NCBI GenBank assembly: GCA_016926625.1
Contig: JAFGOE010000035.1
Location: 1 to 64,000 of the forward strand
Source: Candidatus Zhuqueibacterota bacterium
GTDB lineage: Bacteria > Zhuqueibacterota > Zhuqueibacteria > Thermofontimicrobiales > Thiofontviventaceae
DNA: 64,000 nucleotides
Reading direction: 5' to 3'
Shown here piece by piece: positions 1 to 64,000 of this stretch (the first letter of the stretch is position 1; each line of letters begins with the position of its first letter). Under the pieces are notes generated by a model. That model saw only the letters and a program-made list of their open reading frames with translations. It did not search any database and was not told the origin of the DNA. A program made the translations under genes and the position numbers.

Positions 1-954
1 CGCTGGGTCACCCGCGTTGCTGTCGATCCGACCAACGAGGCCGTCGCCTATGTGACGTTCTCAGGCCTTAAGTGGAAATCGCCCCAACCTCATGTGTTCA
101 GGACGACGAACTACGGAGCTACCTGGACCGATATCAGCGGGAATCTTCCGGATGCCCCTGTCAATGTCATCATGGTCGATCCGTTATATACAAATTTGCT
201 CTATCTTGGCAACGATGTCGGTTGCTTCTTCAGCGCCGATTCCGGTTATTCCTGGAACGTTTTGGGACAGGAACTGCCCATCGTGCCGGTCTATAGTCTG
301 GATGTACATAAAACTACGAGGAAATTGGTGATCGGAACACACGGACGGTCCATGTACACGATGGAGCTCGGCGACCTTGTACCGGTCGAACAATCCGTTT
401 TTGAAATCACCTCGATGCAGGGAAGCGTCGTGCTCAAGTGGCAGACCGAATCTGAATTGAACAATTTGGGCTTCTACGTGGAGCATGGAATCGACGGTAT
501 ATATTTCAATGAATTGGCGTTTGTCAAGGGCGCAGGCACGACGGCGATAACACAATCTTACGAATATACACATCATTCCCCGGTAAGCGGTACGAATTAT
601 TATCGACTGCGACAGATCGATCACGACGGTTCACACCGTTACTCCCGAACACTCAGGATCGACGTTAAAACACCAGACGATTACCAATTAGCGCAAAATT
701 ATCCCAATCCCTTCAACGCAACAACGACGATTCAATACCGGATAATTGAATCGGGAGACGTTTCCCTCACCGTAATCAATAATGTTGGACAGGTGGTCAG
801 GAGATTGATCGCCCAGCATCAGCCTGCTGGCAGATATCAAGTCGTTTGGGACGGTCGCGATGACCAGGGCGATGAAGTCGCATCAGGCGTTTACGTGTAT
901 AAGTTGCAGGTCGCAGATTTCGTCGGTTCAAAACGCATGTTATATTTAAAATAA
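1..954 (+). CDS. Secreted BNR/sortilin-type repeat protein with FlgD/Ig-like C-terminal sorting domain (5' truncated)
   Basis: The frame is open from base 1, so the start lies before the window and 317 residues are visible. The first ~110 residues carry BNR/VPS10-like propeller motifs (TTNYGATWTD, SADSGYSWN) closing with GTHGRSMY, as in sialidase- or sortilin-like beta-propellers. A beta-rich module with YYRLRQIDHDG follows. The last ~85 residues are the FlgD/Ig-like domain starting at LAQNYPNPFN and ending in MLYLK, which in FCB bacteria marks cargo exported through the type IX system or anchored at the surface. It is probably an extracellular protein; the enzymatic activity, if any, lies in the missing part. 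Not similar enough to name a substrate. Confidence 0.85.
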   Translation, partial: RWVTRVAVDPTNEAVAYVTFSGLKWKSPQPHVFRTTNYGATWTDISGNLPDAPVNVIMVDPLYTNLLYLGNDVGCFFSADSGYSWNVLGQELPIVPVYSLDVHKTTRKLVIGTHGRSMYTMELGDLVPVEQSVFEITSMQGSVVLKWQTESELNNLGFYVEHGIDGIYFNELAFVKGAGTTAITQSYEYTHHSPVSGTNYYRLRQIDHDGSHRYSRTLRIDVKTPDDYQLAQNYPNPFNATTTIQYRIIESGDVSLTVINNVGQVVRRLIAQHQPAGRYQVVWDGRDDQGDEVASGVYVYKLQVADFVGSKRMLYLK

Positions 955-1021
955 GTATTGGTTTAACAATAACATAGACTATCAAAGCGTTATATGGCAT
1001 AAACAATGTAAAGGAGATGAA

Positions 1022-1447
1022 ATGGAAGATAATACAATCGGGCAAGAGATTAACGCCTATTGTGGTAAATGTAAGACAGATACGATTCATTTGATCACAA
1101 GCATCGAAAATGATAAAATTCTAAAAGTCATGTGTAAACACTGCAATGCCTATCATCAATATAGAGCTCCGAAAGGAACGGTAATAGAGACAAAAGTCAA
1201 GAAAGTAGCACCACCCCCGAAGAAAAAGACAACACGGCGACGCAGAACCAAGGCTGCCCGATTATTGGAAAACTTAGATTTTGATGAAGCGATCGAATAT
1301 AAAATGGATAGAAATTATGAGACAAACATGGCCATCGTGCATAAAATTTTTGGAAACGGAATCGTCCAGAGTGTAATCGATAGACAGAAGATCGAGGTGC
1401 TGTTTCAGGATGGCCCCCGTATCATGGTTCAAAATTATATTCCATGA
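1022..1447 (+). CDS. Small zinc-ribbon protein with UvrD-C-terminal-like (DUF3553-like) tail
   Basis: 141 residues with AAAGGAGATGA immediately upstream of the ATG. The N-terminus has two CxxC pairs (CGKC near residue 14 and CKHC near 38), a four-cysteine zinc ribbon. A Pro/Lys/Arg-rich linker (PPPKKKTTRRRRTK) follows, likely nucleic-acid binding. The C-terminal ~40 residues (HKIFGNGIVQSV, KIEVLFQDG) resemble the Tudor/SH3-like C-terminal domain of UvrD/PcrA helicases, which in PcrA contacts RNA polymerase. I infer a small transcription- or nucleic-acid-associated protein; this is a fold-level guess. It stands alone, facing the convergent histidine kinase gene. Confidence 0.8.
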   Translation: MEDNTIGQEINAYCGKCKTDTIHLITSIENDKILKVMCKHCNAYHQYRAPKGTVIETKVKKVAPPPKKKTTRRRRTKAARLLENLDFDEAIEYKMDRNYETNMAIVHKIFGNGIVQSVIDRQKIEVLFQDGPRIMVQNYIP

Positions 1448-1502
1448 TTTAATATGATGAACGAAGATAAGTAGCAGCAGATACAGTTTAAATGTAAAAT
1501 GA

Positions 1503-4500
1503 TCAAACAGTCCTGTTTTTCGGAATCGTGAAATAGAACGTCGATCCGTAACCAGGTTCAGAGATCACATCGATCATGCCGTTGTGGCTCTCGATGATGC
1601 GTTTGACGATCGGCAAGCCCAGTCCGCTACCCTGAACCTCGGATGAATCGCTTTCTATGGAATAAAACAGGGTAAATATATCGGGAATGAATTCACTGGA
1701 GATCCCGACTCCATTATCGTGTATTTGAAATGTCACGCTCCTCTCATCCTCTTCGAACGTGATCTGGATAACGGCTTGATCTTTACCATGGTCAATATTC
1801 TGGATCGCGTTTTCGAACAATTTCTTGAAAACGATGAGCATACGCTTCTTATCACAATAAAGCATGGGCAAATTTCGGGGAATCTCAATTTTTACTTTAT
1901 TGTCTTCGATATCAAACACGTATTCGCTCATCACCAGATCCAGAATCTTACCCGTATCGACCTCCTCGTAAACATTGGGAGTACGATCGATATTCGAGAG
2001 TTCTGTTAAATCTCGTAAGTAAAATTCCATTCTATCGGCGTAATCACGTATACGATACAGATATTTCTTGTTATCATCGTTCAGCATGGTGCGCATGTCG
2101 TTCATCATAATCGCCGAGAAACCCTGGATCGCATCAATGTATGATTTCAAATTATGGGACATTGAGGAAAGCAACCTATCTAAATCGCGATTGCTGTTCT
2201 CTATTCGTTTCTGCAATGTGTCATATTCTTTCCTGAATATTAGTGTGGACCGTAACAGCGCAAGCTGATTGCAAAGGACTTTAATGAACGTAAATTTATA
2301 TTCATCGACTTTCCCCGGATGGACCATGTAGATATTGACCATGCCTATCAGCGTATCGGAATCCATCAGGGGGACGCCAAGATACGATGAATAATTGAAA
2401 TTCAACAATCCTAATTTCTGTCCCTTACTGCCAACATCCGAAATAAGTATGGCTTCTTTTGATTCGAGTGCTTGCGGAATTACAATTCTCTCCTCAAATT
2501 TATGCATGTCCATCTCATCCGATACCGATTCATCAGCAAACACGTGGTGATCGATCACATTTTTCCTGATCTGAGTGTAAGAACAGAACGCTGGATTTAT
2601 GATCGATCCTATCGCGTTCAGCAGTTCTCTGATCATCGCATTGTGATCTTGAAGCGTATTCAAATGGCTACAGACACGCTCTACATCACGAATGATCTGG
2701 TGATAAAGCCTGATCTCCTGCTCGAGGTTAATTCGATGAATACCTTGTGCGATCAGGGGACAGATCTGTTCGAGGAACAGACGTTGTTCGTTCGAGTACT
2801 GCTCCGGATGCATAGAGGATAAAGTCAATGTGCCCATATACTTTCCACCATGGAGTAACAGGGTGTTCATGGACGACTGTAACTTGTTAGACCATCGCGT
2901 AACAGAATTGATCTTCCCCTTGCCGCTATTGTAATCAGCCGGGATAGTGAGCCAACCGTATGCTTCACCATCAAACGAATGCCAGGCTTCCGGTTCAAAC
3001 AGATCACCATAGGATTTCGAGGCGATCGCGAAGAGGTTATATTTTTCAGGAGAACCGTTAAAGAGCGTCAACATGAATACATCATACGGGTACACCAGCG
3101 TGAAGACATTGGCCATTGTTTCGACGAGTTGCTCCATCGTCTCTGCTGAAGAAGCCGATGCGGCGACATCCTTCATCACATTCATTCGGAGATCGTGTTG
3201 CGTCTGCCGGGCACGATAATGATAATTGTCCATCACCAGGGTCATGATAGAAGCGATCTGATTAATCGCCATGCCGCGATTTTCATCCGCCACTTGTTCA
3301 TCAGCCCAATACATACTCATCAATCCGATAATCTGTCCGTAACTCTTCAACGGGTAGGAGGCAAACGCGCGATAACCCAGATTTTGCGCGATCGGCAACC
3401 ATTCGAAATATTCGGTAGCGGTGAGTACATCTCCATAAAACACAGACTTCCCATGGTCGACGATCGATTGATACGGTCCCTCGGAAATGCTGATGCTGAC
3501 AGGTAAATCGAGGTCTTCATCACCGGAAAACGGGTGCTGCCGAGCGCAGAGAATTTGCGAATCGACCACCCCATCTTTAACCGAGTGAATGATGACGTAT
3601 TTTGCCTGGCACAGTGCCCCTGTATGACAAACTAGCAGTGACAGATCAGCCACCAGGTCGGATGGAGTGAGTTCGGATTTATTGAGCAGCGCCATGTCGT
3701 CGTAAGATATACAGGAGACTCCTGAACCTTGCCCCAGACTATCTTTCTCAGCCAGTTTGGGTTCATAGACGGCAATCAGCAGCGCATCATTTATCCCGGT
3801 AAACGAGGAAAACCTGCAATCGACGAGTATCTCTGTTCCGTTTTGATGGCGTAAACCGAGTTCTTTCACGGACGATACAACGCCGTTCCTGGTCTCTCTG
3901 ATAATCTGACTTATCACATGAGCCGGCATCTTCGGGTGGACATGGCTAAATTTCATACTGCTCAACTGCATCGAAGTGTACCCACTCAGGTGTTCAAATT
4001 TCTGATTGACCTCGTAGATCGATTCAAGATCACGGCTTAAGAGTATAATGGGATCGTTGGAAAGAGTCATTAAAAAATGATATTTATCTTTCCAACTGGC
4101 TACATTTTCTTCCAACTCCTTCACCTCTTGATGCAAATATATACGATCAACAGCCATGGAGACGAGCACTGCAATTTCTTCCAACATTTCCTGATGAATT
4201 TCGCTTAAACTCGGCGATTCATAGCTGCTTGCATGGATGATTGCGATCACCTGTCTGTCATGAAAGATCGGCACGGCCATATCGGATTCGATATCCTCTT
4301 CCATGAACTTGAGATCACCCGGCGTCAATGCTCCTCTGATGGACAGATCGAGCCGCTGCATCGATGCACGGGTGCGGAGTATATCGGTCAATGCGGTTTC
4401 ATTATAATGAACGATGATTTCTTCTCTGATCGGTGCGTCAGAATCGTAAAGAGCGGGTATGAGGTAAAAATAGCGGGACTTCTCATTATTCAAAATAATG

Positions 4501-4646
4501 GAGACGTAATCGCAGGGGATCAAGATTTTGATGTATTGCCTGACTTCAGTCAGTATATCGAGCAGATTCTCTTTGGAAGCAATCAGTTCGGATATCGTAC
4601 TTAAGATAGCCACACTTTTTTGTTCTTGAAGTAATAAGTCACTCAC
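1503..4646 (-). CDS. Cytoplasmic multi-GAF/PAS sensor histidine kinase
   Basis: 1047 residues, GTG start. No signal peptide or membrane segment is visible, so it should sense cytosolic or diffusible signals. Order: GAF-like (~1-170), short coiled coil, PAS (~190-300), three further GAF-like modules (~320-800), dimerisation/phosphoacceptor domain with His831 in SHNLKSY, then HATPase with N box (FENAIQN), G1 (DNGVGI) and G2 (GSGLGLPIV). The H box reads HN rather than the common HE. No response regulator is nearby. It lies 41 bp downstream of a second kinase of the same architecture and both are probably co-transcribed. Kinase assignment is firm; the GAF count is approximate and the ligand unknown. 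Confidence 0.93.
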   Translation of the reverse strand: MSDLLLQEQKSVAILSTISELIASKENLLDILTEVRQYIKILIPCDYVSIILNNEKSRYFYLIPALYDSDAPIREEIIVHYNETALTDILRTRASMQRLDLSIRGALTPGDLKFMEEDIESDMAVPIFHDRQVIAIIHASSYESPSLSEIHQEMLEEIAVLVSMAVDRIYLHQEVKELEENVASWKDKYHFLMTLSNDPIILLSRDLESIYEVNQKFEHLSGYTSMQLSSMKFSHVHPKMPAHVISQIIRETRNGVVSSVKELGLRHQNGTEILVDCRFSSFTGINDALLIAVYEPKLAEKDSLGQGSGVSCISYDDMALLNKSELTPSDLVADLSLLVCHTGALCQAKYVIIHSVKDGVVDSQILCARQHPFSGDEDLDLPVSISISEGPYQSIVDHGKSVFYGDVLTATEYFEWLPIAQNLGYRAFASYPLKSYGQIIGLMSMYWADEQVADENRGMAINQIASIMTLVMDNYHYRARQTQHDLRMNVMKDVAASASSAETMEQLVETMANVFTLVYPYDVFMLTLFNGSPEKYNLFAIASKSYGDLFEPEAWHSFDGEAYGWLTIPADYNSGKGKINSVTRWSNKLQSSMNTLLLHGGKYMGTLTLSSMHPEQYSNEQRLFLEQICPLIAQGIHRINLEQEIRLYHQIIRDVERVCSHLNTLQDHNAMIRELLNAIGSIINPAFCSYTQIRKNVIDHHVFADESVSDEMDMHKFEERIVIPQALESKEAILISDVGSKGQKLGLLNFNYSSYLGVPLMDSDTLIGMVNIYMVHPGKVDEYKFTFIKVLCNQLALLRSTLIFRKEYDTLQKRIENSNRDLDRLLSSMSHNLKSYIDAIQGFSAIMMNDMRTMLNDDNKKYLYRIRDYADRMEFYLRDLTELSNIDRTPNVYEEVDTGKILDLVMSEYVFDIEDNKVKIEIPRNLPMLYCDKKRMLIVFKKLFENAIQNIDHGKDQAVIQITFEEDERSVTFQIHDNGVGISSEFIPDIFTLFYSIESDSSEVQGSGLGLPIVKRIIESHNGMIDVISEPGYGSTFYFTIPKNRTV

Positions 4647-4687
4647 TGGAGTACCTCGATGTTAGGCGGAAAATTAACGCTACCCCC

Positions 4688-7552
4688 TTAATTCATCACA
4701 TATTCCTTCAAAACATTGTTCGTCGGAATCGTAAAATGAATCGCCGTCCCCTTACCCGGTTCAGAGTCGACATAGACCGAGCCATGATGGTTTTCAATAA
4801 TTTTCTTTACGATCGCCAGACCGATGCCCGTTCCATCAATCCCCTTCGATTCACGGGCTCGATAAAACAGGTTGAATATGTAAGGTTGATGTTTTTTATC
4901 GATGCCGATACCGTTATCGGTTACCTGAAAATGGTATTCACCGTTCGCTCTTTCCACATCGATCTCGATACGTGGCTGGTCGACATCTCCCATATATTTG
5001 ATAGAATTAGAGATGATGTTCGTAAATATGACCTTCAATTCATCCCGGTCGAACATCAGCGACGGCAGATTCTGCGGGATTGAGAAATAGATGTCCTTCT
5101 TGTATCCGATGTCATCGATAATCGACTTGAGCAGATCGTTCAAGTCCACATTCTCAGAATTATGCTCTTCATGGTTATACCGGAGGAAGAGAAGCAGATC
5201 ATTGATGATGGCTTCCATCTGTTCAGAATTTTTCAATAATCGTTCCATATAGAACAAGCCTTCCTCATCGAGATTCTCCGAGTACTCCTGCTTCAACAAG
5301 GATAGATATCCTTGCTGTGTGGCTAAGGGGGCCTTCAGATTATGTGACATCTTCAGCAAAAACTGCTCCAGATCTTCATATTTGTTTTCCGAAGTCTTTT
5401 CATTGAGCCTCGATTCGGTGATATCTCGACCAACCCCCAGAAATGCGAGACATTCGTCCTTCTCTTTGATCACCGAAAATTTCCAGGACACAGGGATGAA
5501 GTCACCCGTACTGCTCAACATGTCTGTATTGAGGATCATGCTCTGCTGCTGATTCAGCAATTCCGCTTTTAAATTCGAAAACTGCAACCTGCCGTTCAGC
5601 ATGAGCGAATGGATGCTTTTCCCCACATAGTAACCGTTTTCGTAGCCAAGGTTTTTCTTACCTGCTTCATTGAGAAACATAATTTTGCCGTCCCTATCGG
5701 TAAGTATCATCATATCGGCCGAATGGTCGATGAACTGCTTGTATTTCGAAAGATTTTGTTCGATTTGCTGCACGCGCCTCATTCGCCTGAGAGCATTGGA
5801 TGACAGTTCGAGAACAGTCTCCACAAAAAATACCTCCTGTTCAAGCAGTACGCGTGATTTATCGAAATACAGATAAAGGAGCGCCTCTTTTCGCGATTCA
5901 TCGAATATAGGGAAAATACTCAGCGATCGTAATTCCATCTGTTTCAATTGCTCTGGCGTATAATATTGATAGAGATTTTTCAAAATCAGCGGTTCGCCAT
6001 CATCGATCACGCTTCGAATTTTTTGATTCATCTTCAGCGACAACGCCTGTCGCTCTGAAATATAACTGTCGTTGCCTATGTTCTGAATCAGAGCATACCT
6101 GGCGTCCACTGCCCTTGCCGCAGCCTTGGATGTCAGCCGATAGATATCATCCCTCGTCTGAGCCCCCAGGATCTCAGCCTCGAACGCCTGGAGTTGTTGA
6201 TAAAAACTCAACGATAATAAGGACTGCCGTTGAAGTTCAGCACGCATCAGTGCAATGGCTATCTGATCGCGCACACCTTTTAGAACCTCGACATGATAAT
6301 TTGCATACGCGTTGCGCAGACTGCTGAACAATCCGATTACACCGACAACTCCATCCTCCGTATTCATGTTCACCATAATGGATGACTGAACTTTAAAGTC
6401 AGGATTAGAGTGAATCAGTTTCAAGAACGATTCACCCGTCTTGTTCAGGCTGTCGCCGTCTTCGAGATCTGCGATGTAGTTTTTCAGCTCCCGGGAAACA
6501 CTGCCGTGCAGACTTTGGGTCGCGGTGACATGACCTTTACGAAACGAATAGATCTTAAATTCCGAGCCGATGGGTACACCCATCACAATCGTCAACAGAT
6601 CGAAATCAGCCACATCCTGGAGCGACACGATAATCGAGTCCATCACATTTTGCATCGTGATGTTTGAGTTTATGGTTCTGTTAATTCGATTGATGGTAGC
6701 CAAAACTTCCAATTGTTCCTTAATTCCTCGCTCGCGCTCCCGCACCGACGTCAGGTCGATCAATTGGACAATTTTACCATCCATCGCTGGTAAGTCATCG
6801 ACAATCATCTTGATATATCGTTCTTCATTATTCTTACATAACAGGATATATTCATCTCCATCTTGATTCAAGGATGAATAGACTGATCGCTGCACTCGCG
6901 TGGCGGCGTTACGATGTATCACCAGATCCTCTATGTTCATCCCCTCCTGCAGTTTGAGACTGCTGTATCCGGTTAACTCCTCAAACATCTTATTCGCGCC
7001 AAGAATGTTTCCATCCTGATCCGTTATTGCCGAAGCGATTCTGGAGTGAAGTAATAGATTTCCCGCCTCATTCATACGCTTATTATCTCCGGTTGCTGAA
7101 TTATTCTGCCAGGCGTCACGAATATTTAGATGATAATCGAACAGATGCACTAAATTGAGCGATTCAAACTTACGTTTTAGCTCGCTTCCCTCCTGATATC
7201 TACTCGATAGTAATATGGCCCCATTGCCGACCATTTCATGCGAAAACTGCCTGGTGACGCATGTTTTACTGTACTGAAAGTCTTTTTCAAGGATCGAGTG
7301 CATGCTCGTGACATCATCGTGTAAATTATCGTATGTGATGACATATAAATTACCATCGTAGATGGTAAACGATTTGAACGATGAACCTGGAATAATCATC
7401 GTATGCGGCGTATGATCCGCATTTAATGAACATACATGAACACTTTTGTCCTCATGACTTGTAAACGACAATACACACAAGTCGGCATTCACTTTTTGCT
7501 TAATGTCAAATAGAAAGTGCTTGAAATACGCAGGTAATTGCACGGCATCCAT
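4688..7552 (-). CDS. Cytoplasmic PAS/GAF sensor histidine kinase
   Basis: I place the start at the ATG at 7552 (954 residues) because GGGGGAG lies 4 bases upstream; the frame stays open to 7639 but without a better ribosome site. The N-terminal ~150 residues are unassigned. A PAS domain (~155-270), two GAF-like modules (~275-620) and a second PAS (~625-725) follow, then His737 in SHNLKAP and an HATPase domain with N box (TNIISNSIKY), DNGIGI and GTGIGLAIV. No transmembrane segment is visible. The HNLK H box matches the adjacent kinase, which suggests local duplication of the catalytic half. Orphan: no receiver domain is encoded here. Confidence 0.92.
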   Translation of the reverse strand: MDAVQLPAYFKHFLFDIKQKVNADLCVLSFTSHEDKSVHVCSLNADHTPHTMIIPGSSFKSFTIYDGNLYVITYDNLHDDVTSMHSILEKDFQYSKTCVTRQFSHEMVGNGAILLSSRYQEGSELKRKFESLNLVHLFDYHLNIRDAWQNNSATGDNKRMNEAGNLLLHSRIASAITDQDGNILGANKMFEELTGYSSLKLQEGMNIEDLVIHRNAATRVQRSVYSSLNQDGDEYILLCKNNEERYIKMIVDDLPAMDGKIVQLIDLTSVRERERGIKEQLEVLATINRINRTINSNITMQNVMDSIIVSLQDVADFDLLTIVMGVPIGSEFKIYSFRKGHVTATQSLHGSVSRELKNYIADLEDGDSLNKTGESFLKLIHSNPDFKVQSSIMVNMNTEDGVVGVIGLFSSLRNAYANYHVEVLKGVRDQIAIALMRAELQRQSLLSLSFYQQLQAFEAEILGAQTRDDIYRLTSKAAARAVDARYALIQNIGNDSYISERQALSLKMNQKIRSVIDDGEPLILKNLYQYYTPEQLKQMELRSLSIFPIFDESRKEALLYLYFDKSRVLLEQEVFFVETVLELSSNALRRMRRVQQIEQNLSKYKQFIDHSADMMILTDRDGKIMFLNEAGKKNLGYENGYYVGKSIHSLMLNGRLQFSNLKAELLNQQQSMILNTDMLSSTGDFIPVSWKFSVIKEKDECLAFLGVGRDITESRLNEKTSENKYEDLEQFLLKMSHNLKAPLATQQGYLSLLKQEYSENLDEEGLFYMERLLKNSEQMEAIINDLLLFLRYNHEEHNSENVDLNDLLKSIIDDIGYKKDIYFSIPQNLPSLMFDRDELKVIFTNIISNSIKYMGDVDQPRIEIDVERANGEYHFQVTDNGIGIDKKHQPYIFNLFYRARESKGIDGTGIGLAIVKKIIENHHGSVYVDSEPGKGTAIHFTIPTNNVLKEYVMN

Positions 7553-7870
7553 ATGTCTCCCCCATGATGCTATACCAGTTGCGATACCCAAAGAACCTGA
7601 ATTAATCGATGAAACCGCTAGTCTTATGGATATAAACATAAGTTATTTAGAGATTAAAATCAAGGAAAAAACGCATGTTACCTTTTTTTAATATATTAGA
7701 ACATATTTTAGTGGATCATCGATGTTTTTCGTAGATTGGGAATGGAATCAGGTTCGCGTTTCATTGCGATTGGGACGTTTTTATGGAAAGTATTTTGCCA
7801 GTATCTGTAGAGTAGCAAATCATAGTAGACGCATGATCCTACTTTTGGTCATCTCCATGGTTCGGAGAGA

Positions 7871-7900
7871 AAAGTGCCACACCTTCGTATGGCACTTTTT
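7871..7900. terminator. Hairpin terminator
   Basis: A perfect 9-bp stem AAAGTGCCA (7871-7879) / TGGCACTTT (7890-7898) with a 10-base loop is followed by T residues on the plus strand and by an equivalent T tract on the minus strand. It is compatible with bidirectional termination. It lies beyond the 3' end of the nuclease gene and would separate it from the kinase pair on the minus strand. Confidence 0.6.
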
Positions 7901-7917
7901 CCCGTGACTAGTGGGAT

Positions 7918-8040
7918 TGTATCAAAAGTTAACTTGTAGTGACGAATTTATTCATCAAATACCACCCATTGTATAGAAGGAATAAATTGCTACTACTACT
8001 TGTGGTAAATATCGTGCATTGGGACTTTTAATACAGCCCC
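7918..8040 (+). repeat. MITE/REP-like dispersed repeat, copy A
   Basis: 123 bp that align without gaps to the reverse complement of 13933-14055, with 18 mismatches by hand count (about 85% identity). The core has terminal inverted repeats: TGTATCAAAAGT at 7918-7929 and ACTTTTAATACA at 8024-8035. An internal near-palindrome built on TGACGAATTTATTC resembles REP sequences. It carries no coding capacity. No target-site duplication is evident at either end. Confidence 0.8.
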
Positions 8041-8075
8041 ATCGTAGCAATAAAGTGATGCGAACCCATAGCGCG

Positions 8076-10466
8076 TCATTTCAGCAGGATCATCTTGTGT
8101 GTGACCGAGGCGTTATCGACCTGCAGTCGATAGGCATACAAACCGGTTGCAAGGTCGCTCGGCGTGTAATCGACCGTGTATGAACCCCGTGTCAGGGGTT
8201 CGTCGATGAGCGTATCAACGATTCTTCCGGTGATATCGATAACCTGCAGCCTGACGGTCGCCGACCTATCGAGGTGGAATCGTATACAGGTCGACGCATT
8301 AAAGGGATTGGGATAATTTTGCGCTAACGAGATAGCAGCGGAGGGAACGGCGTTCGCGAACGACCTGCTGTCTACTCCCACCTTTCTTCCGCTTGCGGCC
8401 TCATATCGTCTCGCAAATTCCTGGAAATACTTATTGGCGATCTGCTGATTATGTATGATTAAAATATGTTCATCGTTTGAATTGACTGCACTGTTACTCC
8501 AGTTAGCCGATCCGGTGATTACAACCGGATCGGAATCGGGGTGATTGGGATCAATGACCATGTATTTATGATGCAGTTGTCCGCTTTCCTTCTCGATCCA
8601 TACATCCGCCGGAGAATCCCAGGCATAGTCGCCCTCCCCATGCATCGGGTAATATTGACTGAACTGGTCGAAATCGCTGCCGAAAACAGCCGACAGCTTT
8701 AAATTTGCAATATCAGCGCGGCGGTCGAACATGGCATCGGACAGGTCGTAACGGGTGAAGGCCATGATGCAGCAATAAATTTCATGATGGGCCGAAGTTA
8801 CCGTTTCGATCATCTGATTGATCATGGGATCGGAAGGACTGTGATACATCTCCACGGTCGAACCGGCGATATTAAAGATATGCGGCGCATCGTCCAGTTT
8901 GCGTCCGCTGAATCGCGACTCTGAGGAACTGGGGTTGTCCTTGCTGCTCCCCCACATCTCATTGAATTCCAGCGTAAACGCAAGCGCCAGCGCCTGGTCC
9001 TGGATCATCATTACATTCTGTGCAGCTCTCAGTCCGCCCTCCTGTGAATCAGTCATATTGAGCGAACCAGTCCAAACCCAATCGTCCTGAGCCGACGAGT
9101 TGTCCCTGGCATCGAAGATGGCAAATTTGTTGTGCTGCAGGCCTTCGCCGGAATTATCACCGTAAGAATCGTCGATAATCTGTATCCGTAAGTCTCTCAG
9201 ACGCTCTATCTCTGCATTGTAAAAGGCGTCATCTTCATAGATAAAGCGTAACTTTACTCCCCTCTCCAGCGCTTCGACCAACGCGTCGGTCACGTCAGGT
9301 AAACTCCAAGAATAGAAACAGATATCAATAGAAAAATTGGCAGCCTGAATCCGTTCGATGAATCTGGCCGCAAGGTCCTGGTTCTCCAGGGCAACGTTGT
9401 CCTCACTCGCCAGTGTGGTATCAACGTCTCTATTGAAATAGGCAATCATCTCACCGGTGCACTCGGGGCCGGAAGCGGTGATGATGATGTGATCATCCGC
9501 GTAGCTCTCCCCCTTCTCATCAGCAGCGCCCGCCTTGATGTGATAGAACGTCGCAGGCGAGAGATCGGTCAATTGGACGCGATGGTCGGTCGTCTGTTCG
9601 TCGAAACGCAACGTGTCTATCTCATATTGTGGGGATAAGCCGTACATCAGGATCGATTGAGCAGGCGCAGCCGTTTTCCACGAGATAATGACCGAGTAAG
9701 GTGTAATCTCCGATTCAAGCGGTGACATGATTAATGCTGGTCCCAAATGTGTCACGATGTCCTCGACGAACCGCGGCATGATCTGATAGCCCGAGTTATA
9801 CGGTTCCGAATAATCAAACTGGGAAAGGACACCGATCAGTGAAAACGATTGGCCCGGCGCAACCGTGTTAGCCAGATTCACATTATCATCGATTCGCACT
9901 TCACAGGATCCGGTCCGGTCCGATAACGTGTAATTCGTTCCGGAACCGGTCACATACCAGTTCGACGTATTGACTGTCACATCATCGATCCGCAGTAATT
10001 TGCCCTCGTAATTCTCAATACTGTTCGCGCCTTCATTGTCTATATCGCCACAGGTAACCAATATCGGTTCAACAGAGGCGGTTTTCGTGATATGCTCTAA
10101 CACAGTCACGTTTTCGATCTCAGTGAGCCCCCGATATTGTGTTACTGTTCCACGAATGGTCACAAAATCGCCAATCTCAACCCGATTCGCAAAATTGTAG
10201 TCGTACACCATCACCCCACCGGTTTCGTCCTGGATCGTGGCGACGATACCAAACTGGTCGGCCACGGTCACCTCCCCCTGAATCTCGACGATGGAATTCA
10301 GCAGGTGGGGCACTCCGTTCCCGTTGTTCTGCCTGACTTGCGATATGGGAATGATATTATGTGGCGCTGCGAGAATTTGACCTGTTGATGTTAACTTAAA
10401 CATAGTGATCGTCATGGCGACGAGAATGATCGTAATCACACGACGGTCAGATCGAATCGATTTCAT
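8076..10466 (-). CDS. Secreted phospholipase D-family nuclease with OB-fold, Fn3 and FlgD/Ig-like sorting domain
   Basis: 796 residues. A signal peptide (~1-34) is followed by an OB-fold region typical of extracellular nucleases (~40-230), an Fn3 module (~235-320), and two PLD repeats with complete HxK...D...GSxN motifs: QHNKFAIFD with TGSLNMT, and LHHKYMVID with TGSANWS. The final ~85 residues are the FlgD/Ig-like sorting domain (LAQNYPNPFN ... MILLK). Two HKD half-sites in one chain form one active site, hydrolysing phosphodiesters through a phospho-histidine. The OB domains favour a nucleic-acid substrate over lipid, as an inference. The gene is monocistronic, between two intergenic regions. 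Confidence 0.9.
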   Translation of the reverse strand: MKSIRSDRRVITIILVAMTITMFKLTSTGQILAAPHNIIPISQVRQNNGNGVPHLLNSIVEIQGEVTVADQFGIVATIQDETGGVMVYDYNFANRVEIGDFVTIRGTVTQYRGLTEIENVTVLEHITKTASVEPILVTCGDIDNEGANSIENYEGKLLRIDDVTVNTSNWYVTGSGTNYTLSDRTGSCEVRIDDNVNLANTVAPGQSFSLIGVLSQFDYSEPYNSGYQIMPRFVEDIVTHLGPALIMSPLESEITPYSVIISWKTAAPAQSILMYGLSPQYEIDTLRFDEQTTDHRVQLTDLSPATFYHIKAGAADEKGESYADDHIIITASGPECTGEMIAYFNRDVDTTLASEDNVALENQDLAARFIERIQAANFSIDICFYSWSLPDVTDALVEALERGVKLRFIYEDDAFYNAEIERLRDLRIQIIDDSYGDNSGEGLQHNKFAIFDARDNSSAQDDWVWTGSLNMTDSQEGGLRAAQNVMMIQDQALALAFTLEFNEMWGSSKDNPSSSESRFSGRKLDDAPHIFNIAGSTVEMYHSPSDPMINQMIETVTSAHHEIYCCIMAFTRYDLSDAMFDRRADIANLKLSAVFGSDFDQFSQYYPMHGEGDYAWDSPADVWIEKESGQLHHKYMVIDPNHPDSDPVVITGSANWSNSAVNSNDEHILIIHNQQIANKYFQEFARRYEAASGRKVGVDSRSFANAVPSAAISLAQNYPNPFNASTCIRFHLDRSATVRLQVIDITGRIVDTLIDEPLTRGSYTVDYTPSDLATGLYAYRLQVDNASVTHKMILLK

Positions 10467-10798
10467 TTTTATTACCCTGTATTTAGAATGAGACTGATTT
10501 ATTCGATGTATCGAACGTAACTTTCAGTGACTCCTATGCCAGAAAATCAAGCCGACAGTTTATCTCTTGTCCAGCCAAGGCGCCGTCTGCCGCATAGATT
10601 GCTTCCTTCAGTATAAAGCGCTGCGTAACGAAAGACTCACGCCTGCCATCGATGCACCCCATTGTAAAGTACTCGGTGGCGCTATAATATACGGAGAATA
10701 GACTATTAAATCAATGGTTTATATAAAAAAATAAGGTCCTTTCTGCCCCTTTGCGTTGATTTTCAAGTCGACTGTATACTATATTTATTATTTTTTCC

Positions 10799-10827
10799 TT
10801 GACAATCATTAAATTTTCATGTATATT
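10799..10827 (+). promoter_or_regulatory. Sigma-70-type promoter of the tetR-tolC operon
   Basis: A consensus -35 box TTGACA (10799-10804), a 17-base spacer and a TATATT -10 box (10822-10827) are present. Transcription would start near 10834-10836, directly next to the TetR-type operator, with the tetR start codon at 10901. The match to consensus and the exact spacing make this the clearest promoter in the window. Confidence 0.7.
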
Positions 10828-10855
10828 TAACCAAACAGTTTAACCATATGGTTAA
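10826..10855. promoter_or_regulatory. Putative TetR operator
   Basis: A perfect 16-bp palindrome TTAACCATATGGTTAA (10840-10855) is preceded by a further TTTAACCA half-site (10826-10833) in direct repeat with the one at 10839-10846. The site overlaps the predicted transcription start and end of the -10 box, so binding would block initiation. Autoregulation by the TetR protein encoded 45 bp downstream is the simplest reading. Confidence 0.65.
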
Positions 10856-10900
10856 TTTTATTGAGAGAGTATTTTCATCAACAATAAATATAGAGAGGTT

Positions 10901-11512
10901 ATGGATACCAGGGAACGTATCTTGAATTCGGCTAAACTGGTCTTCTCACAACGCGGGAGAGAGGGAGCGCGAATGCAGGAGATCGCCGATTTAGCTGGCG
11001 TCAACAAGGCGATGTTGTTCTACTATTTTACCAGTAAGGATAAACTGTATGAGGATGTACTGCGAAACATCATGACGCATCTCTTCATGAACATTAACAA
11101 CGTGACCACGTCCGCGGTAAAGCCGGAGAGTAAAATCGAAAAGATCGTGGAGACGTACGTCGACCTCATGAATAAAAATCCGTACATACCGGGGATCATC
11201 ATTGCGGAGGTCGCCAGCGGTGCTGATACGTTGAAGAAGTTGCTTGCCGAGCTGAAAGACTCGGCGGAGTTTACACTCCCCCAAAATATAAAACAGATAT
11301 TTATCCATGGTAAGCAGGATCATCGTTTCAGAGGCATTGATGTGGAACAGACTATTTTAAGTATTTTGGGGATGTGCGTCATATACTTTATAGGAAAACC
11401 GCTGGTGAATGATATCCTGAAGATCAACGGCGAAGATGAAAGCAAATTTTTGCGTCGCCGTGTGAAGCATATCATCGATTTACTGGAAAATGGAATATTA
11501 ATAAGGAAATAA
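10901..11512 (+). CDS. TetR/AcrR-family transcriptional repressor
   Basis: 203 residues. The first ~50 form the TetR helix-turn-helix (RERILNSAKLVFSQRG ... NKAMLFYYFTSKDKLYEDVL); the rest is a helical ligand-binding region. An AGAGAGG-type ribosome site precedes the ATG. The stop codon is separated by one base from tolC, so the gene heads an efflux operon and presumably senses a substrate of the pump. The arrangement resembles CecR (YbiH) controlling ybhGFSR in enterobacteria. Confidence 0.93.
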   Translation: MDTRERILNSAKLVFSQRGREGARMQEIADLAGVNKAMLFYYFTSKDKLYEDVLRNIMTHLFMNINNVTTSAVKPESKIEKIVETYVDLMNKNPYIPGIIIAEVASGADTLKKLLAELKDSAEFTLPQNIKQIFIHGKQDHRFRGIDVEQTILSILGMCVIYFIGKPLVNDILKINGEDESKFLRRRVKHIIDLLENGILIRK

Positions 11513-11513
11513 T

Positions 11514-12869
11514 ATGCGATCCACGTTTTTTGTAACTTTTTTCATGCTGATGTCGCTGTTCAGTGGAGTTTCACTCGATGCACAGGTATCGGTATCAACA
11601 ATGGATATCGATCGGTGTATCGAGATCGCCTTACAGAACAACATCGATCTGAACATTCAACGTGACAAAATTTCAGAATTCATCGCAAAATCTGAGCAAC
11701 TGGAAAAGAGTCAGTTACCGCAAATCTCGCTCGATGCCAATTACATTCGATTCAGTGATGTCATGGAAACGGATATTGCATCGCGTTTGACCGGACTCCC
11801 GCTGCAGATCCCCCCTATGGTGCTGCGTTTCGGTGACGAAGATAACTACGCGCTGCGCGGAACATTGACTCAACCCTTATTTCTGGGATATCGCTTGAAA
11901 CACAGTATCGAATCGACCAGAAAACAGATCAGCGCCGAAGAATCTTCATATCATGCGGAGATCAATTCGCTCATCTTCCGGGTGAAGGAGGCTTACTATA
12001 ACCTGTTGTACGCAATGCAAAGTTCAAAACTGATCCGTCTATCGCTGGAATCGGTTGACCAGCACCTGAAGGACGTAAATCACCTTTTAGAGCAAGGGAT
12101 GGTTACACGTAACGAACTCCTAAAAGTAGAGATTAAAAAATCAGAACTGGAACTGTATGTCATCCGTTCTGAGAATACCATCACTCTCCGCAGACAAATA
12201 CTCTGCGATCTGATGGGTATACCCATAGATTCAGAGCTGACGATTACAGATGAAGTTCAGGCAGGGGACATCGATATCCCTGTCGATTCTGCCTTCACCC
12301 TTGCGAGAGAACAACGACCGGAGATCAATCGGTTAAACCATCAAATCGATGCACTGAATCATCAGATGCAGGCTCAGCGGGGAGATTACTTCCCCTCTCT
12401 CTCACTGATTGGGAGCTACGAATATGGTAAACCGGGGCTCAACAAATTAGAAAATGAATGGATGGATTACTGGACAATCGGAATCGCGTCTAACTGGAAA
12501 TTATGGGACTGGGGGATAAGAGGGACAAAGGTGCAGGAGGTAAAGGCCAGGTTGAATTACGCTGAGCATTCCTTGCTCAAGCTAAATCATGGAATTGCAC
12601 TCGACGTTCAACAGGCGAAGCTGAAACTCGACGAGTTAAAAAATCAGCTAAGTCTTTTTAAGCAAAAAAGAGAACAGGCTGAGGAGAGTTTCAGGCTGGT
12701 TCAAAACGAGTTCAGGCAGGGTTTGGCAACGAATTCCGATTTCCTCGATTCAGAGAACCAGATGACGAAATCTAAAATCGAAGAATATAATTCAATCATC
12801 AATTACAACATCGCCCTGGCCAATTACGAACGTGCCATCGGGCTGTACGCGGGATATTCAAATAAATAA
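11514..12869 (+). CDS. TolC-family outer membrane efflux protein
   Basis: 451 residues with an N-terminal signal peptide (~1-24). Two outer-membrane-efflux repeats rich in coiled-coil heptads are visible (IEIALQNNIDLNIQ start of the first; TLAREQRPEINRLNHQID start of the second), matching the usual TolC length. Trimeric TolC proteins provide the outer-membrane exit duct for tripartite pumps. It directly follows the tetR gene and precedes the HlyD adaptor gene, consistent with one tripartite exporter. Confidence 0.92.
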   Translation: MRSTFFVTFFMLMSLFSGVSLDAQVSVSTMDIDRCIEIALQNNIDLNIQRDKISEFIAKSEQLEKSQLPQISLDANYIRFSDVMETDIASRLTGLPLQIPPMVLRFGDEDNYALRGTLTQPLFLGYRLKHSIESTRKQISAEESSYHAEINSLIFRVKEAYYNLLYAMQSSKLIRLSLESVDQHLKDVNHLLEQGMVTRNELLKVEIKKSELELYVIRSENTITLRRQILCDLMGIPIDSELTITDEVQAGDIDIPVDSAFTLAREQRPEINRLNHQIDALNHQMQAQRGDYFPSLSLIGSYEYGKPGLNKLENEWMDYWTIGIASNWKLWDWGIRGTKVQEVKARLNYAEHSLLKLNHGIALDVQQAKLKLDELKNQLSLFKQKREQAEESFRLVQNEFRQGLATNSDFLDSENQMTKSKIEEYNSIINYNIALANYERAIGLYAGYSNK

Positions 12870-12930
12870 TGAGATCAACATCAATCAGAGCATTTAACAG
12901 GAGTGATCTTTTCGAAGCTTGGAGGAATGG

Positions 12931-13872
12931 ATGAAATATACGTACCGATCTTTTATGATAGCTGTTTCGATGCTATTGGCATGTTCCGGTAATAAAAACG
13001 GACATCTGACTGGTTCCGGTGTTCTCGAAGGGACCGAAATTGTAATCAGCTCCCAGTCGTCAGGACAGATCACAAAGCTTGCGGTGGATGAGGGCGATGA
13101 ACTGCAGAAAGACGAGTCGATTGCGGAGATCGATACCGAACTGTTGCGGATTCAGAGCGAACAGGTCGAAAATTCACTTATAGAAATCGACTACAATATT
13201 CTCAATGCCAGGGCTGCAATCTCTCAAGCGGAGACTCAATTTGAGAACGTGCATAGACGTTACCAACGTATAAAGGCTTTATACGAGAACAATGCGGCCA
13301 CGAAACAGCAGATGGATGATGCAGAGACACAGGATCAGACTATTGCCGCCGGTCTGACTCAGGCAAGAAACACACTGAACGCACTATTAGCCAGGAAGAA
13401 GCAAGTCGAATCAAATCTGCAGCTAAACCGTAAACGAATCGGCGATGCTCACATTAAATCGCCGATCCAGGGAATCGTAATCGATAAATTTATTGAGCAG
13501 GGTGAAATGGTCACCTTGGGTTCTCCGTTGGTCATCATCGCCGATCTGTCCGCGTTATGGATCAAATTATATATCAAAGAAGACGAGTTAGGATTCGTTA
13601 ATTTAGGTAACATGGCGGAGATAAGCATCGATTCCTTTCCGGATCGGATTTTCACAGGCAAGGTCGTGTGGATCTCTCAAAAGGCGGAATTTACTCCCAA
13701 GAACGTTCAAACGAAAGACGCCAGGGCTGATCTGGTCTACGCCGTAAAAATTTCCGTACCGAACGAATCAGGGATCCTGAAGATCGGTATGCCGGCCGAT
13801 ATATCATTGCGCAAAACATCAAGGCGAACGAACGAAAGTGAAGAATCCGGTAACATTGTTCGTGAGGAGTGA
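12931..13872 (+). CDS. HlyD-family periplasmic adaptor (membrane fusion protein), lipoprotein
   Basis: I choose ATG 12931 (313 residues) because GGAGG at 12921-12925 precedes it by 5 bases; an in-frame TTG upstream lies before that ribosome site. The N-terminus (SMLLACSGNKN) is a lipoprotein signal with lipidated Cys. A biotinyl/lipoyl half-motif (GQITKLAVDEGDELQKDE), a long alpha-helical hairpin, the second half-motif (IKSPIQGIVIDKFIEQGEMV) and a beta-barrel domain follow. It would link the ABC-2 permeases to TolC; the closest known arrangement is YbhG. Confidence 0.92.
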   Translation: MKYTYRSFMIAVSMLLACSGNKNGHLTGSGVLEGTEIVISSQSSGQITKLAVDEGDELQKDESIAEIDTELLRIQSEQVENSLIEIDYNILNARAAISQAETQFENVHRRYQRIKALYENNAATKQQMDDAETQDQTIAAGLTQARNTLNALLARKKQVESNLQLNRKRIGDAHIKSPIQGIVIDKFIEQGEMVTLGSPLVIIADLSALWIKLYIKEDELGFVNLGNMAEISIDSFPDRIFTGKVVWISQKAEFTPKNVQTKDARADLVYAVKISVPNESGILKIGMPADISLRKTSRRTNESEESGNIVREE

Positions 13873-14157
13873 GCTCCATCATGATCAATAGGGTGCAACC
13901 TGTCACACTGAAATAAAATTCATAACGTTCACGGGGATGTATGAAAAGTCCTAATGCAAGATATTTAGCACAATTGGTAGTAAAAACTTATTCACCCTAT
14001 ACACTATATGGTATTTGACGAATAAATTCGTCACTACAAGTTAACTTTTGATACAGTCAACGCTGAATTATTCTTTTGTGCTTTGCCTGATGAGGGCAGG
14101 TTCGGGCAAAGCGATGTTGTAGAAACACGATGTATCTATTAATACAGGAACTTGCGA
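13873..14157. other. Gap within the efflux cluster holding repeat copy B and a hairpin
   Basis: This 285-bp gap splits the adaptor gene from the ATPase genes that should function with it. It contains repeat copy B (13933-14055) and a hairpin with stem CTTTGCC (14080-14086) / GGCAAAG (14106-14112). The hairpin is not followed by a T run. No gene is visible. Confidence 0.6.
13933..14055 (-). repeat. MITE/REP-like dispersed repeat, copy B
   Basis: The inverted copy of 7918-8040: equal length, no gaps, 18 differences. Its core is bounded by TGTATGAAAAGT (13938-13949) and ACTTTTGATACA (14044-14055), mutually inverted with one mismatch. The internal palindrome TGACGAATAAATTCGTCA (14018-14035) is better preserved here than in copy A. 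It sits between hlyD and the ATPase genes. Confidence 0.8.
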
Positions 14158-15081
14158 ATGACTGACGAAGCGATTGCAATTACCGGGATTAGAAAGCGTT
14201 ATGGTGATATCATTGCCGTAGACGATCTATCCCTCGCAGTGAAGACCGGGGAGCTCTTCGGACTCATCGGCCCTGATGGTGCCGGGAAAACGACGATTAT
14301 GCAGATCATCTGCGGCCTGCTGTCGTCTTATGATGGCGATTGCAGGGTGTTCGGCTACGATTGCCGACGGGAATTGCGGAAGATCAGGGAAATTATCGGA
14401 TACATGCCTCAACGTTTCTCTCTTTACCCGGATCTGACTGTGTCCGAAAACCTTCGTTTCTTCGCCGATCTGTTTCGGGTCAGTCCCGACGACCGGCTAA
14501 AGCGAACGGAAAGGCTTCTGGCATTCAACCGTCTGGCTGCGTTTAAGAAGCGACGTGCCGGCGATCTGTCAGGTGGTATGAAACAAAAATTAGCATTGTC
14601 CTGCACACTGATCCATACCCCCGGGCTCCTCATACTCGACGAACCGACCACAGGGGTAGATCCTGTATCGCGTCGTGAGTTTTGGGAGATATTGTACGAA
14701 CTTCGTAGCGAAGGGGTTACGATTCTCGTCTCCACACCGTATATGGATGAAGCACAACGCTGCGATCGGATCGCGTTTGTACACCGCGGGAAAGTGATGG
14801 CCATCGACAGGCCGGAACAGATCATTACCCACTTCGACAAGACATTGTATGCGCTGACATCGCACGACTTGTATAACGCTTTTCTTTCGATGCAGGGTAT
14901 GGGTGCGGTGGAATCGTTGCAGTTATTTGGGGACAGGCTTCATTTTACCACGCCGTCATTCGACCATGTTAAACAAGAGCTCGATCAACGAGGTGTCGCT
15001 TACACGGAAATCCTGGAGATAGAACCGACGATCGAGGATGTTTTCATCCAAATGATGCAGCGTTCGCTGAGTTCAGGCTAA
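14158..15081 (+). CDS. ABC transporter ATP-binding protein (first of a pair, YbhF N-half-like)
   Basis: 307 residues from ATG 14158, with AGGAA 7 bases upstream; the TTG two codons earlier is less likely. Walker A is GPDGAGKTT, the signature is LSGGMKQ, and Walker B is LLILDEPTTGVDP. A ~70-residue C-terminal extension ends in EIEPTIEDVFIQMM, as in drug-export ATPases. In YbhF two ATPase halves are fused in one polypeptide; here they are separate genes. It should power the ABC-2 permeases encoded downstream. Confidence 0.92.
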   Translation: MTDEAIAITGIRKRYGDIIAVDDLSLAVKTGELFGLIGPDGAGKTTIMQIICGLLSSYDGDCRVFGYDCRRELRKIREIIGYMPQRFSLYPDLTVSENLRFFADLFRVSPDDRLKRTERLLAFNRLAAFKKRRAGDLSGGMKQKLALSCTLIHTPGLLILDEPTTGVDPVSRREFWEILYELRSEGVTILVSTPYMDEAQRCDRIAFVHRGKVMAIDRPEQIITHFDKTLYALTSHDLYNAFLSMQGMGAVESLQLFGDRLHFTTPSFDHVKQELDQRGVAYTEILEIEPTIEDVFIQMMQRSLSSG

Positions 15082-15162
15082 GAGCAATCCGTGCGACTCC
15101 ATCATGAATAAAGATTCGGCTGATCAAAACGAAAAACATGTAGAAACTCGGTAACACGAAAA

Positions 15163-15894
15163 ATGAACGACATTTCGGTAAGTACAAAAAACCTCAGCAA
15201 ACGATTCGGTAATTTTACTGCCGTGGATCAAATCTCCTTCGACGTCCGCCGCGGCGAGATATTCGGATTCCTCGGCGCGAACGGGGCCGGTAAGACCACT
15301 ACCATACGTATGCTCTGTGGTCTCCTGATCCCCTCATCCGGAGAGGCATGGGTAAACGGCCTGGATGTCAATACAGAATCTGAAACGATCAAACGTCAGA
15401 TCGGTTATATGTCGCAGAAATTCTCTTTGTACCAGGATTTAACCATATCAGAGAACATCGATTTTTACGGCGGAATTTATGAATTATCCGATTTGCGACT
15501 CAAACAACGCAAGGATTATTTGTTATCGATTTTGGGATTGGAGGCTCATCGCCATAAACTGACACGCGATATCCCTTTAGGATGGAAACAAGGACTGGCT
15601 TTGGGTTGTGCCATCATTCATGAACCACCTGTCTTATTTCTGGATGAACCGACATCGGGTGTCGATCCGTTATCACGCCGTAGATTCTGGGCGCTCATCA
15701 ACGAGCTCGCCCAACAGGACACGACCATCTTTGTGACGACGCATTATATGGATGAAGCGGAATATTGTAATCGTCTTTCGATCATGCATCAGGGAAAGAT
15801 CATCACCATCGATTCTCCCGGTGCATTGAAAAACATGTATCACCACAGGACTATCGAAGATGTATTTATTCATTTGATCACCAATCGAATTTAA
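15163..15894 (+). CDS. ABC transporter ATP-binding protein (second of a pair, YbhF C-half-like)
   Basis: 243 residues. Walker A GANGAGKTT and Walker B VLFLDEPTSGVDP are intact. The signature motif is replaced by PLGWKQG, a substitution I associate with the second ATPase half of YbhF/RbbA-type exporters; heterodimeric ABC pumps often have one degenerate catalytic site. It would pair with the preceding ATPase. The C-terminus ends in RTIEDVFIHLI without the long extension of its partner. Confidence 0.9.
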   Translation: MNDISVSTKNLSKRFGNFTAVDQISFDVRRGEIFGFLGANGAGKTTTIRMLCGLLIPSSGEAWVNGLDVNTESETIKRQIGYMSQKFSLYQDLTISENIDFYGGIYELSDLRLKQRKDYLLSILGLEAHRHKLTRDIPLGWKQGLALGCAIIHEPPVLFLDEPTSGVDPLSRRRFWALINELAQQDTTIFVTTHYMDEAEYCNRLSIMHQGKIITIDSPGALKNMYHHRTIEDVFIHLITNRI

Positions 15895-15955
15895 AAATAC
15901 AGTATGTTATCATAAAAAATAAGGTATTTACGGACAGAAATCACACAAATCAACT

Positions 15956-17065
15956 ATGAATACACGAATTACAGCGATTATCAGAAAAGAATTCATTCAC
16001 ATCATTCGCGATTCCAGAACGTTGATGATCACCGTCGCTCTTCCGCTGCTCATGATCTTCATTTACGGCAGCGCCATCCGTCTCGACATCAGTGAAATTC
16101 ATCTCGCCGTTCTGGACTTAAACAAAACACAGGACAGTCGCGCGCTTTTATCCAGATTCACGAGTTCAGGCAACTTCATTCTTCATTCCTATATTCAGGA
16201 CAGGGATGAGATAGAGCCATTATTTAAATCGCGTAAGGTAAAAGCCGTACTGGCGATACCGACGGATTATTCTCGTCAATTGCGGACCACGTCGAGGGCA
16301 ACGGTGCAGGTGATCATCGACGGCAGTAATTCCAATACCGGTATCGTGATTTCGAACTACATCAATCTGATACTGGCTACCTATTCGGCAGAATTGAACG
16401 CTCAACTGGTGAACCAGCCGATTTCGGTCACCTCCCGTGTGTGGTATAACCCTGATCTGGAGAGCACGTATTTCGTAGTTCCCGGACTCGTCGCCGTCAT
16501 CCTGATGATGATCAGTGCCTTGCTCACATCGATTACCATCGCCCGTGAAAAAGAGAGCGGCACCATGGAGCAGATCCTGGTCTCACCGATTCGACCGACG
16601 GAGATCATCCTGGGCAAAGTATTGCCCTATGTGATCATCGCTTTCCTGGACGGTGCGCTGGTGCTATTGGCGGCGTGGATCGGATTCGGGATAAAAATCA
16701 GCGGGAACGTGTTGCTGCTGGCCCTCTTATCCGTCGTGTATTTATATGCTTCGCTCGCGATCGGCGTCTTCATCTCAACTCGCGTGAGGACTCAGCAAGT
16801 CGCCATGATGATTGCACTGGTGGCCACAATCCTGCCATCCATTCTGCTGTCAGGCTTCATATTCCCAATCCGGAGCATGCCGTTGCTGCTACGCATCCTG
16901 TCTCATATTGTACCAGCGAAATATTTCCTGACGATTATCCGCGGCATCGTCTTGAAAGGATTGACATTCCCTGGCCTGTGGGAGCCGACATTATTTCTGT
17001 TCGTCCTGGGGACGCTTTTACTGGCCGTTAGCATCAATCGATTCAGCACCAAGCTGGACACTTAG
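15956..17065 (+). CDS. ABC-2 type permease (YbhS-like)
   Basis: 369 residues with one N-terminal membrane segment (~23-43), a large periplasmic domain (~45-170) and five further helices, the ABC-2 permease plan. The loop EKESGTMEQILVSPIRPTEIILGK is the typical cytoplasmic coupling region. It lies 10 bp before a homologous permease, so the pump probably contains a permease heterodimer. The substrate is unknown; homologous YbhGFSR systems export cationic or antibiotic compounds. Confidence 0.92.
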   Translation: MNTRITAIIRKEFIHIIRDSRTLMITVALPLLMIFIYGSAIRLDISEIHLAVLDLNKTQDSRALLSRFTSSGNFILHSYIQDRDEIEPLFKSRKVKAVLAIPTDYSRQLRTTSRATVQVIIDGSNSNTGIVISNYINLILATYSAELNAQLVNQPISVTSRVWYNPDLESTYFVVPGLVAVILMMISALLTSITIAREKESGTMEQILVSPIRPTEIILGKVLPYVIIAFLDGALVLLAAWIGFGIKISGNVLLLALLSVVYLYASLAIGVFISTRVRTQQVAMMIALVATILPSILLSGFIFPIRSMPLLLRILSHIVPAKYFLTIIRGIVLKGLTFPGLWEPTLFLFVLGTLLLAVSINRFSTKLDT

Positions 17066-17086
17066 AAAAGATCATTGGAACAGACC

Positions 17087-18214
17087 ATGCAAAAGATAAA
17101 GAGTATTATTAAAAAGGAATTTTTACAGGTATTCAGGGATAAAGCGATGGTGGCGATCATATTCGTGATGCCGATCCTACAACTGCTTATTTTGGGTCAT
17201 TCCATCTCTACCGATGTGAAGCGTATTCCGCTGGTTGTCTGTGACCTGGATAACACGCTCACAAGCCGCGACCTGATCCGTGATTTTCAGTATTCGGGAT
17301 ATTTTAACATCGATTATTATGAGCCGGATATAACCCGTTTAAGTCACTATCTAGACGATGGTGCTGCGACGATCGCTTTGTGTATTCCAAGTAATTTCGC
17401 CAAAGATTTAAGGAGACGGACCAGACCGGAGATCCAACTCCTCGTTGACGGACAGGATTCGAATAGCTCGCTGATCGCCCTGGGTTACGCGAATAACATC
17501 GTCCAGGCCTTTACGAAGACGATCCTGGAGCAACAGATCATGCAGGCCGCCTTATCAGGGCGACATGTTTATACAGTCACATCGGAAACGAGAATCTGGT
17601 ACAATCCAAATCTGCTCGCGAAAAATTATATGGTGCCGGGTATAATTGTGTTGCTTTTGACGATCGTATCGACTATTTTAACAGCGATGGGCATCGTTCG
17701 TGAGAAGGAGATCGGTACGCTGGAGCAACTCATGGTATCGCCGATCAAATCACATCAATTGATCATCGGGAAAACCGTACCATTTGCCATCCTGGGCCTG
17801 TTCGAGATGGGTTTCGCGATTGCAGTCGCCAAGTTATGGTACGACATCCCCATCGTCGGTAACCTGTTCATTTTACTATCGTTTGCGTTCGTGTTCATAT
17901 TCACCACGCTGGGACTGGGTATTTTCGTCTCTACAATTTCCCGCACACAGCAACAGGCGATGTTTATGGCCTGGTTCATCATGGTGTTCGCCATTCTGAT
18001 GTCCGGTTTCCTGTTCCCGATAGAAAATATGCCCAGATTTTTGCAGTATCTGACCTATATCAATCCAGTGCGTTATTTTATCGTCGTCGTCAGAGAATTA
18101 TTCTTGAAAGGAAGCGGATTTGACTATTTGTGGCCTCAGGGTTTAGTAATGACCTGTTTTAGCATACTGATCATCACCATTAGCGCATCCCGATTCCACA
18201 AGCGAATTAATTAA
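17087..18214 (+). CDS. ABC-2 type permease (YbhR-like)
   Basis: 375 residues from ATG 17087; an in-frame TTG at 17075 is the alternative. Same plan as its neighbour: N-terminal helix, periplasmic domain and a C-terminal bundle of helices. The coupling loop EKEIGTLEQLMVSPIKSHQLIIGK is conserved with the preceding permease. It closes the efflux cluster; the next gene, a RidA homologue, has its own strong ribosome site after 150 bp with no visible feature. Confidence 0.92.
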   Translation: MQKIKSIIKKEFLQVFRDKAMVAIIFVMPILQLLILGHSISTDVKRIPLVVCDLDNTLTSRDLIRDFQYSGYFNIDYYEPDITRLSHYLDDGAATIALCIPSNFAKDLRRRTRPEIQLLVDGQDSNSSLIALGYANNIVQAFTKTILEQQIMQAALSGRHVYTVTSETRIWYNPNLLAKNYMVPGIIVLLLTIVSTILTAMGIVREKEIGTLEQLMVSPIKSHQLIIGKTVPFAILGLFEMGFAIAVAKLWYDIPIVGNLFILLSFAFVFIFTTLGLGIFVSTISRTQQQAMFMAWFIMVFAILMSGFLFPIENMPRFLQYLTYINPVRYFIVVVRELFLKGSGFDYLWPQGLVMTCFSILIITISASRFHKRIN

Positions 18215-18367
18215 ACAGGATCATGATGATGGGTTGAACGGTATCGACTGTCACGAGCTTCTCAGGATGGCTCTGAATATAAAACGACATTCATATAAAC
18301 CATAATCATCAACAACGTATTAATCACCCATTAGCATCATCTACAATCATTAGCGAAGGAGGATATG

Positions 18368-18829
18368 ATGGACATCGAACGTAAACTCGAGCAGATGGGG
18401 TTTCAATTGCCAGAGACTCCGAAACCCGTGGCTGCCTATATCCCTGCTATCGTTGCAGGAGAATTTGTGTACACATCCGGACAAATACCCGTTCAGGGAG
18501 GTGAGGTAAAGTACAAGGGTAAGCTGGGGGAAAATATATCGTTAGAACAGGGATACGAGGCGGCCAGGATATGTGCGCTAAACGCCTTAAGTGCGATCAA
18601 GGGCGTAATCGGCGATCTGGACAGGATCGAGAAGGTCGTCAAAGTGGTCGGTTTCGTCAATTCAACTCACGATTTTACCCAGCAACCGGCCGTCGTGAAC
18701 GGAGCCTCGGAATTCTTAAAGCAGTTGTTCGGTGAACAGGGAAACCACGCGCGAAGTGCTGTCGGTATCGCACAACTTCCGTTAGGCGTTTCAGTGGAGG
18801 TGGAAATGATCGTTAAAATCAAGGCATGA
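18368..18829 (+). CDS. RidA/YjgF-family protein (LPSP-1-like subgroup)
   Basis: 153 residues. Two adjacent ATG codons exist at 18365 and 18368; AGGAGG at 18358-18363 gives a better spacing for the second. The fold signatures AGEFVYTSGQIPV, AARICALNALSAIKGVIGDLDRI and HARSAVGIAQLPLGVSVEVEMI are clear. Classical RidA deaminates reactive enamine/imine intermediates; the HARSAVGIAQLP motif places this protein in the ~150-residue subgroup whose substrate is less defined, and it lacks the canonical R/C-rich active site pattern. Cytosolic. Confidence 0.9.
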   Translation: MDIERKLEQMGFQLPETPKPVAAYIPAIVAGEFVYTSGQIPVQGGEVKYKGKLGENISLEQGYEAARICALNALSAIKGVIGDLDRIEKVVKVVGFVNSTHDFTQQPAVVNGASEFLKQLFGEQGNHARSAVGIAQLPLGVSVEVEMIVKIKA

Positions 18830-18893
18830 GATTCCTGTCGTCCGTTTTTCAAATTTCATTCTACGAATTTAGAAAATGAGAGAGGTAACATTC

Positions 18894-19955
18894 ATGAAAA
18901 AAACTATCAGTCGTCGTCGATTTCTGAGCAGTATGACGGCCATGGGCACTTTAGCCGCGATATATCCTGACCTCTATGCGATGCGGGAATCAGCCACTCA
19001 TTTGATTCGCCCCCCGCGACTGAAGAAGGGTGATACGCTGGGAATTATCACACCAGGCAGTGGTTATTCGAACTCAGGCGACATACGCGAGGGGATTGAG
19101 AACCTGCAGTCGCTTGGTTTCAAAGTAAAATCAGGTCAGCACATACGTGAACGGTACGGGTATCTGGCCGGTGCGGACGACCAGCGATTGAGCGACTTAC
19201 ATGCGATGTTCGCCGATCCTGAGGTCAACGGGATCATCACGCTGCGTGGTGGATACGGTACGATGCGCATTTTAGAGCGAATCGATTACAAACTCATCAA
19301 GCAGAACCCGAAAATCCTTATCGGTTACAGCGACATAACGGCGTTAAACATGGGGATTCACGCCATCACTGGCCTGGTCACATTCCACGGTCCGGTGGCC
19401 ACGTCGACGTTTACAGCATATACGAGACATTATTTCGAGGCGACGCTCATGTCGAACACAAAAACAGGGACGATCGAACACCCTGATCCCGGGGATACGC
19501 TGCATCCTACCTCGCGTTTCAACACTTTGCACGGAGGAAAAGCCAGCGGACCGCTGGTAGGAGGGAACCTTACCTTGATGACGGCCTTGTTGGGGACTCC
19601 CTTCGATTGTGACACGAAAGGGAAGATCGTGTTCATCGAAGAGGTAGGAGAGGAACCCTATGCCATCGACAGGATGCTTACTCAACTGTTGCTTGCCCAA
19701 AAATTACAGCATGCAGCAGGAATTGTGATCGATAGCTGTGACAAGTGCGGTGTCAGCGACTACAAACCATCGTTCAACAACTCACTGGGAGTCGAAGAAG
19801 TTTTTGAAGACAGGTTAAGTTCGTTGAACCTCCCGATCGTATTCGGTTTTTCCATCGGACACACGGCGGACAAACCGACGCTGCCGTTGGGCGTCACTGC
19901 CACTCTGGATGCAGATAAACGCACGCTATCGATCGATGAACCCGCAGTGAGTTGA
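18894..19955 (+). CDS. S66-family LD-carboxypeptidase / MccF-like, Tat-type leader
   Basis: 353 residues from ATG 18894, chosen over 18876 because GAGAGG is 9 bases upstream and the resulting N-terminus MKKTISRRRFLSS reads as a twin-arginine leader. Catalytic signatures of S66 peptidases are present: GYSDITALN (Ser nucleophile region), FIEEVGEEPYAIDRML (Glu) and GFSIGHTADKPTLPLG (His). LdcA removes the terminal D-Ala from tetrapeptides during murein recycling; MccF cleaves microcin C. A leader implies export, whereas recycling LdcA is cytosolic, so the role may be periplasmic murein trimming. Confidence 0.9.
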   Translation: MKKTISRRRFLSSMTAMGTLAAIYPDLYAMRESATHLIRPPRLKKGDTLGIITPGSGYSNSGDIREGIENLQSLGFKVKSGQHIRERYGYLAGADDQRLSDLHAMFADPEVNGIITLRGGYGTMRILERIDYKLIKQNPKILIGYSDITALNMGIHAITGLVTFHGPVATSTFTAYTRHYFEATLMSNTKTGTIEHPDPGDTLHPTSRFNTLHGGKASGPLVGGNLTLMTALLGTPFDCDTKGKIVFIEEVGEEPYAIDRMLTQLLLAQKLQHAAGIVIDSCDKCGVSDYKPSFNNSLGVEEVFEDRLSSLNLPIVFGFSIGHTADKPTLPLGVTATLDADKRTLSIDEPAVS

Positions 19956-19958
19956 TTG

Positions 19959-21005
19959 ATGAAGGTCGACAATTTTCAACGACGCCTGAACAGCATGTTC
20001 GATGAGCTGGTTCGTTCAGGGGGACGTATCATGCTGATAGGCGCCACCGATAGCGGCAAGACCACACTGACGAAGCAACTCCTCAACGTACTGACCGCGA
20101 AGGGAGGGCCTGTCGGTTTCCTCGATGCAGACATAGGACAATCGACCATCGGACTGCCCGGCACCATAGGAGCGGCTGTGTATCACACGTTCGACATGGA
20201 GATGGGCATGGAGCGGCAGGCAACCGATGTCGCTTATTCGTTCATCGGATCGTTCTCCCCTGTTCTTATACAGCTTGAAATGATCAGCGGCACGATGAAG
20301 ATGCTGCGTTTTCTGGATCAACGCGACTGTAAAGCCATCGTCATCGATACCACCGGTCTGGTCCATGGGAAGGTCGGAATCAGGTTAAAACGATATAAAA
20401 TCGAATGCATACGACCCGATCACATGATCTTCCTCATCGATGACAGGGATGTGTCTGTTTTAGGGGATTTGTATTCCGCATGCAGCGATACGAAAGTCCA
20501 TACGATCGGAAAGAATCCTCATGTCTCACAGCGTTCCATGGAAACGAGGCGCCAGTATCGCATGGAAAGATTCAGGAATCATTTTCGTCTGGCTGACGAA
20601 CTGGTAATACCTCTCCCCCGTTTCATCGAATGGCGAACGGACATCATCACGCGATCCGGCAATGATGTGCGCTTATCCGAATTCATCGAATCAAAATTAG
20701 ACAAACCGGTGCTATTTTCATCCATCGTTAACCGGATATTGGTATCGGTTATTGATACATGGACATATCATGATTTGCATTCATTAACAGGCCAGTTACC
20801 GGTAGATAGCTTCTATTTTGTGTCATCCCAACAGTTGCACAATCGCATGGTCGCCATCGAAAATTCAAATTTCGAATTCCTGACATGCGGAATTTTAAAG
20901 GTGTTCAATTTTTCAGAAGGCAGTCTCAGGATCAAAGGTCTGGATGCCATGAAAGCTGACTCTCATATCTTAAAAATAGGCAAAGAAGTCATTGATTTTT
21001 GTTAA
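19959..21005 (+). CDS. Clp1/Grc3-like P-loop polynucleotide 5'-hydroxyl kinase
   Basis: 348 residues. Walker A GATDSGKTT (~residue 28) is followed by GPVGFLDADIGQSTIGLPGTIG, the DxDxGQ...PG motif of the Clp1/Grc3/NOL9 kinases, and by VIDTTGLVHG (Walker B region). The C-terminal ~120 residues form a beta-rich module resembling the Clp1 C-terminal region. Family members phosphorylate 5'-OH RNA or DNA ends. The start codon lies 3 bp after the S66 peptidase stop, so the two are co-transcribed although no functional link is known. A hairpin follows. Confidence 0.82.
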   Translation: MKVDNFQRRLNSMFDELVRSGGRIMLIGATDSGKTTLTKQLLNVLTAKGGPVGFLDADIGQSTIGLPGTIGAAVYHTFDMEMGMERQATDVAYSFIGSFSPVLIQLEMISGTMKMLRFLDQRDCKAIVIDTTGLVHGKVGIRLKRYKIECIRPDHMIFLIDDRDVSVLGDLYSACSDTKVHTIGKNPHVSQRSMETRRQYRMERFRNHFRLADELVIPLPRFIEWRTDIITRSGNDVRLSEFIESKLDKPVLFSSIVNRILVSVIDTWTYHDLHSLTGQLPVDSFYFVSSQQLHNRMVAIENSNFEFLTCGILKVFNFSEGSLRIKGLDAMKADSHILKIGKEVIDFC

Positions 21006-21101
21006 GGTATGATTTTCACAAAAGGAAAACTTTTACTTGATTATGTAGTTAAATTTTATTACATTTTCGTTTGTATAATTCGATAAAATCAGATCGGTTA
21101 C

Positions 21102-21131
21102 AAAGGGCATCAGGAGGGGGATGCCCTTTTG
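21102..21131 (+). terminator. Hairpin terminator after the Clp1-like kinase
   Basis: A perfect 10-bp stem AAAGGGCATC (21102-21111) / GATGCCCTTT (21120-21129) with an 8-base loop, followed by TTGAT. The T tract is short, so termination may be partial. It separates the kinase gene from the PTS genes. Confidence 0.55.
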
Positions 21132-21180
21132 ATAATGATCTAATTCTACTGATTTGTCAGGACAACACTTGTAGAGTAAA

Positions 21181-21876
21181 ATGAATCTGCTAACCGAGTT
21201 ATTAATTATTACGATCTTCGGGGGAATTGTATCACTTGATACGACGGCTTGCTTTCAGATCATGATCAGCCAGCCGCTGGTCTCTTGTACGTTAGTTGGG
21301 TGGGCATTTGGTTATACAGAATTGGGATTGCTGATGGGGATTTTGATGCAGACGCCATGGCTATTGGAAATGCCTATCGGTGGTGCAAAGAACTCGGAGG
21401 GAAATCTTGGTTCTTTAGTCGCTGCAGGACTGGCAATTCATTTCGTCAACAACTCAATCACGCTGACCAACATCGCGATCGTGTTCGCCGTAGTATGGGG
21501 ATTAGTCGTGAGCTGGATCGGTTGGAAATTTGTCGAATCGATGAGGAGATCGAACGTAAAATTATCCTATCTTGCGGATAAGGCAGCGGAGAAAATTAAT
21601 TTATCACGGATCTCATGGTTACACCTGATCGGAACAGTCTACGCATTTTGGATAGGAGCAATCGTCACTTTCGTGAGCTTTCTTCTCGGCACGCTACTTT
21701 ACAGCCGCCTTGTCGCGTATGTACCCGACTTCTTTGACGTCCCCTTTGGTTATGCCAAATTTGGCTTGATGGCTCTGGGAGTGGGAGCTATGATCAGCAT
21801 GTTCTTGAATCGCAGGAACCTGATCTATTTTGTCGGCGGAGTGGTTATCTCATTAATCGTGGCAATCGTTTTTTAG
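21181..21876 (+). CDS. PTS system mannose-family IIC component
   Basis: 231 residues with several membrane helices. The N-terminal stretch ISQPLVSCTLVGWAFGYTELGLLMGILMQTPWL matches EIIC of the mannose/sorbose family, which forms the sugar-translocating channel together with IID. It starts a run IIC-IID-HPr-EI on the same strand, 11 bp before IID. No IIA or IIB gene is adjacent, so phosphoryl transfer to this permease needs partners encoded elsewhere. Confidence 0.88.
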   Translation: MNLLTELLIITIFGGIVSLDTTACFQIMISQPLVSCTLVGWAFGYTELGLLMGILMQTPWLLEMPIGGAKNSEGNLGSLVAAGLAIHFVNNSITLTNIAIVFAVVWGLVVSWIGWKFVESMRRSNVKLSYLADKAAEKINLSRISWLHLIGTVYAFWIGAIVTFVSFLLGTLLYSRLVAYVPDFFDVPFGYAKFGLMALGVGAMISMFLNRRNLIYFVGGVVISLIVAIVF

Positions 21877-21887
21877 AGAGACGGTGT

Positions 21888-22649
21888 ATGAATCGAATTC
21901 GAAAAAGAGATTTGCTTTCCGTTCTATTTCGATCATTTTACATTCAGAGTTCCTGGAATTTTGAGAGAATGTTGGGACTCGGTTTATGTTTTTGTCTGAT
22001 CCCGATCGCCAAACGTTTATGTACGACAGATGAAGAGATGGAAGAGTTTCTTAAGCGGCATCTCGATTTCTTCAACGCCCATCCGTACATGGCCTCATTT
22101 GCACTCGGATCACTGACCCGGCTTGAAGAGCAATCGATACTCAATAAATGGAAAGACAAGCGCCCGATCCTCGTTTTTAAAGAGCGCATGATGAGTCCAT
22201 TAGGAGCATTGGGAGACGCGTTCTTCTGGAATTCGGTGAAACCTCTGGCAGCAGTCATCGGCGTCATCCTGTCGCTCTATCTGGGGATTGTCGGTGTCAT
22301 CACATTTTTAGTGTTATACAACGTACCGCATCTTTATTATCGCGTCATGGGTATATATCTGGGTTATAAAAAAGGATTTGATATCATTCATGATTTATCG
22401 ATTCGGGGAACACAAAAATATTTTAAGAAGCTGAGTTACCTTATCGCCGGGATCACGGGTGTTTTGTTGGTTGCATTCGGTGATCATATTTTTCATAGCA
22501 ATTATGGAAACAAAGGATTGATATTTTTTCTGGTAATGTCGGCCGTTTCGATACCGGTGACATTCAAGCGAAGAATTACCATTGAATTTATGATACTGAT
22601 CACGTTGATCATTTCGATTACAATCGGATTATTAGTACAAAGCGGGTAA
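21888..22649 (+). CDS. PTS system mannose-family IID component
   Basis: 253 residues. The N-terminal half is cytosolic (RSFYIQSSWNFERMLGLGLCFCLIPIAKRL, EEFLKRHLDFFNAHPYMASFALGSLTRLEE), a signature of EIID proteins; the C-terminal half has hydrophobic segments. IID associates with IIC to make the translocator. At 253 residues it is near the lower family size. It lies between IIC and HPr genes with short gaps. Confidence 0.9.
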   Translation: MNRIRKRDLLSVLFRSFYIQSSWNFERMLGLGLCFCLIPIAKRLCTTDEEMEEFLKRHLDFFNAHPYMASFALGSLTRLEEQSILNKWKDKRPILVFKERMMSPLGALGDAFFWNSVKPLAAVIGVILSLYLGIVGVITFLVLYNVPHLYYRVMGIYLGYKKGFDIIHDLSIRGTQKYFKKLSYLIAGITGVLLVAFGDHIFHSNYGNKGLIFFLVMSAVSIPVTFKRRITIEFMILITLIISITIGLLVQSG

Positions 22650-22679
22650 CATCGCACAATTTATGCTGAAAGTTATGAC

Positions 22680-22943
22680 ATGAAAAAGACTGTCACCGTA
22701 CAAAATAAATTAGGAATACATGCTCGTCCGGCGGCGGAGTTAGTGAAATTAGCGTCAAAATTTAAATCGGAAATAATAATCGCTAAGAACGACCGAAAAG
22801 TAAACGGCAAAAGCATCATGGGCGTGATCACATTAGTCGCAGAATGCGGCAGTGAAATTGAAATAACGGCTAACGGGGTCGACGAACAGGATGCAATTAA
22901 CGCAATCATCGAACTTTTCAATAATAAATTTTACGAGGAGTAG
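22680..22943 (+). CDS. ptsH: Phosphocarrier protein HPr
   Basis: 87 residues. The active-site histidine lies in LGIHARPAAEL near residue 15, and a regulatory serine sits in GKSIMGV near 46, the site used by HPr kinase/phosphorylase. Presence of this Ser context suggests regulation by an HprK encoded elsewhere. HPr passes phosphate from EI to IIA proteins. The stop is immediately followed by the ATG of the EI gene. Confidence 0.95.
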   Translation: MKKTVTVQNKLGIHARPAAELVKLASKFKSEIIIAKNDRKVNGKSIMGVITLVAECGSEIEITANGVDEQDAINAIIELFNNKFYEE

Positions 22944-24701
22944 ATGTCACCCAAGCGTCTCCATCTCAGAATGAAAGGGGTAGCGGCATCACCTGGGATT
23001 GCCATCGGACAGGTCTACATATTGACCGGCAACATCGTCAAAGTGGAACAGCGAGATATCGATGCTCTCCAGGTTCAGGCCGAAGTCGAAAAATTTAAAA
23101 CAGCGCTTGAGCTTACGAAAAACGATTTAACCCGGATACAATCGAAGGCTAAGTCGAAGATGGGCAAAGAGGGCGACAAACTTTTCGATGTCTACCGATT
23201 GCTCCTCGAGGATGTATCGATTATTGACGAGACGATTGAGCGGATAAAAAACGAGAAGAAGAACGCCGATTATATTTACTATTCGGTGATGATCAAATTT
23301 CAAGAAATGCTGGAGGCGGCAACCGACGAGTATTTTGTGGGACGAGTCGCTGATATCCGTGATGTGAAACAGCGTGTCATACGGCACATCCAGGGGGAAA
23401 AGCATTCCTTCATGTTGCAGATTGACGACAAAGCCGTTATCGTGGCCCGCGAGCTGACACCGCTGGACACCGTGCAACTCGACAGATCCAAGGTGCTTGC
23501 ATTCGCCACAGACGTTGGAGGCAAGACGTCGCATGCTGCGATTATGGCTCAATCGCTGCAGATTCCGTCGGTAGTCGGCTTGAAAAACATATCGACGATG
23601 GTTCAGACCGGGGATACCGTCATCGTAAACGGCAAGGCCGGTGAGGTCATCATTAATCCGACCGATGATGAATTAACGTATTATCATCAGGCACAAGCGA
23701 AGATAAAGAGTTTAAGAGAGAAACTCGAGACTGTGGTGAAGCTACCCTGCCGAACCGTCGACGGGAAAGATATTGAACTGGCCGCGAACATCGAATTTCC
23801 GGGTGATATGGAAGCGGTAAAACGATATGGTGCCAGGGGGATCGGGTTATTTCGAACCGAGTATCAATATCTGGCCAAGGCGGAATTACCGACCGAAGAG
23901 GAGCAATATAAGGAATACTATTCCATAGCCGAACAGATGCATCCTGATACTGTCATCATTCGTACACTGGATATCGGAGGCGACAAGAAACCAAAATTTA
24001 TCGACATTCCCGAGGAGGACAACCCGTTCCTCGGGCTGCGTGCCATTCGTTACTGCCTCGATAATCCGGCGGTGTTTAAGTCGCAGCTGCGCGCGATCTT
24101 AAGAGCCAGTGTACTGGGTAATATCAAGATTCTGTTGCCCATGATTTCCTGCATGGATGAGGTGATGCGGGCCAAAGCGATTATCAATGAAGTCAAGCGA
24201 GATCTACGAAACGAGGGGATATCGTTTGATGAATCGATTGGATACGGCGCGATGATAGAAGTCCCCTCAGCCGCAATCATAGCCGATCTGATCGCTAAAG
24301 AAGTGGAATTCCTCAGCATCGGAACCAACGATCTGATCCAGTATACATTGGCAGTTGATCGTGGAAATGAACATATTTCATATTTATATAACAACTATGC
24401 CCTGGCAGTTTTACGGCTGATACAAAAAGTGATCAATGCAGGACACGAACAGGGCGTTTGGGTAGGGATGTGCGGTGAAATGGCAGCTGATCCAAAGATG
24501 ACAATGCTTTTAGTGGGGATGGGATTAGACGAGTTGAGTGTTACTCCCTCGATTCTTCCGGAGATAAAAACGATCATTCGATCGATTTCACTGAAAGAGA
24601 CCCGGCATATTGCGGAAAAGGTTTTTAAACAGACCTCATCCAGGGACGCCGAAAAATTTATCACAAAAGTTACGCAAAAGAGATTCAGTGATTTTATATG
24701 A
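22944..24701 (+). CDS. ptsI: Phosphoenolpyruvate-protein phosphotransferase (PTS enzyme I)
   Basis: 585 residues, full family length. The phospho-histidine is in GGKTSHAAIMAQ, the PEP-binding TIM barrel has GIGLFRTEYQYL and IRTLDIGGDKK, and the C-terminal catalytic cysteine region reads GVWVGMCGEMAAD. It autophosphorylates from PEP and loads HPr, whose gene abuts it without a gap. It completes the general PTS pair in the cytosol. Confidence 0.97.
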   Translation: MSPKRLHLRMKGVAASPGIAIGQVYILTGNIVKVEQRDIDALQVQAEVEKFKTALELTKNDLTRIQSKAKSKMGKEGDKLFDVYRLLLEDVSIIDETIERIKNEKKNADYIYYSVMIKFQEMLEAATDEYFVGRVADIRDVKQRVIRHIQGEKHSFMLQIDDKAVIVARELTPLDTVQLDRSKVLAFATDVGGKTSHAAIMAQSLQIPSVVGLKNISTMVQTGDTVIVNGKAGEVIINPTDDELTYYHQAQAKIKSLREKLETVVKLPCRTVDGKDIELAANIEFPGDMEAVKRYGARGIGLFRTEYQYLAKAELPTEEEQYKEYYSIAEQMHPDTVIIRTLDIGGDKKPKFIDIPEEDNPFLGLRAIRYCLDNPAVFKSQLRAILRASVLGNIKILLPMISCMDEVMRAKAIINEVKRDLRNEGISFDESIGYGAMIEVPSAAIIADLIAKEVEFLSIGTNDLIQYTLAVDRGNEHISYLYNNYALAVLRLIQKVINAGHEQGVWVGMCGEMAADPKMTMLLVGMGLDELSVTPSILPEIKTIIRSISLKETRHIAEKVFKQTSSRDAEKFITKVTQKRFSDFI

Positions 24702-24932
24702 TATATAATTTATAAGTGATCTGCTAACCACTGTTTCTCTATTCATAATCAGGCTCACCCATTCATTTTCGATTAACAATCTTTTGATAATCATTGACGG
24801 ATGCCTGTTTCATAGATATCGTTTTTCCAGAACGTCCTTTGAACGTTCAAGGGAGCTGGGTAAACGACAGTCGCGAATCATCATGATGTGGTTCCTGGTC
24901 ACGAGGATTAATTAATAGGGAGATTTAGATAC

Positions 24933-25985
24933 ATGAATAGGGATAAGATAAGTAAAATCGACAAATCCAACATGTTGAAGCTGCTGCTCTCGTTTCCGGA
25001 TCAGTTTGCAAAAGGACGTGAGATCGGAGAAAGTAATGATTTAAATATCGACCTCGATATACCAATCGATTCGATCGTATTTGCAGGCATGGGTGGTTCT
25101 GCGATTTCGGGTGATCTCGTGATCGCCTGTGTCGAGGATGAATTACAATTACCCATGGTGGTATCGCGGGATTACGAGCTGCCTTCTTTCGTCTCCGATA
25201 CATCGTTGGTATACATCATGAGTTACTCCGGGAACACCGAAGAGTCGGTGAGTGCCTATGCGCACGCGCGTGAACGCAATGCGGCCATCATCGTGGTGAC
25301 ATCGGGTGGGAAAATTGGTGAGTTAGCTGCTCGTGACAACGTACCGGTATTTAAGATCCCTGGCGGACAACCGCCAAGAACCGCACTGGGTTATATCATG
25401 CTTCCGATCCTGCTGTCACTGAGTCGATTCGGATTGATCCATGACATGACGAGCGATCTGAATGAAGCGGATGAGCTTTTGCGTGTTTTAGCCAGCCGAT
25501 ACGATCCGGAGCAGACAGATAACGCAGCGCTCCTGGCATCGGCAAGACTGGATCACAAGATTCCGATCATATACTCATCGACCGCTTTAATGAAAGTGGT
25601 GGCAATGCGATGGAAGTGTCAATTTAATGAGAACGCAAAGATACACTCATTTTACAATGTATTCCCTGAAATGAATCATAATGAGATCGTTGGATATGAT
25701 CAGCTTCAGGATATTTTTCAAAACTTTCAGGTGATTTTTTTAGAGGACGCCGATGATAACAGTCGCATAAAGAACCGGATGAATGTGACAGAAGAGATCT
25801 TGAAGCTGCAGCATCTGCCCGTTCTGAAATTTCAGACAGAGGGGCGATCGAGATTGGCTCGGCTCTTCTCACTCATTTATCTGGGAGATATGATAAGTTA
25901 TTATCTGGCGATTCATTATGGGGTCGATCCGACACCCATCAAAAATATTGATATTCTCAAAAAAGAATTAGAAAAAATAGCATAG
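24933..25985 (+). CDS. Bifunctional phosphoglucose/phosphomannose isomerase
   Basis: 350 residues with two SIS domains: GMGGSAISGDL and SYSGNTEESVSAY near the N-terminus, and the C-terminal signature FNENAKIHSFYNVFPEMNHNEIVGY, in which Glu and His act in ring opening and isomerisation. This archaeal/FCB type isomerises both Glc6P and Man6P to Fru6P. Its position after a mannose-type PTS fits entry of PTS-derived hexose phosphate into glycolysis. A GGGAGA site lies upstream of the ATG. The 231-bp gap before it shows nothing but a small palindrome TTGAACGTTCAA. Confidence 0.93.
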   Translation: MNRDKISKIDKSNMLKLLLSFPDQFAKGREIGESNDLNIDLDIPIDSIVFAGMGGSAISGDLVIACVEDELQLPMVVSRDYELPSFVSDTSLVYIMSYSGNTEESVSAYAHARERNAAIIVVTSGGKIGELAARDNVPVFKIPGGQPPRTALGYIMLPILLSLSRFGLIHDMTSDLNEADELLRVLASRYDPEQTDNAALLASARLDHKIPIIYSSTALMKVVAMRWKCQFNENAKIHSFYNVFPEMNHNEIVGYDQLQDIFQNFQVIFLEDADDNSRIKNRMNVTEEILKLQHLPVLKFQTEGRSRLARLFSLIYLGDMISYYLAIHYGVDPTPIKNIDILKKELEKIA

Positions 25986-26016
25986 TTACAGTTGACTTTT
26001 TACATGGAGGTAAATA

Positions 26017-28519
<2,503 letters not shown>

Positions 28520-28545
28520 TAAACTGAACTTCGATTCAAAAATAC

Positions 28546-28579
28546 AAAAACTCCGCTTTAACCAGGCGGAGTTTTTTTT
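28546..28579 (+). terminator. Rho-independent terminator of the metK-ahcY unit
   Basis: Stem CTCCGC (28551-28556) / GCGGAG (28566-28571), extended by A and T tracts on both sides, followed by eight T residues on the plus strand. The classic layout 30 bp after the ahcY stop makes this the clearest terminator in the window. Confidence 0.9.
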
Positions 28580-28687
28580 GCTGAATCCTGGTAAAATCTA
28601 TTTTCTGATAGTATTATCACATTTTCTTTATTATATTTATCAATGAATGCTCTTAACGAGCGTTATCGATAAATGTAAGGAGGCATC

Positions 28688-29203
28688 ATGAAATTTAAAC
28701 TCGTTTTAATCTTATCCGTCATATTATTGGCAACAGAATGCTCCAAAAGCGACAAAGAGGAAACAGAATATAGTTTGCCCGGCAAGTCGGAGGAACAGGT
28801 CGCCGTTAAAGAGGTGGATTACGATTCGTTGCGTCTGTTGCTCGACACATTGAACCAGCGCGTGACGAACGATATCATGAATGTTGAACATCGGATGACA
28901 CTTGTCGAAGCTGCTTACGACACAACGGAGGACATCATCTACGCCATCGGACGTGGTAAAATACCGATGAACGCCAATCCTCCGGAAGTCGCCATGAGAT
29001 ATGCCGAACGCGCAGCAGAACTGCAGGCCAAAAGGATGGCAGCGTATGTTAAAACATGGTCACTCTATCCGGCCCGGATCGACACCACACCCATGATCCG
29101 TTACATTCCGCCCGGGACCATCGTCTCGAAACAAGTCACGCCCGACTCGACCGTCGAGGTACTGGTAAAAATCAATGCCAAAGACATCATGAAAGTCCAG
29201 TAA
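28688..29203 (+). CDS. Hypothetical lipoprotein
   Basis: 171 residues with AAGGAGG upstream. The N-terminus MKFKLVLILSVILLATECSKSDKEE is a lipoprotein-like leader, although the residues before Cys (ATE) fit the lipobox loosely. The mature part is charged and mostly helical with no domain I recognise. It lies 33 bp before the GH5 gene and is probably co-transcribed with it; a periplasmic or outer-membrane location is inferred. Confidence 0.75.
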   Translation: MKFKLVLILSVILLATECSKSDKEETEYSLPGKSEEQVAVKEVDYDSLRLLLDTLNQRVTNDIMNVEHRMTLVEAAYDTTEDIIYAIGRGKIPMNANPPEVAMRYAERAAELQAKRMAAYVKTWSLYPARIDTTPMIRYIPPGTIVSKQVTPDSTVEVLVKINAKDIMKVQ

Positions 29204-29236
29204 AAACAAAATATACAAAATGATGAAGGAGTACTT

Positions 29237-30304
29237 ATGAGATTAGCTAAAATAGTCAGAATCGCTATATCCATAATGGTTCTGACCGGCACGCTCATTT
29301 TATTATCAACCTGTGACAAGAAAGACGACGATAAAATCATCGATCCCGACTTCAATCCACCGGAAGCAGCAGATGTGTATGAGATCAACTCGCGATTAGG
29401 CAGGGGAGTTAATCTCGGCAACGCGCTGGAGGCACCAAACGAAGGAGAATGGGGCGTTACCCTGCAGGAGGAATACTTTGAATTAATTGAACAGGAGGGA
29501 TTCAATTCTATACGCATTCCCATCCGCTGGTCGACTCATGCAGCCAATAATCAGCCACATATGATCGACCCCCCGTTCTTGGAGAGGGTCAAATGGGCTG
29601 TCGACCAGACGCTTTCGAGAGACATGCTCGCCGTAATCAACATGCATCATTATGAAGAGATGATGACTGAACCGTACGTGCATAAAGAGCGATTTCTTGG
29701 CATCTGGAAGCAGATCGCCGATACATTTAAAAACTATCCTATTGAGCTGTTGTTCGAAATATTGAACGAACCGACTAACGCCCTGGTCGACACGCTGTGG
29801 AACAGTTACTTACAGGAGGCCATCGATGTAATCAGAGAGACGAATCCAACCCGTATCCTCATCATTGGACCGCCGGATTGGAACAGTATCGGTGGATTAA
29901 GTAAATTAAAACTGCCCGAAGATGACAGGGACATCATCGTCACAGTTCATTATTACAATCCGTTCCAGTTCACGCATCAAGGCGCCGAATGGGTAAATGG
30001 AAGCGACGCATGGTTGGGCACACGCTGGACAGGTACACAATCACAAAAACAAGCCATGATCAATGATTTTGCACCGGTACTCAACTGGTCGTTAGCCAAC
30101 AATCGACCAATTTTCGTCGGCGAATTTGGTGCGTACTCTAAAGCCGATCTGAACTCAAGGGTAGCATGGACCACCTTTCTCGCCAGGCATTTGGAATCGA
30201 TTGGATTGAGTTGGGCTTATTGGGAGTTCTGTTCCGGCTTTGGGATTTACGATTCCAGTAAAAATCAATGGAATGCTCCTTTACTCCGAGCACTTATTCC
30301 ATGA
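29237..30304 (+). CDS. Glycoside hydrolase family 5 (endoglucanase-like) lipoprotein
   Basis: 355 residues. The leader ends in LILLSTCDKKDDD, a lipoprotein signal. The (beta/alpha)8 barrel has GRGVNLGNALEAP, SIRIPIRWSTH, INMHHYEEM, the acid/base Glu in FEILNEPTNA and the nucleophile Glu in FVGEFGAYSKAD, all typical of GH5. It probably cleaves beta-1,4-linked glucans or related polysaccharide at the cell surface or in the periplasm. It follows a lipoprotein gene and precedes a DUF1893 gene. Confidence 0.93.
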   Translation: MRLAKIVRIAISIMVLTGTLILLSTCDKKDDDKIIDPDFNPPEAADVYEINSRLGRGVNLGNALEAPNEGEWGVTLQEEYFELIEQEGFNSIRIPIRWSTHAANNQPHMIDPPFLERVKWAVDQTLSRDMLAVINMHHYEEMMTEPYVHKERFLGIWKQIADTFKNYPIELLFEILNEPTNALVDTLWNSYLQEAIDVIRETNPTRILIIGPPDWNSIGGLSKLKLPEDDRDIIVTVHYYNPFQFTHQGAEWVNGSDAWLGTRWTGTQSQKQAMINDFAPVLNWSLANNRPIFVGEFGAYSKADLNSRVAWTTFLARHLESIGLSWAYWEFCSGFGIYDSSKNQWNAPLLRALIP

Positions 30305-30327
30305 ACATGCGAATGGCGAGGCAGTAG

Positions 30328-30723
30328 ATGAACGTAATGCAACATGCTTTGGAAGTATACTATTGCGATTCGTTGATCTTCAGCAGTGATGGTAAATGGC
30401 TACATCCTTTGCTCGAATTAAAAATGTTTCTGGACGGACAGCAGTACGATGTCAGGTATATTGAAATTCGGGACAAGATAATAGGCAAGGCTGCGGCGAT
30501 GATCATCGTGCACATCGGTGCAGCTTCCTGTTACGGTGAAATTATAAGCAAAAGAGGTCTGGAGGTACTGGATAAACACCGGGTCCGCTACAATTACAAA
30601 ACACAGGTCGATAGGATTCAATGTAAAACTGAGGACATGCTGGAGAAGATATCTGATCCTCAAGAGGCATATGATCTGATCGCGGATCTTGCCGGATTGG
30701 CAGCGAAGTCGGATTTGAGTTAA
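30328..30723 (+). CDS. DUF1893 family protein (deaminase-like fold)
   Basis: 131 residues. The central segment RDKIIGKAAAMIIVHIGAASCYGEIISKRGLEVLDKHRVRYNYKTQVDRI matches the DUF1893 pattern DKIVGKAAA...SxxALEvLxkxxIxxxYxxxVxxI as I remember it; the Thermotoga representative TM1506 adopts a cytidine-deaminase-like fold without the catalytic zinc motif. Function unknown. GAGG lies 7 bases before the ATG. It is the last gene on the plus strand before the long minus-strand block. Confidence 0.8.
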   Translation: MNVMQHALEVYYCDSLIFSSDGKWLHPLLELKMFLDGQQYDVRYIEIRDKIIGKAAAMIIVHIGAASCYGEIISKRGLEVLDKHRVRYNYKTQVDRIQCKTEDMLEKISDPQEAYDLIADLAGLAAKSDLS

Positions 30724-30789
30724 ATCACACGGTGCTCATAATGCAATATTATATCGGTGTACCATTGATAATAGTGGTACGAAACACGC

Positions 30790-31467
30790 TCACTGGAACA
30801 TCCTTTTGAATCTCGAATAATTCTGGATCGTTAGCTTTCTGCCATCCCGATGGATCAGTCCTTCGTCTTCGAAATATTTAAAAACGCGGGAGATGGTTTC
30901 TCTTGAGGTACCAGCCATATTGGCTAAGTCTTGCTGGAGAGGGACACGAGTGATAATCATGTTCCGATCGATCTCTTTGCCATGAACATCAGCAATTCGG
31001 ATCAGAGCCGAAGCGACGCGTCCCATGGCGTCCTGAAGTGAGAGACTCTTAATCTGTGTGTCGCTGCGCCTGATTCGGGCCGCGAGCTCCTTCAGCAACG
31101 ATATAGCGATCTGGGGATATTCCTCCAACAGTCGCAGGAAATCCCCCCGTCTCAGCAGCAGCACCTCCGAATTTTCAATAGCCATGACACTGGCGGATCT
31201 TTCTTTTTCATCGAGTAACGATAATTCACCGAAGAAATCACCATCTTCCAGAATGGTCAGGATGACCTCTCTCCCATCCTCCGTCATTCTAAACACCTTA
31301 ACACGCCCCTTTTGAATAAGGAACATGGAGTTACCGATGTCTTGTTCGATCAGTATAAGTTGATCTTTCAGATAATGTTTGGTGACACATAATGTTCTTA
31401 TCTTCTCTAACTCTTCTTCACCGAGATTGGAAAAAATTGGAACTCTTTTTAATAATGAAATTTGCAT
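30790..31467 (-). CDS. Crp/Fnr-family transcriptional regulator
   Basis: 225 residues. The cyclic-nucleotide-binding barrel contains GDFFGELSLLDEKERSASV, retaining the Glu and Arg-Ser that bind cAMP in CRP. The C-terminal winged helix is VPLQQDLANMAGTSRETISRVFKYFEDEGLI. There is no N-terminal cysteine cluster, so it is not an FNR-type oxygen sensor. It lies just downstream of plsC on the same strand (17 bp gap). Confidence 0.93.
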   Translation of the reverse strand: MQISLLKRVPIFSNLGEEELEKIRTLCVTKHYLKDQLILIEQDIGNSMFLIQKGRVKVFRMTEDGREVILTILEDGDFFGELSLLDEKERSASVMAIENSEVLLLRRGDFLRLLEEYPQIAISLLKELAARIRRSDTQIKSLSLQDAMGRVASALIRIADVHGKEIDRNMIITRVPLQQDLANMAGTSRETISRVFKYFEDEGLIHRDGRKLTIQNYSRFKRMFQ

Positions 31468-31484
31468 GTAAAGCGCTCCCGATA

Positions 31485-32138
31485 CTATTGATTATCGTTC
31501 GCAGAATTCTTATTTCTTTCTTTGTCTATCTCATCGACCACATTAAATACGATTTCCATCGTCTGGTCGGCTTGCTGTTGCAGCAGATGTTTTTTGTCCG
31601 GTGTCAGTTCAATCTTTTCGAGTTTTATCGGCTGACCGACCTTGACGATGATTTTGACCGGAGACGGAAGACGCTGACCTGGCGGCATCGCCTCATAAGT
31701 TCCCCATACAGCGATAGGGATAACAGGACAATCGATAATGTGAGCGAGCCGGACGAAACCGGTACGAGGACGCAACTGCTGTCCTTCGTAGCGTTTGCGC
31801 GTTCCCTCAGGAGCTATAAACAGTATCTCGCCCCTTTTCAACAGGTCGATGGCATGGGTAAAAGCGCTTTGGTCAGAACTATTGCGTACCACAGGAAACA
31901 TGTGGACGGCGCGCAGCCAATATTTTAGAAGCGGTACTTCAAACATGGTGTGTTTCACCATCGTATGCACCCTGCCCTTCACGACCAGGGCTATCGCAAA
32001 CACATCCATGATACTATTATGATTGAGTACACAGATGCATGGTCCTTTGGACGGCATATTTTCCCGGCCGATACTGGACCCACGAAAGTAAAGTTTTGTG
32101 AATAATTTTAATAAGTAGACCGAAATCCGGTAGATCAT
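31485..32138 (-). CDS. plsC: 1-acyl-sn-glycerol-3-phosphate acyltransferase
   Basis: 217 residues. The HxxxxD catalytic motif is NHNSIMD (~residue 38) and the substrate-binding motif is FIAPEGTRKR. One N-terminal hydrophobic segment anchors it to the inner membrane. It acylates lysophosphatidic acid to phosphatidic acid. It lies between the nadD and crp-like genes on the same strand with short gaps. Confidence 0.93.
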   Translation of the reverse strand: MIYRISVYLLKLFTKLYFRGSSIGRENMPSKGPCICVLNHNSIMDVFAIALVVKGRVHTMVKHTMFEVPLLKYWLRAVHMFPVVRNSSDQSAFTHAIDLLKRGEILFIAPEGTRKRYEGQQLRPRTGFVRLAHIIDCPVIPIAVWGTYEAMPPGQRLPSPVKIIVKVGQPIKLEKIELTPDKKHLLQQQADQTMEIVFNVVDEIDKERNKNSANDNQ

Positions 32139-32175
32139 AGAGTATCATCCAATAATTTTAGATATGATAAGACAT

Positions 32176-32781
32176 TTAATGCTTAAAATCAACATTTTTT
32201 TTATACAATCTGTTTTCGAGTATGAACTTCTCGATTTCCGGGGTGACCAGATATTTTATCGAGCGACCGTCTGCAACCCGCTTGCGAATGAGGGTCGACG
32301 AGATATCGATGATCGGATTATTCACCACCCGTATTTTCGAGCTGTAATCGGGGCGTAATGTTGAGATGTTGTAATGGTGACGTTTATAAACGATCACGCT
32401 CGCGTTCGATAAAATATCTTCAGGTCGATGCCACAGGTGAAACTCGAGGATACTGTCGGCTCCGACGATAAAATATAAATCGCGTCGACTTAAATTGTAG
32501 TCCCTCCGCATCTGCATGATCGTATCGAACGAATAGGACACTCCCATACGGTCAATCTCAATATCAGAGACCTCAAACGCTGGATTATCGCGAACTGCGA
32601 GTTTCAGCATCTCAAGACGAATTTCAGCAGGAGTCACTTGATTCCGTTGCTTGTGGGGTGGAATATAGGTAGGAATAAAAACGAAGTGATCCAAACGCAA
32701 TTCGACTCGAATCCACTCCGCCAATATTAAATGTCCGATATGGATGGGATCAAACGTGCCCCCGAATATGGCAATTTTCAT
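32176..32781 (-). CDS. nadD: Nicotinate-nucleotide adenylyltransferase
   Basis: 201 residues. GGTFDPIHIGHL is the nucleotidyl-transferase (T/H)xGH motif, VPTYIPPHK-like FIPTYIPPHKQ follows, and ISSTLIRKRVADGRSIKYLVTPEIEKFI is the conserved C-terminal ISSTxIR segment. It adenylates nicotinate mononucleotide in NAD synthesis; nadK lies elsewhere in this window at 49581-50453. Cytosolic. Confidence 0.96.
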   Translation of the reverse strand: MKIAIFGGTFDPIHIGHLILAEWIRVELRLDHFVFIPTYIPPHKQRNQVTPAEIRLEMLKLAVRDNPAFEVSDIEIDRMGVSYSFDTIMQMRRDYNLSRRDLYFIVGADSILEFHLWHRPEDILSNASVIVYKRHHYNISTLRPDYSSKIRVVNNPIIDISSTLIRKRVADGRSIKYLVTPEIEKFILENRLYKKNVDFKH

Positions 32782-32911
32782 ATGATAAGCAAAGATTGTT
32801 ATAAATGTGAACTAAATGCAGCCCGCTATCTTAATGCAATTTCGCCACCATGTGTCTGCAAGATTGAGGAAATGACTTTATCAAAGACGCCTGAAAAGCG
32901 TCTCAGATGTT

Positions 32912-33706
32912 CTATTGCCTGGAGCCTGAATTGTCGTTTTCGGTCTTCAGGCTTTCTGCTTGAAGCGATCTCGTTTCTTTTATACGATTCTTGACTTCCC
33001 CTGTTCGTTTACTGTCGGGATACCGTTGCAAAAATTTGTTAAACTCTTCGATCGCCCGTTCATATTGACCGTTGAATTTTAACGATTCAGCAAGCCAATA
33101 ATGTGCATCCTGGGCGTATTTAGTATCGTAATAATTATTCACAACACCCTCGTAATAGATAGCGGCCGCCTGATAAAGCTGCATTGTGCGATAGAGCTCC
33201 GCATTACGATAATCTTTCAGCGCAAGTTTGTCGCGACACTGTCCGATCAGAGCAATCGCATCGTCTTTCAAATCGCTGTCAGGATAGTCTTCGGTGAACT
33301 TTTGTAATTCATCGATCGTCTTTTTGGTGTACGATTGGTCGAGCGAATACTTAGGCGAGAGCTTGAAATTGCACAGGCCAATCTTATATTGCGCGTCGTC
33401 TACATACGAGCTGTTCGGGAGCATCTTCACCAACTTCTCATATTCAGCGGCAGCGAGAATGTACTCCTTCATTTTAAAATGACTTTCTGCCAGATAAAAC
33501 TGGGCTTGATCGACTATCTGATGACCTGGATTATTTAAAACAATTATTCTGAATTCCTGCTTCGCGTCCAGGTAATCACCCTTATTAAACTTTTGCATGG
33601 CATAGTCCAATCGTTCCTCAGGACTGGCGAAGCGGTTCGGTTTATTCGAACCACAGGATGCAATCAATATAAGCACGAAAATAACAACTGCTAACCGTCT
33701 AATCAT
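32912..33706 (-). CDS. bamD: Outer membrane assembly lipoprotein BamD
   Basis: 264 residues. The leader ends LILIASCGSNK with a lipidated Cys. TPR-like repeats (LDYAMQKFNKGDYLDAKQEFRIIVLNNPG, QFYLAESHFKMKEYILAAAEYEKLVKMLPNSSY and later units) match BamD/YfiO, the periplasmic scaffold of the beta-barrel assembly machine. GAGGATT lies 8 bases upstream. It is followed by a 130-bp gap before nadD. Confidence 0.9.
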   Translation of the reverse strand: MIRRLAVVIFVLILIASCGSNKPNRFASPEERLDYAMQKFNKGDYLDAKQEFRIIVLNNPGHQIVDQAQFYLAESHFKMKEYILAAAEYEKLVKMLPNSSYVDDAQYKIGLCNFKLSPKYSLDQSYTKKTIDELQKFTEDYPDSDLKDDAIALIGQCRDKLALKDYRNAELYRTMQLYQAAAIYYEGVVNNYYDTKYAQDAHYWLAESLKFNGQYERAIEEFNKFLQRYPDSKRTGEVKNRIKETRSLQAESLKTENDNSGSRQ

Positions 33707-33716
33707 AAATTAATCC

Positions 33717-34391
33717 TCATTTGCTTCTTAAAGCGTAAAACAGATAAATGACCGTTCCAGTCACACCGATAACAAAAAGGGGTTCTACATAGCTGCTGAA
33801 AATGGATTTCGAGGGTAATGTCGACCTGGTAAAATCGATGCTCTCCGTTTCCAGTTTACTTAATTGAGAATATGGGACAATGTCTGTCTGATCCTTTTTA
33901 ATAGTGCCACTCCATTTGGCGTAGCCATGCTCATCTGATATATGGAACATCAGATTGCTGATAAAACTTCGCGTCACCGGTTTTTCACGCCAGAAGGATC
34001 GAGTACCATTATACGTAACAAAAAATTCAACGACGTTATATTTTATGACGACGAAATCGGTTGTTTTGGTTGAATCAGTCGTTACTACTGTCGCGTAGTC
34101 AGAACGAACGTAAATCGAATCGAACCCGCTGTCGCGCAACCGGCCAGTCATCCACACATCGATAAACATCGCCCGTCGGTCATTATTGCCCTGCGAATCG
34201 ATGATCAACTTGTTCTCTTTCGATAAATTTGCCTCTTGAACGAATTGATCGACTGTCCCTTCGACCATAGTTTTGAAAACCGTTAGATTTTGATCATACG
34301 TTTGATGGTCTGTTGCTTGCACAGGAGCCGGTATAAGACTGAGAGTCAGATAAAGAACAATGAAGTTCCAGGCATGTAGATTAGTAAACAT
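33717..34391 (-). CDS. Hypothetical exported protein with C-terminal membrane helix
   Basis: 224 residues from ATG 34391. A signal peptide (~1-26, ending PAPVQA) and a hydrophobic C-terminal segment (~200-218, VIGVTGTVIYLFYAL) frame a periplasmic domain with KLIIDSQGNNDRR and VVIKYNVVEFFVTYNG. I do not recognise the family. It lies 10 bp upstream of bamD on the same strand and beside a PorV-like gene, so an envelope role is likely. Confidence 0.75.
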   Translation of the reverse strand: MFTNLHAWNFIVLYLTLSLIPAPVQATDHQTYDQNLTVFKTMVEGTVDQFVQEANLSKENKLIIDSQGNNDRRAMFIDVWMTGRLRDSGFDSIYVRSDYATVVTTDSTKTTDFVVIKYNVVEFFVTYNGTRSFWREKPVTRSFISNLMFHISDEHGYAKWSGTIKKDQTDIVPYSQLSKLETESIDFTRSTLPSKSIFSSYVEPLFVIGVTGTVIYLFYALRSK

Positions 34392-34459
34392 CAAGATAGA
34401 TCATCCATTCAATAAAGTTTTCGACTGTAGTTCATACGAATAGCGAATAGTTTAGTTCC

Positions 34460-35491
34460 CTAAAAGTGCCATACCAGGGAGAACAGGTGCCAGCGATTTT
34501 CCTGCTCATAGACAAAAGAATAATCGATCATAAAATTATGATGATTGAATCGATTTTCCTCTGAAAACAGCAGATTGGAATCAAAAAGTCCTATCCCGGC
34601 GCTGTAAATTTCTTCGTCGGAGAACCGTTTTTTATAATAACCACCCCTGATGGCTACTATCCTGAATATTCGCTGTTCCAGGCCCAAATGTAATTCCCGA
34701 ACATTTTCTTTGATCTCTTCCGTCAAATTCCGAATATCGACGGCGATCATGGTGCCCGGGAGTATTTTATAGGACACGCCGATGTTCATTGTTTCGTCAA
34801 ATAACCGTTCCAATCGATTTCTAAACTCAGCCATCTTATTCGGCAGATCAATATAAGAGAGTCCTACATTCATACGATTATTGGGTTTAAGCAGGATACC
34901 ATAACTGAAACCGATGCCGGTCTCCCTGGTGTCGTTTTTTCTTCTTTGATAGTACGTTCCATTTACGCCAATCGAGACTCGCTGTGCCAGTTTTAATTTC
35001 AAAAACAGGGTGCTGGCATTATCGTTCCACAGATCGTTATAAGCGAAGAATTGAGATTTCTTATTATGATAGACATTATCAAACGACTCTTCGCCGATGA
35101 CGATTCCGGTTTCAAATTGTTTAATCGACAGAACGACGGACTTTACGAGCAGCGCAGAGGCATTTAGCAGGTCTTGCATCTGTATTTTGTTACTGAAGTT
35201 ATCAGAATAATGCTGAAAGGCCAGTAAAGACATCATCGGATTTAAAAACACAGTCACCTTAGCATCTTTCGGATAATTGTACATAGAAAAGCTGCCAGGA
35301 TTATAGAAAATGGACTCGATATCATCTTCGACAGATGTAAATGCACCCCCCAAAGCGATCGGCCTCACGCGCGAATTATTCACGGCTGAATAATAGCTAT
35401 CCTGCGACGCTACGCAGCGTGGAAAGGCAGTCGCCCCTAAAAACAGTAGCGACAGACAGAGCGTCACATATTTTCCTAATCGAGTCATCAT
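34460..35491 (-). CDS. PorV/UPF0164-like outer membrane beta-barrel protein
   Basis: 343 residues with a signal peptide (~1-28). The N-terminal motif VRPIALGGAFTSVEDDIESIFYNPGSF is the hallmark of FadL-related PorV/UPF0164 barrels (GARxxGMGGAxxAxxDDxxAxxxNPA), and the remainder alternates short beta strands to the C-terminal aromatic WHF. It may act in surface attachment of sorted proteins or as a lipid channel. It lies between lnt and the hypothetical gene. Divergent from the PorV-like protein at 45872-46894. Confidence 0.8.
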   Translation of the reverse strand: MMTRLGKYVTLCLSLLFLGATAFPRCVASQDSYYSAVNNSRVRPIALGGAFTSVEDDIESIFYNPGSFSMYNYPKDAKVTVFLNPMMSLLAFQHYSDNFSNKIQMQDLLNASALLVKSVVLSIKQFETGIVIGEESFDNVYHNKKSQFFAYNDLWNDNASTLFLKLKLAQRVSIGVNGTYYQRRKNDTRETGIGFSYGILLKPNNRMNVGLSYIDLPNKMAEFRNRLERLFDETMNIGVSYKILPGTMIAVDIRNLTEEIKENVRELHLGLEQRIFRIVAIRGGYYKKRFSDEEIYSAGIGLFDSNLLFSEENRFNHHNFMIDYSFVYEQENRWHLFSLVWHF

Positions 35492-35495
35492 TAAT

Positions 35496-37028
35496 TTACA
35501 TCTGTTCCTTCCTGAAAAGAGCCCAGATCAACGGGATTAAATTTAATATCGATATGGTGATTGAAAAAACGTTCCCATATCGCACAAAGAAAGAACGCCG
35601 GGGATTCAACGGCACGTCCGAAACCAGATATTGAGGTTCAAAGATCGGTGTACTGCTTATCGTTCTGCCGTACGGATCGACGAACATGGAGATACCGGTG
35701 TTCGCTGCACGGGCGATAGAAATTCTATTCTCGATCGCTCTGAAAACCGAGGCTTGAGCGTGATGATAAGGCGCAGAACTTCGTTTAAACCAGGCGTCAT
35801 TGGTTATAATGATCAATAATTCAGCCTCGTCGTGTATTACGAATTTCCTGACCAGATCAGGAAAAAGGGATTCAAAACAGATCACAACGGGGGCTTTCAA
35901 ATATTTATAACGTGGTTCCTCGTCGTTTTTTTTTATTGGGATGTGAAATGTTACCATCTCATCGCCAGGTGAAAAATTACCTTCGCCCAGTTCAAACGAT
36001 TCGAGAAACCTTTTGAATTGGGGGAAAATATCAGTAAATGGCACTCGTTCACCGAATGGGACCAGATGAAGCTTTGAATAGCTTTGCATGCCGTGACGGC
36101 GGGGAATGAGGCAGAATACAGAATTAAAGGTGCGGTAATTCCCTGTTTTCAAGAATGTGACATCGTGTGCACCGGTTATCAAGGGCAGATCAAGTTCTTC
36201 ACCAAATGCTTTCAATCTTTGGTGATATTGCGGTGTATATCTGAGATAGCAAGGCATGGCTGTTTCCGGCCAGATCAGGAGCTGGATATCATGTTCGGCA
36301 GCTTGTCGCGACAGGTCGCTGTAAATCTCGAAATTTTCATCCCAATAATCTTCATCTGACTTTAAAAAAGGATCGATGTTGCCCTGAACCACGGCGATTC
36401 GAATGTTTTCATCGGTCGTGGTATCATCTGGCATCACCCACCTGCCGTACAACCAGGGAAGCACAAAGAGCAAGATCAACACGATGATTAGTATCGTGAG
36501 TCGCCGACCATCCTTGAAATACGCGAAAATCATCAACAAAACGACGTTGATGCAAACGACCCAAAACGAGACCCCAAAAATACTCGTAAACGACACATAT
36601 TGAATGAGTGACAGGTAGTACGATTGCGAATAGGCTAATGATGTCCATGGGAAACCCAGCACGCCGAGAGACCTCAGATATTCGATACCTGTCCATAAGA
36701 AAGGGATAACGAAAAAGACCTTACTCTCGCCCAGCCGCATGCGGAGAAATACATAGAAAACAGCAAATAAGACGAAGTAAAAAGGCAGGACCAAAATCGC
36801 CGCCACTGCGCCAGGAATGGTTACCCAATTGATCCAATACAGAGTGCCTATGTTAACAAACAATCCGGTTACATAGCTCCATCGGGCAGCCTCTTTCATA
36901 CTGGCGTCATGCAGCAGGAGGAAAAAAGGTACAAGTGCGATATATGCCAGAAATCCCAGTTTAAAAGGCGGAAATGAGAACGAAATCAGGACACCGGTTA
37001 ATATCGAATAAAATAATCGTCTTTCCAT
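35496..37028 (-). CDS. lnt: Apolipoprotein N-acyltransferase
   Basis: 510 residues from ATG 37028. About six to eight N-terminal membrane helices precede a nitrilase-like domain with the catalytic triad: Glu in LIWPETAMP, Lys in YSKLHLVPFGERVPF and Cys in VVICFESLFPDL. It adds the third acyl chain to lipoproteins at the inner membrane. The gene begins an envelope-related run lnt, PorV-like, hypothetical, bamD. Confidence 0.96.
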   Translation of the reverse strand: MERRLFYSILTGVLISFSFPPFKLGFLAYIALVPFFLLLHDASMKEAARWSYVTGLFVNIGTLYWINWVTIPGAVAAILVLPFYFVLFAVFYVFLRMRLGESKVFFVIPFLWTGIEYLRSLGVLGFPWTSLAYSQSYYLSLIQYVSFTSIFGVSFWVVCINVVLLMIFAYFKDGRRLTILIIVLILLFVLPWLYGRWVMPDDTTTDENIRIAVVQGNIDPFLKSDEDYWDENFEIYSDLSRQAAEHDIQLLIWPETAMPCYLRYTPQYHQRLKAFGEELDLPLITGAHDVTFLKTGNYRTFNSVFCLIPRRHGMQSYSKLHLVPFGERVPFTDIFPQFKRFLESFELGEGNFSPGDEMVTFHIPIKKNDEEPRYKYLKAPVVICFESLFPDLVRKFVIHDEAELLIIITNDAWFKRSSAPYHHAQASVFRAIENRISIARAANTGISMFVDPYGRTISSTPIFEPQYLVSDVPLNPRRSFFVRYGNVFSITISILNLIPLIWALFRKEQM

Positions 37029-37100
37029 AACATGTATCAATTAAGCCTGTCGTCGCTTCTATCAACGATCAGCTTCAACGTTCCATTTGACCAGGTAGAT

Positions 37101-37133
37101 AAAAAAGATCGGTCAAAATTTATTTTGGCCGAT
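37101..37133 (-). terminator. Rho-independent terminator of the relA-HU transcript
   Basis: An 11-bp stem ATCGGTCAAAA (37108-37118) / TTTTGGCCGAT (37123-37133) with one G-T wobble and a TTTA loop. On the minus strand it is followed by CTTTTTT. It ends transcription coming from the HU gene before lnt. Confidence 0.75.
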
Positions 37134-37344
37134 TCAACGATTTATTTAACAGCATATTTGATTAAACGTTCCAACGAAAACGATGTTTTCAAGGAGGAAC
37201 GGATCTATTCAATTCAACAGTCCTCGCCCTGAACGCAGTTTTAACGAACGAATGACGAGGACTCATTACCCTATGATCGGATATTTATATATATTTTTTA
37301 CAATTGCTTAAAACTGAAAGCACATGATTAAACACCAAGACTGT

Positions 37345-37370
37345 ATGCCATTAATGGCATCAGATCTGAT
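37345..37370. promoter_or_regulatory. Adjacent palindromes, possible operator
   Basis: Two perfect palindromes, 16 bp and 12 bp, share the bases at 37359-37360. They lie downstream of the HU gene and more than 300 bp upstream of lnt. Such an arrangement could be a protein-binding site controlling lnt, but nothing else in the sequence shows it. Confidence 0.25.
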
Positions 37371-37479
37371 TAAATCCGCAGTTACGCGCGACTTAAAGGA
37401 TTTAGTAGTATACAATCCCTATATGTATACTTTTTTAAGCCCAGGTTTTTCTGACAAACGATGACAGGTTGAATCTGCT

Positions 37480-37806
37480 TTATTCTTCCATTGATATCGA
37501 GGGCATCGGTTGTTTCAGGACTTCTTTTAAAAGTTTGCCGGCTTTAAAATGGGTTTTGCGTCGGGCCGGGACGAAAATGATGTCGCCGGTTTTCGGATTT
37601 CTGGCCTTAGGTTTTGGTTTGGTCGTTTTAACTTCGAAAACACCAAAGTCTCTAATTTCAATACGAACTTCAGGATCCGCTTCCGCCATGAACTCGCGAA
37701 GTGTGGTGAACACGCCGTCGACGATCTTTTCAGTAATATAAATCTTTTCACCAACGAGCTTTGCAGTACGTTTGGAAACATCTTTTTTAGTTATAGTTCG
37801 TTTCAT
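37480..37806 (-). CDS. HU/IHF-family DNA-binding protein
   Basis: 108 residues. The DNA-binding arm is RNPKTGDIIFVPARRKTHFKAGKLLKE and the N-terminal helices KKDVSKRTAKLVGEKIYITEKIVDGVFTTLREFM follow the HU pattern. The C-terminal extension (VLKQPMPSISMEE) is short. It bends or compacts DNA. It lies downstream of the relA/spoT homologue and is followed by the terminator. A second HU-like gene is at 52429-52776. Confidence 0.93.
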   Translation of the reverse strand: MKRTITKKDVSKRTAKLVGEKIYITEKIVDGVFTTLREFMAEADPEVRIEIRDFGVFEVKTTKPKPKARNPKTGDIIFVPARRKTHFKAGKLLKEVLKQPMPSISMEE

Positions 37807-37858
37807 GATTCCTGCTCCTTAGTTTATTTAATCTTTGAATGCTTATAAATTCGGTGTC

Positions 37859-40072
37859 TTATATGTAGTCAATACTACCATCCCCTTCAATTCGGTCGAC
37901 ACGAATGACGCCTTTAATACTTTTTAATTTACTGATGATACGAGCGAGATGATTCACATTAAGAACTTCTATGGCCATGATATTATTTAGCAGTGTGTCC
38001 TTTGTCTTCATATCGATGCTGACAATGTTACTGTTCATGGCTTCAATCGTATCGGTAACACTTCTAAGAAAACCGCGGTGGTTTTCGGCTATCATATTGA
38101 TTCTTGATACAAATTTTTTATCCGGATCAATGGCCCATTGCACGTCGATGTTGCGATCAGGGTTCTCGAGTAATTTGGGCACATTCTTACAATCAGTGCG
38201 ATGGATGACGACCCCTTTACCACGAACGACGAATCCTGTAATTTTATCTCCCGGCAGCGGCTGACAGCACTTGGCAAAGGTGATCAGCAAATTCTTTTCC
38301 CCCTGAACCTTGACACCAGGTTCGTTTCCCTTCGCACGTTTAATGATCCGTTTGAGCAATGATTCATCATTCGTCTCATTAAGCTTTTCTGGTGCGACGG
38401 CACGTATCACATTGTTGATCGTTAATTCACCGAGCCCGATAGCGGACAGGAAATTGCTGTAATCATCAAATTTAAAAGTCCTGGCAATCGATCGTAATTC
38501 GTCGTTTGAAATCTCAAGGTGAAAGCTTTTTAGAGCCTTATTCAGCATCTCTTCACCAAGCTTCCTGCTTTGCTCGAACTGAGATTGCTTCATCCAATGC
38601 CGAATTCTGCTCTTCGCCTTGTTTGTCTTCACAAACTTCAGCCAATCACGATTCGGTTGCTGATTGTTCGACGTGATGATTTCAACGGTGTCGCCGCTTT
38701 TCAATTCGGTATTCAATTGAACCAGCTTGCCATTGATCTTTGCACCCAGGCAGTGCAGTCCGACATCTGTATGCACATGAAATGCGAAATCGACAGGTGT
38801 GGACCCTTTAGGTAATTGCCAAAGATCTCGATCCGGGGAGAAGATAAAGATATCATCCCTGAACAGATCATCGATGTTCAGGCTCTGCATAAACTTATCA
38901 GGATCAAGAGCGTCCTCTAAAACTTTTTGTCGTATGAAACTTAATTTTTCATCGACTTCATCCATTTTGGATTTTCGCTCTTTATAAAGCCAATGGGCAG
39001 CGATACCGGTCTCGGCCTTCTCGTGCATTTTATCCGTCCGGATTTGAACCTCCACAATTCGGCGCTCCAGAGGGCTTTGTTGAGGTTCGAAAAGCGCTTT
39101 AATATGAATAGATTGATAACCATTCTCCCGCGGATTAGTAATATAATCCGCGTACAATGATTGTATCGGCTTATAGAGCTCCTGGACAACGCTCAGCGCC
39201 GTATAACAATCGCGATAACGGGTATCCGGACTATCACCTTCCTTCACGATAATCCGAATCGCCAGAATATCGCTTATCTTATCTAACGAATAACCACGAT
39301 TCACCATCTTCTTGTGTATCGAATAAATGCTCTTCGGTCGTCCGCTAATTTTTGCTTCGACATTCAGCGAGCGTAACCGCTCTGAGAGCTCATTGATGAT
39401 CAGATTGATGTATCGTTCCTGTACGTCGCGACTCTCAGTGAGCCGTTGCTGTATGTATTGATATGTATCGTGATTCAGAAATTTGAACGATAGATCTTCC
39501 AACTCCTGCTTGATTCGATTCACACCAAGACGATGCGCCAGTGGCGCGTAAATCGACATCGTTTCCTGGGCGATATTCTGGACGAATGTCTTATTTCGCT
39601 CGTCGAATGTTACATCGATGGCCCGTAGTCGTTCGAGTTGATCAGCAAATTTTATGATGATGACCCTGAGATCCTTCGCTATCGAGAGGATCAACTTTCT
39701 GAGAATATCTTCCTGTTTGAGATCATTGCTCTTCAATCTCAATTCACTGATTTGAGAGAAACCGCTCACCAGGTTTGCGATGCTCTCATTAAAGTTTTTA
39801 CGGATCTCATCCGTCGTGATTTCGGTATCGATAATGATCGCATGTAACAACCCGGCTATGATCGTCTCATAATCCATCTTCAGATCAACTAAAATCTGAG
39901 CAACATTCAAACAATGCTCAAAATAAGGCTTCCCGGAGAAATGTAATTTTTCTCTGTATGTATTATGACTCCATTCAACCGCTTTTTTCAATAAATCTTC
40001 ATTCAAAGAACTACTGTATCGCTTGATTTTATCTACCAGATCATGATACACATTCTCAATATTTTGATCCAT
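37859..40072 (-). CDS. relA: RelA/SpoT homologue with degenerate hydrolase domain
   Basis: 737 residues: HD hydrolase (~30-180), synthetase (~235-350), TGS (~405-465), helical region, conserved Cys region (KCCQPLPGDKITGF) and C-terminal ACT. The synthetase keeps NGYQSIH and EVQIRT. In the HD domain His53 and His77 are present, but the residue after His77 is Ala78 rather than Asp, 81 is Ile rather than Glu, and the DxLxN element reads D144-Q-L-E-R148. These are the metal and substrate ligands in the Streptococcus Rel structure, so (p)ppGpp hydrolysis is probably lost and the protein acts as a synthetase. It lies upstream of an HU gene. Confidence 0.92.
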   Translation of the reverse strand: MDQNIENVYHDLVDKIKRYSSSLNEDLLKKAVEWSHNTYREKLHFSGKPYFEHCLNVAQILVDLKMDYETIIAGLLHAIIIDTEITTDEIRKNFNESIANLVSGFSQISELRLKSNDLKQEDILRKLILSIAKDLRVIIIKFADQLERLRAIDVTFDERNKTFVQNIAQETMSIYAPLAHRLGVNRIKQELEDLSFKFLNHDTYQYIQQRLTESRDVQERYINLIINELSERLRSLNVEAKISGRPKSIYSIHKKMVNRGYSLDKISDILAIRIIVKEGDSPDTRYRDCYTALSVVQELYKPIQSLYADYITNPRENGYQSIHIKALFEPQQSPLERRIVEVQIRTDKMHEKAETGIAAHWLYKERKSKMDEVDEKLSFIRQKVLEDALDPDKFMQSLNIDDLFRDDIFIFSPDRDLWQLPKGSTPVDFAFHVHTDVGLHCLGAKINGKLVQLNTELKSGDTVEIITSNNQQPNRDWLKFVKTNKAKSRIRHWMKQSQFEQSRKLGEEMLNKALKSFHLEISNDELRSIARTFKFDDYSNFLSAIGLGELTINNVIRAVAPEKLNETNDESLLKRIIKRAKGNEPGVKVQGEKNLLITFAKCCQPLPGDKITGFVVRGKGVVIHRTDCKNVPKLLENPDRNIDVQWAIDPDKKFVSRINMIAENHRGFLRSVTDTIEAMNSNIVSIDMKTKDTLLNNIMAIEVLNVNHLARIISKLKSIKGVIRVDRIEGDGSIDYI

Positions 40073-40305
40073 CGCGCGACCACACTCATTATTGCCCCGT
40101 TATTATCATTTTATAAACTATGTATTTTTTTTATAATAATCAAGATAAAAATGCTCTATAATCAAAAAAATAATCAACTTATCAAATAAAAACGCATATT
40201 TTATGTAAATACTAGCATAAATTTTTAATTTTCAATAAATTTCAACGTATATATTTTAGCAATATGATACTATCCGCCAATCCCGTGAAACGTCAGATCA
40301 CGTGA

Positions 40306-41766
40306 TCAGAACGGAGCACTCGTTTCGGCTCCGTCGCTTTTTTCGGACTTATCATCATGGGTCAAGTGCCCACCATAGAACTCTACATCGTCATCACGAG
40401 GGACCTTTTCAATGAATGTCACATACTCTCGCAAGTAGTGAAGATCTATTTTCCCGGTAGGTCCGTTGCGTTGTTTACTGATAATCACTTCGGCATCATT
40501 TTCCTTACCCGCCTCCACCAGGCCGTACACTATAGGACGATAGATAAATATGACCACATCGGCGTCCTGTTCGATTGCTCCTGACTCTCTCAAGTCGGAC
40601 AACTGCGGTCGCTTATCGCCGGTTCTTGATTCCACGGCTCTTGACAATTGCGAGAGAGCGACGACTGGAATATCGAGTTCCTTCGCCAATGCTTTCAGCG
40701 CCTGTGAAATATCAGATATCTCCTGCTGGCGGCTCTCCGGGCGTCCTGATCCTCTGATCAACTGTAAATAATCGATAATCAGCATCTCAATATCATGTTC
40801 AAATTTCAGACGTCGTGCCTTGGCCTTGATTTCCAGTATGGATTGTGCCGCCACGTCGTCCACAAAAAGCGGTGCATCGGCGAGAGTCCCCACACACATG
40901 CTTAATTTAGGCCATTGATTTTTCGGCAACTTTCCGGTCCGCACCAGGTGTGAATCAACGCGAGCTTCGGCGCATAGCAAACGCAATGCGAGTTGATAGG
41001 ACGCCATTTCCAGGCTGGCGAAGCCGACGGGGAAATTGAAACGCACCGCAGCATTCCTCGCGATGTTAAGCGCCATCGCGGTTTTTCCCATCGAAGGTCT
41101 GCCTGCGATGATGATCAGGTCCGATTTCTGAAATCCGGATGTCAATTCATCGAGTCCTCTGAATCCGGTGGGAATACCGGTCACTCCGCCCTTCTTGTGG
41201 TGGTATGTTTCGATGCGTTCGAATGTATCATGTAAGATAGGAGATATCGGTTGAAATCCTTTTCGCAAACGATTTTCTGATAATTCGAACACCTTTCTTT
41301 CGGCATCATCCACCAGATCATAGACGTTATCGAACGCTGAATCGTAACACTGGGAAGTTATACTCGAGGTAACATTGATTAACCTTCGCAGTAACGCTTT
41401 CTCCAGTACAATCTTCGCATGAAATTCGATGTTAGCAGCTGAGGGGACCTTATCAGCCAGTTGGGCAAGGTAATAATTACCCCCCACATTCTCCAATTCG
41501 CCGATTTTAGTCAGAGCATCGGCCATGGTGATGATGTCGACGGGTTGGCGATTATCATACAGCGTTGTAGCCACTCGAAAGATTTTTTTATGAGCCGTCC
41601 TGTAAAAGCAGTTTTCATCGAGCAAGTCGGTAGCCTTGGCCACGGCTTCCACGTCAAGAAACATCGCTCCCAATACAGCCATCTCAGCATCGATGTCCTG
41701 AGGAGGCAATCGGTTACCCGGAGTATGTTCGGTAGCCTTTTCGTTTCGCATCGTCTTATTGTTCAT
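40306..41766 (-). CDS. dnaB: Replicative DNA helicase DnaB
   Basis: 486 residues. The N-terminal dimerisation domain begins at PPQDIDAEMAVLGAMFLD. The RecA-like core has Walker A AGRPSMGKTAMALN, Walker B MLIIDYLQLI and RESGAIEQDADVV. It unwinds DNA at the replication fork. It overlaps the end of the udg-like gene by 11 bp, closing the conserved yicC-to-dnaB run. A palindrome GATCACGTGATC (40296-40307) spans its stop codon. Confidence 0.97.
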   Translation of the reverse strand: MNNKTMRNEKATEHTPGNRLPPQDIDAEMAVLGAMFLDVEAVAKATDLLDENCFYRTAHKKIFRVATTLYDNRQPVDIITMADALTKIGELENVGGNYYLAQLADKVPSAANIEFHAKIVLEKALLRRLINVTSSITSQCYDSAFDNVYDLVDDAERKVFELSENRLRKGFQPISPILHDTFERIETYHHKKGGVTGIPTGFRGLDELTSGFQKSDLIIIAGRPSMGKTAMALNIARNAAVRFNFPVGFASLEMASYQLALRLLCAEARVDSHLVRTGKLPKNQWPKLSMCVGTLADAPLFVDDVAAQSILEIKAKARRLKFEHDIEMLIIDYLQLIRGSGRPESRQQEISDISQALKALAKELDIPVVALSQLSRAVESRTGDKRPQLSDLRESGAIEQDADVVIFIYRPIVYGLVEAGKENDAEVIISKQRNGPTGKIDLHYLREYVTFIEKVPRDDDVEFYGGHLTHDDKSEKSDGAETSAPF

Positions 41767-42448
41767 ATAATTTCTGGAATTTTTGAACGTCCTCCCAGGT
41801 GGGACGTTTCAGTTCGGTGTTTCTCAATAGTGCAGCAGGGTGATAGGTGACCATCAGTTGTGCCCCCCTTACTGTGAACACCCTGTTGCGTAATTCGTTC
41901 ATGTTCGAATCGCTCTCCCCCGTTAAAAACTGTCCCGCTATCCTTCCCAGGGCCAAAATAAAACGAGGGCGTATGATCTCGATCTGCCTGAAGAGATGGC
42001 AAGAACAGAGGCTCTGCTCATCCTGCTGTGGATCTCTATTTTGTGGTGGTCTGCATTTAAGGATGTTCGTAATATAGATATCCTCCCGCTCGAGCTGGAT
42101 CGCGGCTAAAATGTTCGTCAGCAATTTACCGGCATCTCCAACGAATACTTTACCCTGGATGTCCTCCTCCCTGCCGGGTGCCTCACCGATGAGCATGATG
42201 CATGCATCCGGATTCCCGTCACCGAAAACCACGTTTTTCCGTTTTGAAGCCAGGCCACAACGTTGGCAGTCGTGTACCTCCCGATACAGGTCATCTAACG
42301 CGCGCCCTTTGATTTCCTGTGGCGATTTCCAGATCGCGTCCAGGTCCTTTTCGGTGTACAAATCATTGCCATATAATTCTCGTTGGTTCCGGAAATAATC
42401 TTCCAGATCATCGAGTAGTTCTGATATTTTATGCTGTAATGAACTCAT
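41756..42448 (-). CDS. Family 4 (Fe-S) uracil-DNA glycosylase
   Basis: 230 residues from ATG 42448 (a frame extension to 42478 is less family-like). Iron-sulfur cysteines are visible in CQRCGLA, CRPP and CSCH, the catalytic/binding motif is GEAPGREED, and TYHPAALLRN is the C-terminal HPxxLL motif. It removes uracil from DNA. It overlaps the coaBC stop by about 20 bp and the dnaB start by 11 bp, so the three are translationally linked. Confidence 0.93.
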   Translation of the reverse strand: MSSLQHKISELLDDLEDYFRNQRELYGNDLYTEKDLDAIWKSPQEIKGRALDDLYREVHDCQRCGLASKRKNVVFGDGNPDACIMLIGEAPGREEDIQGKVFVGDAGKLLTNILAAIQLEREDIYITNILKCRPPQNRDPQQDEQSLCSCHLFRQIEIIRPRFILALGRIAGQFLTGESDSNMNELRNRVFTVRGAQLMVTYHPAALLRNTELKRPTWEDVQKFQKLYEQ

Positions 42449-43634
42449 TATTCTGCATGTGAATGATGATGTGATCAATTATCCGATGTGCAACTTCTAT
42501 TTTACTCATTACCGTCAATTCGATGATTTGTTTGGAAGAATCGATCAAGGTCACGCGATTGGTATCGACATCAAATCCCGCACCCTCTTCGAGCGGATTA
42601 TTCAATACAATCAAATCTAAATTTTTAGACATCATTTTCCTGATTGCATTCTCCGTCTCATGGTCCGTTTCCAGCGCGAAGCCGATCAGCATCCGTTTCC
42701 CCTTCTTCTGCCCAGCCTCATGCAAGATATCCGCGGTACGATCCAACTCGAGTACCAACGATTCGTCCTGTTTCTTAATTTTTTGATTTTGTATCTGTCG
42801 CGCTTTGTAATCGGAAACCGCTGCCGCCATCATGAGTATATCAACATCCTCCCAGCACTTAAACACCTCATCATGCATTTCTCCCGCGGACCGAACCGTT
42901 TTATAGTTCATACCGCTCAAAGGCTTCAATCGAGTGGGCCCGCTGATTAGCGTCACCTCTGCACCACGTAGCATTGCGGCTTCCGCCAGGGCAAATCCCA
43001 TCTTGCCGGAAGAACGATTGCTGATAAACCGTACCGGATCGATGTCTTCTACCGTAGGTCCCGCCGTCACCAGCACTCGCTTCCCATGCAAATCCGGATT
43101 GTTGTAAAGGACGCTCTGGATCGAATCGATGATCTGCGCGGTATCAGCCAGACGTCCCCAACCATGTTCACCGCAAGCGAGTTCACCCTGCTCCGATTCC
43201 ACGAATCGATAGGATAACTGCTTTAAAGCGGCCATATTCCGCTGAAACAATGGATTTAGATACATCTGAACATTCATCGCGGGACAGAAGACGACCGGTA
43301 CATTGGCTGCCAGAATAATCGTAGTCAACAAGTTATCCGCAAGACCTGATGCGACTTTGGCGATAGTATTGGCTGTTGCCGGACACACCACGATGCAATC
43401 AGCCCAGCGCGCCAATTCGATATGTTTTGTACCCTGCTCGAACGGGTCGCGATGGACCGCATTGCCGGTCAATGTTTCAAAAGTCAGTGCGGTGATAAAC
43501 TGCTGCGATGCCTCGGTCATGACTACCCGAACGTCACTCTCCGCTTTGACGAGCGCTCTGATCAACTCGCAGGTCTTGTATGCAGCAATTCCCCCTGTCA
43601 CACCGATTAATATTTTTTTATTCTTCAATATCAT
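42429..43634 (-). CDS. coaBC: Phosphopantothenoylcysteine decarboxylase/synthase
   Basis: 401 residues. The flavoprotein CoaC half has GVTGGIAAYKTCEL and CPAMNVQMY with the active-site region; the CoaB half begins near GKRVLVTAGPTVEDIDPVRFISNRSSGKMG. It performs two steps of coenzyme A synthesis: ligation of cysteine to phosphopantothenate and decarboxylation to phosphopantetheine. It lies downstream of rpoZ. Confidence 0.97.
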   Translation of the reverse strand: MILKNKKILIGVTGGIAAYKTCELIRALVKAESDVRVVMTEASQQFITALTFETLTGNAVHRDPFEQGTKHIELARWADCIVVCPATANTIAKVASGLADNLLTTIILAANVPVVFCPAMNVQMYLNPLFQRNMAALKQLSYRFVESEQGELACGEHGWGRLADTAQIIDSIQSVLYNNPDLHGKRVLVTAGPTVEDIDPVRFISNRSSGKMGFALAEAAMLRGAEVTLISGPTRLKPLSGMNYKTVRSAGEMHDEVFKCWEDVDILMMAAAVSDYKARQIQNQKIKKQDESLVLELDRTADILHEAGQKKGKRMLIGFALETDHETENAIRKMMSKNLDLIVLNNPLEEGAGFDVDTNRVTLIDSSKQIIELTVMSKIEVAHRIIDHIIIHMQNNEFITA

Positions 43635-43652
43635 TACAAGAGATAAATCTAA

Positions 43653-43949
43653 CTATTCCTGTTCATCTTTATTAAGATATTCGAAATTTAGTTTCCCGGC
43701 CAATAACTCCTCCAATGCAATTCGTGTCGGTTTCGGAAGTTTTAAATAGGAAATTTCTTCACCTCGTTCGATTTCATCCTGATCTTCTTCATACCCTTCG
43801 TTATCGCTATCGATACCCAGTTCTGTCTCGATAATCATTTTCTGTTCTTCATTGATCTGTCGTGCTCTCTTTGCGATCACGACGATCGCTTCATAGATAT
43901 TTCCTACATTTTTAACCAAATCTTCCAGATTGGTTGTTGTGACTCCCAT
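43653..43949 (-). CDS. rpoZ: DNA-directed RNA polymerase omega subunit
   Basis: 98 residues from ATG 43949 with GGAGGC upstream. NIYEAIVVIAKRARQIN and the C-terminal KPTRIALEELLAGKLNFEYL match omega. Between them lies an acidic insertion of ~25 residues (DSDNEGYEEDQDEIERGEE) longer than in many omegas. Position between gmk and coaBC is the standard bacterial context. Omega aids folding of beta-prime and carries ppGpp site 1 in proteobacteria. Confidence 0.88.
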   Translation of the reverse strand: MGVTTTNLEDLVKNVGNIYEAIVVIAKRARQINEEQKMIIETELGIDSDNEGYEEDQDEIERGEEISYLKLPKPTRIALEELLAGKLNFEYLNKDEQE

Positions 43950-43965
43950 TCTATTTTGCCTCCAA

Positions 43966-44529
43966 TTATAATTGATGAAGATTAATGACTCTAATGACCT
44001 CGGCGATGGTAACCTCCAGGTCATTGTTGACGATCACATGATCAAATTGTTTACCTCTTTCCATCTCGAGCGGAACTCGCCGCAGCCGTTTTTCGATTTC
44101 ACCATGCGAATCGGTCTTACGATTTCGCAGGCGTCTTATCAGCTCATCGACAGACGGTGGAGCAATAAAAATTGTCACGCTGTTTTCCGCATACTCCTGT
44201 CTGATACGCAGACCACCCTGTACATCAATATCCAGCAAAACGACTTTATCCTCGTTCAACCACGATTCGATCTGATCCCTGGGTGTTCCGTAATAGTAAT
44301 CATGTACCCGTTCCCATTCGATGAAGTCGTTACGATCGATTTTTTCACGAAACTGATGCTCGCTAAGGAAAAAATAATCGATCCCATCGATTTCACCAGG
44401 ACGCGGCTGGCGGGTAGTGGCCGAGATGGAATACTTAAAATCAAATTCGTTTGTTTTTAACAGCCTTTGAATGACCGTTGTTTTGCCCCCTCCGGACGGG
44501 GAGGATAAAATAACTAATAATCCATTCAT
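43966..44529 (-). CDS. gmk: Guanylate kinase
   Basis: 187 residues. Walker A SSPSGGGKTTVIQRLL, the GMP-binding TTRQPRPGEIDGIDYFFL and the lid RLRNRKTDSHGEIEKRL are present. It converts GMP to GDP. It lies between the remA-like gene and rpoZ on the same strand. Confidence 0.97.
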   Translation of the reverse strand: MNGLLVILSSPSGGGKTTVIQRLLKTNEFDFKYSISATTRQPRPGEIDGIDYFFLSEHQFREKIDRNDFIEWERVHDYYYGTPRDQIESWLNEDKVVLLDIDVQGGLRIRQEYAENSVTIFIAPPSVDELIRRLRNRKTDSHGEIEKRLRRVPLEMERGKQFDHVIVNNDLEVTIAEVIRVINLHQL

Positions 44530-44546
44530 GAGCGAATCCTGAAATA

Positions 44547-44783
44547 TTATCTTTCCGTTATATTCGTCCGATGAACAATGGTCTCTGCCGTATTCGCCGA
44601 AAGGATCACGTGATCGCTATCCATGATGATGACTGATTTCGTTTTCTTCCCCATGGTAGCGTCGATTAGTTTACCCGATTCACGCGCCTTGCTAATCATT
44701 GTCTTGGTGGGACGAGAATCAGGTGCGATGATAGAAATAATTCTATCTTCCGCGATGTAATTTTTGTACCCAATACTGATCAT
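44547..44783 (-). CDS. remA: RemA/DUF370-family protein
   Basis: 78 residues. NYIAEDRIISIIAPDSRPTKTMISKAR and KTKSVIIMDSDHVILSANTAETI match the DUF370/RemA family. In Bacillus RemA is a DNA-binding activator of matrix genes; elsewhere the family nearly always sits between yicC and gmk, as here. Its role outside Bacillus is not established. Confidence 0.9.
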   Translation of the reverse strand: MISIGYKNYIAEDRIISIIAPDSRPTKTMISKARESGKLIDATMGKKTKSVIIMDSDHVILSANTAETIVHRTNITER

Positions 44784-44788
44784 AATAG

Positions 44789-45670
44789 TTATTCGATATT
44801 TTGTACTTGTTCTCTTATTTTCTCCACTTCTTCCTTAATTAAGACAACCAGATGAGCGATTTCGGAATCGTAAGCCTTACTGCCGATCGTATTCGCTTCT
44901 CTTGTCATCTCCTGAAGCAAAAAATTAAGCTTTCGTCCGACAGCGGTCTCTGAATTCAAAAAATCCAGGAATAATTTATTATGACTCCTGAACCGTATGC
45001 ACTCTTCAGTGACATCGATTTTGCTGGCCATGATCGAGATCTCCTGTTCCAACCGGGTCTCATCGATCTCTCGATTTGTGATGAGTGCGCCCACTCTTTC
45101 GCGCAGCTTAGTGTATTCATTTGCAATACGGGCGGTCGATAATGTCTCGATATCCGTTATCCATTCGTCAAGTAATTTGATCCGCTTGGTGAGATCAGCG
45201 CTCAGTTCTTCCCCTTCGCTAAGTCGCATGGCTTGCAAATTGTCCAGCGCTTCGGACACGGCTTCCTTCAGGATGCTCACCATCTCTTCGCCAGGAAGAT
45301 CTTCTACTTCTGCCGTGAACAGCTCCGGATGGGCCAGTAAATGCTCCAGCCTGATCTTTCCGCTTAAATGCAGTTTTTCCTTCAGCTGGCGTAACTGTTC
45401 GAAAAATGAGGAAGCGACTTCCATGTTGATGAATGAGCTGCCATTCTTCGGCACCGTGTTCTCCTTGAATGTAACGACCACATTGATGCGGCCGCGACTC
45501 AATTTCTCGCGGATCATATTTCGCACTTCATCTTCCATCAACGTATACATTCTCGACAGTCGCAGTGAAATATCGAGATAGCGATTATTCAAAGAACGAA
45601 TCTCAACCAGTACTTCTTTTCCATTTCTTTTAACCTCGCCGCGCCCGTAACCCGTCATACTTGAAATCAT
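44789..45670 (-). CDS. yicC: YicC-family endoribonuclease
   Basis: 293 residues. The N-terminal MISSMTGYGRGE and SLNNRYLDISLRLSR and the C-terminal MTREANTIGSKAYDSEIAHLVVLIKEEVEKIREQVQNIE are diagnostic. E. coli YicC is reported to act in RNA turnover with PNPase. It heads the run yicC-remA-gmk-rpoZ-coaBC-udg-dnaB with gaps of 5 to 20 bp. Confidence 0.95.
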   Translation of the reverse strand: MISSMTGYGRGEVKRNGKEVLVEIRSLNNRYLDISLRLSRMYTLMEDEVRNMIREKLSRGRINVVVTFKENTVPKNGSSFINMEVASSFFEQLRQLKEKLHLSGKIRLEHLLAHPELFTAEVEDLPGEEMVSILKEAVSEALDNLQAMRLSEGEELSADLTKRIKLLDEWITDIETLSTARIANEYTKLRERVGALITNREIDETRLEQEISIMASKIDVTEECIRFRSHNKLFLDFLNSETAVGRKLNFLLQEMTREANTIGSKAYDSEIAHLVVLIKEEVEKIREQVQNIE

Positions 45671-45795
45671 TCAGTTCCATCCGTAATCTTAAGTAAGTAA
45701 AAGTTTAAAAGTAACTTAGATAATACAAAATTTTTTATAAATTGTCAAATCATTTTTAAAATAATTTAGCAGATTGAGGAAAACGCATCCATAAA

Positions 45796-45823
45796 GCAAC
45801 ACCCTATCGTGTTGCACGATGGG
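45796..45823. other. Mutually exclusive hairpins
   Basis: Two overlapping stems compete for the same bases: GCAACAC (45796-45802) with GTGTTGC (45809-45815), and CCTATCGTG (45803-45811) with CACGATGGG (45815-45823, one G-T pair). The site lies between the PorV-like gene and the yicC start, 126-153 bp upstream of nothing on plus and downstream of yicC's promoter region on minus. No T tract follows, so it is not an ordinary terminator. Confidence 0.35.
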
Positions 45824-45871
45824 ATAAACGATTGAATCAGGGAAAATCGTGAGTAACGTTTTTCGATCAGA

Positions 45872-46894
45872 TCAAGGTCTTCGTTTCAATCGTTCTTCTT
45901 TGATCATCAAAAGCAGGGATATTCGGTGTGTATCCCCCAGTTCGTCATGACTCATGAACGCATAGTCGATATTCAGATTGGGTAAACGCAAACCTGCACC
46001 GGCTGTAAAGTGTCCGACATCCGAGCCTAAACGTACGGCAACGACGTGCTTAAATTCATACTCGAGCCCCAAATGGCTATCGAAACTAAAACGACCGGCG
46101 TTGAATTGTGAGGCTGTTCGTCTGTTTTCGAAGCGAAGATCAAAATCGATTGCGGGAATTAGGCGACTATTGATCGCTGATATATCGAAATAATAAGCCG
46201 TTCCAAATTTCATTGTAGGCGTGATCGCCTCTTTACGACCCGTGTCCCAGGCTAGAAGAGTCGTTGTTATATCTTGCACATTAACACCAATGTTCATGTT
46301 ACGGTAAAGTTTGTACAGAAGGGCGAGATCGAATCCGAGTCCCCATGCCGAATTATCTCCGATCTGTTTCGTCACGACCTTCACATTGGAGCCCCAGGCG
46401 AGACGAGAGCTCACCCTTTTCGCATAACTTAAATAAAAAGCCCATTCAGCATCATTAATGGTCCTCACAACATACGGAGTATTTATTTTATTGCCATCGT
46501 AGATCGCACCAAGCTCCAGATCATCTCGTCTCAGAGCAGTGACAGGGATATCATCCACAGCAAGCCGTATTACGCTCAGCGCTACACTGCTTCTTCTGCT
46601 GGCCGGGATCATCATCGCGCCGTAATTATAATTTACCAGTTTTGCGAAACGTTCCGCATACATGCCCACCAATTCAGGGTATTGTAAGTCGGCTAATCCT
46701 GCGGGATTCCAATACCCGGCCGTGACGTCATCTCCGATGCCCACATAGGCTCCCCCCATTCCCAACGCTCTCGCACCGACACCGGTCGCCATAAATTCCC
46801 CCGCATACTTACCGGCCACAATATCCCCGGCGACTGCTTGATGATGACACAAACCCATTAGTAATATGACGATAACGCACGTTTTAAACTTCAT
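45872..46894 (-). CDS. PorV-family outer membrane protein
   Basis: 340 residues from ATG 46894 (MKFKTCVIVILLMGLCHHQAVAG leader). The N-terminal motif GVGARALGMGGAYVGIGDDVTAGYWNPAGLADL is a textbook PorV/UPF0164 signature; the rest is beta-strand-rich and ends in LNIDYAFMSHDELGDTHRISLLL. PorV delivers type IX cargo to the attachment complex in Bacteroidota, and cargo-like sorting domains occur twice in this window. Other members have transport roles, so the link is an inference. It lies downstream of mutS, separated by 68 bp. Confidence 0.88.
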   Translation of the reverse strand: MKFKTCVIVILLMGLCHHQAVAGDIVAGKYAGEFMATGVGARALGMGGAYVGIGDDVTAGYWNPAGLADLQYPELVGMYAERFAKLVNYNYGAMMIPASRRSSVALSVIRLAVDDIPVTALRRDDLELGAIYDGNKINTPYVVRTINDAEWAFYLSYAKRVSSRLAWGSNVKVVTKQIGDNSAWGLGFDLALLYKLYRNMNIGVNVQDITTTLLAWDTGRKEAITPTMKFGTAYYFDISAINSRLIPAIDFDLRFENRRTASQFNAGRFSFDSHLGLEYEFKHVVAVRLGSDVGHFTAGAGLRLPNLNIDYAFMSHDELGDTHRISLLLMIKEERLKRRP

Positions 46895-46962
46895 ATAACC
46901 CTGTTCCTTCAATTTTATTCAGGACCGCCTGCCTCGTTGCGCGCATATGATAGCCTGGTTTA

Positions 46963-49584
46963 CTATTCATGCGCCAATTTAATCAACTTGTGAAGAATCT
47001 GTAACGCCTCGAAAGGTGTGGTGTTGTTGATATCGATCGTCCCCAGTTCCTTTCGTATTAACGATTCCTGTGCAGTGAATATATCGAGCTGTCTGGTGTT
47101 TTTTGCATCGCGCTTAGCAGCGAGTCGCGGAGTATGATTAGGCGTCAATTCTTCCGCCTCCAGGTTGATTAACACTTCCTTAGCACGATCGATCACGGCT
47201 CGAGGAAGACCGGCTAACTGGGCTACATGAATGCCGTAGCTATGATCGCATCCACCGGCCACGATCTTGCGCAAAAATACGATCTTATCACCCCACTCTT
47301 TCACTGCAATATTATAATTTTTTACACGAGACAATATCAATTCAAGTTCCGTTAATTCATGATAATGCGTGGCAAATAATGTTTTCGCTGCGACATGAGG
47401 GGTGTTGTGTAAATATTCTGTTACTCCCCAGGCAATGGATAGGCCGTCGAACGTACTGGTACCACGTCCTATTTCATCGAGTACGATCAAGCTTCGCGGT
47501 GTCGCGTTGTTAAGAATGTTAGCCGTCTCGTTCATCTCCATCAAAAACGTGCTCTCCCCGCCTGCCAGATTGTCTGATGCTCCGACACGGGTGAATATCT
47601 TGTCGACCAACCCGATCCTGGCCGAGCGGGCCGGTATATTGCTTCCCATTTGCGCCATGAGTACGATCAGGGCGATCTGCCGTAGATAAGTGGATTTCCC
47701 TGCCATGTTCGGCCCGGTGATGATCAGGATTTGATTCGAATGGTTATCCAATAAGACGTCGTTGGGTATAAACGCCTCTCCTGGAGGCAACAGCTTCTCG
47801 ACGACCGGATGACGACCGTCACGGATTTCTATGCGATCACTGTCATCGATTTCTGGCTGCACATAATCATTGATGCGAGCGGTTTCAGCGAGACTGGCGA
47901 TGCAGTCGAGAACTGCAATCCGATTCGCGTTATCCTGTATGTCTACAACTTGCGCTGCAACGGTTCGTCTGACTCGATCGAAGAGATCATATTCCAGTGA
48001 GATAATTTTCTCCTCCGCGCCCAGAATCTGATCTTCATATTCCTTTAATTCAGGCGTGATGAAGCGTTCGGCGCCGACGAGCGTCTGCTTCCTCATGTAA
48101 TTTTCAGGTACCTTCGAAAGGTGTGACTTGGTCACTTCGATATAATATCCAAACACTCTATTGTATTTGACCTTGAGCGATTGGATGCCTGTTCGCTCTC
48201 TCTCCTCATGCTGAAGTTTGTTGATCCAAATCTTACCCGAATGTGTTATATCCCGCAACCTATCTAATTCTTCATTATAGCCTTTTCTGATGATCCCACC
48301 GTCTGTCGTAGAAAGCGGCGGTTCATCGACGATGGCACGTTGGATTTCATCGACCAGATCATCCATGATCTTCAGATCATTACAGACCTTCGCCGTGAGC
48401 TCAGCTTCCATCGATTTCAATTTTTCCTTTAAGAGGGGAATTTCTGAAAGAGTCGACTTCAACGCATTAAGGTCTCGCGCATTCGCCCTACCGGTTGTGA
48501 TTTTAGAGACCATACGCTCCATATCCCCGATCCGCTTTAAAATGTCTCTGACTGAGTTACGCAGGGTATCTTCCTCTATCAATTCATTGACGGCGGTCAG
48601 CCGCTCCTTTATCGGTGCGATGTGAGCCAGCGGGTGTAATAACCACTGTTTGAGTAAACGACCTCCCATTGCCGTTCGTGTCAGATCGAGAACGGATAAT
48701 AACTTGCTCTGTAAATTTCTGTCGTTCAATGGATTGATCAGCTCCAGATTCCGTTGCGTCGTCGGGTCCAGGGCTAAGAAATCATCGCTATCCCGTCTCC
48801 GTATGCGTCTGATATGGGCAAGCTTTGATTTTTGGTTTTCGATTATATATGATAATAAACCACCGGCGGCGGCGATACCTGTGCTCATATCTTCGATACC
48901 GAAGCCCTTCAATGATGTCGTATCGAAAAACGTGGTCAGTTTTTCATAACCGTAATCGCGCGAAAATAACCAGTCCTCCCTGATCGTCAGAAAATAGCGA
49001 TCGTTTCGAGCAAATAAATGACTTAAATAGGATTGCTGAGATTCCGGGACAACAATTTCTGCCGGTTCCAGGGACTCGATCTCTTCGTGAATTTGTTTCT
49101 TATCGACCTCCGAAACAAAAAATTCACCAGTGGAGATGTCGATTCCGGCGATGCCACACGATTTGTTATCCATATACACAGACAACAGATAATTATTGCG
49201 CTTGCTCTGCAGGATTTCGTCTGAGAAGGTGGTACCCGGTGTAACGACTTCGACGATGTCCCGCTTGACGATCGTTTTCGCCTTCTTGGGATCTTCGACC
49301 TGTTCGCATATCGCTACCCTGTAGCCGGCTTTGATCATCTTGGTGAGATAGGTATCCAAAGCATGGTACGGGAATCCTGCCAGAGGTACATTCGCCGCTT
49401 TGCCGTGTGCACGGGACGTAAGAGTTATACCGAGTACATCCGCTGCGACATGAGCATCCTCATAAAACATCTCATAAAAATCGCCCATACGAAAAAATAG
49501 AATCGCGTCTTTATGCTTCGCTTTGATGGCAAGATATTGCTCCATTAGCGGAGTCGATTTATTTGCAGTCGGCGTCGTCATCAA
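46963..49584 (-). CDS. mutS: DNA mismatch repair protein MutS
   Basis: 873 residues, full length. The mismatch-binding motif FFRMGDFYEMF is at ~30-40, and the ATPase has TGPNMAGKSTYLRQ, LVDKIFTRVGASDNLAGGESTFLMEM, LDEIGRGTSTFDG and ATHYHELTEL. The start overlaps the nadK stop by 4 bp (ATGA), so the two are translationally coupled. No mutL is in the window. Confidence 0.98.
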   Translation of the reverse strand: MMTTPTANKSTPLMEQYLAIKAKHKDAILFFRMGDFYEMFYEDAHVAADVLGITLTSRAHGKAANVPLAGFPYHALDTYLTKMIKAGYRVAICEQVEDPKKAKTIVKRDIVEVVTPGTTFSDEILQSKRNNYLLSVYMDNKSCGIAGIDISTGEFFVSEVDKKQIHEEIESLEPAEIVVPESQQSYLSHLFARNDRYFLTIREDWLFSRDYGYEKLTTFFDTTSLKGFGIEDMSTGIAAAGGLLSYIIENQKSKLAHIRRIRRRDSDDFLALDPTTQRNLELINPLNDRNLQSKLLSVLDLTRTAMGGRLLKQWLLHPLAHIAPIKERLTAVNELIEEDTLRNSVRDILKRIGDMERMVSKITTGRANARDLNALKSTLSEIPLLKEKLKSMEAELTAKVCNDLKIMDDLVDEIQRAIVDEPPLSTTDGGIIRKGYNEELDRLRDITHSGKIWINKLQHEERERTGIQSLKVKYNRVFGYYIEVTKSHLSKVPENYMRKQTLVGAERFITPELKEYEDQILGAEEKIISLEYDLFDRVRRTVAAQVVDIQDNANRIAVLDCIASLAETARINDYVQPEIDDSDRIEIRDGRHPVVEKLLPPGEAFIPNDVLLDNHSNQILIITGPNMAGKSTYLRQIALIVLMAQMGSNIPARSARIGLVDKIFTRVGASDNLAGGESTFLMEMNETANILNNATPRSLIVLDEIGRGTSTFDGLSIAWGVTEYLHNTPHVAAKTLFATHYHELTELELILSRVKNYNIAVKEWGDKIVFLRKIVAGGCDHSYGIHVAQLAGLPRAVIDRAKEVLINLEAEELTPNHTPRLAAKRDAKNTRQLDIFTAQESLIRKELGTIDINNTTPFEALQILHKLIKLAHE

Positions 49585-50453
49585 TCCATCCTTTTATCGA
49601 TGCCCCAGTTTAACTTGGTCCGCAGGACATCGAAGAAAGTACCTTCTTTATACTGTATCCATTTAACTTTGTAGTCCGCCTGTTTAACAATGACATATTC
49701 ATCCGGCCTCAAACAGTCGCTTACCTGACCATCTGCACTTAATGTTGCATTGCGATCATTCACCGAGGCCATGATCTTTATCTCACTGTCTGCAGAAATC
49801 ACCATCGGTCGGACGCCTAAAGAATGAGGTGAAATCGGGTTTACGATGATGCCATACACATCGGGCGACAGTATCGGACCGTGAGCTGAGAGCGAATAGG
49901 CTGTTGACCCGGTCGGTGTCGCAACGATAACGCCGTCGCATAAATATGTCGTTAAAAAGTCATCGTTTATGTAGATATGGACATGAATGATGCGCGAGTA
50001 TCCTGATTTATCCACAACGATGTCATTGAGTCCGTAAAATACGGACGGACTCTGCCTCTTAAACACCTCTGCCTTTAAAGCGAGTCGCTCGATAATCGTG
50101 TAATTATTGTTCAGAATATCGTTGATGCTATCGTACAGGTGCTGGATGGAAACTTCTGCCAGGAAACCTAATCCGCCCAGATTTACGCCCAGAATGGGTA
50201 CGCCGTATTGCGCCACCGCCCTCGCGGTCGAAAGAATAGTTCCATCGCCACCGAAAGCTAATACCACATCACAGATCTTACCGATCTCGCCACCCTCGCA
50301 TCGATTAATGTCGTATCCCTGTATACCCAGATAATGCAGAATTTTGGAATCGACGTAAAAATCTATCTTCCTGTCGTTGAACCACGTAAAAAGCGGAGGA
50401 AGTACTTTCCTGATCAAGGGCTTTGTCGTATTTCCGAAAATACCAAAAACCAT
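49581..50453 (-). CDS. nadK: NAD kinase
   Basis: 290 residues. The diagnostic motifs are VLAFGGDGTILSTAR, GVNLGGLGFLAEV and DGVIVATPTGSTAYSLSAHGPIL. It phosphorylates NAD to NADP in the cytosol. It starts 13 bp after the xseB stop and overlaps mutS, giving a run xseA-xseB-nadK-mutS. Confidence 0.97.
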   Translation of the reverse strand: MVFGIFGNTTKPLIRKVLPPLFTWFNDRKIDFYVDSKILHYLGIQGYDINRCEGGEIGKICDVVLAFGGDGTILSTARAVAQYGVPILGVNLGGLGFLAEVSIQHLYDSINDILNNNYTIIERLALKAEVFKRQSPSVFYGLNDIVVDKSGYSRIIHVHIYINDDFLTTYLCDGVIVATPTGSTAYSLSAHGPILSPDVYGIIVNPISPHSLGVRPMVISADSEIKIMASVNDRNATLSADGQVSDCLRPDEYVIVKQADYKVKWIQYKEGTFFDVLRTKLNWGIDKRMD

Positions 50454-50466
50454 CTACGACTCCAGT

Positions 50467-50682
50467 CTACATCAGCTCGAGTTGAAAGTCTTCGTCTTTT
50501 TTTACTAATTTTTTAAGTTGCTGCTCTGCTTGATTCAACTTCTGATAACAGAACTTGGATAGCTCCATCCCTCTTTCGAAAATCTTCAACGATTCATCTA
50601 AAGTCAAATCCCCTTTTTCCAACTTTTCAACGATGGATTCTAATTCGCTCATTGCGTCTTCAAATTTTTTCTGGGTCATCAT
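50467..50682 (-). CDS. xseB: Exodeoxyribonuclease VII small subunit
   Basis: 71 residues. FEDAMSELESIVEKLEKGDLTLDESLKIFERGMELSKFCYQKLNQAEQQ is the conserved helical hairpin of XseB. It binds XseA, and its start lies within the end of xseA with a 23-bp overlap, typical of this pair. Confidence 0.95.
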   Translation of the reverse strand: MMTQKKFEDAMSELESIVEKLEKGDLTLDESLKIFERGMELSKFCYQKLNQAEQQLKKLVKKDEDFQLELM

Positions 50683-51913
50683 TTTGCTCCATGTTATTCG
50701 CGTTGACTTCTTCGACAGTTCCGGTTATATGTCCGATATTAAATTGGACGCGTATTTTATCATCCGCCTCAAGGTCGGAGGCATTACTGATGATCTGGTC
50801 ATCCTGCTCCCGATAGCAAATACTGTATCCCCTCTTTAACACAGCCATCGGGGCAAGGGAAGTGAGACGTTGTTTTGTCGATTCCAATTTGCTGCGCAGC
50901 ATATCGAGACGATGGCTCTGAATTCGCTGCATCGAGATCAGCACATCATCGAGACGCTGCTGGAATTGCTTTACCAGATCCGTTGGACGACGGATTCCGT
51001 AACTCCTTTCGAACGTTACTAATCGATCCTGATAATATTGTATACGTGTCGCAATGGTATCGTGCATCGTGCGTAAATTGTTGACGATTCGATGCATCAG
51101 ATCATCCTTATCCGGTACAACCAGTTCGGCAGCGGCGGAAGGGGTAGGGGCTCTGAGATCGGCGACGAAGTCGCTGATACTAAAATCGATCTCATGTCCT
51201 ACCGCTGAAATAACCGGAATCTTTGACCGAAAGATCGCACGGGCCGTTACCTCCTCATTGAAGGCCCACAGGTCCTCCAGAGAGCCACCTCCGCGTCCTA
51301 CGATCATGACGTCGATTTGACCATATTCGTTGAATTCATCGATGGCCCTGGCGATTTCTTGTGCTGCACCATCACCCTGGACACGGACAGGATTGATGAT
51401 GACCTCCGCACAAGGGAATCTTCTTGTCAGCACATTCAATAAATCCCTTATAGCCGCTCCCGTGGGAGAGGTCACGATCCCTATGCGTTCCGGAAATTTA
51501 GGGATCGGTTTCTTATACTGCTGATCGAACAAACCTTCCTCTTTGAGCTTTTGCTTCAATTGCTCAAAGGCCAGTTGCAGATCTCCGATCCCGGAGGGTT
51601 GCATCTTCGCTATATCGAGCTGATACGCTCCGCGCTTTTCGTATAACGTCACCGCGCCCATGACGATAACCTTCATTCCATCCTGGGGTGTAAAGCGCAA
51701 CGATTGTGCGCGCGTTCGCCAGAGGACGCAGGAGACCTGCGCGCCGGAGTCCTTCAATGAAAAATACATGTGACCCGAGGAATGTAATTTAAAATTCGAT
51801 ATTTCTCCTTCCGCCCAGACCATGGGGAACGAAGATTCGATCAACAATTTAATTTCGCGTGTCAGTTCAGTAATCGTGAGTATTTTAACATCGGGAGATT
51901 CAAAATCGAACAA
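50660..51913 (-). CDS. xseA: Exodeoxyribonuclease VII large subunit
   Basis: 417 residues. An N-terminal OB-fold (VWAEGEISNFKLHSSGHMYFSLKDSGAQVSCVLWR) precedes the catalytic region with GIVTSPTGAAIRD, VGRGGGSLEDLWAFNEE and SAVGHEIDFSISDFVADLRAPTPSAAAE. It degrades single-stranded DNA from both ends with XseB. A 420-bp gap without genes lies upstream. Confidence 0.97.
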   Translation of the reverse strand: MFDFESPDVKILTITELTREIKLLIESSFPMVWAEGEISNFKLHSSGHMYFSLKDSGAQVSCVLWRTRAQSLRFTPQDGMKVIVMGAVTLYEKRGAYQLDIAKMQPSGIGDLQLAFEQLKQKLKEEGLFDQQYKKPIPKFPERIGIVTSPTGAAIRDLLNVLTRRFPCAEVIINPVRVQGDGAAQEIARAIDEFNEYGQIDVMIVGRGGGSLEDLWAFNEEVTARAIFRSKIPVISAVGHEIDFSISDFVADLRAPTPSAAAELVVPDKDDLMHRIVNNLRTMHDTIATRIQYYQDRLVTFERSYGIRRPTDLVKQFQQRLDDVLISMQRIQSHRLDMLRSKLESTKQRLTSLAPMAVLKRGYSICYREQDDQIISNASDLEADDKIRVQFNIGHITGTVEEVNANNMEQNDDPEKI

Positions 51914-52334
51914 TTCAGGTTTCTCCTATAGGGGAGTATGGTTATTTGGGATCATCATGGGTTTAAAAGGGATAAATCTCGATCGTCCTTAAAGTATTAT
52001 CGTATTTAGCACATGAACAGATCAACGAATGGGTATTCGTATCGATGAATTCGCTTAAAAGATACGTGTGCACATATGAATATAATATCAAATAATAAAA
52101 TAAGTTGCAACAAAAAATTCAGAAAGTTAAGGGAAATTCTATAAATAATCAATGATCGAATTGGCCGCGGATATCACGATCGAGCCTTAATCGATCCGTG
52201 CATAGTGGTGAACAGGGAATCCCCAAAATATTTATGACCATAACTCCCAAAATTGAATAAGGGAGGAATGGTCATAAAGAATTAATTTTGGAAAGAATAC
52301 CAGAACATTCATCGTAAAAGATATAATGTAATCA
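51914..52334. other. Intergenic region with a long hairpin
   Basis: The gap lies between the 30-residue basic protein gene and xseA, both on the minus strand. It contains an extended hairpin (52223-52291, listed separately) and an AT-rich stretch around 52080-52145 that could include the xseA promoter. I see no gene. Confidence 0.5.
52223..52291. other. Long imperfect hairpin
   Basis: Nested stems: CCAAAAT (52223-52229) with ATTTTGG (52285-52291); TTTATGACCAT (52231-52241) with ATGGTCATAAA (52268-52278), 11 bp perfect; CTCCC (52244-52248) with GGGAG (52261-52265); apical loop of 12 bases. It lies 45 bp past the basic protein gene on the minus strand and may terminate the HU transcript or be a structured RNA. 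Confidence 0.5.
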
Positions 52335-52427
52335 TTACTTTTTCTTTTTATGACGATCTTTTCGTAATCTTTTTTTGCGTTTATGATTCGCTATTTTAGC
52401 CCGTTTACGTTTTTTTCCACTTGGCAA
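52335..52427 (-). CDS. AURKAIP1/COX24-domain small basic protein (mS38-like)
   Basis: 30 codons with a TTG start. The product begins PSGKKRKRAKIANHKRKKRL and ends RKDRHKKKK. It matches the short Bacteroidota family PSGKKRKRHKMATHKRKKRL-RKNRHKK that shares the COX24/AURKAIP1 motif with mitochondrial ribosomal protein mS38. GGAGGTG of the upstream HU gene's last codons serves as ribosome site, 6 bases before TTG; the HU stop and this start are separated by one base. It is probably a ribosome-associated protein. Over half of the residues are Lys or Arg. Confidence 0.88.
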   Translation of the reverse strand: MPSGKKRKRAKIANHKRKKRLRKDRHKKKK

Positions 52428-52428
52428 G

Positions 52429-52776
52429 TTATTCACCTCCTTCCAAAAAATCTAAATCTTTTATATCGAGTTCAATTTCATCGGGTGTTTCGATCTCTGT
52501 CTTTTTATTTATATAATCTCGAAAATCTTTCGAATATCGAAATACAGGTACTTTCCGACGGGGGATATATACGATCTCACCTGTCTTCGGATTGCGCCCT
52601 TTTCTTGCTTTTCTCTCTACCACCTTGAAGGTTCCGAAACCTCGTAATTCGACGGTCTCGCCCTGATTAAGCGAAAAACTGAGTGCAGCGATAAAACCGT
52701 CAACGACCGCCGCGGTCTCTACTTTCGTGAGTCCGGTACCTTCGGAAATGATCGAGATGATATCTGCTTTTGTCAC
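52429..52776 (-). CDS. HU/IHF-family DNA-binding protein with acidic tail
   Basis: 115 residues, GTG start with AGGAG about 10 bases upstream. TKADIISIISEGTGLTKVE and RGFGTFKVVERKARKGRNPKTGEIVYIPRRKVPVFRYSKDFRDYI are classic HU; a ~25-residue acidic C-terminus (ETPDEIELDIKDLDFLEGGE) is extra. It forms an operon with the 30-residue basic protein. It is divergent in sequence from the HU at 37480-37806. Confidence 0.94.
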   Translation of the reverse strand: MTKADIISIISEGTGLTKVETAAVVDGFIAALSFSLNQGETVELRGFGTFKVVERKARKGRNPKTGEIVYIPRRKVPVFRYSKDFRDYINKKTEIETPDEIELDIKDLDFLEGGE

Positions 52777-52914
52777 TGATCTATCACTCCTGAAGATGGT
52801 TTATGTTAGGCATTGGTACTTGCAGTTTAGCATGTTTGAGCGACTGATAAAGTCCAATGGTTTCCATGTTATTGTGATAATGAAAAGATCCCTTCGTCAT
52901 CTGCAATCGAGAGA

Positions 52915-53799
52915 TCACATAATCAGTTGATATTTAAGCCTTGGCCAGCGTTCGATGCGACTGAACAGAATATTGACATCCTCGAACATCAAATCGAACC
53001 ACGTCATCTTACGTTTCTTCTCTTTAATGGTCTTGGGTTCTCCGGAGATACCCGCCAACTCCGCGGCGAAATTGATCGCATCCTCATATAGTCCCAGCGT
53101 ATCGATGAGTCCATACTCCAATGCCTGAAGCCCTGTGTAAACGCGGCCATCGGCATATTTCAGCACCTGCGAACGGCTCATGTTACGTTCAGTCACGACC
53201 GCATCGACAAATTGTTGAAAATGATTATCAACCATGTTCTGCAGATACCGTCGATCTTCAATCGTCATCTCACGATACGGACTGCCAGTGTCTTTAAATT
53301 TTCCACTCTTTATCGTATTAAACTGTATCCCCAGCTTATCGAACAACTTCTGTGTATTGGGTATTTCCGCAATGACTCCTATACTGCCTGTCATGGTACT
53401 CGGGCTTGCGAAAATAGTATCTGCACCGAGTGCAGCATAATATCCTCCGGATGCAGCCACACTACCCATTGAGGCAACGATAGGAAGACCCGAATCACGT
53501 ACACGTTTTACTTTTTCATAGATCTCTTGTGACGCAGTCACTCCGCCTCCGGGGGAATCGATTCGTAATACGATCCCTTTGACTGATCTATTCTCAGAGT
53601 ATTTGTCCAACTGACGAATGATTTCTTCGGAATCGGAAATTACGCCTTCCAGCTCAACCAGAGCAATCTTGCTTCCGCCAGACGACGAATCATCCATTCC
53701 GCCTCTGAAACCACTGATAAATATCGATGCAGCAAAAATTAAAAAGATGAAGCATGCAAAGATGATTGCAGCGATCACCCAACCTTGCTTCTGTGCCAT
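52915..53799 (-). CDS. sppA: Signal peptide peptidase SppA
   Basis: 294 residues with one N-terminal membrane segment (~8-30). The short, single-domain form. The Ser nucleophile is in SMGSVAASGGYYAAL and the general-base Lys in IKSGKFKDTGSPYREMT; LRIDSPGGGVTASQEIYEKV is also conserved. It degrades cleaved signal peptides at the periplasmic face of the inner membrane. It is the last gene of the long minus-strand block. Confidence 0.95.
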   Translation of the reverse strand: MAQKQGWVIAAIIFACFIFLIFAASIFISGFRGGMDDSSSGGSKIALVELEGVISDSEEIIRQLDKYSENRSVKGIVLRIDSPGGGVTASQEIYEKVKRVRDSGLPIVASMGSVAASGGYYAALGADTIFASPSTMTGSIGVIAEIPNTQKLFDKLGIQFNTIKSGKFKDTGSPYREMTIEDRRYLQNMVDNHFQQFVDAVVTERNMSRSQVLKYADGRVYTGLQALEYGLIDTLGLYEDAINFAAELAGISGEPKTIKEKKRKMTWFDLMFEDVNILFSRIERWPRLKYQLIM

Positions 53800-54018
53800 T
53801 TTTTTTGCTCCAATTTTGATATAAACAATAAAATATCTTATAGATTACAATAATAATAAAAAATTGGATAAAAGTCAACAATTAAAATAGCGAGCATTAT
53901 TTTATGACGATGATGAATAAATCTTAATCTTAGGAAAATATAGATTGCATGTTGAAATAATATCGTGTATATTGTTATATCGATAAAACATTTGATTAAT
54001 GAATATAAGAATAATGTT

Positions 54019-54543
54019 ATGGTACAAACATGGAAAAAATGTAATGAAAATGAATTGACCCATAGTGGTATTCATTATTTATTAGCCGTGCATACATTGC
54101 TCGAGCGATCGGGTTATGCACGGGGAATAGACGTTGCCAGGCTCCTGGACATTACTCGAGGTAGTGTGTCGATAACGATCAGCAAATTAAAAAGCAAAGG
54201 ATACATCGCTGAAGACATGAATAAGTTTTATCAACTTACGGAAAAAGGAAAGGAAGTCGTTAATTCTGTCCTGCATAAACGTCGTATCACCGATATATTT
54301 TTTAAGCACGTGTTGCAGTTACCTGATTCGGTCGCCGAAGCGGATAGCTGCAAAATTGAACATCTTCTAAGCAAACAGACCGCTGCAAAGCTGCTTTCAT
54401 TTGTAGGCTATTTTCTTTCAGATAATAATGAAGCTACTGCTTTCCGAAAAGGTTTTGAAAAATTTTATTACAAATGTCAATCCGGTGAAAATTGCCAGAT
54501 TTGTGATATGGAATGTTTCTTTGCAAAACACGATATGTCATAA
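54019..54543 (+). CDS. DtxR/MntR-like metal-dependent regulator with C-terminal cysteine cluster
   Basis: 174 residues from ATG 54019 (an upstream GTG at 53965 would add 18 residues). The winged helix YARGIDVARLLDITRGSVSITISKLKSKGYIAEDMNKFYQLTEKG and the following dimerisation helices (RRITDIFFKHVLQLP...ADSCKIEHLLS) match DtxR-family repressors, with Cys in the metal-site position. The C-terminus has four further Cys in KCQSGENCQICDMECFF, unusual for the family and suggestive of Fe-S or zinc. Monocistronic; the regulated genes are unclear. Confidence 0.85.
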   Translation: MVQTWKKCNENELTHSGIHYLLAVHTLLERSGYARGIDVARLLDITRGSVSITISKLKSKGYIAEDMNKFYQLTEKGKEVVNSVLHKRRITDIFFKHVLQLPDSVAEADSCKIEHLLSKQTAAKLLSFVGYFLSDNNEATAFRKGFEKFYYKCQSGENCQICDMECFFAKHDMS

Positions 54544-54813
54544 AAGCGTTCCTTGAGATTTTCTTTAAGATCATAAACGGAAACTGCTCTGATCTTTAGA
54601 TGATTATTTTGCATTTGGTATAGAGTCTATGATAAAAATGGATTACCAATAATCGAATTAAACAATAAACCGACGCACCAGCGATTGAATCCGATGAACT
54701 ATCGACAGGGTAGACGATACACCCATAGTTGATGCAGAATTCGATCTAAATCTCAAAGTTCATCTGCGCTAAATTGGGTTCATTTAGAACGTCAATTTAA
54801 AATTTAATTGTTA

Positions 54814-55773
54814 ATGGAAAATAAAAATATGTCAGATCATAAATACAATTATCTTTTCGGACCAGTCCCCTCCCGGCGTCTTGGTATATCTCTAGGGGTC
54901 GACCTAATCCCTCATAAAACATGCTCGCTCAATTGTGTCTATTGTGAATGCGGAAGGACAACGAATTTAACAATTGAGAGAAGAGAGTATTTTCCAGGGG
55001 AGACCATACTTACAGAACTCCAAACATTTTTAGAGCCGAAACCTACATTAGATTTCATTACGTTTTCAGGATCAGGGGAGCCGGCACTTCATAGCGATAT
55101 CGGACGGATCGCCAATTTTCTTAAGACCCATTTTCCTGATTACAAAATTGCCTTATTGACCAATGGTACACTCTTCTACCAGCCAGGTCTCATTGAAGAG
55201 GTTAAATCCATCGATTTAATATTACCATCCCTGGACGCGGTCTCCGATCGAGTGTTTAAAAAAATAAACCGCCCATTTCGTGAATTAAAAAACGATAAAA
55301 TTATCGAAGGGCTCGCGCAATTACGAAGAAGTTTTAAGGGTCAACTCTGGCTGGAGGTATTCATCGTCCCGGGATTAAATGACACCGACGAGGAGATAGC
55401 CAAACTAAAGGATGCGGTTCACCGAATTAATCCCGATCGGGTTCAGCTCAATACACTGGATCGACCGGGCACCGTTGCCTGGGTGAAACCAGCGACCAGA
55501 GTTTCGTTGGAGAGGATCGCCCAAAAATTAGATCATCATACTGAAATTATTGCCACTTTTAGACAACGAACTCAGATTTCAAGTTATCAGACCGACATTG
55601 AAAGCAATATCTTGCAGACGATTAAACGAAGGCCCTGTACTGTTAATGATCTTTCAACCACATTCGGACTGCATCCTAATGAGATTAATAAATATATAGA
55701 AGCTTTACTAAGCCGTAATGTTATCCGCGCAGACGTTTTAGAGCGAGGTACGTTTTTTAGAACTATTCAATAA
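54814..55773 (+). CDS. Radical SAM protein (COG0731-like)
   Basis: 319 residues from ATG 54814; ATG 54829 is an equally plausible start. The [4Fe-4S] motif is CSLNCVYCECGRTT, with GPVPSRRLGISLGVDLIP before it and TFSGSGEPALHSDIG after it. The C-terminal ~70 residues (SNILQTIKRRPCTVNDLSTTFGLHPNEINKYIEALLSRNVI) form a winged helix. This subfamily is related to wybutosine-synthesis enzymes but its substrate is unknown. The zinc-ribbon gene starts 9 bp later. Confidence 0.92.
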   Translation: MENKNMSDHKYNYLFGPVPSRRLGISLGVDLIPHKTCSLNCVYCECGRTTNLTIERREYFPGETILTELQTFLEPKPTLDFITFSGSGEPALHSDIGRIANFLKTHFPDYKIALLTNGTLFYQPGLIEEVKSIDLILPSLDAVSDRVFKKINRPFRELKNDKIIEGLAQLRRSFKGQLWLEVFIVPGLNDTDEEIAKLKDAVHRINPDRVQLNTLDRPGTVAWVKPATRVSLERIAQKLDHHTEIIATFRQRTQISSYQTDIESNILQTIKRRPCTVNDLSTTFGLHPNEINKYIEALLSRNVIRADVLERGTFFRTIQ

Positions 55774-55781
55774 AGAGAAAA

Positions 55782-56114
55782 ATGATTCGTAAAACATTAG
55801 AATTACTCATTGTTCTTCAAGATTTGGATATGATGATCGAAGAAATTTCGGAGGTAAAGCGATTAGGATTCAACGCTGATGGTGAAGATGATTTACTGCA
55901 GGTCAGAGAAGATCTACGACATCGTATCCCAGTATCTTTGTTGTATCATTATGATCGATTAAAAAAACGCTACAAGCGAGCAATAGTACCGGTAAAAGAT
56001 AATATATGCCTGGGCTGTCTGATCAAAATTCCTTCAGGAATTTCTGCGAGCGGCAGAAGCGATAGTGAAATTTATTTTTGTGAGGGGTGTGGCAGAATAT
56101 TGTACTGGGTATAG
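55782..56114 (+). CDS. Small zinc-ribbon protein (COG1579-like C-terminus)
   Basis: 110 residues. The C-terminal half RYKRAIVPVKDNICLGCLIKIPSG...IYFCEGCGRILYW is a two-CxxC zinc ribbon like the C-terminal domain of COG1579/DUF-type proteins, where it follows a coiled coil. Here the coiled coil is short. It is probably co-transcribed with the radical SAM gene. Function unknown. Confidence 0.8.
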   Translation: MIRKTLELLIVLQDLDMMIEEISEVKRLGFNADGEDDLLQVREDLRHRIPVSLLYHYDRLKKRYKRAIVPVKDNICLGCLIKIPSGISASGRSDSEIYFCEGCGRILYWV

Positions 56115-56243
56115 AAGAAGTTAATTCGGCCCCTCGGTACAATCGTTTCCTGTTGAGCTTATGAATCTTAAAGCTGCATGAAATCATCCGATAGACGACC
56201 CTGGCCTGAACTGAATAATATCCTTAGCCGTCGTCGCATCATC

Positions 56244-56284
56244 AGTCCAGGAGATGCGGTTTTCGAACATTACGTCTCCTGACT
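56244..56284. other. Intergenic hairpin
   Basis: AGTC-c-AGGAGA (56244-56254) pairs with TCTCCT-GACT (56275-56284), one bulged C, with a 20-base loop. It lies in the 274-bp gap upstream of the metallo-beta-lactamase fold gene. No T tract follows. The rest of the gap shows nothing further. Confidence 0.3.
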
Positions 56285-56388
56285 TACCAAGAAGCAAACC
56301 TCAACATCGGATGGGTAATGATCCATGTAATAAAAGATGCCCACCTGGAAAATTAAATAAAACGTGATAAATCAAGAACAAGAAAGTA

Positions 56389-57036
56389 ATGTTAGTGATG
56401 AAAATAACAATTATCTACGATAACACATCAGCGCAGACCGGTGTCAGAGCTGACTGGGGTTTCTCATGTCTTGTCGAGTGTCATCAGCGAACGATTCTAT
56501 TTGACACAGGCGCCGATGGTGTCATTCTGATGGAGAACATGAGAAAACTTGATATCGACCCGGCTTCGATCGATGACGTGTTCATCTCTCATCCTCATTT
56601 TGATCACATTGGTGGACTCTCAGCTTTCTTGAATGGAAACAATAGGGTGAGGATCTTTGTTCCGCCTTCACTCAGAGGAATTCGAAATGCCAAAGAGATC
56701 ATCTATGTGGATAAACCAAAGCGACTCCATCAAAATGTTTTCTCAACTGGCGAGCTTGAACATATCGAACAATCGCTTATCATTAATACCGATAAGGGAT
56801 TGGTGCTGATCGTGGGCTGCTCCCACCCTAAAATGAGGACTATTTTTGCAACAGCCTCCCAATTCGGTGACATATATGCCATTGTTGGCGGATTGCATGG
56901 ATTCGATGACTACGAATTGTTCAAAGACCTCAGTGTAATCTGTCCCACACACTGCACCCAACATAAAACAGAGATTAAATCGAGATATCCGGGAAAATAT
57001 GTCGAAGGTGGTGTCGGAAAAATCATAATGATTTAA
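56389..57036 (+). CDS. Metallo-beta-lactamase-fold hydrolase
   Basis: 215 residues (ATG 56398 would shorten it by 3). The metal-binding motif is SHPHFDHIGGL; a second region GCSHPKMR, GGLHGFDD and the final HCTQHK provide further ligands. The order resembles COG1237 proteins (dihydropterin-type hydrolases). Substrate unknown. Cytosolic by lack of a signal. Confidence 0.9.
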   Translation: MLVMKITIIYDNTSAQTGVRADWGFSCLVECHQRTILFDTGADGVILMENMRKLDIDPASIDDVFISHPHFDHIGGLSAFLNGNNRVRIFVPPSLRGIRNAKEIIYVDKPKRLHQNVFSTGELEHIEQSLIINTDKGLVLIVGCSHPKMRTIFATASQFGDIYAIVGGLHGFDDYELFKDLSVICPTHCTQHKTEIKSRYPGKYVEGGVGKIIMI

Positions 57037-57224
57037 AATCTTGAATTGGATAGCTGGCGTAGATGTCTCTATTTTTAAAAGAACAAATTGTATCGAATAA
57101 AATGGGCTAAATCGATAGGAATGATTTTGATTATTTGTTGCGAAGTGGTGGACCGGGCTGCCGATAGCTTTTCATTTTAACAGGGCCTATATCATCTATA
57201 AAATTGCCATCGACAGCATAAAAA

Positions 57225-57539
57225 TCATTCAACCACCACAGCAGTGCCGTAGGCCAGGATCTCTGACGCAGCGCCCATGATGTAGCTCGTCGAAAACCGG
57301 ACATCCACTATCGCATTAGCACCAAGTTCCTGGGCTGATGCGATCATCCTGTCCAGTGACTGTTCACGTGCTTCCGCCATCAGTTTCGTGTACTCCTCTA
57401 TCTCTCCGCCGATCAGGTTTTTAAACGCGGCGACGATATCCTTACCAATATGTCGTGCCCTGATCGTATTACCACGAACGATACCCAGCGTGCTTACAAT
57501 TCGTTTCCCTACAATTTCACTCGAAGTAACTACTATCAT
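57225..57539 (-). CDS. YbjQ/UPF0145-family protein
   Basis: 104 residues. GNTIRARHIGKDIVAAFKNLIGGEIEEYTKLMAEAREQSLDRMIASAQELGANAIVDVRFST is diagnostic of UPF0145, which forms a pentameric fold and has no firm function. It overlaps the anti-sigma stop by 4 bp and so ends the sigma operon. Confidence 0.93.
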   Translation of the reverse strand: MIVVTSSEIVGKRIVSTLGIVRGNTIRARHIGKDIVAAFKNLIGGEIEEYTKLMAEAREQSLDRMIASAQELGANAIVDVRFSTSYIMGAASEILAYGTAVVVE

Positions 57540-58015
57540 CTCTTTATCTCCTTATAAGGGTCGGTTCGACGGACGAATGCTTTTTCTCTTAGAACCGAAA
57601 TTATGACAATAACAGCACCGGCCAGAACGGCGATGATAGCTATTTTTATGAATGTCTCTAAATGCCGGTCTGCCAACAAATTCATGACAAACTGATATAA
57701 GCCATATGTGATTAAAACAATTGCTCCTATTGACAGCAGTATCCATCCTGCTCTTCGCTCCATGCGATTGTAAACACGATACCAGTATGTATCCCATACT
57801 TCTTCTGGCGGCAATTTCATCGGCATAGACTTGGTCACCTCCTTGATGCGAATGAATTGTTTAAATTCAACTCTAAATTCAGGATGCTCCCGAATTAAAC
57901 GTTCGAATTCAGCACCCTCTTCCCTGGTCAGTTCTCCATCCACCGCTCCCATGACCAGGGATTCAAATCGTTTGCGAGTATCAAGAGAAGAGTTGCTAAA
58001 ATTAGTTTCGGTCAT
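57536..58015 (-). CDS. Putative anti-sigma factor
   Basis: 159 residues. The first ~60 (VDGELTREEGAEFERLIREHPEFRVEFKQF) resemble the N-terminal domain of anti-sigma factors without the zinc Cys/His motif, followed by two membrane helices (~95-115 and ~125-145). It overlaps the ECF sigma stop by about 14 bp. It probably holds the sigma factor at the inner membrane; the assignment rests on context. Confidence 0.78.
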   Translation of the reverse strand: MTETNFSNSSLDTRKRFESLVMGAVDGELTREEGAEFERLIREHPEFRVEFKQFIRIKEVTKSMPMKLPPEEVWDTYWYRVYNRMERRAGWILLSIGAIVLITYGLYQFVMNLLADRHLETFIKIAIIAVLAGAVIVIISVLREKAFVRRTDPYKEIKR

Positions 58016-58580
58016 TCATATACTCCTTCATGCTGTTTCTAAGCGCTTTGCGTGCATTATAGAGTCGGGACATGACCGTGCCGACCGGGCATCCCAGTAC
58101 CTCTGCAATCTCTTTATATGATAACTCTTGAAGGTCTTTTAATACGATCACTTCACGTTCCAAAGGACTCAGCAGATTAATCGCTCTCCGCAACTGCTGA
58201 TGTAACTCATCGGTCTCGACACGCGATGATGCATCCTGAGACGCATCGGCTATTTGCTGCATTTTCTGTTCATCGAGTTCGGAGAATGGTCGAGCATGTC
58301 TCGCCCGATCACGGATATAGTTAAAACAGAGGTTCCGTAATATCTGATAAAGCCAGGTGTAAAATTTTCTTTCCGGATCCAGTTTTCCAATTGCCCGATA
58401 GGCTCGCACGAAAGCCTCCTGTGAAAGATCCAGAGCTGCCTCGTGCGACGAAACAAGACCTAAAGCGCTGAAATAAGCCCGTTTCATATAAATACACACC
58501 AACTGGCCAAAGGCATCTTTATCACCCATGCGACTTCTACGAATCAATTCTGACTCATCTGCTTCCCGATTATTATTCAT
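58002..58580 (-). CDS. ECF-type RNA polymerase sigma factor
   Basis: 192 residues. Region 2 (DLSQEAFVRAYRAIGKLDPERKFYTWLYQILRNLCFNYIRDRARH) and region 4 (SPLEREVIVLKDLQELSYKEIAEVLGCPVGTVMSRLYNARKALR) are intact. It heads the operon sigma, anti-sigma, YbjQ on the minus strand. The target regulon is not identifiable; no clear autoregulatory ECF promoter is visible upstream. Confidence 0.95.
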   Translation of the reverse strand: MNNNREADESELIRRSRMGDKDAFGQLVCIYMKRAYFSALGLVSSHEAALDLSQEAFVRAYRAIGKLDPERKFYTWLYQILRNLCFNYIRDRARHARPFSELDEQKMQQIADASQDASSRVETDELHQQLRRAINLLSPLEREVIVLKDLQELSYKEIAEVLGCPVGTVMSRLYNARKALRNSMKEYMNDRN

Positions 58581-58939
58581 GGCTCATCTATCGTTTCAAT
58601 GATGATACACTCATACTTAAATTTTATTCATCTAAAATATAAATTATTTCTCAGGTTTGCAAATACTTTTATTATTTCATGATTTTTAATTAGTTGAATA
58701 AGTCATTTTTTTTATTTCTCTCTTGATTAATTTAAACAATCTCATTATATTAATATGGATGAACTGTATGATGTAACAGGATAACTCTGGTTGCAATTTG
58801 GTATTGTAGACGATTTTCCCAGCAGCATCATCTTACTGGTTAAGAATAACTGATCACCTATGATTATTTAATTCGAATACTTAATGGCCGTGTGCCGCTA
58901 TCAGAAAAATTTTAATGATAAAACGAAGAGGAGATACTA
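58581..58939. other. AT-rich intergenic region
   Basis: 359 bp between divergent genes (ECF sigma on minus, M49-like peptidase on plus). It is AT-rich and should hold both promoters, but I cannot point to boxes with confidence. No repeat, hairpin or small gene was seen. Confidence 0.5.
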
Positions 58940-60607
58940 ATGTACAAAATATCTGTGATATCATTGATTCTATTATTAATGCTGACTATGATGAACTGCG
59001 GTAAAAGCGCTATCCAGTCCAAAGCGGACATGAATTATGTAAAACAGCAACTCGTTAAATTTGAACCAGTTTATATCAGCTACGACCAAACCTTGCTGGA
59101 TGAACATGAAACTAAAGCATTGCACGCGATCGTCGAAGCCGCAAAATACATGGATGAGATCTTCCTGCATCAGGTCTATCATCAGAACGGAGATATCCGT
59201 GACGAGCTAATGAAGAGCGATGATCCGATGGATGCTCCGTATAAAGACTTATTCACCATTATGTTCAGCCCCTTTAATCGTCTCGACGGTGATAAACCAT
59301 TTATCAACGAAATGCTCAAACCCGAAGGAGCTAATTTCTATCCAGTGGACATGACCAAAGAAGAATTCGAAAACTGGATCACGTTGAATCCGGAAGATAA
59401 ATATGATTTTGAACAAACATTCACTGTAATCAGGCGGGAAGGCAAATCTTTAAAAGCCGTACCCTATTCCGAGGAATACAAGAAATGGCTCGAGCCAGCC
59501 GCAAAACTGTTACGCGAAGCTGCAGATCACACCAGGAACGAATCGTTGGCCAATTTCCTCAAATCGCGAGCCGCAGCGTTCATGACGAATGATTATTATC
59601 AGAGCGACATGGACTGGATGGATCTCGATGCTGCCCTGGAGGTGGTTATAGGACCTTACGAAGTGTATGAAGACGGAATGTTCAATTACAAGGCTGCGTT
59701 CGAAGCGTTTGTTACTATCGTCGATCCCATCGAGAGCAAAAAACTACAGGAGGTTGGCAAACATTTAGACGAGTTGGAAGAAAGTCTGCCGATTAAAGAT
59801 GCGTACAAGAATTTTGAACGCGGCAGCGCCTCACCGATTAAGGTGGTGCAGGAGGTATTTTCCGCCGGAGATACCAAGTCAGGAGTACAGACTCTGGCTT
59901 TCAACCTACCGAATGACGAGCGGGTCCGCGAGGCAAAGGGGTGTAAAAAAGTGATGTTGAAAAACATCGCGGAGGCAAAATTTGAAAAGATCTATATGCC
60001 GATCGCCGGGATCGTGCTCGACGAATCAATGCTCAATATGATTTCATTCGACCATTGGTTTACGCACATTTTGATGCATGAAGTGACGCACGGATTAGGC
60101 CCAGGTGTACTGAGGCTGACGGATGGTTCAGAAACCACTGTCGCCAAAACGCTCAAAGAGACTTACTCTGCCATCGAGGAGTGCAAGGCCGACATCGGAG
60201 GGCTATATACATTCGCCTATTTATGTAAAAAAGGTATCTTTCCTGTATCATTAGAGAAAGGGATTTATCCGACTTATCTGGGCGGCATATTCAGATCGGT
60301 ACGTTTCGGAGCCGAATCGGCCCACGGAAATGCAAACATGATCGCGTTCAACTATATCACTGAGAAGGGTGGTTTTATCTACGATGAATCGACACAACGA
60401 TACCGGGTGGATGATTTAAAAATTCGCTATGCGGTGAGCGACCTGTTACGATTACTGCTTACCATTCAGGCCGAAGGCGATTATGAAGCTGCCAAGAAGC
60501 TTGTCAGTGATTACGCCTATATGCCACAGCAGATGAAGAATGTGATCAGCAAATTAGGTGAAATTCCAGTCGATATCTTACCCAAGTTCGCGGTCCTTGA
60601 AGAATAA
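58940..60607 (+). CDS. M49-like (dipeptidyl-peptidase III-related) zinc metallopeptidase lipoprotein
   Basis: 555 residues with AGAGGAG upstream. The leader ends MLTMMNCGKSA, a lipoprotein signal. The zinc site is HEVTHG (HEXXH, around residue 375) followed by EECKAD, matching the Glu-rich second motif of DPP III. Family M49 usually has HEXXGH, so this is a variant seen in bacterial homologues. The predicted activity is removal of dipeptides from oligopeptides in the periplasm; unproven. No partner genes are adjacent. Confidence 0.82.
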   Translation: MYKISVISLILLLMLTMMNCGKSAIQSKADMNYVKQQLVKFEPVYISYDQTLLDEHETKALHAIVEAAKYMDEIFLHQVYHQNGDIRDELMKSDDPMDAPYKDLFTIMFSPFNRLDGDKPFINEMLKPEGANFYPVDMTKEEFENWITLNPEDKYDFEQTFTVIRREGKSLKAVPYSEEYKKWLEPAAKLLREAADHTRNESLANFLKSRAAAFMTNDYYQSDMDWMDLDAALEVVIGPYEVYEDGMFNYKAAFEAFVTIVDPIESKKLQEVGKHLDELEESLPIKDAYKNFERGSASPIKVVQEVFSAGDTKSGVQTLAFNLPNDERVREAKGCKKVMLKNIAEAKFEKIYMPIAGIVLDESMLNMISFDHWFTHILMHEVTHGLGPGVLRLTDGSETTVAKTLKETYSAIEECKADIGGLYTFAYLCKKGIFPVSLEKGIYPTYLGGIFRSVRFGAESAHGNANMIAFNYITEKGGFIYDESTQRYRVDDLKIRYAVSDLLRLLLTIQAEGDYEAAKKLVSDYAYMPQQMKNVISKLGEIPVDILPKFAVLEE

Positions 60608-60610
60608 ACT

Positions 60611-60664
60611 GCCCGATCGATTGTTTCCTTTTCTCTCGATGAAATCAATCGATCTTGTACGGGC
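60611..60664 (+). terminator. Weak hairpin terminator
   Basis: GATCGATTG (60615-60623) pairs with CAATCGATC (60646-60654), extended by GCCC (60611-60614) with GGGC (60661-60664). The loop is long (22 bases) and the following TTTAAG is only weakly T-rich. It lies directly after the M49-like gene. Confidence 0.35.
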
Positions 60665-60869
60665 TTTAAGATTATCGGGAAACCGATCGGCTGTGTTTGT
60701 TCATTGTGCGATAATTTAGATAAACATGATGTATTAATTTGAAGTAAAGCTTCAACAGAAAATTAAATTCTTAATTCGCAGCCAGGGAATCAATACTCTA
60801 GAATCGATATCAAGGAGGATAGTTCTTACCTGGGTCTCATACTAATTTCGAAATGGAGGCAAAATTGCT

Positions 60870-61988
60870 ATGAAGAAAATCACCGTTCTGGGAGCAGGTT
60901 TGATAGGCAAAGCCATAGCAATTGATCTCTGTGGTGAATATGATGTAACCGCCGTCGACATTCGTGCAGAAAACCTCAAGCAGATCAACCTGTACCACAA
61001 CATCGAAGGTATTCACGCAGATCTATCAAAACCGAAGACAATAGAACATGTTATCGCAGATGCCGACCTCGTGATCGGCGCTGTACCGGGTCATATGGGA
61101 TTTAAGACGCTCAAGTGCATCATCAACAGTGGTAAAAACGTAGTGGATATATCGTTCTTCAACGAGGATCCCTTTAAACTCGATACTCTTGCCAAAGAAA
61201 AAGGCGTAACGGCTGCCGTCGATTGCGGGCTCGCGCCGGGGATGTCCAATCTGCTGCTCGGTTACCATAATAAGCGAATGGAAATCGAAAATTTTGAATG
61301 TTACGTCGGGGGACTCCCTACAGAACGCGTCTGGCCGTATGAATATAAGGCCCCATTTTCTCCGATTGACGTAATTGAAGAATACACCCGTCCTGCACGC
61401 ATCGTCGAACATGGACAAGTCATCACAAAGCCGGCCATGTCGCATCCGGAACTCATCGATTTCGAGGGTATCGGTACGCTTGAAGCATTTCTCACCGATG
61501 GACTCAGGACACTCATTCGTACGATGAAGATACCTTATATGAAGGAAAAGACGTTACGTTATCCGGGGCATATCAATATCATGCGTGCACTGCGTGAGAG
61601 TGGATTTTTCAGTAAGGAGCCGATCGATCTCCACGGCACAGTTGTTAGGCCACTCGAAGTAACGACAAAATTACTCTTCCCGCTTTGGCAACTGAAACCA
61701 GATGAACATGAATTCACTGTCATGCGGCTGATAATTGAAGGGAAAGAAAAAAACAAACCAAAAAAATATGTATACAATCTCATCGACCGATATGAAGAGA
61801 AACATGAGATGAGTTCAATGGCCAGGACCACGGGTTATCCGTGTATCGCAATCGCCAGGCTTGTTATCGAGGGAAAATTAAAGCACCCGGGCATCTGTCC
61901 TCCAGAATTAATTGCTGAAAAAGACAATTGTTACACGTTCATCATGGATTATTTGGGGAAAAAGGGGATATCCTATTCACTCGATTGA
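60870..61988 (+). CDS. Saccharopine dehydrogenase-like oxidoreductase
   Basis: 372 residues. Rossmann motif GAGLIGKAIAIDL (residues ~7-19) and VIGAVPGHMGFK; a dimerisation/substrate domain with GGLPTERVWPYEYKAPFSP follows. It belongs to the saccharopine dehydrogenase/homospermidine synthase-like group; such ~370-residue members include lysine 6-dehydrogenase and carboxynorspermidine-type enzymes. Substrate undetermined. GGAGG lies about 12 bases before the ATG. Confidence 0.88.
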   Translation: MKKITVLGAGLIGKAIAIDLCGEYDVTAVDIRAENLKQINLYHNIEGIHADLSKPKTIEHVIADADLVIGAVPGHMGFKTLKCIINSGKNVVDISFFNEDPFKLDTLAKEKGVTAAVDCGLAPGMSNLLLGYHNKRMEIENFECYVGGLPTERVWPYEYKAPFSPIDVIEEYTRPARIVEHGQVITKPAMSHPELIDFEGIGTLEAFLTDGLRTLIRTMKIPYMKEKTLRYPGHINIMRALRESGFFSKEPIDLHGTVVRPLEVTTKLLFPLWQLKPDEHEFTVMRLIIEGKEKNKPKKYVYNLIDRYEEKHEMSSMARTTGYPCIAIARLVIEGKLKHPGICPPELIAEKDNCYTFIMDYLGKKGISYSLD

Positions 61989-62157
61989 GTCGGGTGCTCT
62001 TCTCCAACATCGTGTAGTTCACAAGACTCGGTGCATCGCTCGATTCGATAATTCTGCATCCACAGAAAAAATGTCGAAATTATCATTAGAAATAATTTCC
62101 GAATAATTCGGACCGAAACATATTTGTCAGGACCTTGTCCCGATAAAAGGAGAGAAC

Positions 62158-62799
62158 ATGAACAGGAAAAAGAATTATGTCATTGCAATTCTGCTGACGA
62201 TAGTACTCGTCATCTCAGGTTGTTTCGAATATCAAGAACGGCTTGTTTTGAAGCAAGATGCTTCCGGTACGATGGAAGTGGACATGTGGTTTAATAAAGA
62301 TTTGAACATCGAAGACGATAATTACAACCTGTCCCAGGAAAAGGATGAGATGGAGCGTGAGATACGTGAAAAATATACGTCAGAAAAAGTAAAATTGATT
62401 AAATACGACATGGTTGAGCAGGACGATAAAAAACATGTTAATTTTCAAATTGCCTTTCCGCATATTTTAGATCTAAATGAAATAAAGCAGTTTAATAAGA
62501 ATAAGATCACGTATCAGAAGGACGACAGCAGGATAGAATATCAGCGATATATCTATTTCGGAGATCATGAGGAGGATGGTGATTCGGAGGAGGTACCCTT
62601 AAATTTTCTCAGTCGCTTTGTTTTCGCTATGCTGGAAGAATTTCTGCAAAACATCAAATTTCAATTCGAGTTGGAAACACCACAGGAAATTAAGGAATCT
62701 GATGCCGATCTAAAACCATCGAAAAATAAAGCCGTATGGACATTTCGCCTATCGCAGGTGATGTATGATAACAAGATTACTATTTCAGCGACCTTTTGA
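62158..62799 (+). CDS. Hypothetical lipoprotein
   Basis: 213 residues with AAAAGGAG upstream. The leader ends in VISGCFEYQERL, a clear lipobox. The mature domain is acidic, beta-rich and ends FRLSQVMYDNKITISATF; an early motif (LKQDASGTMEVDMWF) is reminiscent of LppM-like domains but I cannot place it. It faces the convergent CDF gene; a hairpin between them follows. Confidence 0.8.
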   Translation: MNRKKNYVIAILLTIVLVISGCFEYQERLVLKQDASGTMEVDMWFNKDLNIEDDNYNLSQEKDEMEREIREKYTSEKVKLIKYDMVEQDDKKHVNFQIAFPHILDLNEIKQFNKNKITYQKDDSRIEYQRYIYFGDHEEDGDSEEVPLNFLSRFVFAMLEEFLQNIKFQFELETPQEIKESDADLKPSKNKAVWTFRLSQVMYDNKITISATF

Positions 62800-62834
62800 T
62801 TTATTAATGATTCCATGTTAAGAAAGCAAAATTC

Positions 62835-62875
62835 ACGTTTCAAAGAGATGATGATTCAACGTCCCTTTGAAACGT
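62835..62875. terminator. Bidirectional hairpin between convergent genes
   Basis: A perfect 11-bp inverted repeat ACGTTTCAAAG (62835-62845) / CTTTGAAACGT (62865-62875) with a 19-base loop lies between convergent stop codons. The position suits termination of both, although T tracts are weak. Confidence 0.5.
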
Positions 62876-62901
62876 CCTCCTCGGTCTAAATTTCTTTAAT
62901 T

Positions 62902-63825
62902 TTAAGAAGCTGTGCCATTTATCTCTTCAGGCGTACATGGCTCGACATGGATCAGCGTATTCACAGGGATCTGCAGTATCTCCTCTATATTATTTTCGAT
63001 TTCCAGGGTCAGATCGTGACTCAGCTTAACAGTGAGCTGGGGATTGACATGTATGTGCACGTCCACAAATATCTCCGAACCAATTTTACGAGTTCTCAAT
63101 TTATGCCAATGGCAGATTTCGGGATGATTTTTTAGCACCTGTTGAATCTTTTTTACCATCTCTTCATCGATTGAATGTTCCGATAATTCTTTAAACCCAT
63201 CAATGATCAATTTGACGGCGACTAGTATAATCATCACACCAACTACCATACCTGCAATCTGATCACCAAAACCAAATCCGGCCATGCCGGCTAATCCGCC
63301 TAAAATTACAGCTAGTGAGGAGAACGCATCGCTTCGATGATGCCACGCATTTGCATAGAGTGATGAACTTCGATGAGTCAGGGCGATTTTTCGGGTGACC
63401 TGGAATAGGATCTCCTTCGAGACGACGGATATGAACGCAACACATACCACAGTGAGTCCGGGAAAATACTTTTCACCTCTGATGAGGGAAGTAATGGATG
63501 ACCTGCAGATGCCGACACCGACGATGAACAGAACGACACCAATAAATTGCGCGCCAACCGTCTCAAATTTACCGTGTCCGTATTGATGATTTTTATCCGG
63601 AGGTCGTCGCCCTGCCCGGCTACTGATCAACACTGCAAAATCTGTCAGCAGGTCTGACAATGAGTGTATTCCGTCGGCAATTAGAGCGACCGAGTTAACT
63701 ACACTGCCTGCAGTGACTTTTATAAGCGATAACAGCGCATTTACCAAAATCCCCCATAAGGTGATGTGATATATTTTTTTTTGTGCGATTGGTTTTTTAT
63801 CGCTGTTTTTGTCTGAATAAATCAT
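62902..63825 (-). CDS. Cation diffusion facilitator (CDF) metal transporter
   Basis: 307 residues with six hydrophobic segments. Transport-site residues appear in ALIADGIHSLSDLLTD (HxxxD) and WHHRSDAFSSL (HxxxD); a His/Asp-rich loop (DKNHQYGHGKFE) and a C-terminal cytosolic domain (~210-307, FVDVHIHVNP) complete the fold. Such proteins export Zn2+, Fe2+ or Mn2+ with proton exchange. No metal regulator is adjacent. Confidence 0.95.
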   Translation of the reverse strand: MIYSDKNSDKKPIAQKKIYHITLWGILVNALLSLIKVTAGSVVNSVALIADGIHSLSDLLTDFAVLISSRAGRRPPDKNHQYGHGKFETVGAQFIGVVLFIVGVGICRSSITSLIRGEKYFPGLTVVCVAFISVVSKEILFQVTRKIALTHRSSSLYANAWHHRSDAFSSLAVILGGLAGMAGFGFGDQIAGMVVGVMIILVAVKLIIDGFKELSEHSIDEEMVKKIQQVLKNHPEICHWHKLRTRKIGSEIFVDVHIHVNPQLTVKLSHDLTLEIENNIEEILQIPVNTLIHVEPCTPEEINGTAS

Positions 63826-63858
63826 TATTTATATCCGTCGCATAACGTTCCTATATCG

Positions 63859-64000
63859 TTAAGGCATTCTATTTAGCTTATTGCGCTCAGCTTTGGTAAG
63901 GCTGCGGACAACAAGGCTATAGGAATCATCAATCATTTTTTTTATTAATGAAACAGGGATACTACCATCCAAAATGATCGTGTTCCAATGATCTTTATTG
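63859..64000 (-). CDS. YjbR/MmcQ-family protein (5' truncated)
   Basis: The last 46 residues are visible, ending with TAA at 63861-63859. NKDHWNTIILDGSIPVSLIKKMIDDSYSLVVRSL matches the conserved C-terminus of YjbR/MmcQ proteins (HWNxxxLDGxxP...MIDxSYxLV). These small cytosolic proteins have a double-stranded-DNA-binding-like fold and no established function. The start lies beyond the window. Confidence 0.85.
   Translation of the reverse strand, partial: NKDHWNTIILDGSIPVSLIKKMIDDSYSLVVRSLTKAERNKLNRMP

Follow-up and report, generated by a model that had tools for sequence, protein, structure and literature searches.

A long RSH with a degenerate hydrolase site in candidate division KSB1, apparently one half of an independent RelA/SpoT-type split

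Overview

The gene described here encodes a long RelA/SpoT homologue (RSH) which has lost the residues of the (p)ppGpp hydrolase site and kept those of the synthetase. It is located in a 64,000-nt stretch of DNA (the window) from a member of candidate division KSB1. In the other two genomes of the same family, G001 and G002, its ortholog is preceded by a second long RSH with the reverse properties, and the pair looks like an apparently independent and complete split of the RelA/SpoT type. The window gene would be the synthetase-only member of a long-RSH pair derived from the single bifunctional Rel of a dnaB-rel-HU/IHF locus; the most likely route is a tandem duplication which took place in the ancestor of a single KSB1 family. 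The downstream copy would have lost its hydrolase site and retained it as a folded pseudo-hydrolase domain; the upstream copy would have retained hydrolysis and lost synthesis. (p)ppGpp would presumably be made by the downstream copy when starved ribosomes engage its TGS, RIS and ACT domains. Taken jointly, this origin and this division of activities, with a pseudo-hydrolase and presumed ribosome-triggered synthesis, seem to us highly probable. In the window's lineage the hydrolase copy would later have been removed from the locus, and breakdown of (p)ppGpp may now rest either on a divergent HD protein encoded on contig C113 or on a gene outside the 85%-complete assembly. Coordinates are given in Table 1.

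The labour division between RelA and SpoT has been described from proteobacteria, and its complete form from the Moraxellaceae (PMC3153485, PMC9974481). A literature search found no paper on the stringent response in KSB1, and no title among the matches listed dealt with a RelA/SpoT-type split in this division. The tandem, reciprocal arrangement in KSB1 suggests that a bifunctional Rel can be divided again, by way of other substitutions and insertions. It would provide a second case from which to learn which features a pseudo-hydrolase needs in order to control a synthetase.

Table 1. Position of the RSH gene, its parts, its neighbours and the candidate hydrolase (window positions unless a contig is given)
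Feature	Position	Strand	Basis or remark
dnaB, upstream anchor	40306..41766	(-)	gene order; neighbour naming
gap between dnaB and RSH, 233 bp	40073..40305	(-)	site of the hydrolase copy in both relatives
promoter-like element, 32 nt, CTTGATTATT-N4-AAAAAATA[C/T]ATAGTTTAT	40113..40144	(-)	one copy per family genome
long RSH, synthetase-only copy (predicted)	37859..40072	(-)	737 aa; HD, SYNTH, TGS, AH/RIS, ACT
pseudo-hydrolase domain, residues 30-185	39518..39985	(-)	alignment to RelSeq; AlphaFold2 model
4-aa insertion, residues 164-167	39572..39583	(-)	common to the three synthetase copies
synthetase domain, residues 200-370	38963..39475	(-)	residue check against relatives
6-7-aa insertion, residues 278-284, synthetase domain	39221..39241	(-)	three synthetase copies only
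RXKD site, LYAD in the window RSH	39146..39157	(-)	LYTD, LYSD in orthologs
HU/IHF-family protein, downstream anchor	37480..37806	(-)	IHF models match below their cut-offs
lnt, downstream anchor	35496..37040	(-)	gene order; neighbour naming
divergent RSH-type HD protein, 385 aa	L090 1881-3038 = G000:C113:37880-39037		candidate alarmone hydrolase

Active sites of the window RSH

The open reading frame starts with ATG and its product matched the Pfam models HD_4, RelA_SpoT, TGS, RelA_AH_RIS and ACT_4, all above their cut-offs. With 628 bits against TIGR00691 (spoT_relA; cut-off 499) it falls into the long RSH family. In the alignment with the Streptococcus Rel (RelSeq, 1vj7) not a single gap occurred between residue 11 and the end of the hydrolase active site, and the two proteins therefore share their numbering in this region, as the preliminary description, made from the DNA letters, had remarked. 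Every residue named there was correct: H53, H77, D82 and D144 are kept, and the replacements are R44H, D78A, E81I, R145Q and N148R. Beyond these, K107Q, H147E and T151A were found. Because R44, D78, E81, K107, R145, H147, N148 and T151 are invariant in 55 of the 55 HD-bearing long RSHs compared from relatives outside the family, the changes are not due to chance. D78A, K107Q and T151A are the same in the three synthetase copies of the family, each of which also has substitutions at positions 44, 81 and 148, here with residues that vary. R145Q occurs in the window RSH only; H147 has been lost from the window RSH and the G002 copy, whereas the G001 copy retains it. From the set that marks a bifunctional Rel[HS] (intact R44, H53, H77, D78, E81, D82, D144 and N148), the residues R44, D78, E81 and N148 are missing.

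What such losses would mean can be judged from RelSeq, in which H53, H77 and D144 are the Mn2+ ligands, D78 nears Mn2+ upon substrate binding, R44 and N148 touch the alarmone, and R44Q or D78A, each alone, abolishes the hydrolase (PMC13299517). Likewise H77A/D78A makes the hydrolase of the Bacillus subtilis Rel inactive (PMC7098656). The window RSH carries both R44H and D78A. Since residues which contact metal or substrate in RelSeq, including R44, D78 and N148, have been replaced, the sequence makes hydrolysis of (p)ppGpp by the window RSH very unlikely, and the loss of this activity predicted earlier is well supported; the same loss is seen in the orthologs from a further two genera of this family. 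With H53, H77, D144 and D82 still in place, the site may bind metal weakly. Together with an HD domain mostly modelled with good confidence, these residues might suggest a rebuilt site that still hydrolyses (p)ppGpp; yet none of the three orthologs has kept R44, D78, E81, K107, N148 or T151, and the relatives have a separate copy with an intact hydrolase site, which leaves this alternative exceedingly improbable.

The AlphaFold2 model of residues 1-390, based on a three-row alignment, had a mean pLDDT of 74.4 and was poor past residue 300. Within the pseudo-hydrolase domain pLDDT was 81-95 in most 10-residue blocks and 63-74 in three blocks, and the best structural matches of the model were Rel chains. 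The synthetase motifs had been called intact, and all synthetase residues checked are indeed kept (G244, R245, K247, S251, K255, D268, R273, N317, Y319, Q320, S321, H323, E341, Q343, R345 and H350).

The tandem partner and its locus

G001 and G002, which with the window's own genome make up the family comparison of three genomes, each possess two tandem long RSHs between dnaB and the HU/IHF gene. The gene order is dnaB - hydrolase copy - synthetase copy - HU/IHF - lnt in both, and dnaB, 233 bp, synthetase copy, HU/IHF, lnt in the window. The downstream copies are orthologs of the window gene with 59% identity in G001 and with 53% and 62% in G002, where the gene is split across two contigs that share 141 identical nt at their ends. 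In these copies the hydrolase site is damaged and the synthetase intact; in the upstream copies it is the reverse. The latter retain R44, H53, H77, D78, E81, D82, K107, D144, R145, N148 and T151, and all hydrolase residues checked are kept except for Y50F and the variable position 45. Their synthetase sites have changed (RelSeq numbering, G001/G002) at G240 (D/C), R241 (S/E), S247 (N/K) and R269 (K/K), with E323D in addition in G002, and R327K and H342N in G001. Relatives outside the family retain R241 in 55 of 55 rows with a letter at the site, S247 in 55/56, R269 in 54/54 and E323 in 53/53.

The alignment used for these comparisons contained 56 rows from 55 of the 57 non-family relatives, one row being a C-terminal piece without HD domain. 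G048 and G054 (pieces without HD domain) were excluded, as were the C-terminal pieces L036, L071 and L073, the divergent L037 and six small-hydrolase loci. An RSH match was present in all 60 genomes searched, the window's own included, and at E <= 1e-30 in 80 of 82 genomes of the phylum. Two complete long RSHs were found in only two of these 82, namely G001 and G002; other genomes with more than one RSH match contained pieces of one gene, as judged by the query ranges. G002 has a third RSH-like gene, a divergent ORF of 702 aa (L037 2777-4882, G002:C290) with RelA_SpoT and TGS domains, in which Pfam detected no hydrolase domain at E 0.001.

The order dnaB-RSH-HU/IHF was found in 12 of 13 single-RSH relatives compared, the thirteenth beginning at a contig edge, and in four single-RSH relatives lnt was next within the stretch compared. 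Between dnaB and the window RSH, tblastn found no coding remnant of a hydrolase gene. The gap resembles the hydrolase-synthetase junction of the relatives over 41 nt (93% identity to G001) and 40 nt (88% to G002). It includes a 32-nt element of which, at up to three mismatches, every one of the three family genomes has a single copy and the 57 other relatives have none; in G001 and G002 it is inside the junction, and its distance to the ATG of the synthetase copy is 40 nt in the window and 41 and 42 nt in the other two. By eye it is promoter-like (TTGATT, 17 nt, TAGTTT), and the synthetase copy is probably transcribed from it. The element was also considered as a general promoter class and rejected as such: looser patterns exist elsewhere in the window, and the full element is found once per family genome. 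Duplication, followed by division of labour and then by local deletion of the hydrolase copy, would be the simplest history of the locus.

Origin of the pair

Two phylogenetic trees were calculated, the first with 59 rows including Escherichia coli RelA and SpoT, the second with 30 hand-chosen rows and without these two proteins. In the tree with RelA and SpoT long branches met, which was flagged by the tree tool, and the tree was therefore rebuilt without them. In the second tree the two hydrolase copies grouped together (100/100) within a clade to which seven single Rels of their order also belong (96/98). The synthetase copies united in a clade of their own (100/100), whose long stem lies outside the other KSB1 Rels, and the free tree did not join them to the hydrolase copies. 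For this reason an alternative has to be considered in which the synthetase-only copy came from another lineage and settled next to the resident Rel, whose synthetase was then lost. The long stem of the synthetase copies outside the other KSB1 Rels, seen in the free trees, speaks for such an acquisition. However, forcing all five family rows together cost 6.5 log units and was not rejected (p-AU 0.191), the two genes are in tandem, and the joining of long branches had been flagged by the tree tool. A pattern-based scan of genome contigs for closer relatives outside the phylum returned only G001 and G002. Acquisition from outside is, on balance, unlikely. Duplication within the lineage, the reading we prefer, is allowed by the trees and not proved by them.

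Decay of the window synthetase is argued against by its branch length, which matches that of the G001 copy (0.62 and 0.63), and by the residues checked, which remain. There are nevertheless sequence signs of some looser constraint on its synthetase domain. Of 51 conserved synthetase columns (conserved columns and domain averages were taken from 52 full-length rows), 13 are changed in the window RSH, 8 in G001, 9 in the partial G002 copy and 5 in E. coli RelA. Private changes numbered 19, 6 and 18 for window, G001 and G002 in the N-terminal comparison (133 positions), and 10, 5 and 10 in the C-terminal comparison (80 positions). They were even in the rest of the C-terminal half (342 positions), with 45, 46 and 35.

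Comparison with other RSH systems

A survey of more than 1000 genomes recorded the RelA/SpoT split in beta- and gamma-proteobacteria and its complete version in Moraxellaceae (PMC3153485), and the SpoT of Acinetobacter baumannii has been established experimentally as a hydrolase-only enzyme (PMC9974481). The Moraxellaceae pair, RelA[hS] and SpoT[Hs], is the closest parallel: it too is a long-RSH pair from a duplicated Rel, with a dead hydrolase in one member and a dead synthetase in the other, the dead domains being kept (PMC9974481, PMC3153485). The KSB1 pair differs in belonging to another phylum and in lying in tandem in one locus. Moreover its hydrolase copies branch with KSB1 Rels.

Like E. 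coli RelA, the window RSH has the full long-RSH architecture with a pseudo-hydrolase and an intact synthetase, and it shares with RelA[hS] the combination of a dead hydrolase site and intact synthetase residues. The two hydrolase sites have nevertheless degenerated differently. At positions 53, 77, 78, 82 and 144 E. coli RelA has R, F, P, A and E, whereas the window RSH has H, H, A, D and D; both have H at position 44. The pseudo-hydrolase of RelA regulates synthesis via an extended H-loop (PMC8012599). This extension between alpha6 and alpha7 is absent from the window RSH, which is ungapped against RelSeq, while E. coli RelA has extra residues there relative to it. Also absent is EXDD, which we take to be the name of the RelA motif at the RXKD site: the window RSH reads LYAD, and in our alignment E. 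coli RelA has E and D in these columns. Conversely, the KSB1 synthetase copies carry LY[ATS]D and the insertions 164-167 and 278-284, and neither insertion was seen in the 52 full-length non-family rows, in either hydrolase copy or in E. coli RelA and SpoT. The NCBIfam model PRK10872 (GTP diphosphokinase) gave 452 bits, below its cut-off of 728. As to descent from the proteobacterial Rel duplication, long branches meet in the tree that includes E. coli RelA and SpoT, the hydrolase copies fall into the Rel clade of their KSB1 order, and within the phylum only one family has the pair. Because the RelA-specific features tested fail despite the RelA-like anatomy, the window protein is not classed as RelA and is apparently a long RSH with an independent RelA-like specialisation.

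In two single KSB1 Rels of the same order (L006 and L009) the RXKD site reads RFDD and SFND, and the hydrolase residues are kept. The motif therefore does not track the loss of hydrolysis here.

The bifunctional Rel[HS] of KSB1 has the same locus, the same domains and 41-50% identity to the window RSH; the difference lies in its hydrolase residues, which are intact in 55/55. RshB of Bacteroidetes likewise arose as an additional long RSH when a Rel was duplicated within one lineage, and its HD domain diverges fast (PMC3153485). It is labelled [HS], in contrast to the window RSH, and the available part of that survey makes no mention of a reciprocal synthetase loss in its partner (PMC3153485).

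Degradation of (p)ppGpp in the window's organism

According to the portion of the same survey available, neither RelA nor a small synthetase was observed on its own in any bacterium (PMC3153485). The missing partner makes this rule, no synthetase without hydrolase, directly testable in the window's organism. It had been proposed that the genome needs a second hydrolase and should be searched for one. The first part has gained from the adjacent hydrolase copy of the relatives and from an HD candidate in the window's own genome, whose action on (p)ppGpp is putative. The search turned up neither a hydrolase paralog nor a canonical small alarmone hydrolase. The assembly (3.61 Mb, 134 contigs, 85.31% complete) contains one RelA_SpoT domain and one HD_4 domain above cut-off, and its only match to the hydrolase copy at E <= 10 was the window gene itself. 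No canonical small alarmone hydrolase was found with HD_4 or with a profile built on KSB1 small alarmone hydrolases, for which seven of the nine HD-only hits served (L047 and G001:C218, the latter being the ortholog of the C113 protein, were excluded). This profile gave two weak matches (E 1.8 and 4.7) to one ORF on contig C113, and this ORF encodes the divergent candidate. A sub-threshold HD_4 hit on contig C92 (E 0.29) was discarded; it overlaps the end of an ORF named by eye as acyl-CoA-synthetase-like.

The C113 protein is, by its sequence, a divergent RSH-type HD protein with the full catalytic set. Its family occurs in 11 of 60 genomes, the window's own included, and across the phylum in 12 of 82; the G001 ortholog is 55% identical, and G002 is not among the genomes with a match. 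In all 11 aligned members (of 12 found) the equivalents of R44, G47, H53, H77, D78, E81, D82, D144, R145 and N148 are invariant, at positions R64, G67, H73, H99, D100, E103, D104, D176, R177 and N180, the equivalence being drawn from RelSeq and PDB-profile alignments. The family profile had 15 PDB matches at E up to 1, in the hydrolase-domain region, among them M. tuberculosis Rel (1.6e-7), RelSeq (3.8e-6) and human MESH1 (1.3e-4). All 15 are chains of RSH or small-hydrolase type, by name or by their appearance in other RSH or small-hydrolase matches. Against the small-hydrolase profile hhalign gave a probability of 94.9 and an E of 4.5e-8. Standard models perform poorly on the family. NCBIfam spoT_relA matched all 11 members weakly (best 2.3e-9), the window genome's protein with 21 bits against a cut-off of 499; Pfam gave no match for the latter, and HD_4 reached 18.7 and 11.9 bits (cut-off 27.2) in two other members. 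Small alarmone hydrolases and MESH1 share all ten HD catalytic residues with the C113 protein. They differ from it in that it has about 385 aa, a conserved C-terminal region of about 200 residues after the HD domain, and no Pfam match. Its gene is located between macrodomain-like and UbiA-like genes (named by eye). The family is not tied to the orphan state, since its members also accompany an ordinary single Rel in some genomes and the tandem hydrolase in G001.

The C113 family offers a concrete candidate for the enzyme that would uphold the rule mentioned above. That (p)ppGpp breakdown now rests on the C113 protein we consider plausible, with a chance slightly short of even. More tentative, though still possible, is the wider proposal that the HD proteins of 385 aa form a class of alarmone hydrolases not yet described and missed by standard profiles, and that in the window's lineage one of them replaced the deleted hydrolase half of the tandem and opposes, from an unlinked position, the synthetase-only long RSH. 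The substrate may also be another nucleotide. A different solution would be an ordinary two-enzyme split system in which the tandem hydrolase copy has moved elsewhere, to a part of the genome missing from the assembly. The incompleteness of the assembly, the conservation of the pair in both relatives and the absence of reported synthetase-only bacteria (PMC3153485, as far as available) speak in favour of it. On the other hand, no fragment of the copy was found at E up to 10, and both a move and an assembly gap would be needed although another candidate hydrolase exists in the C113 protein. Furthermore, a long RSH, sometimes in pieces, is still seen in 32 of 33 phylum genomes outside the line of 90% completeness and 5% contamination, so that a genome of this lower quality which wholly misses one is uncommon. 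Relocation is thus somewhat unlikely. Finally, the organism might have no working RSH-type hydrolase at all, an unopposed synthetase being tolerated or an unrelated enzyme being used. The failure to find a paralog or a canonical small alarmone hydrolase in the assembly would fit, as would a C113 protein, a candidate by sequence, that acts on another nucleotide; but this protein has the full HD catalytic set and matches RSH and MESH1 chains, and 15% of the genome is unseen, which makes such a state decidedly improbable.

Each of the two relatives has a canonical small alarmone hydrolase (L081 2115-2660, G001:C263; L080 591-1310, G002:C719). The two proteins are 26% identical and lie in different neighbourhoods.

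Other features of the window

Upstream of the RSH gene and in the same direction lies gmk, followed by a small ORF (43653-44529 for the two together). The small ORF had no NCBIfam match; we take its product to be similar to the omega subunit of RNA polymerase. In E. coli, spoT likewise follows gmk-rpoZ. An inverted pair of 126-nt sequences with 85% identity was found at 7915-8040 and 13933-14058. The pair is part of a dispersed repeat, for which the window's own genome gave 39 matches; Rfam had no match within the window. Both strands of one copy fold better than shuffled sequences (z about -2.8), and the repeat looks like a MITE or REP-like element.
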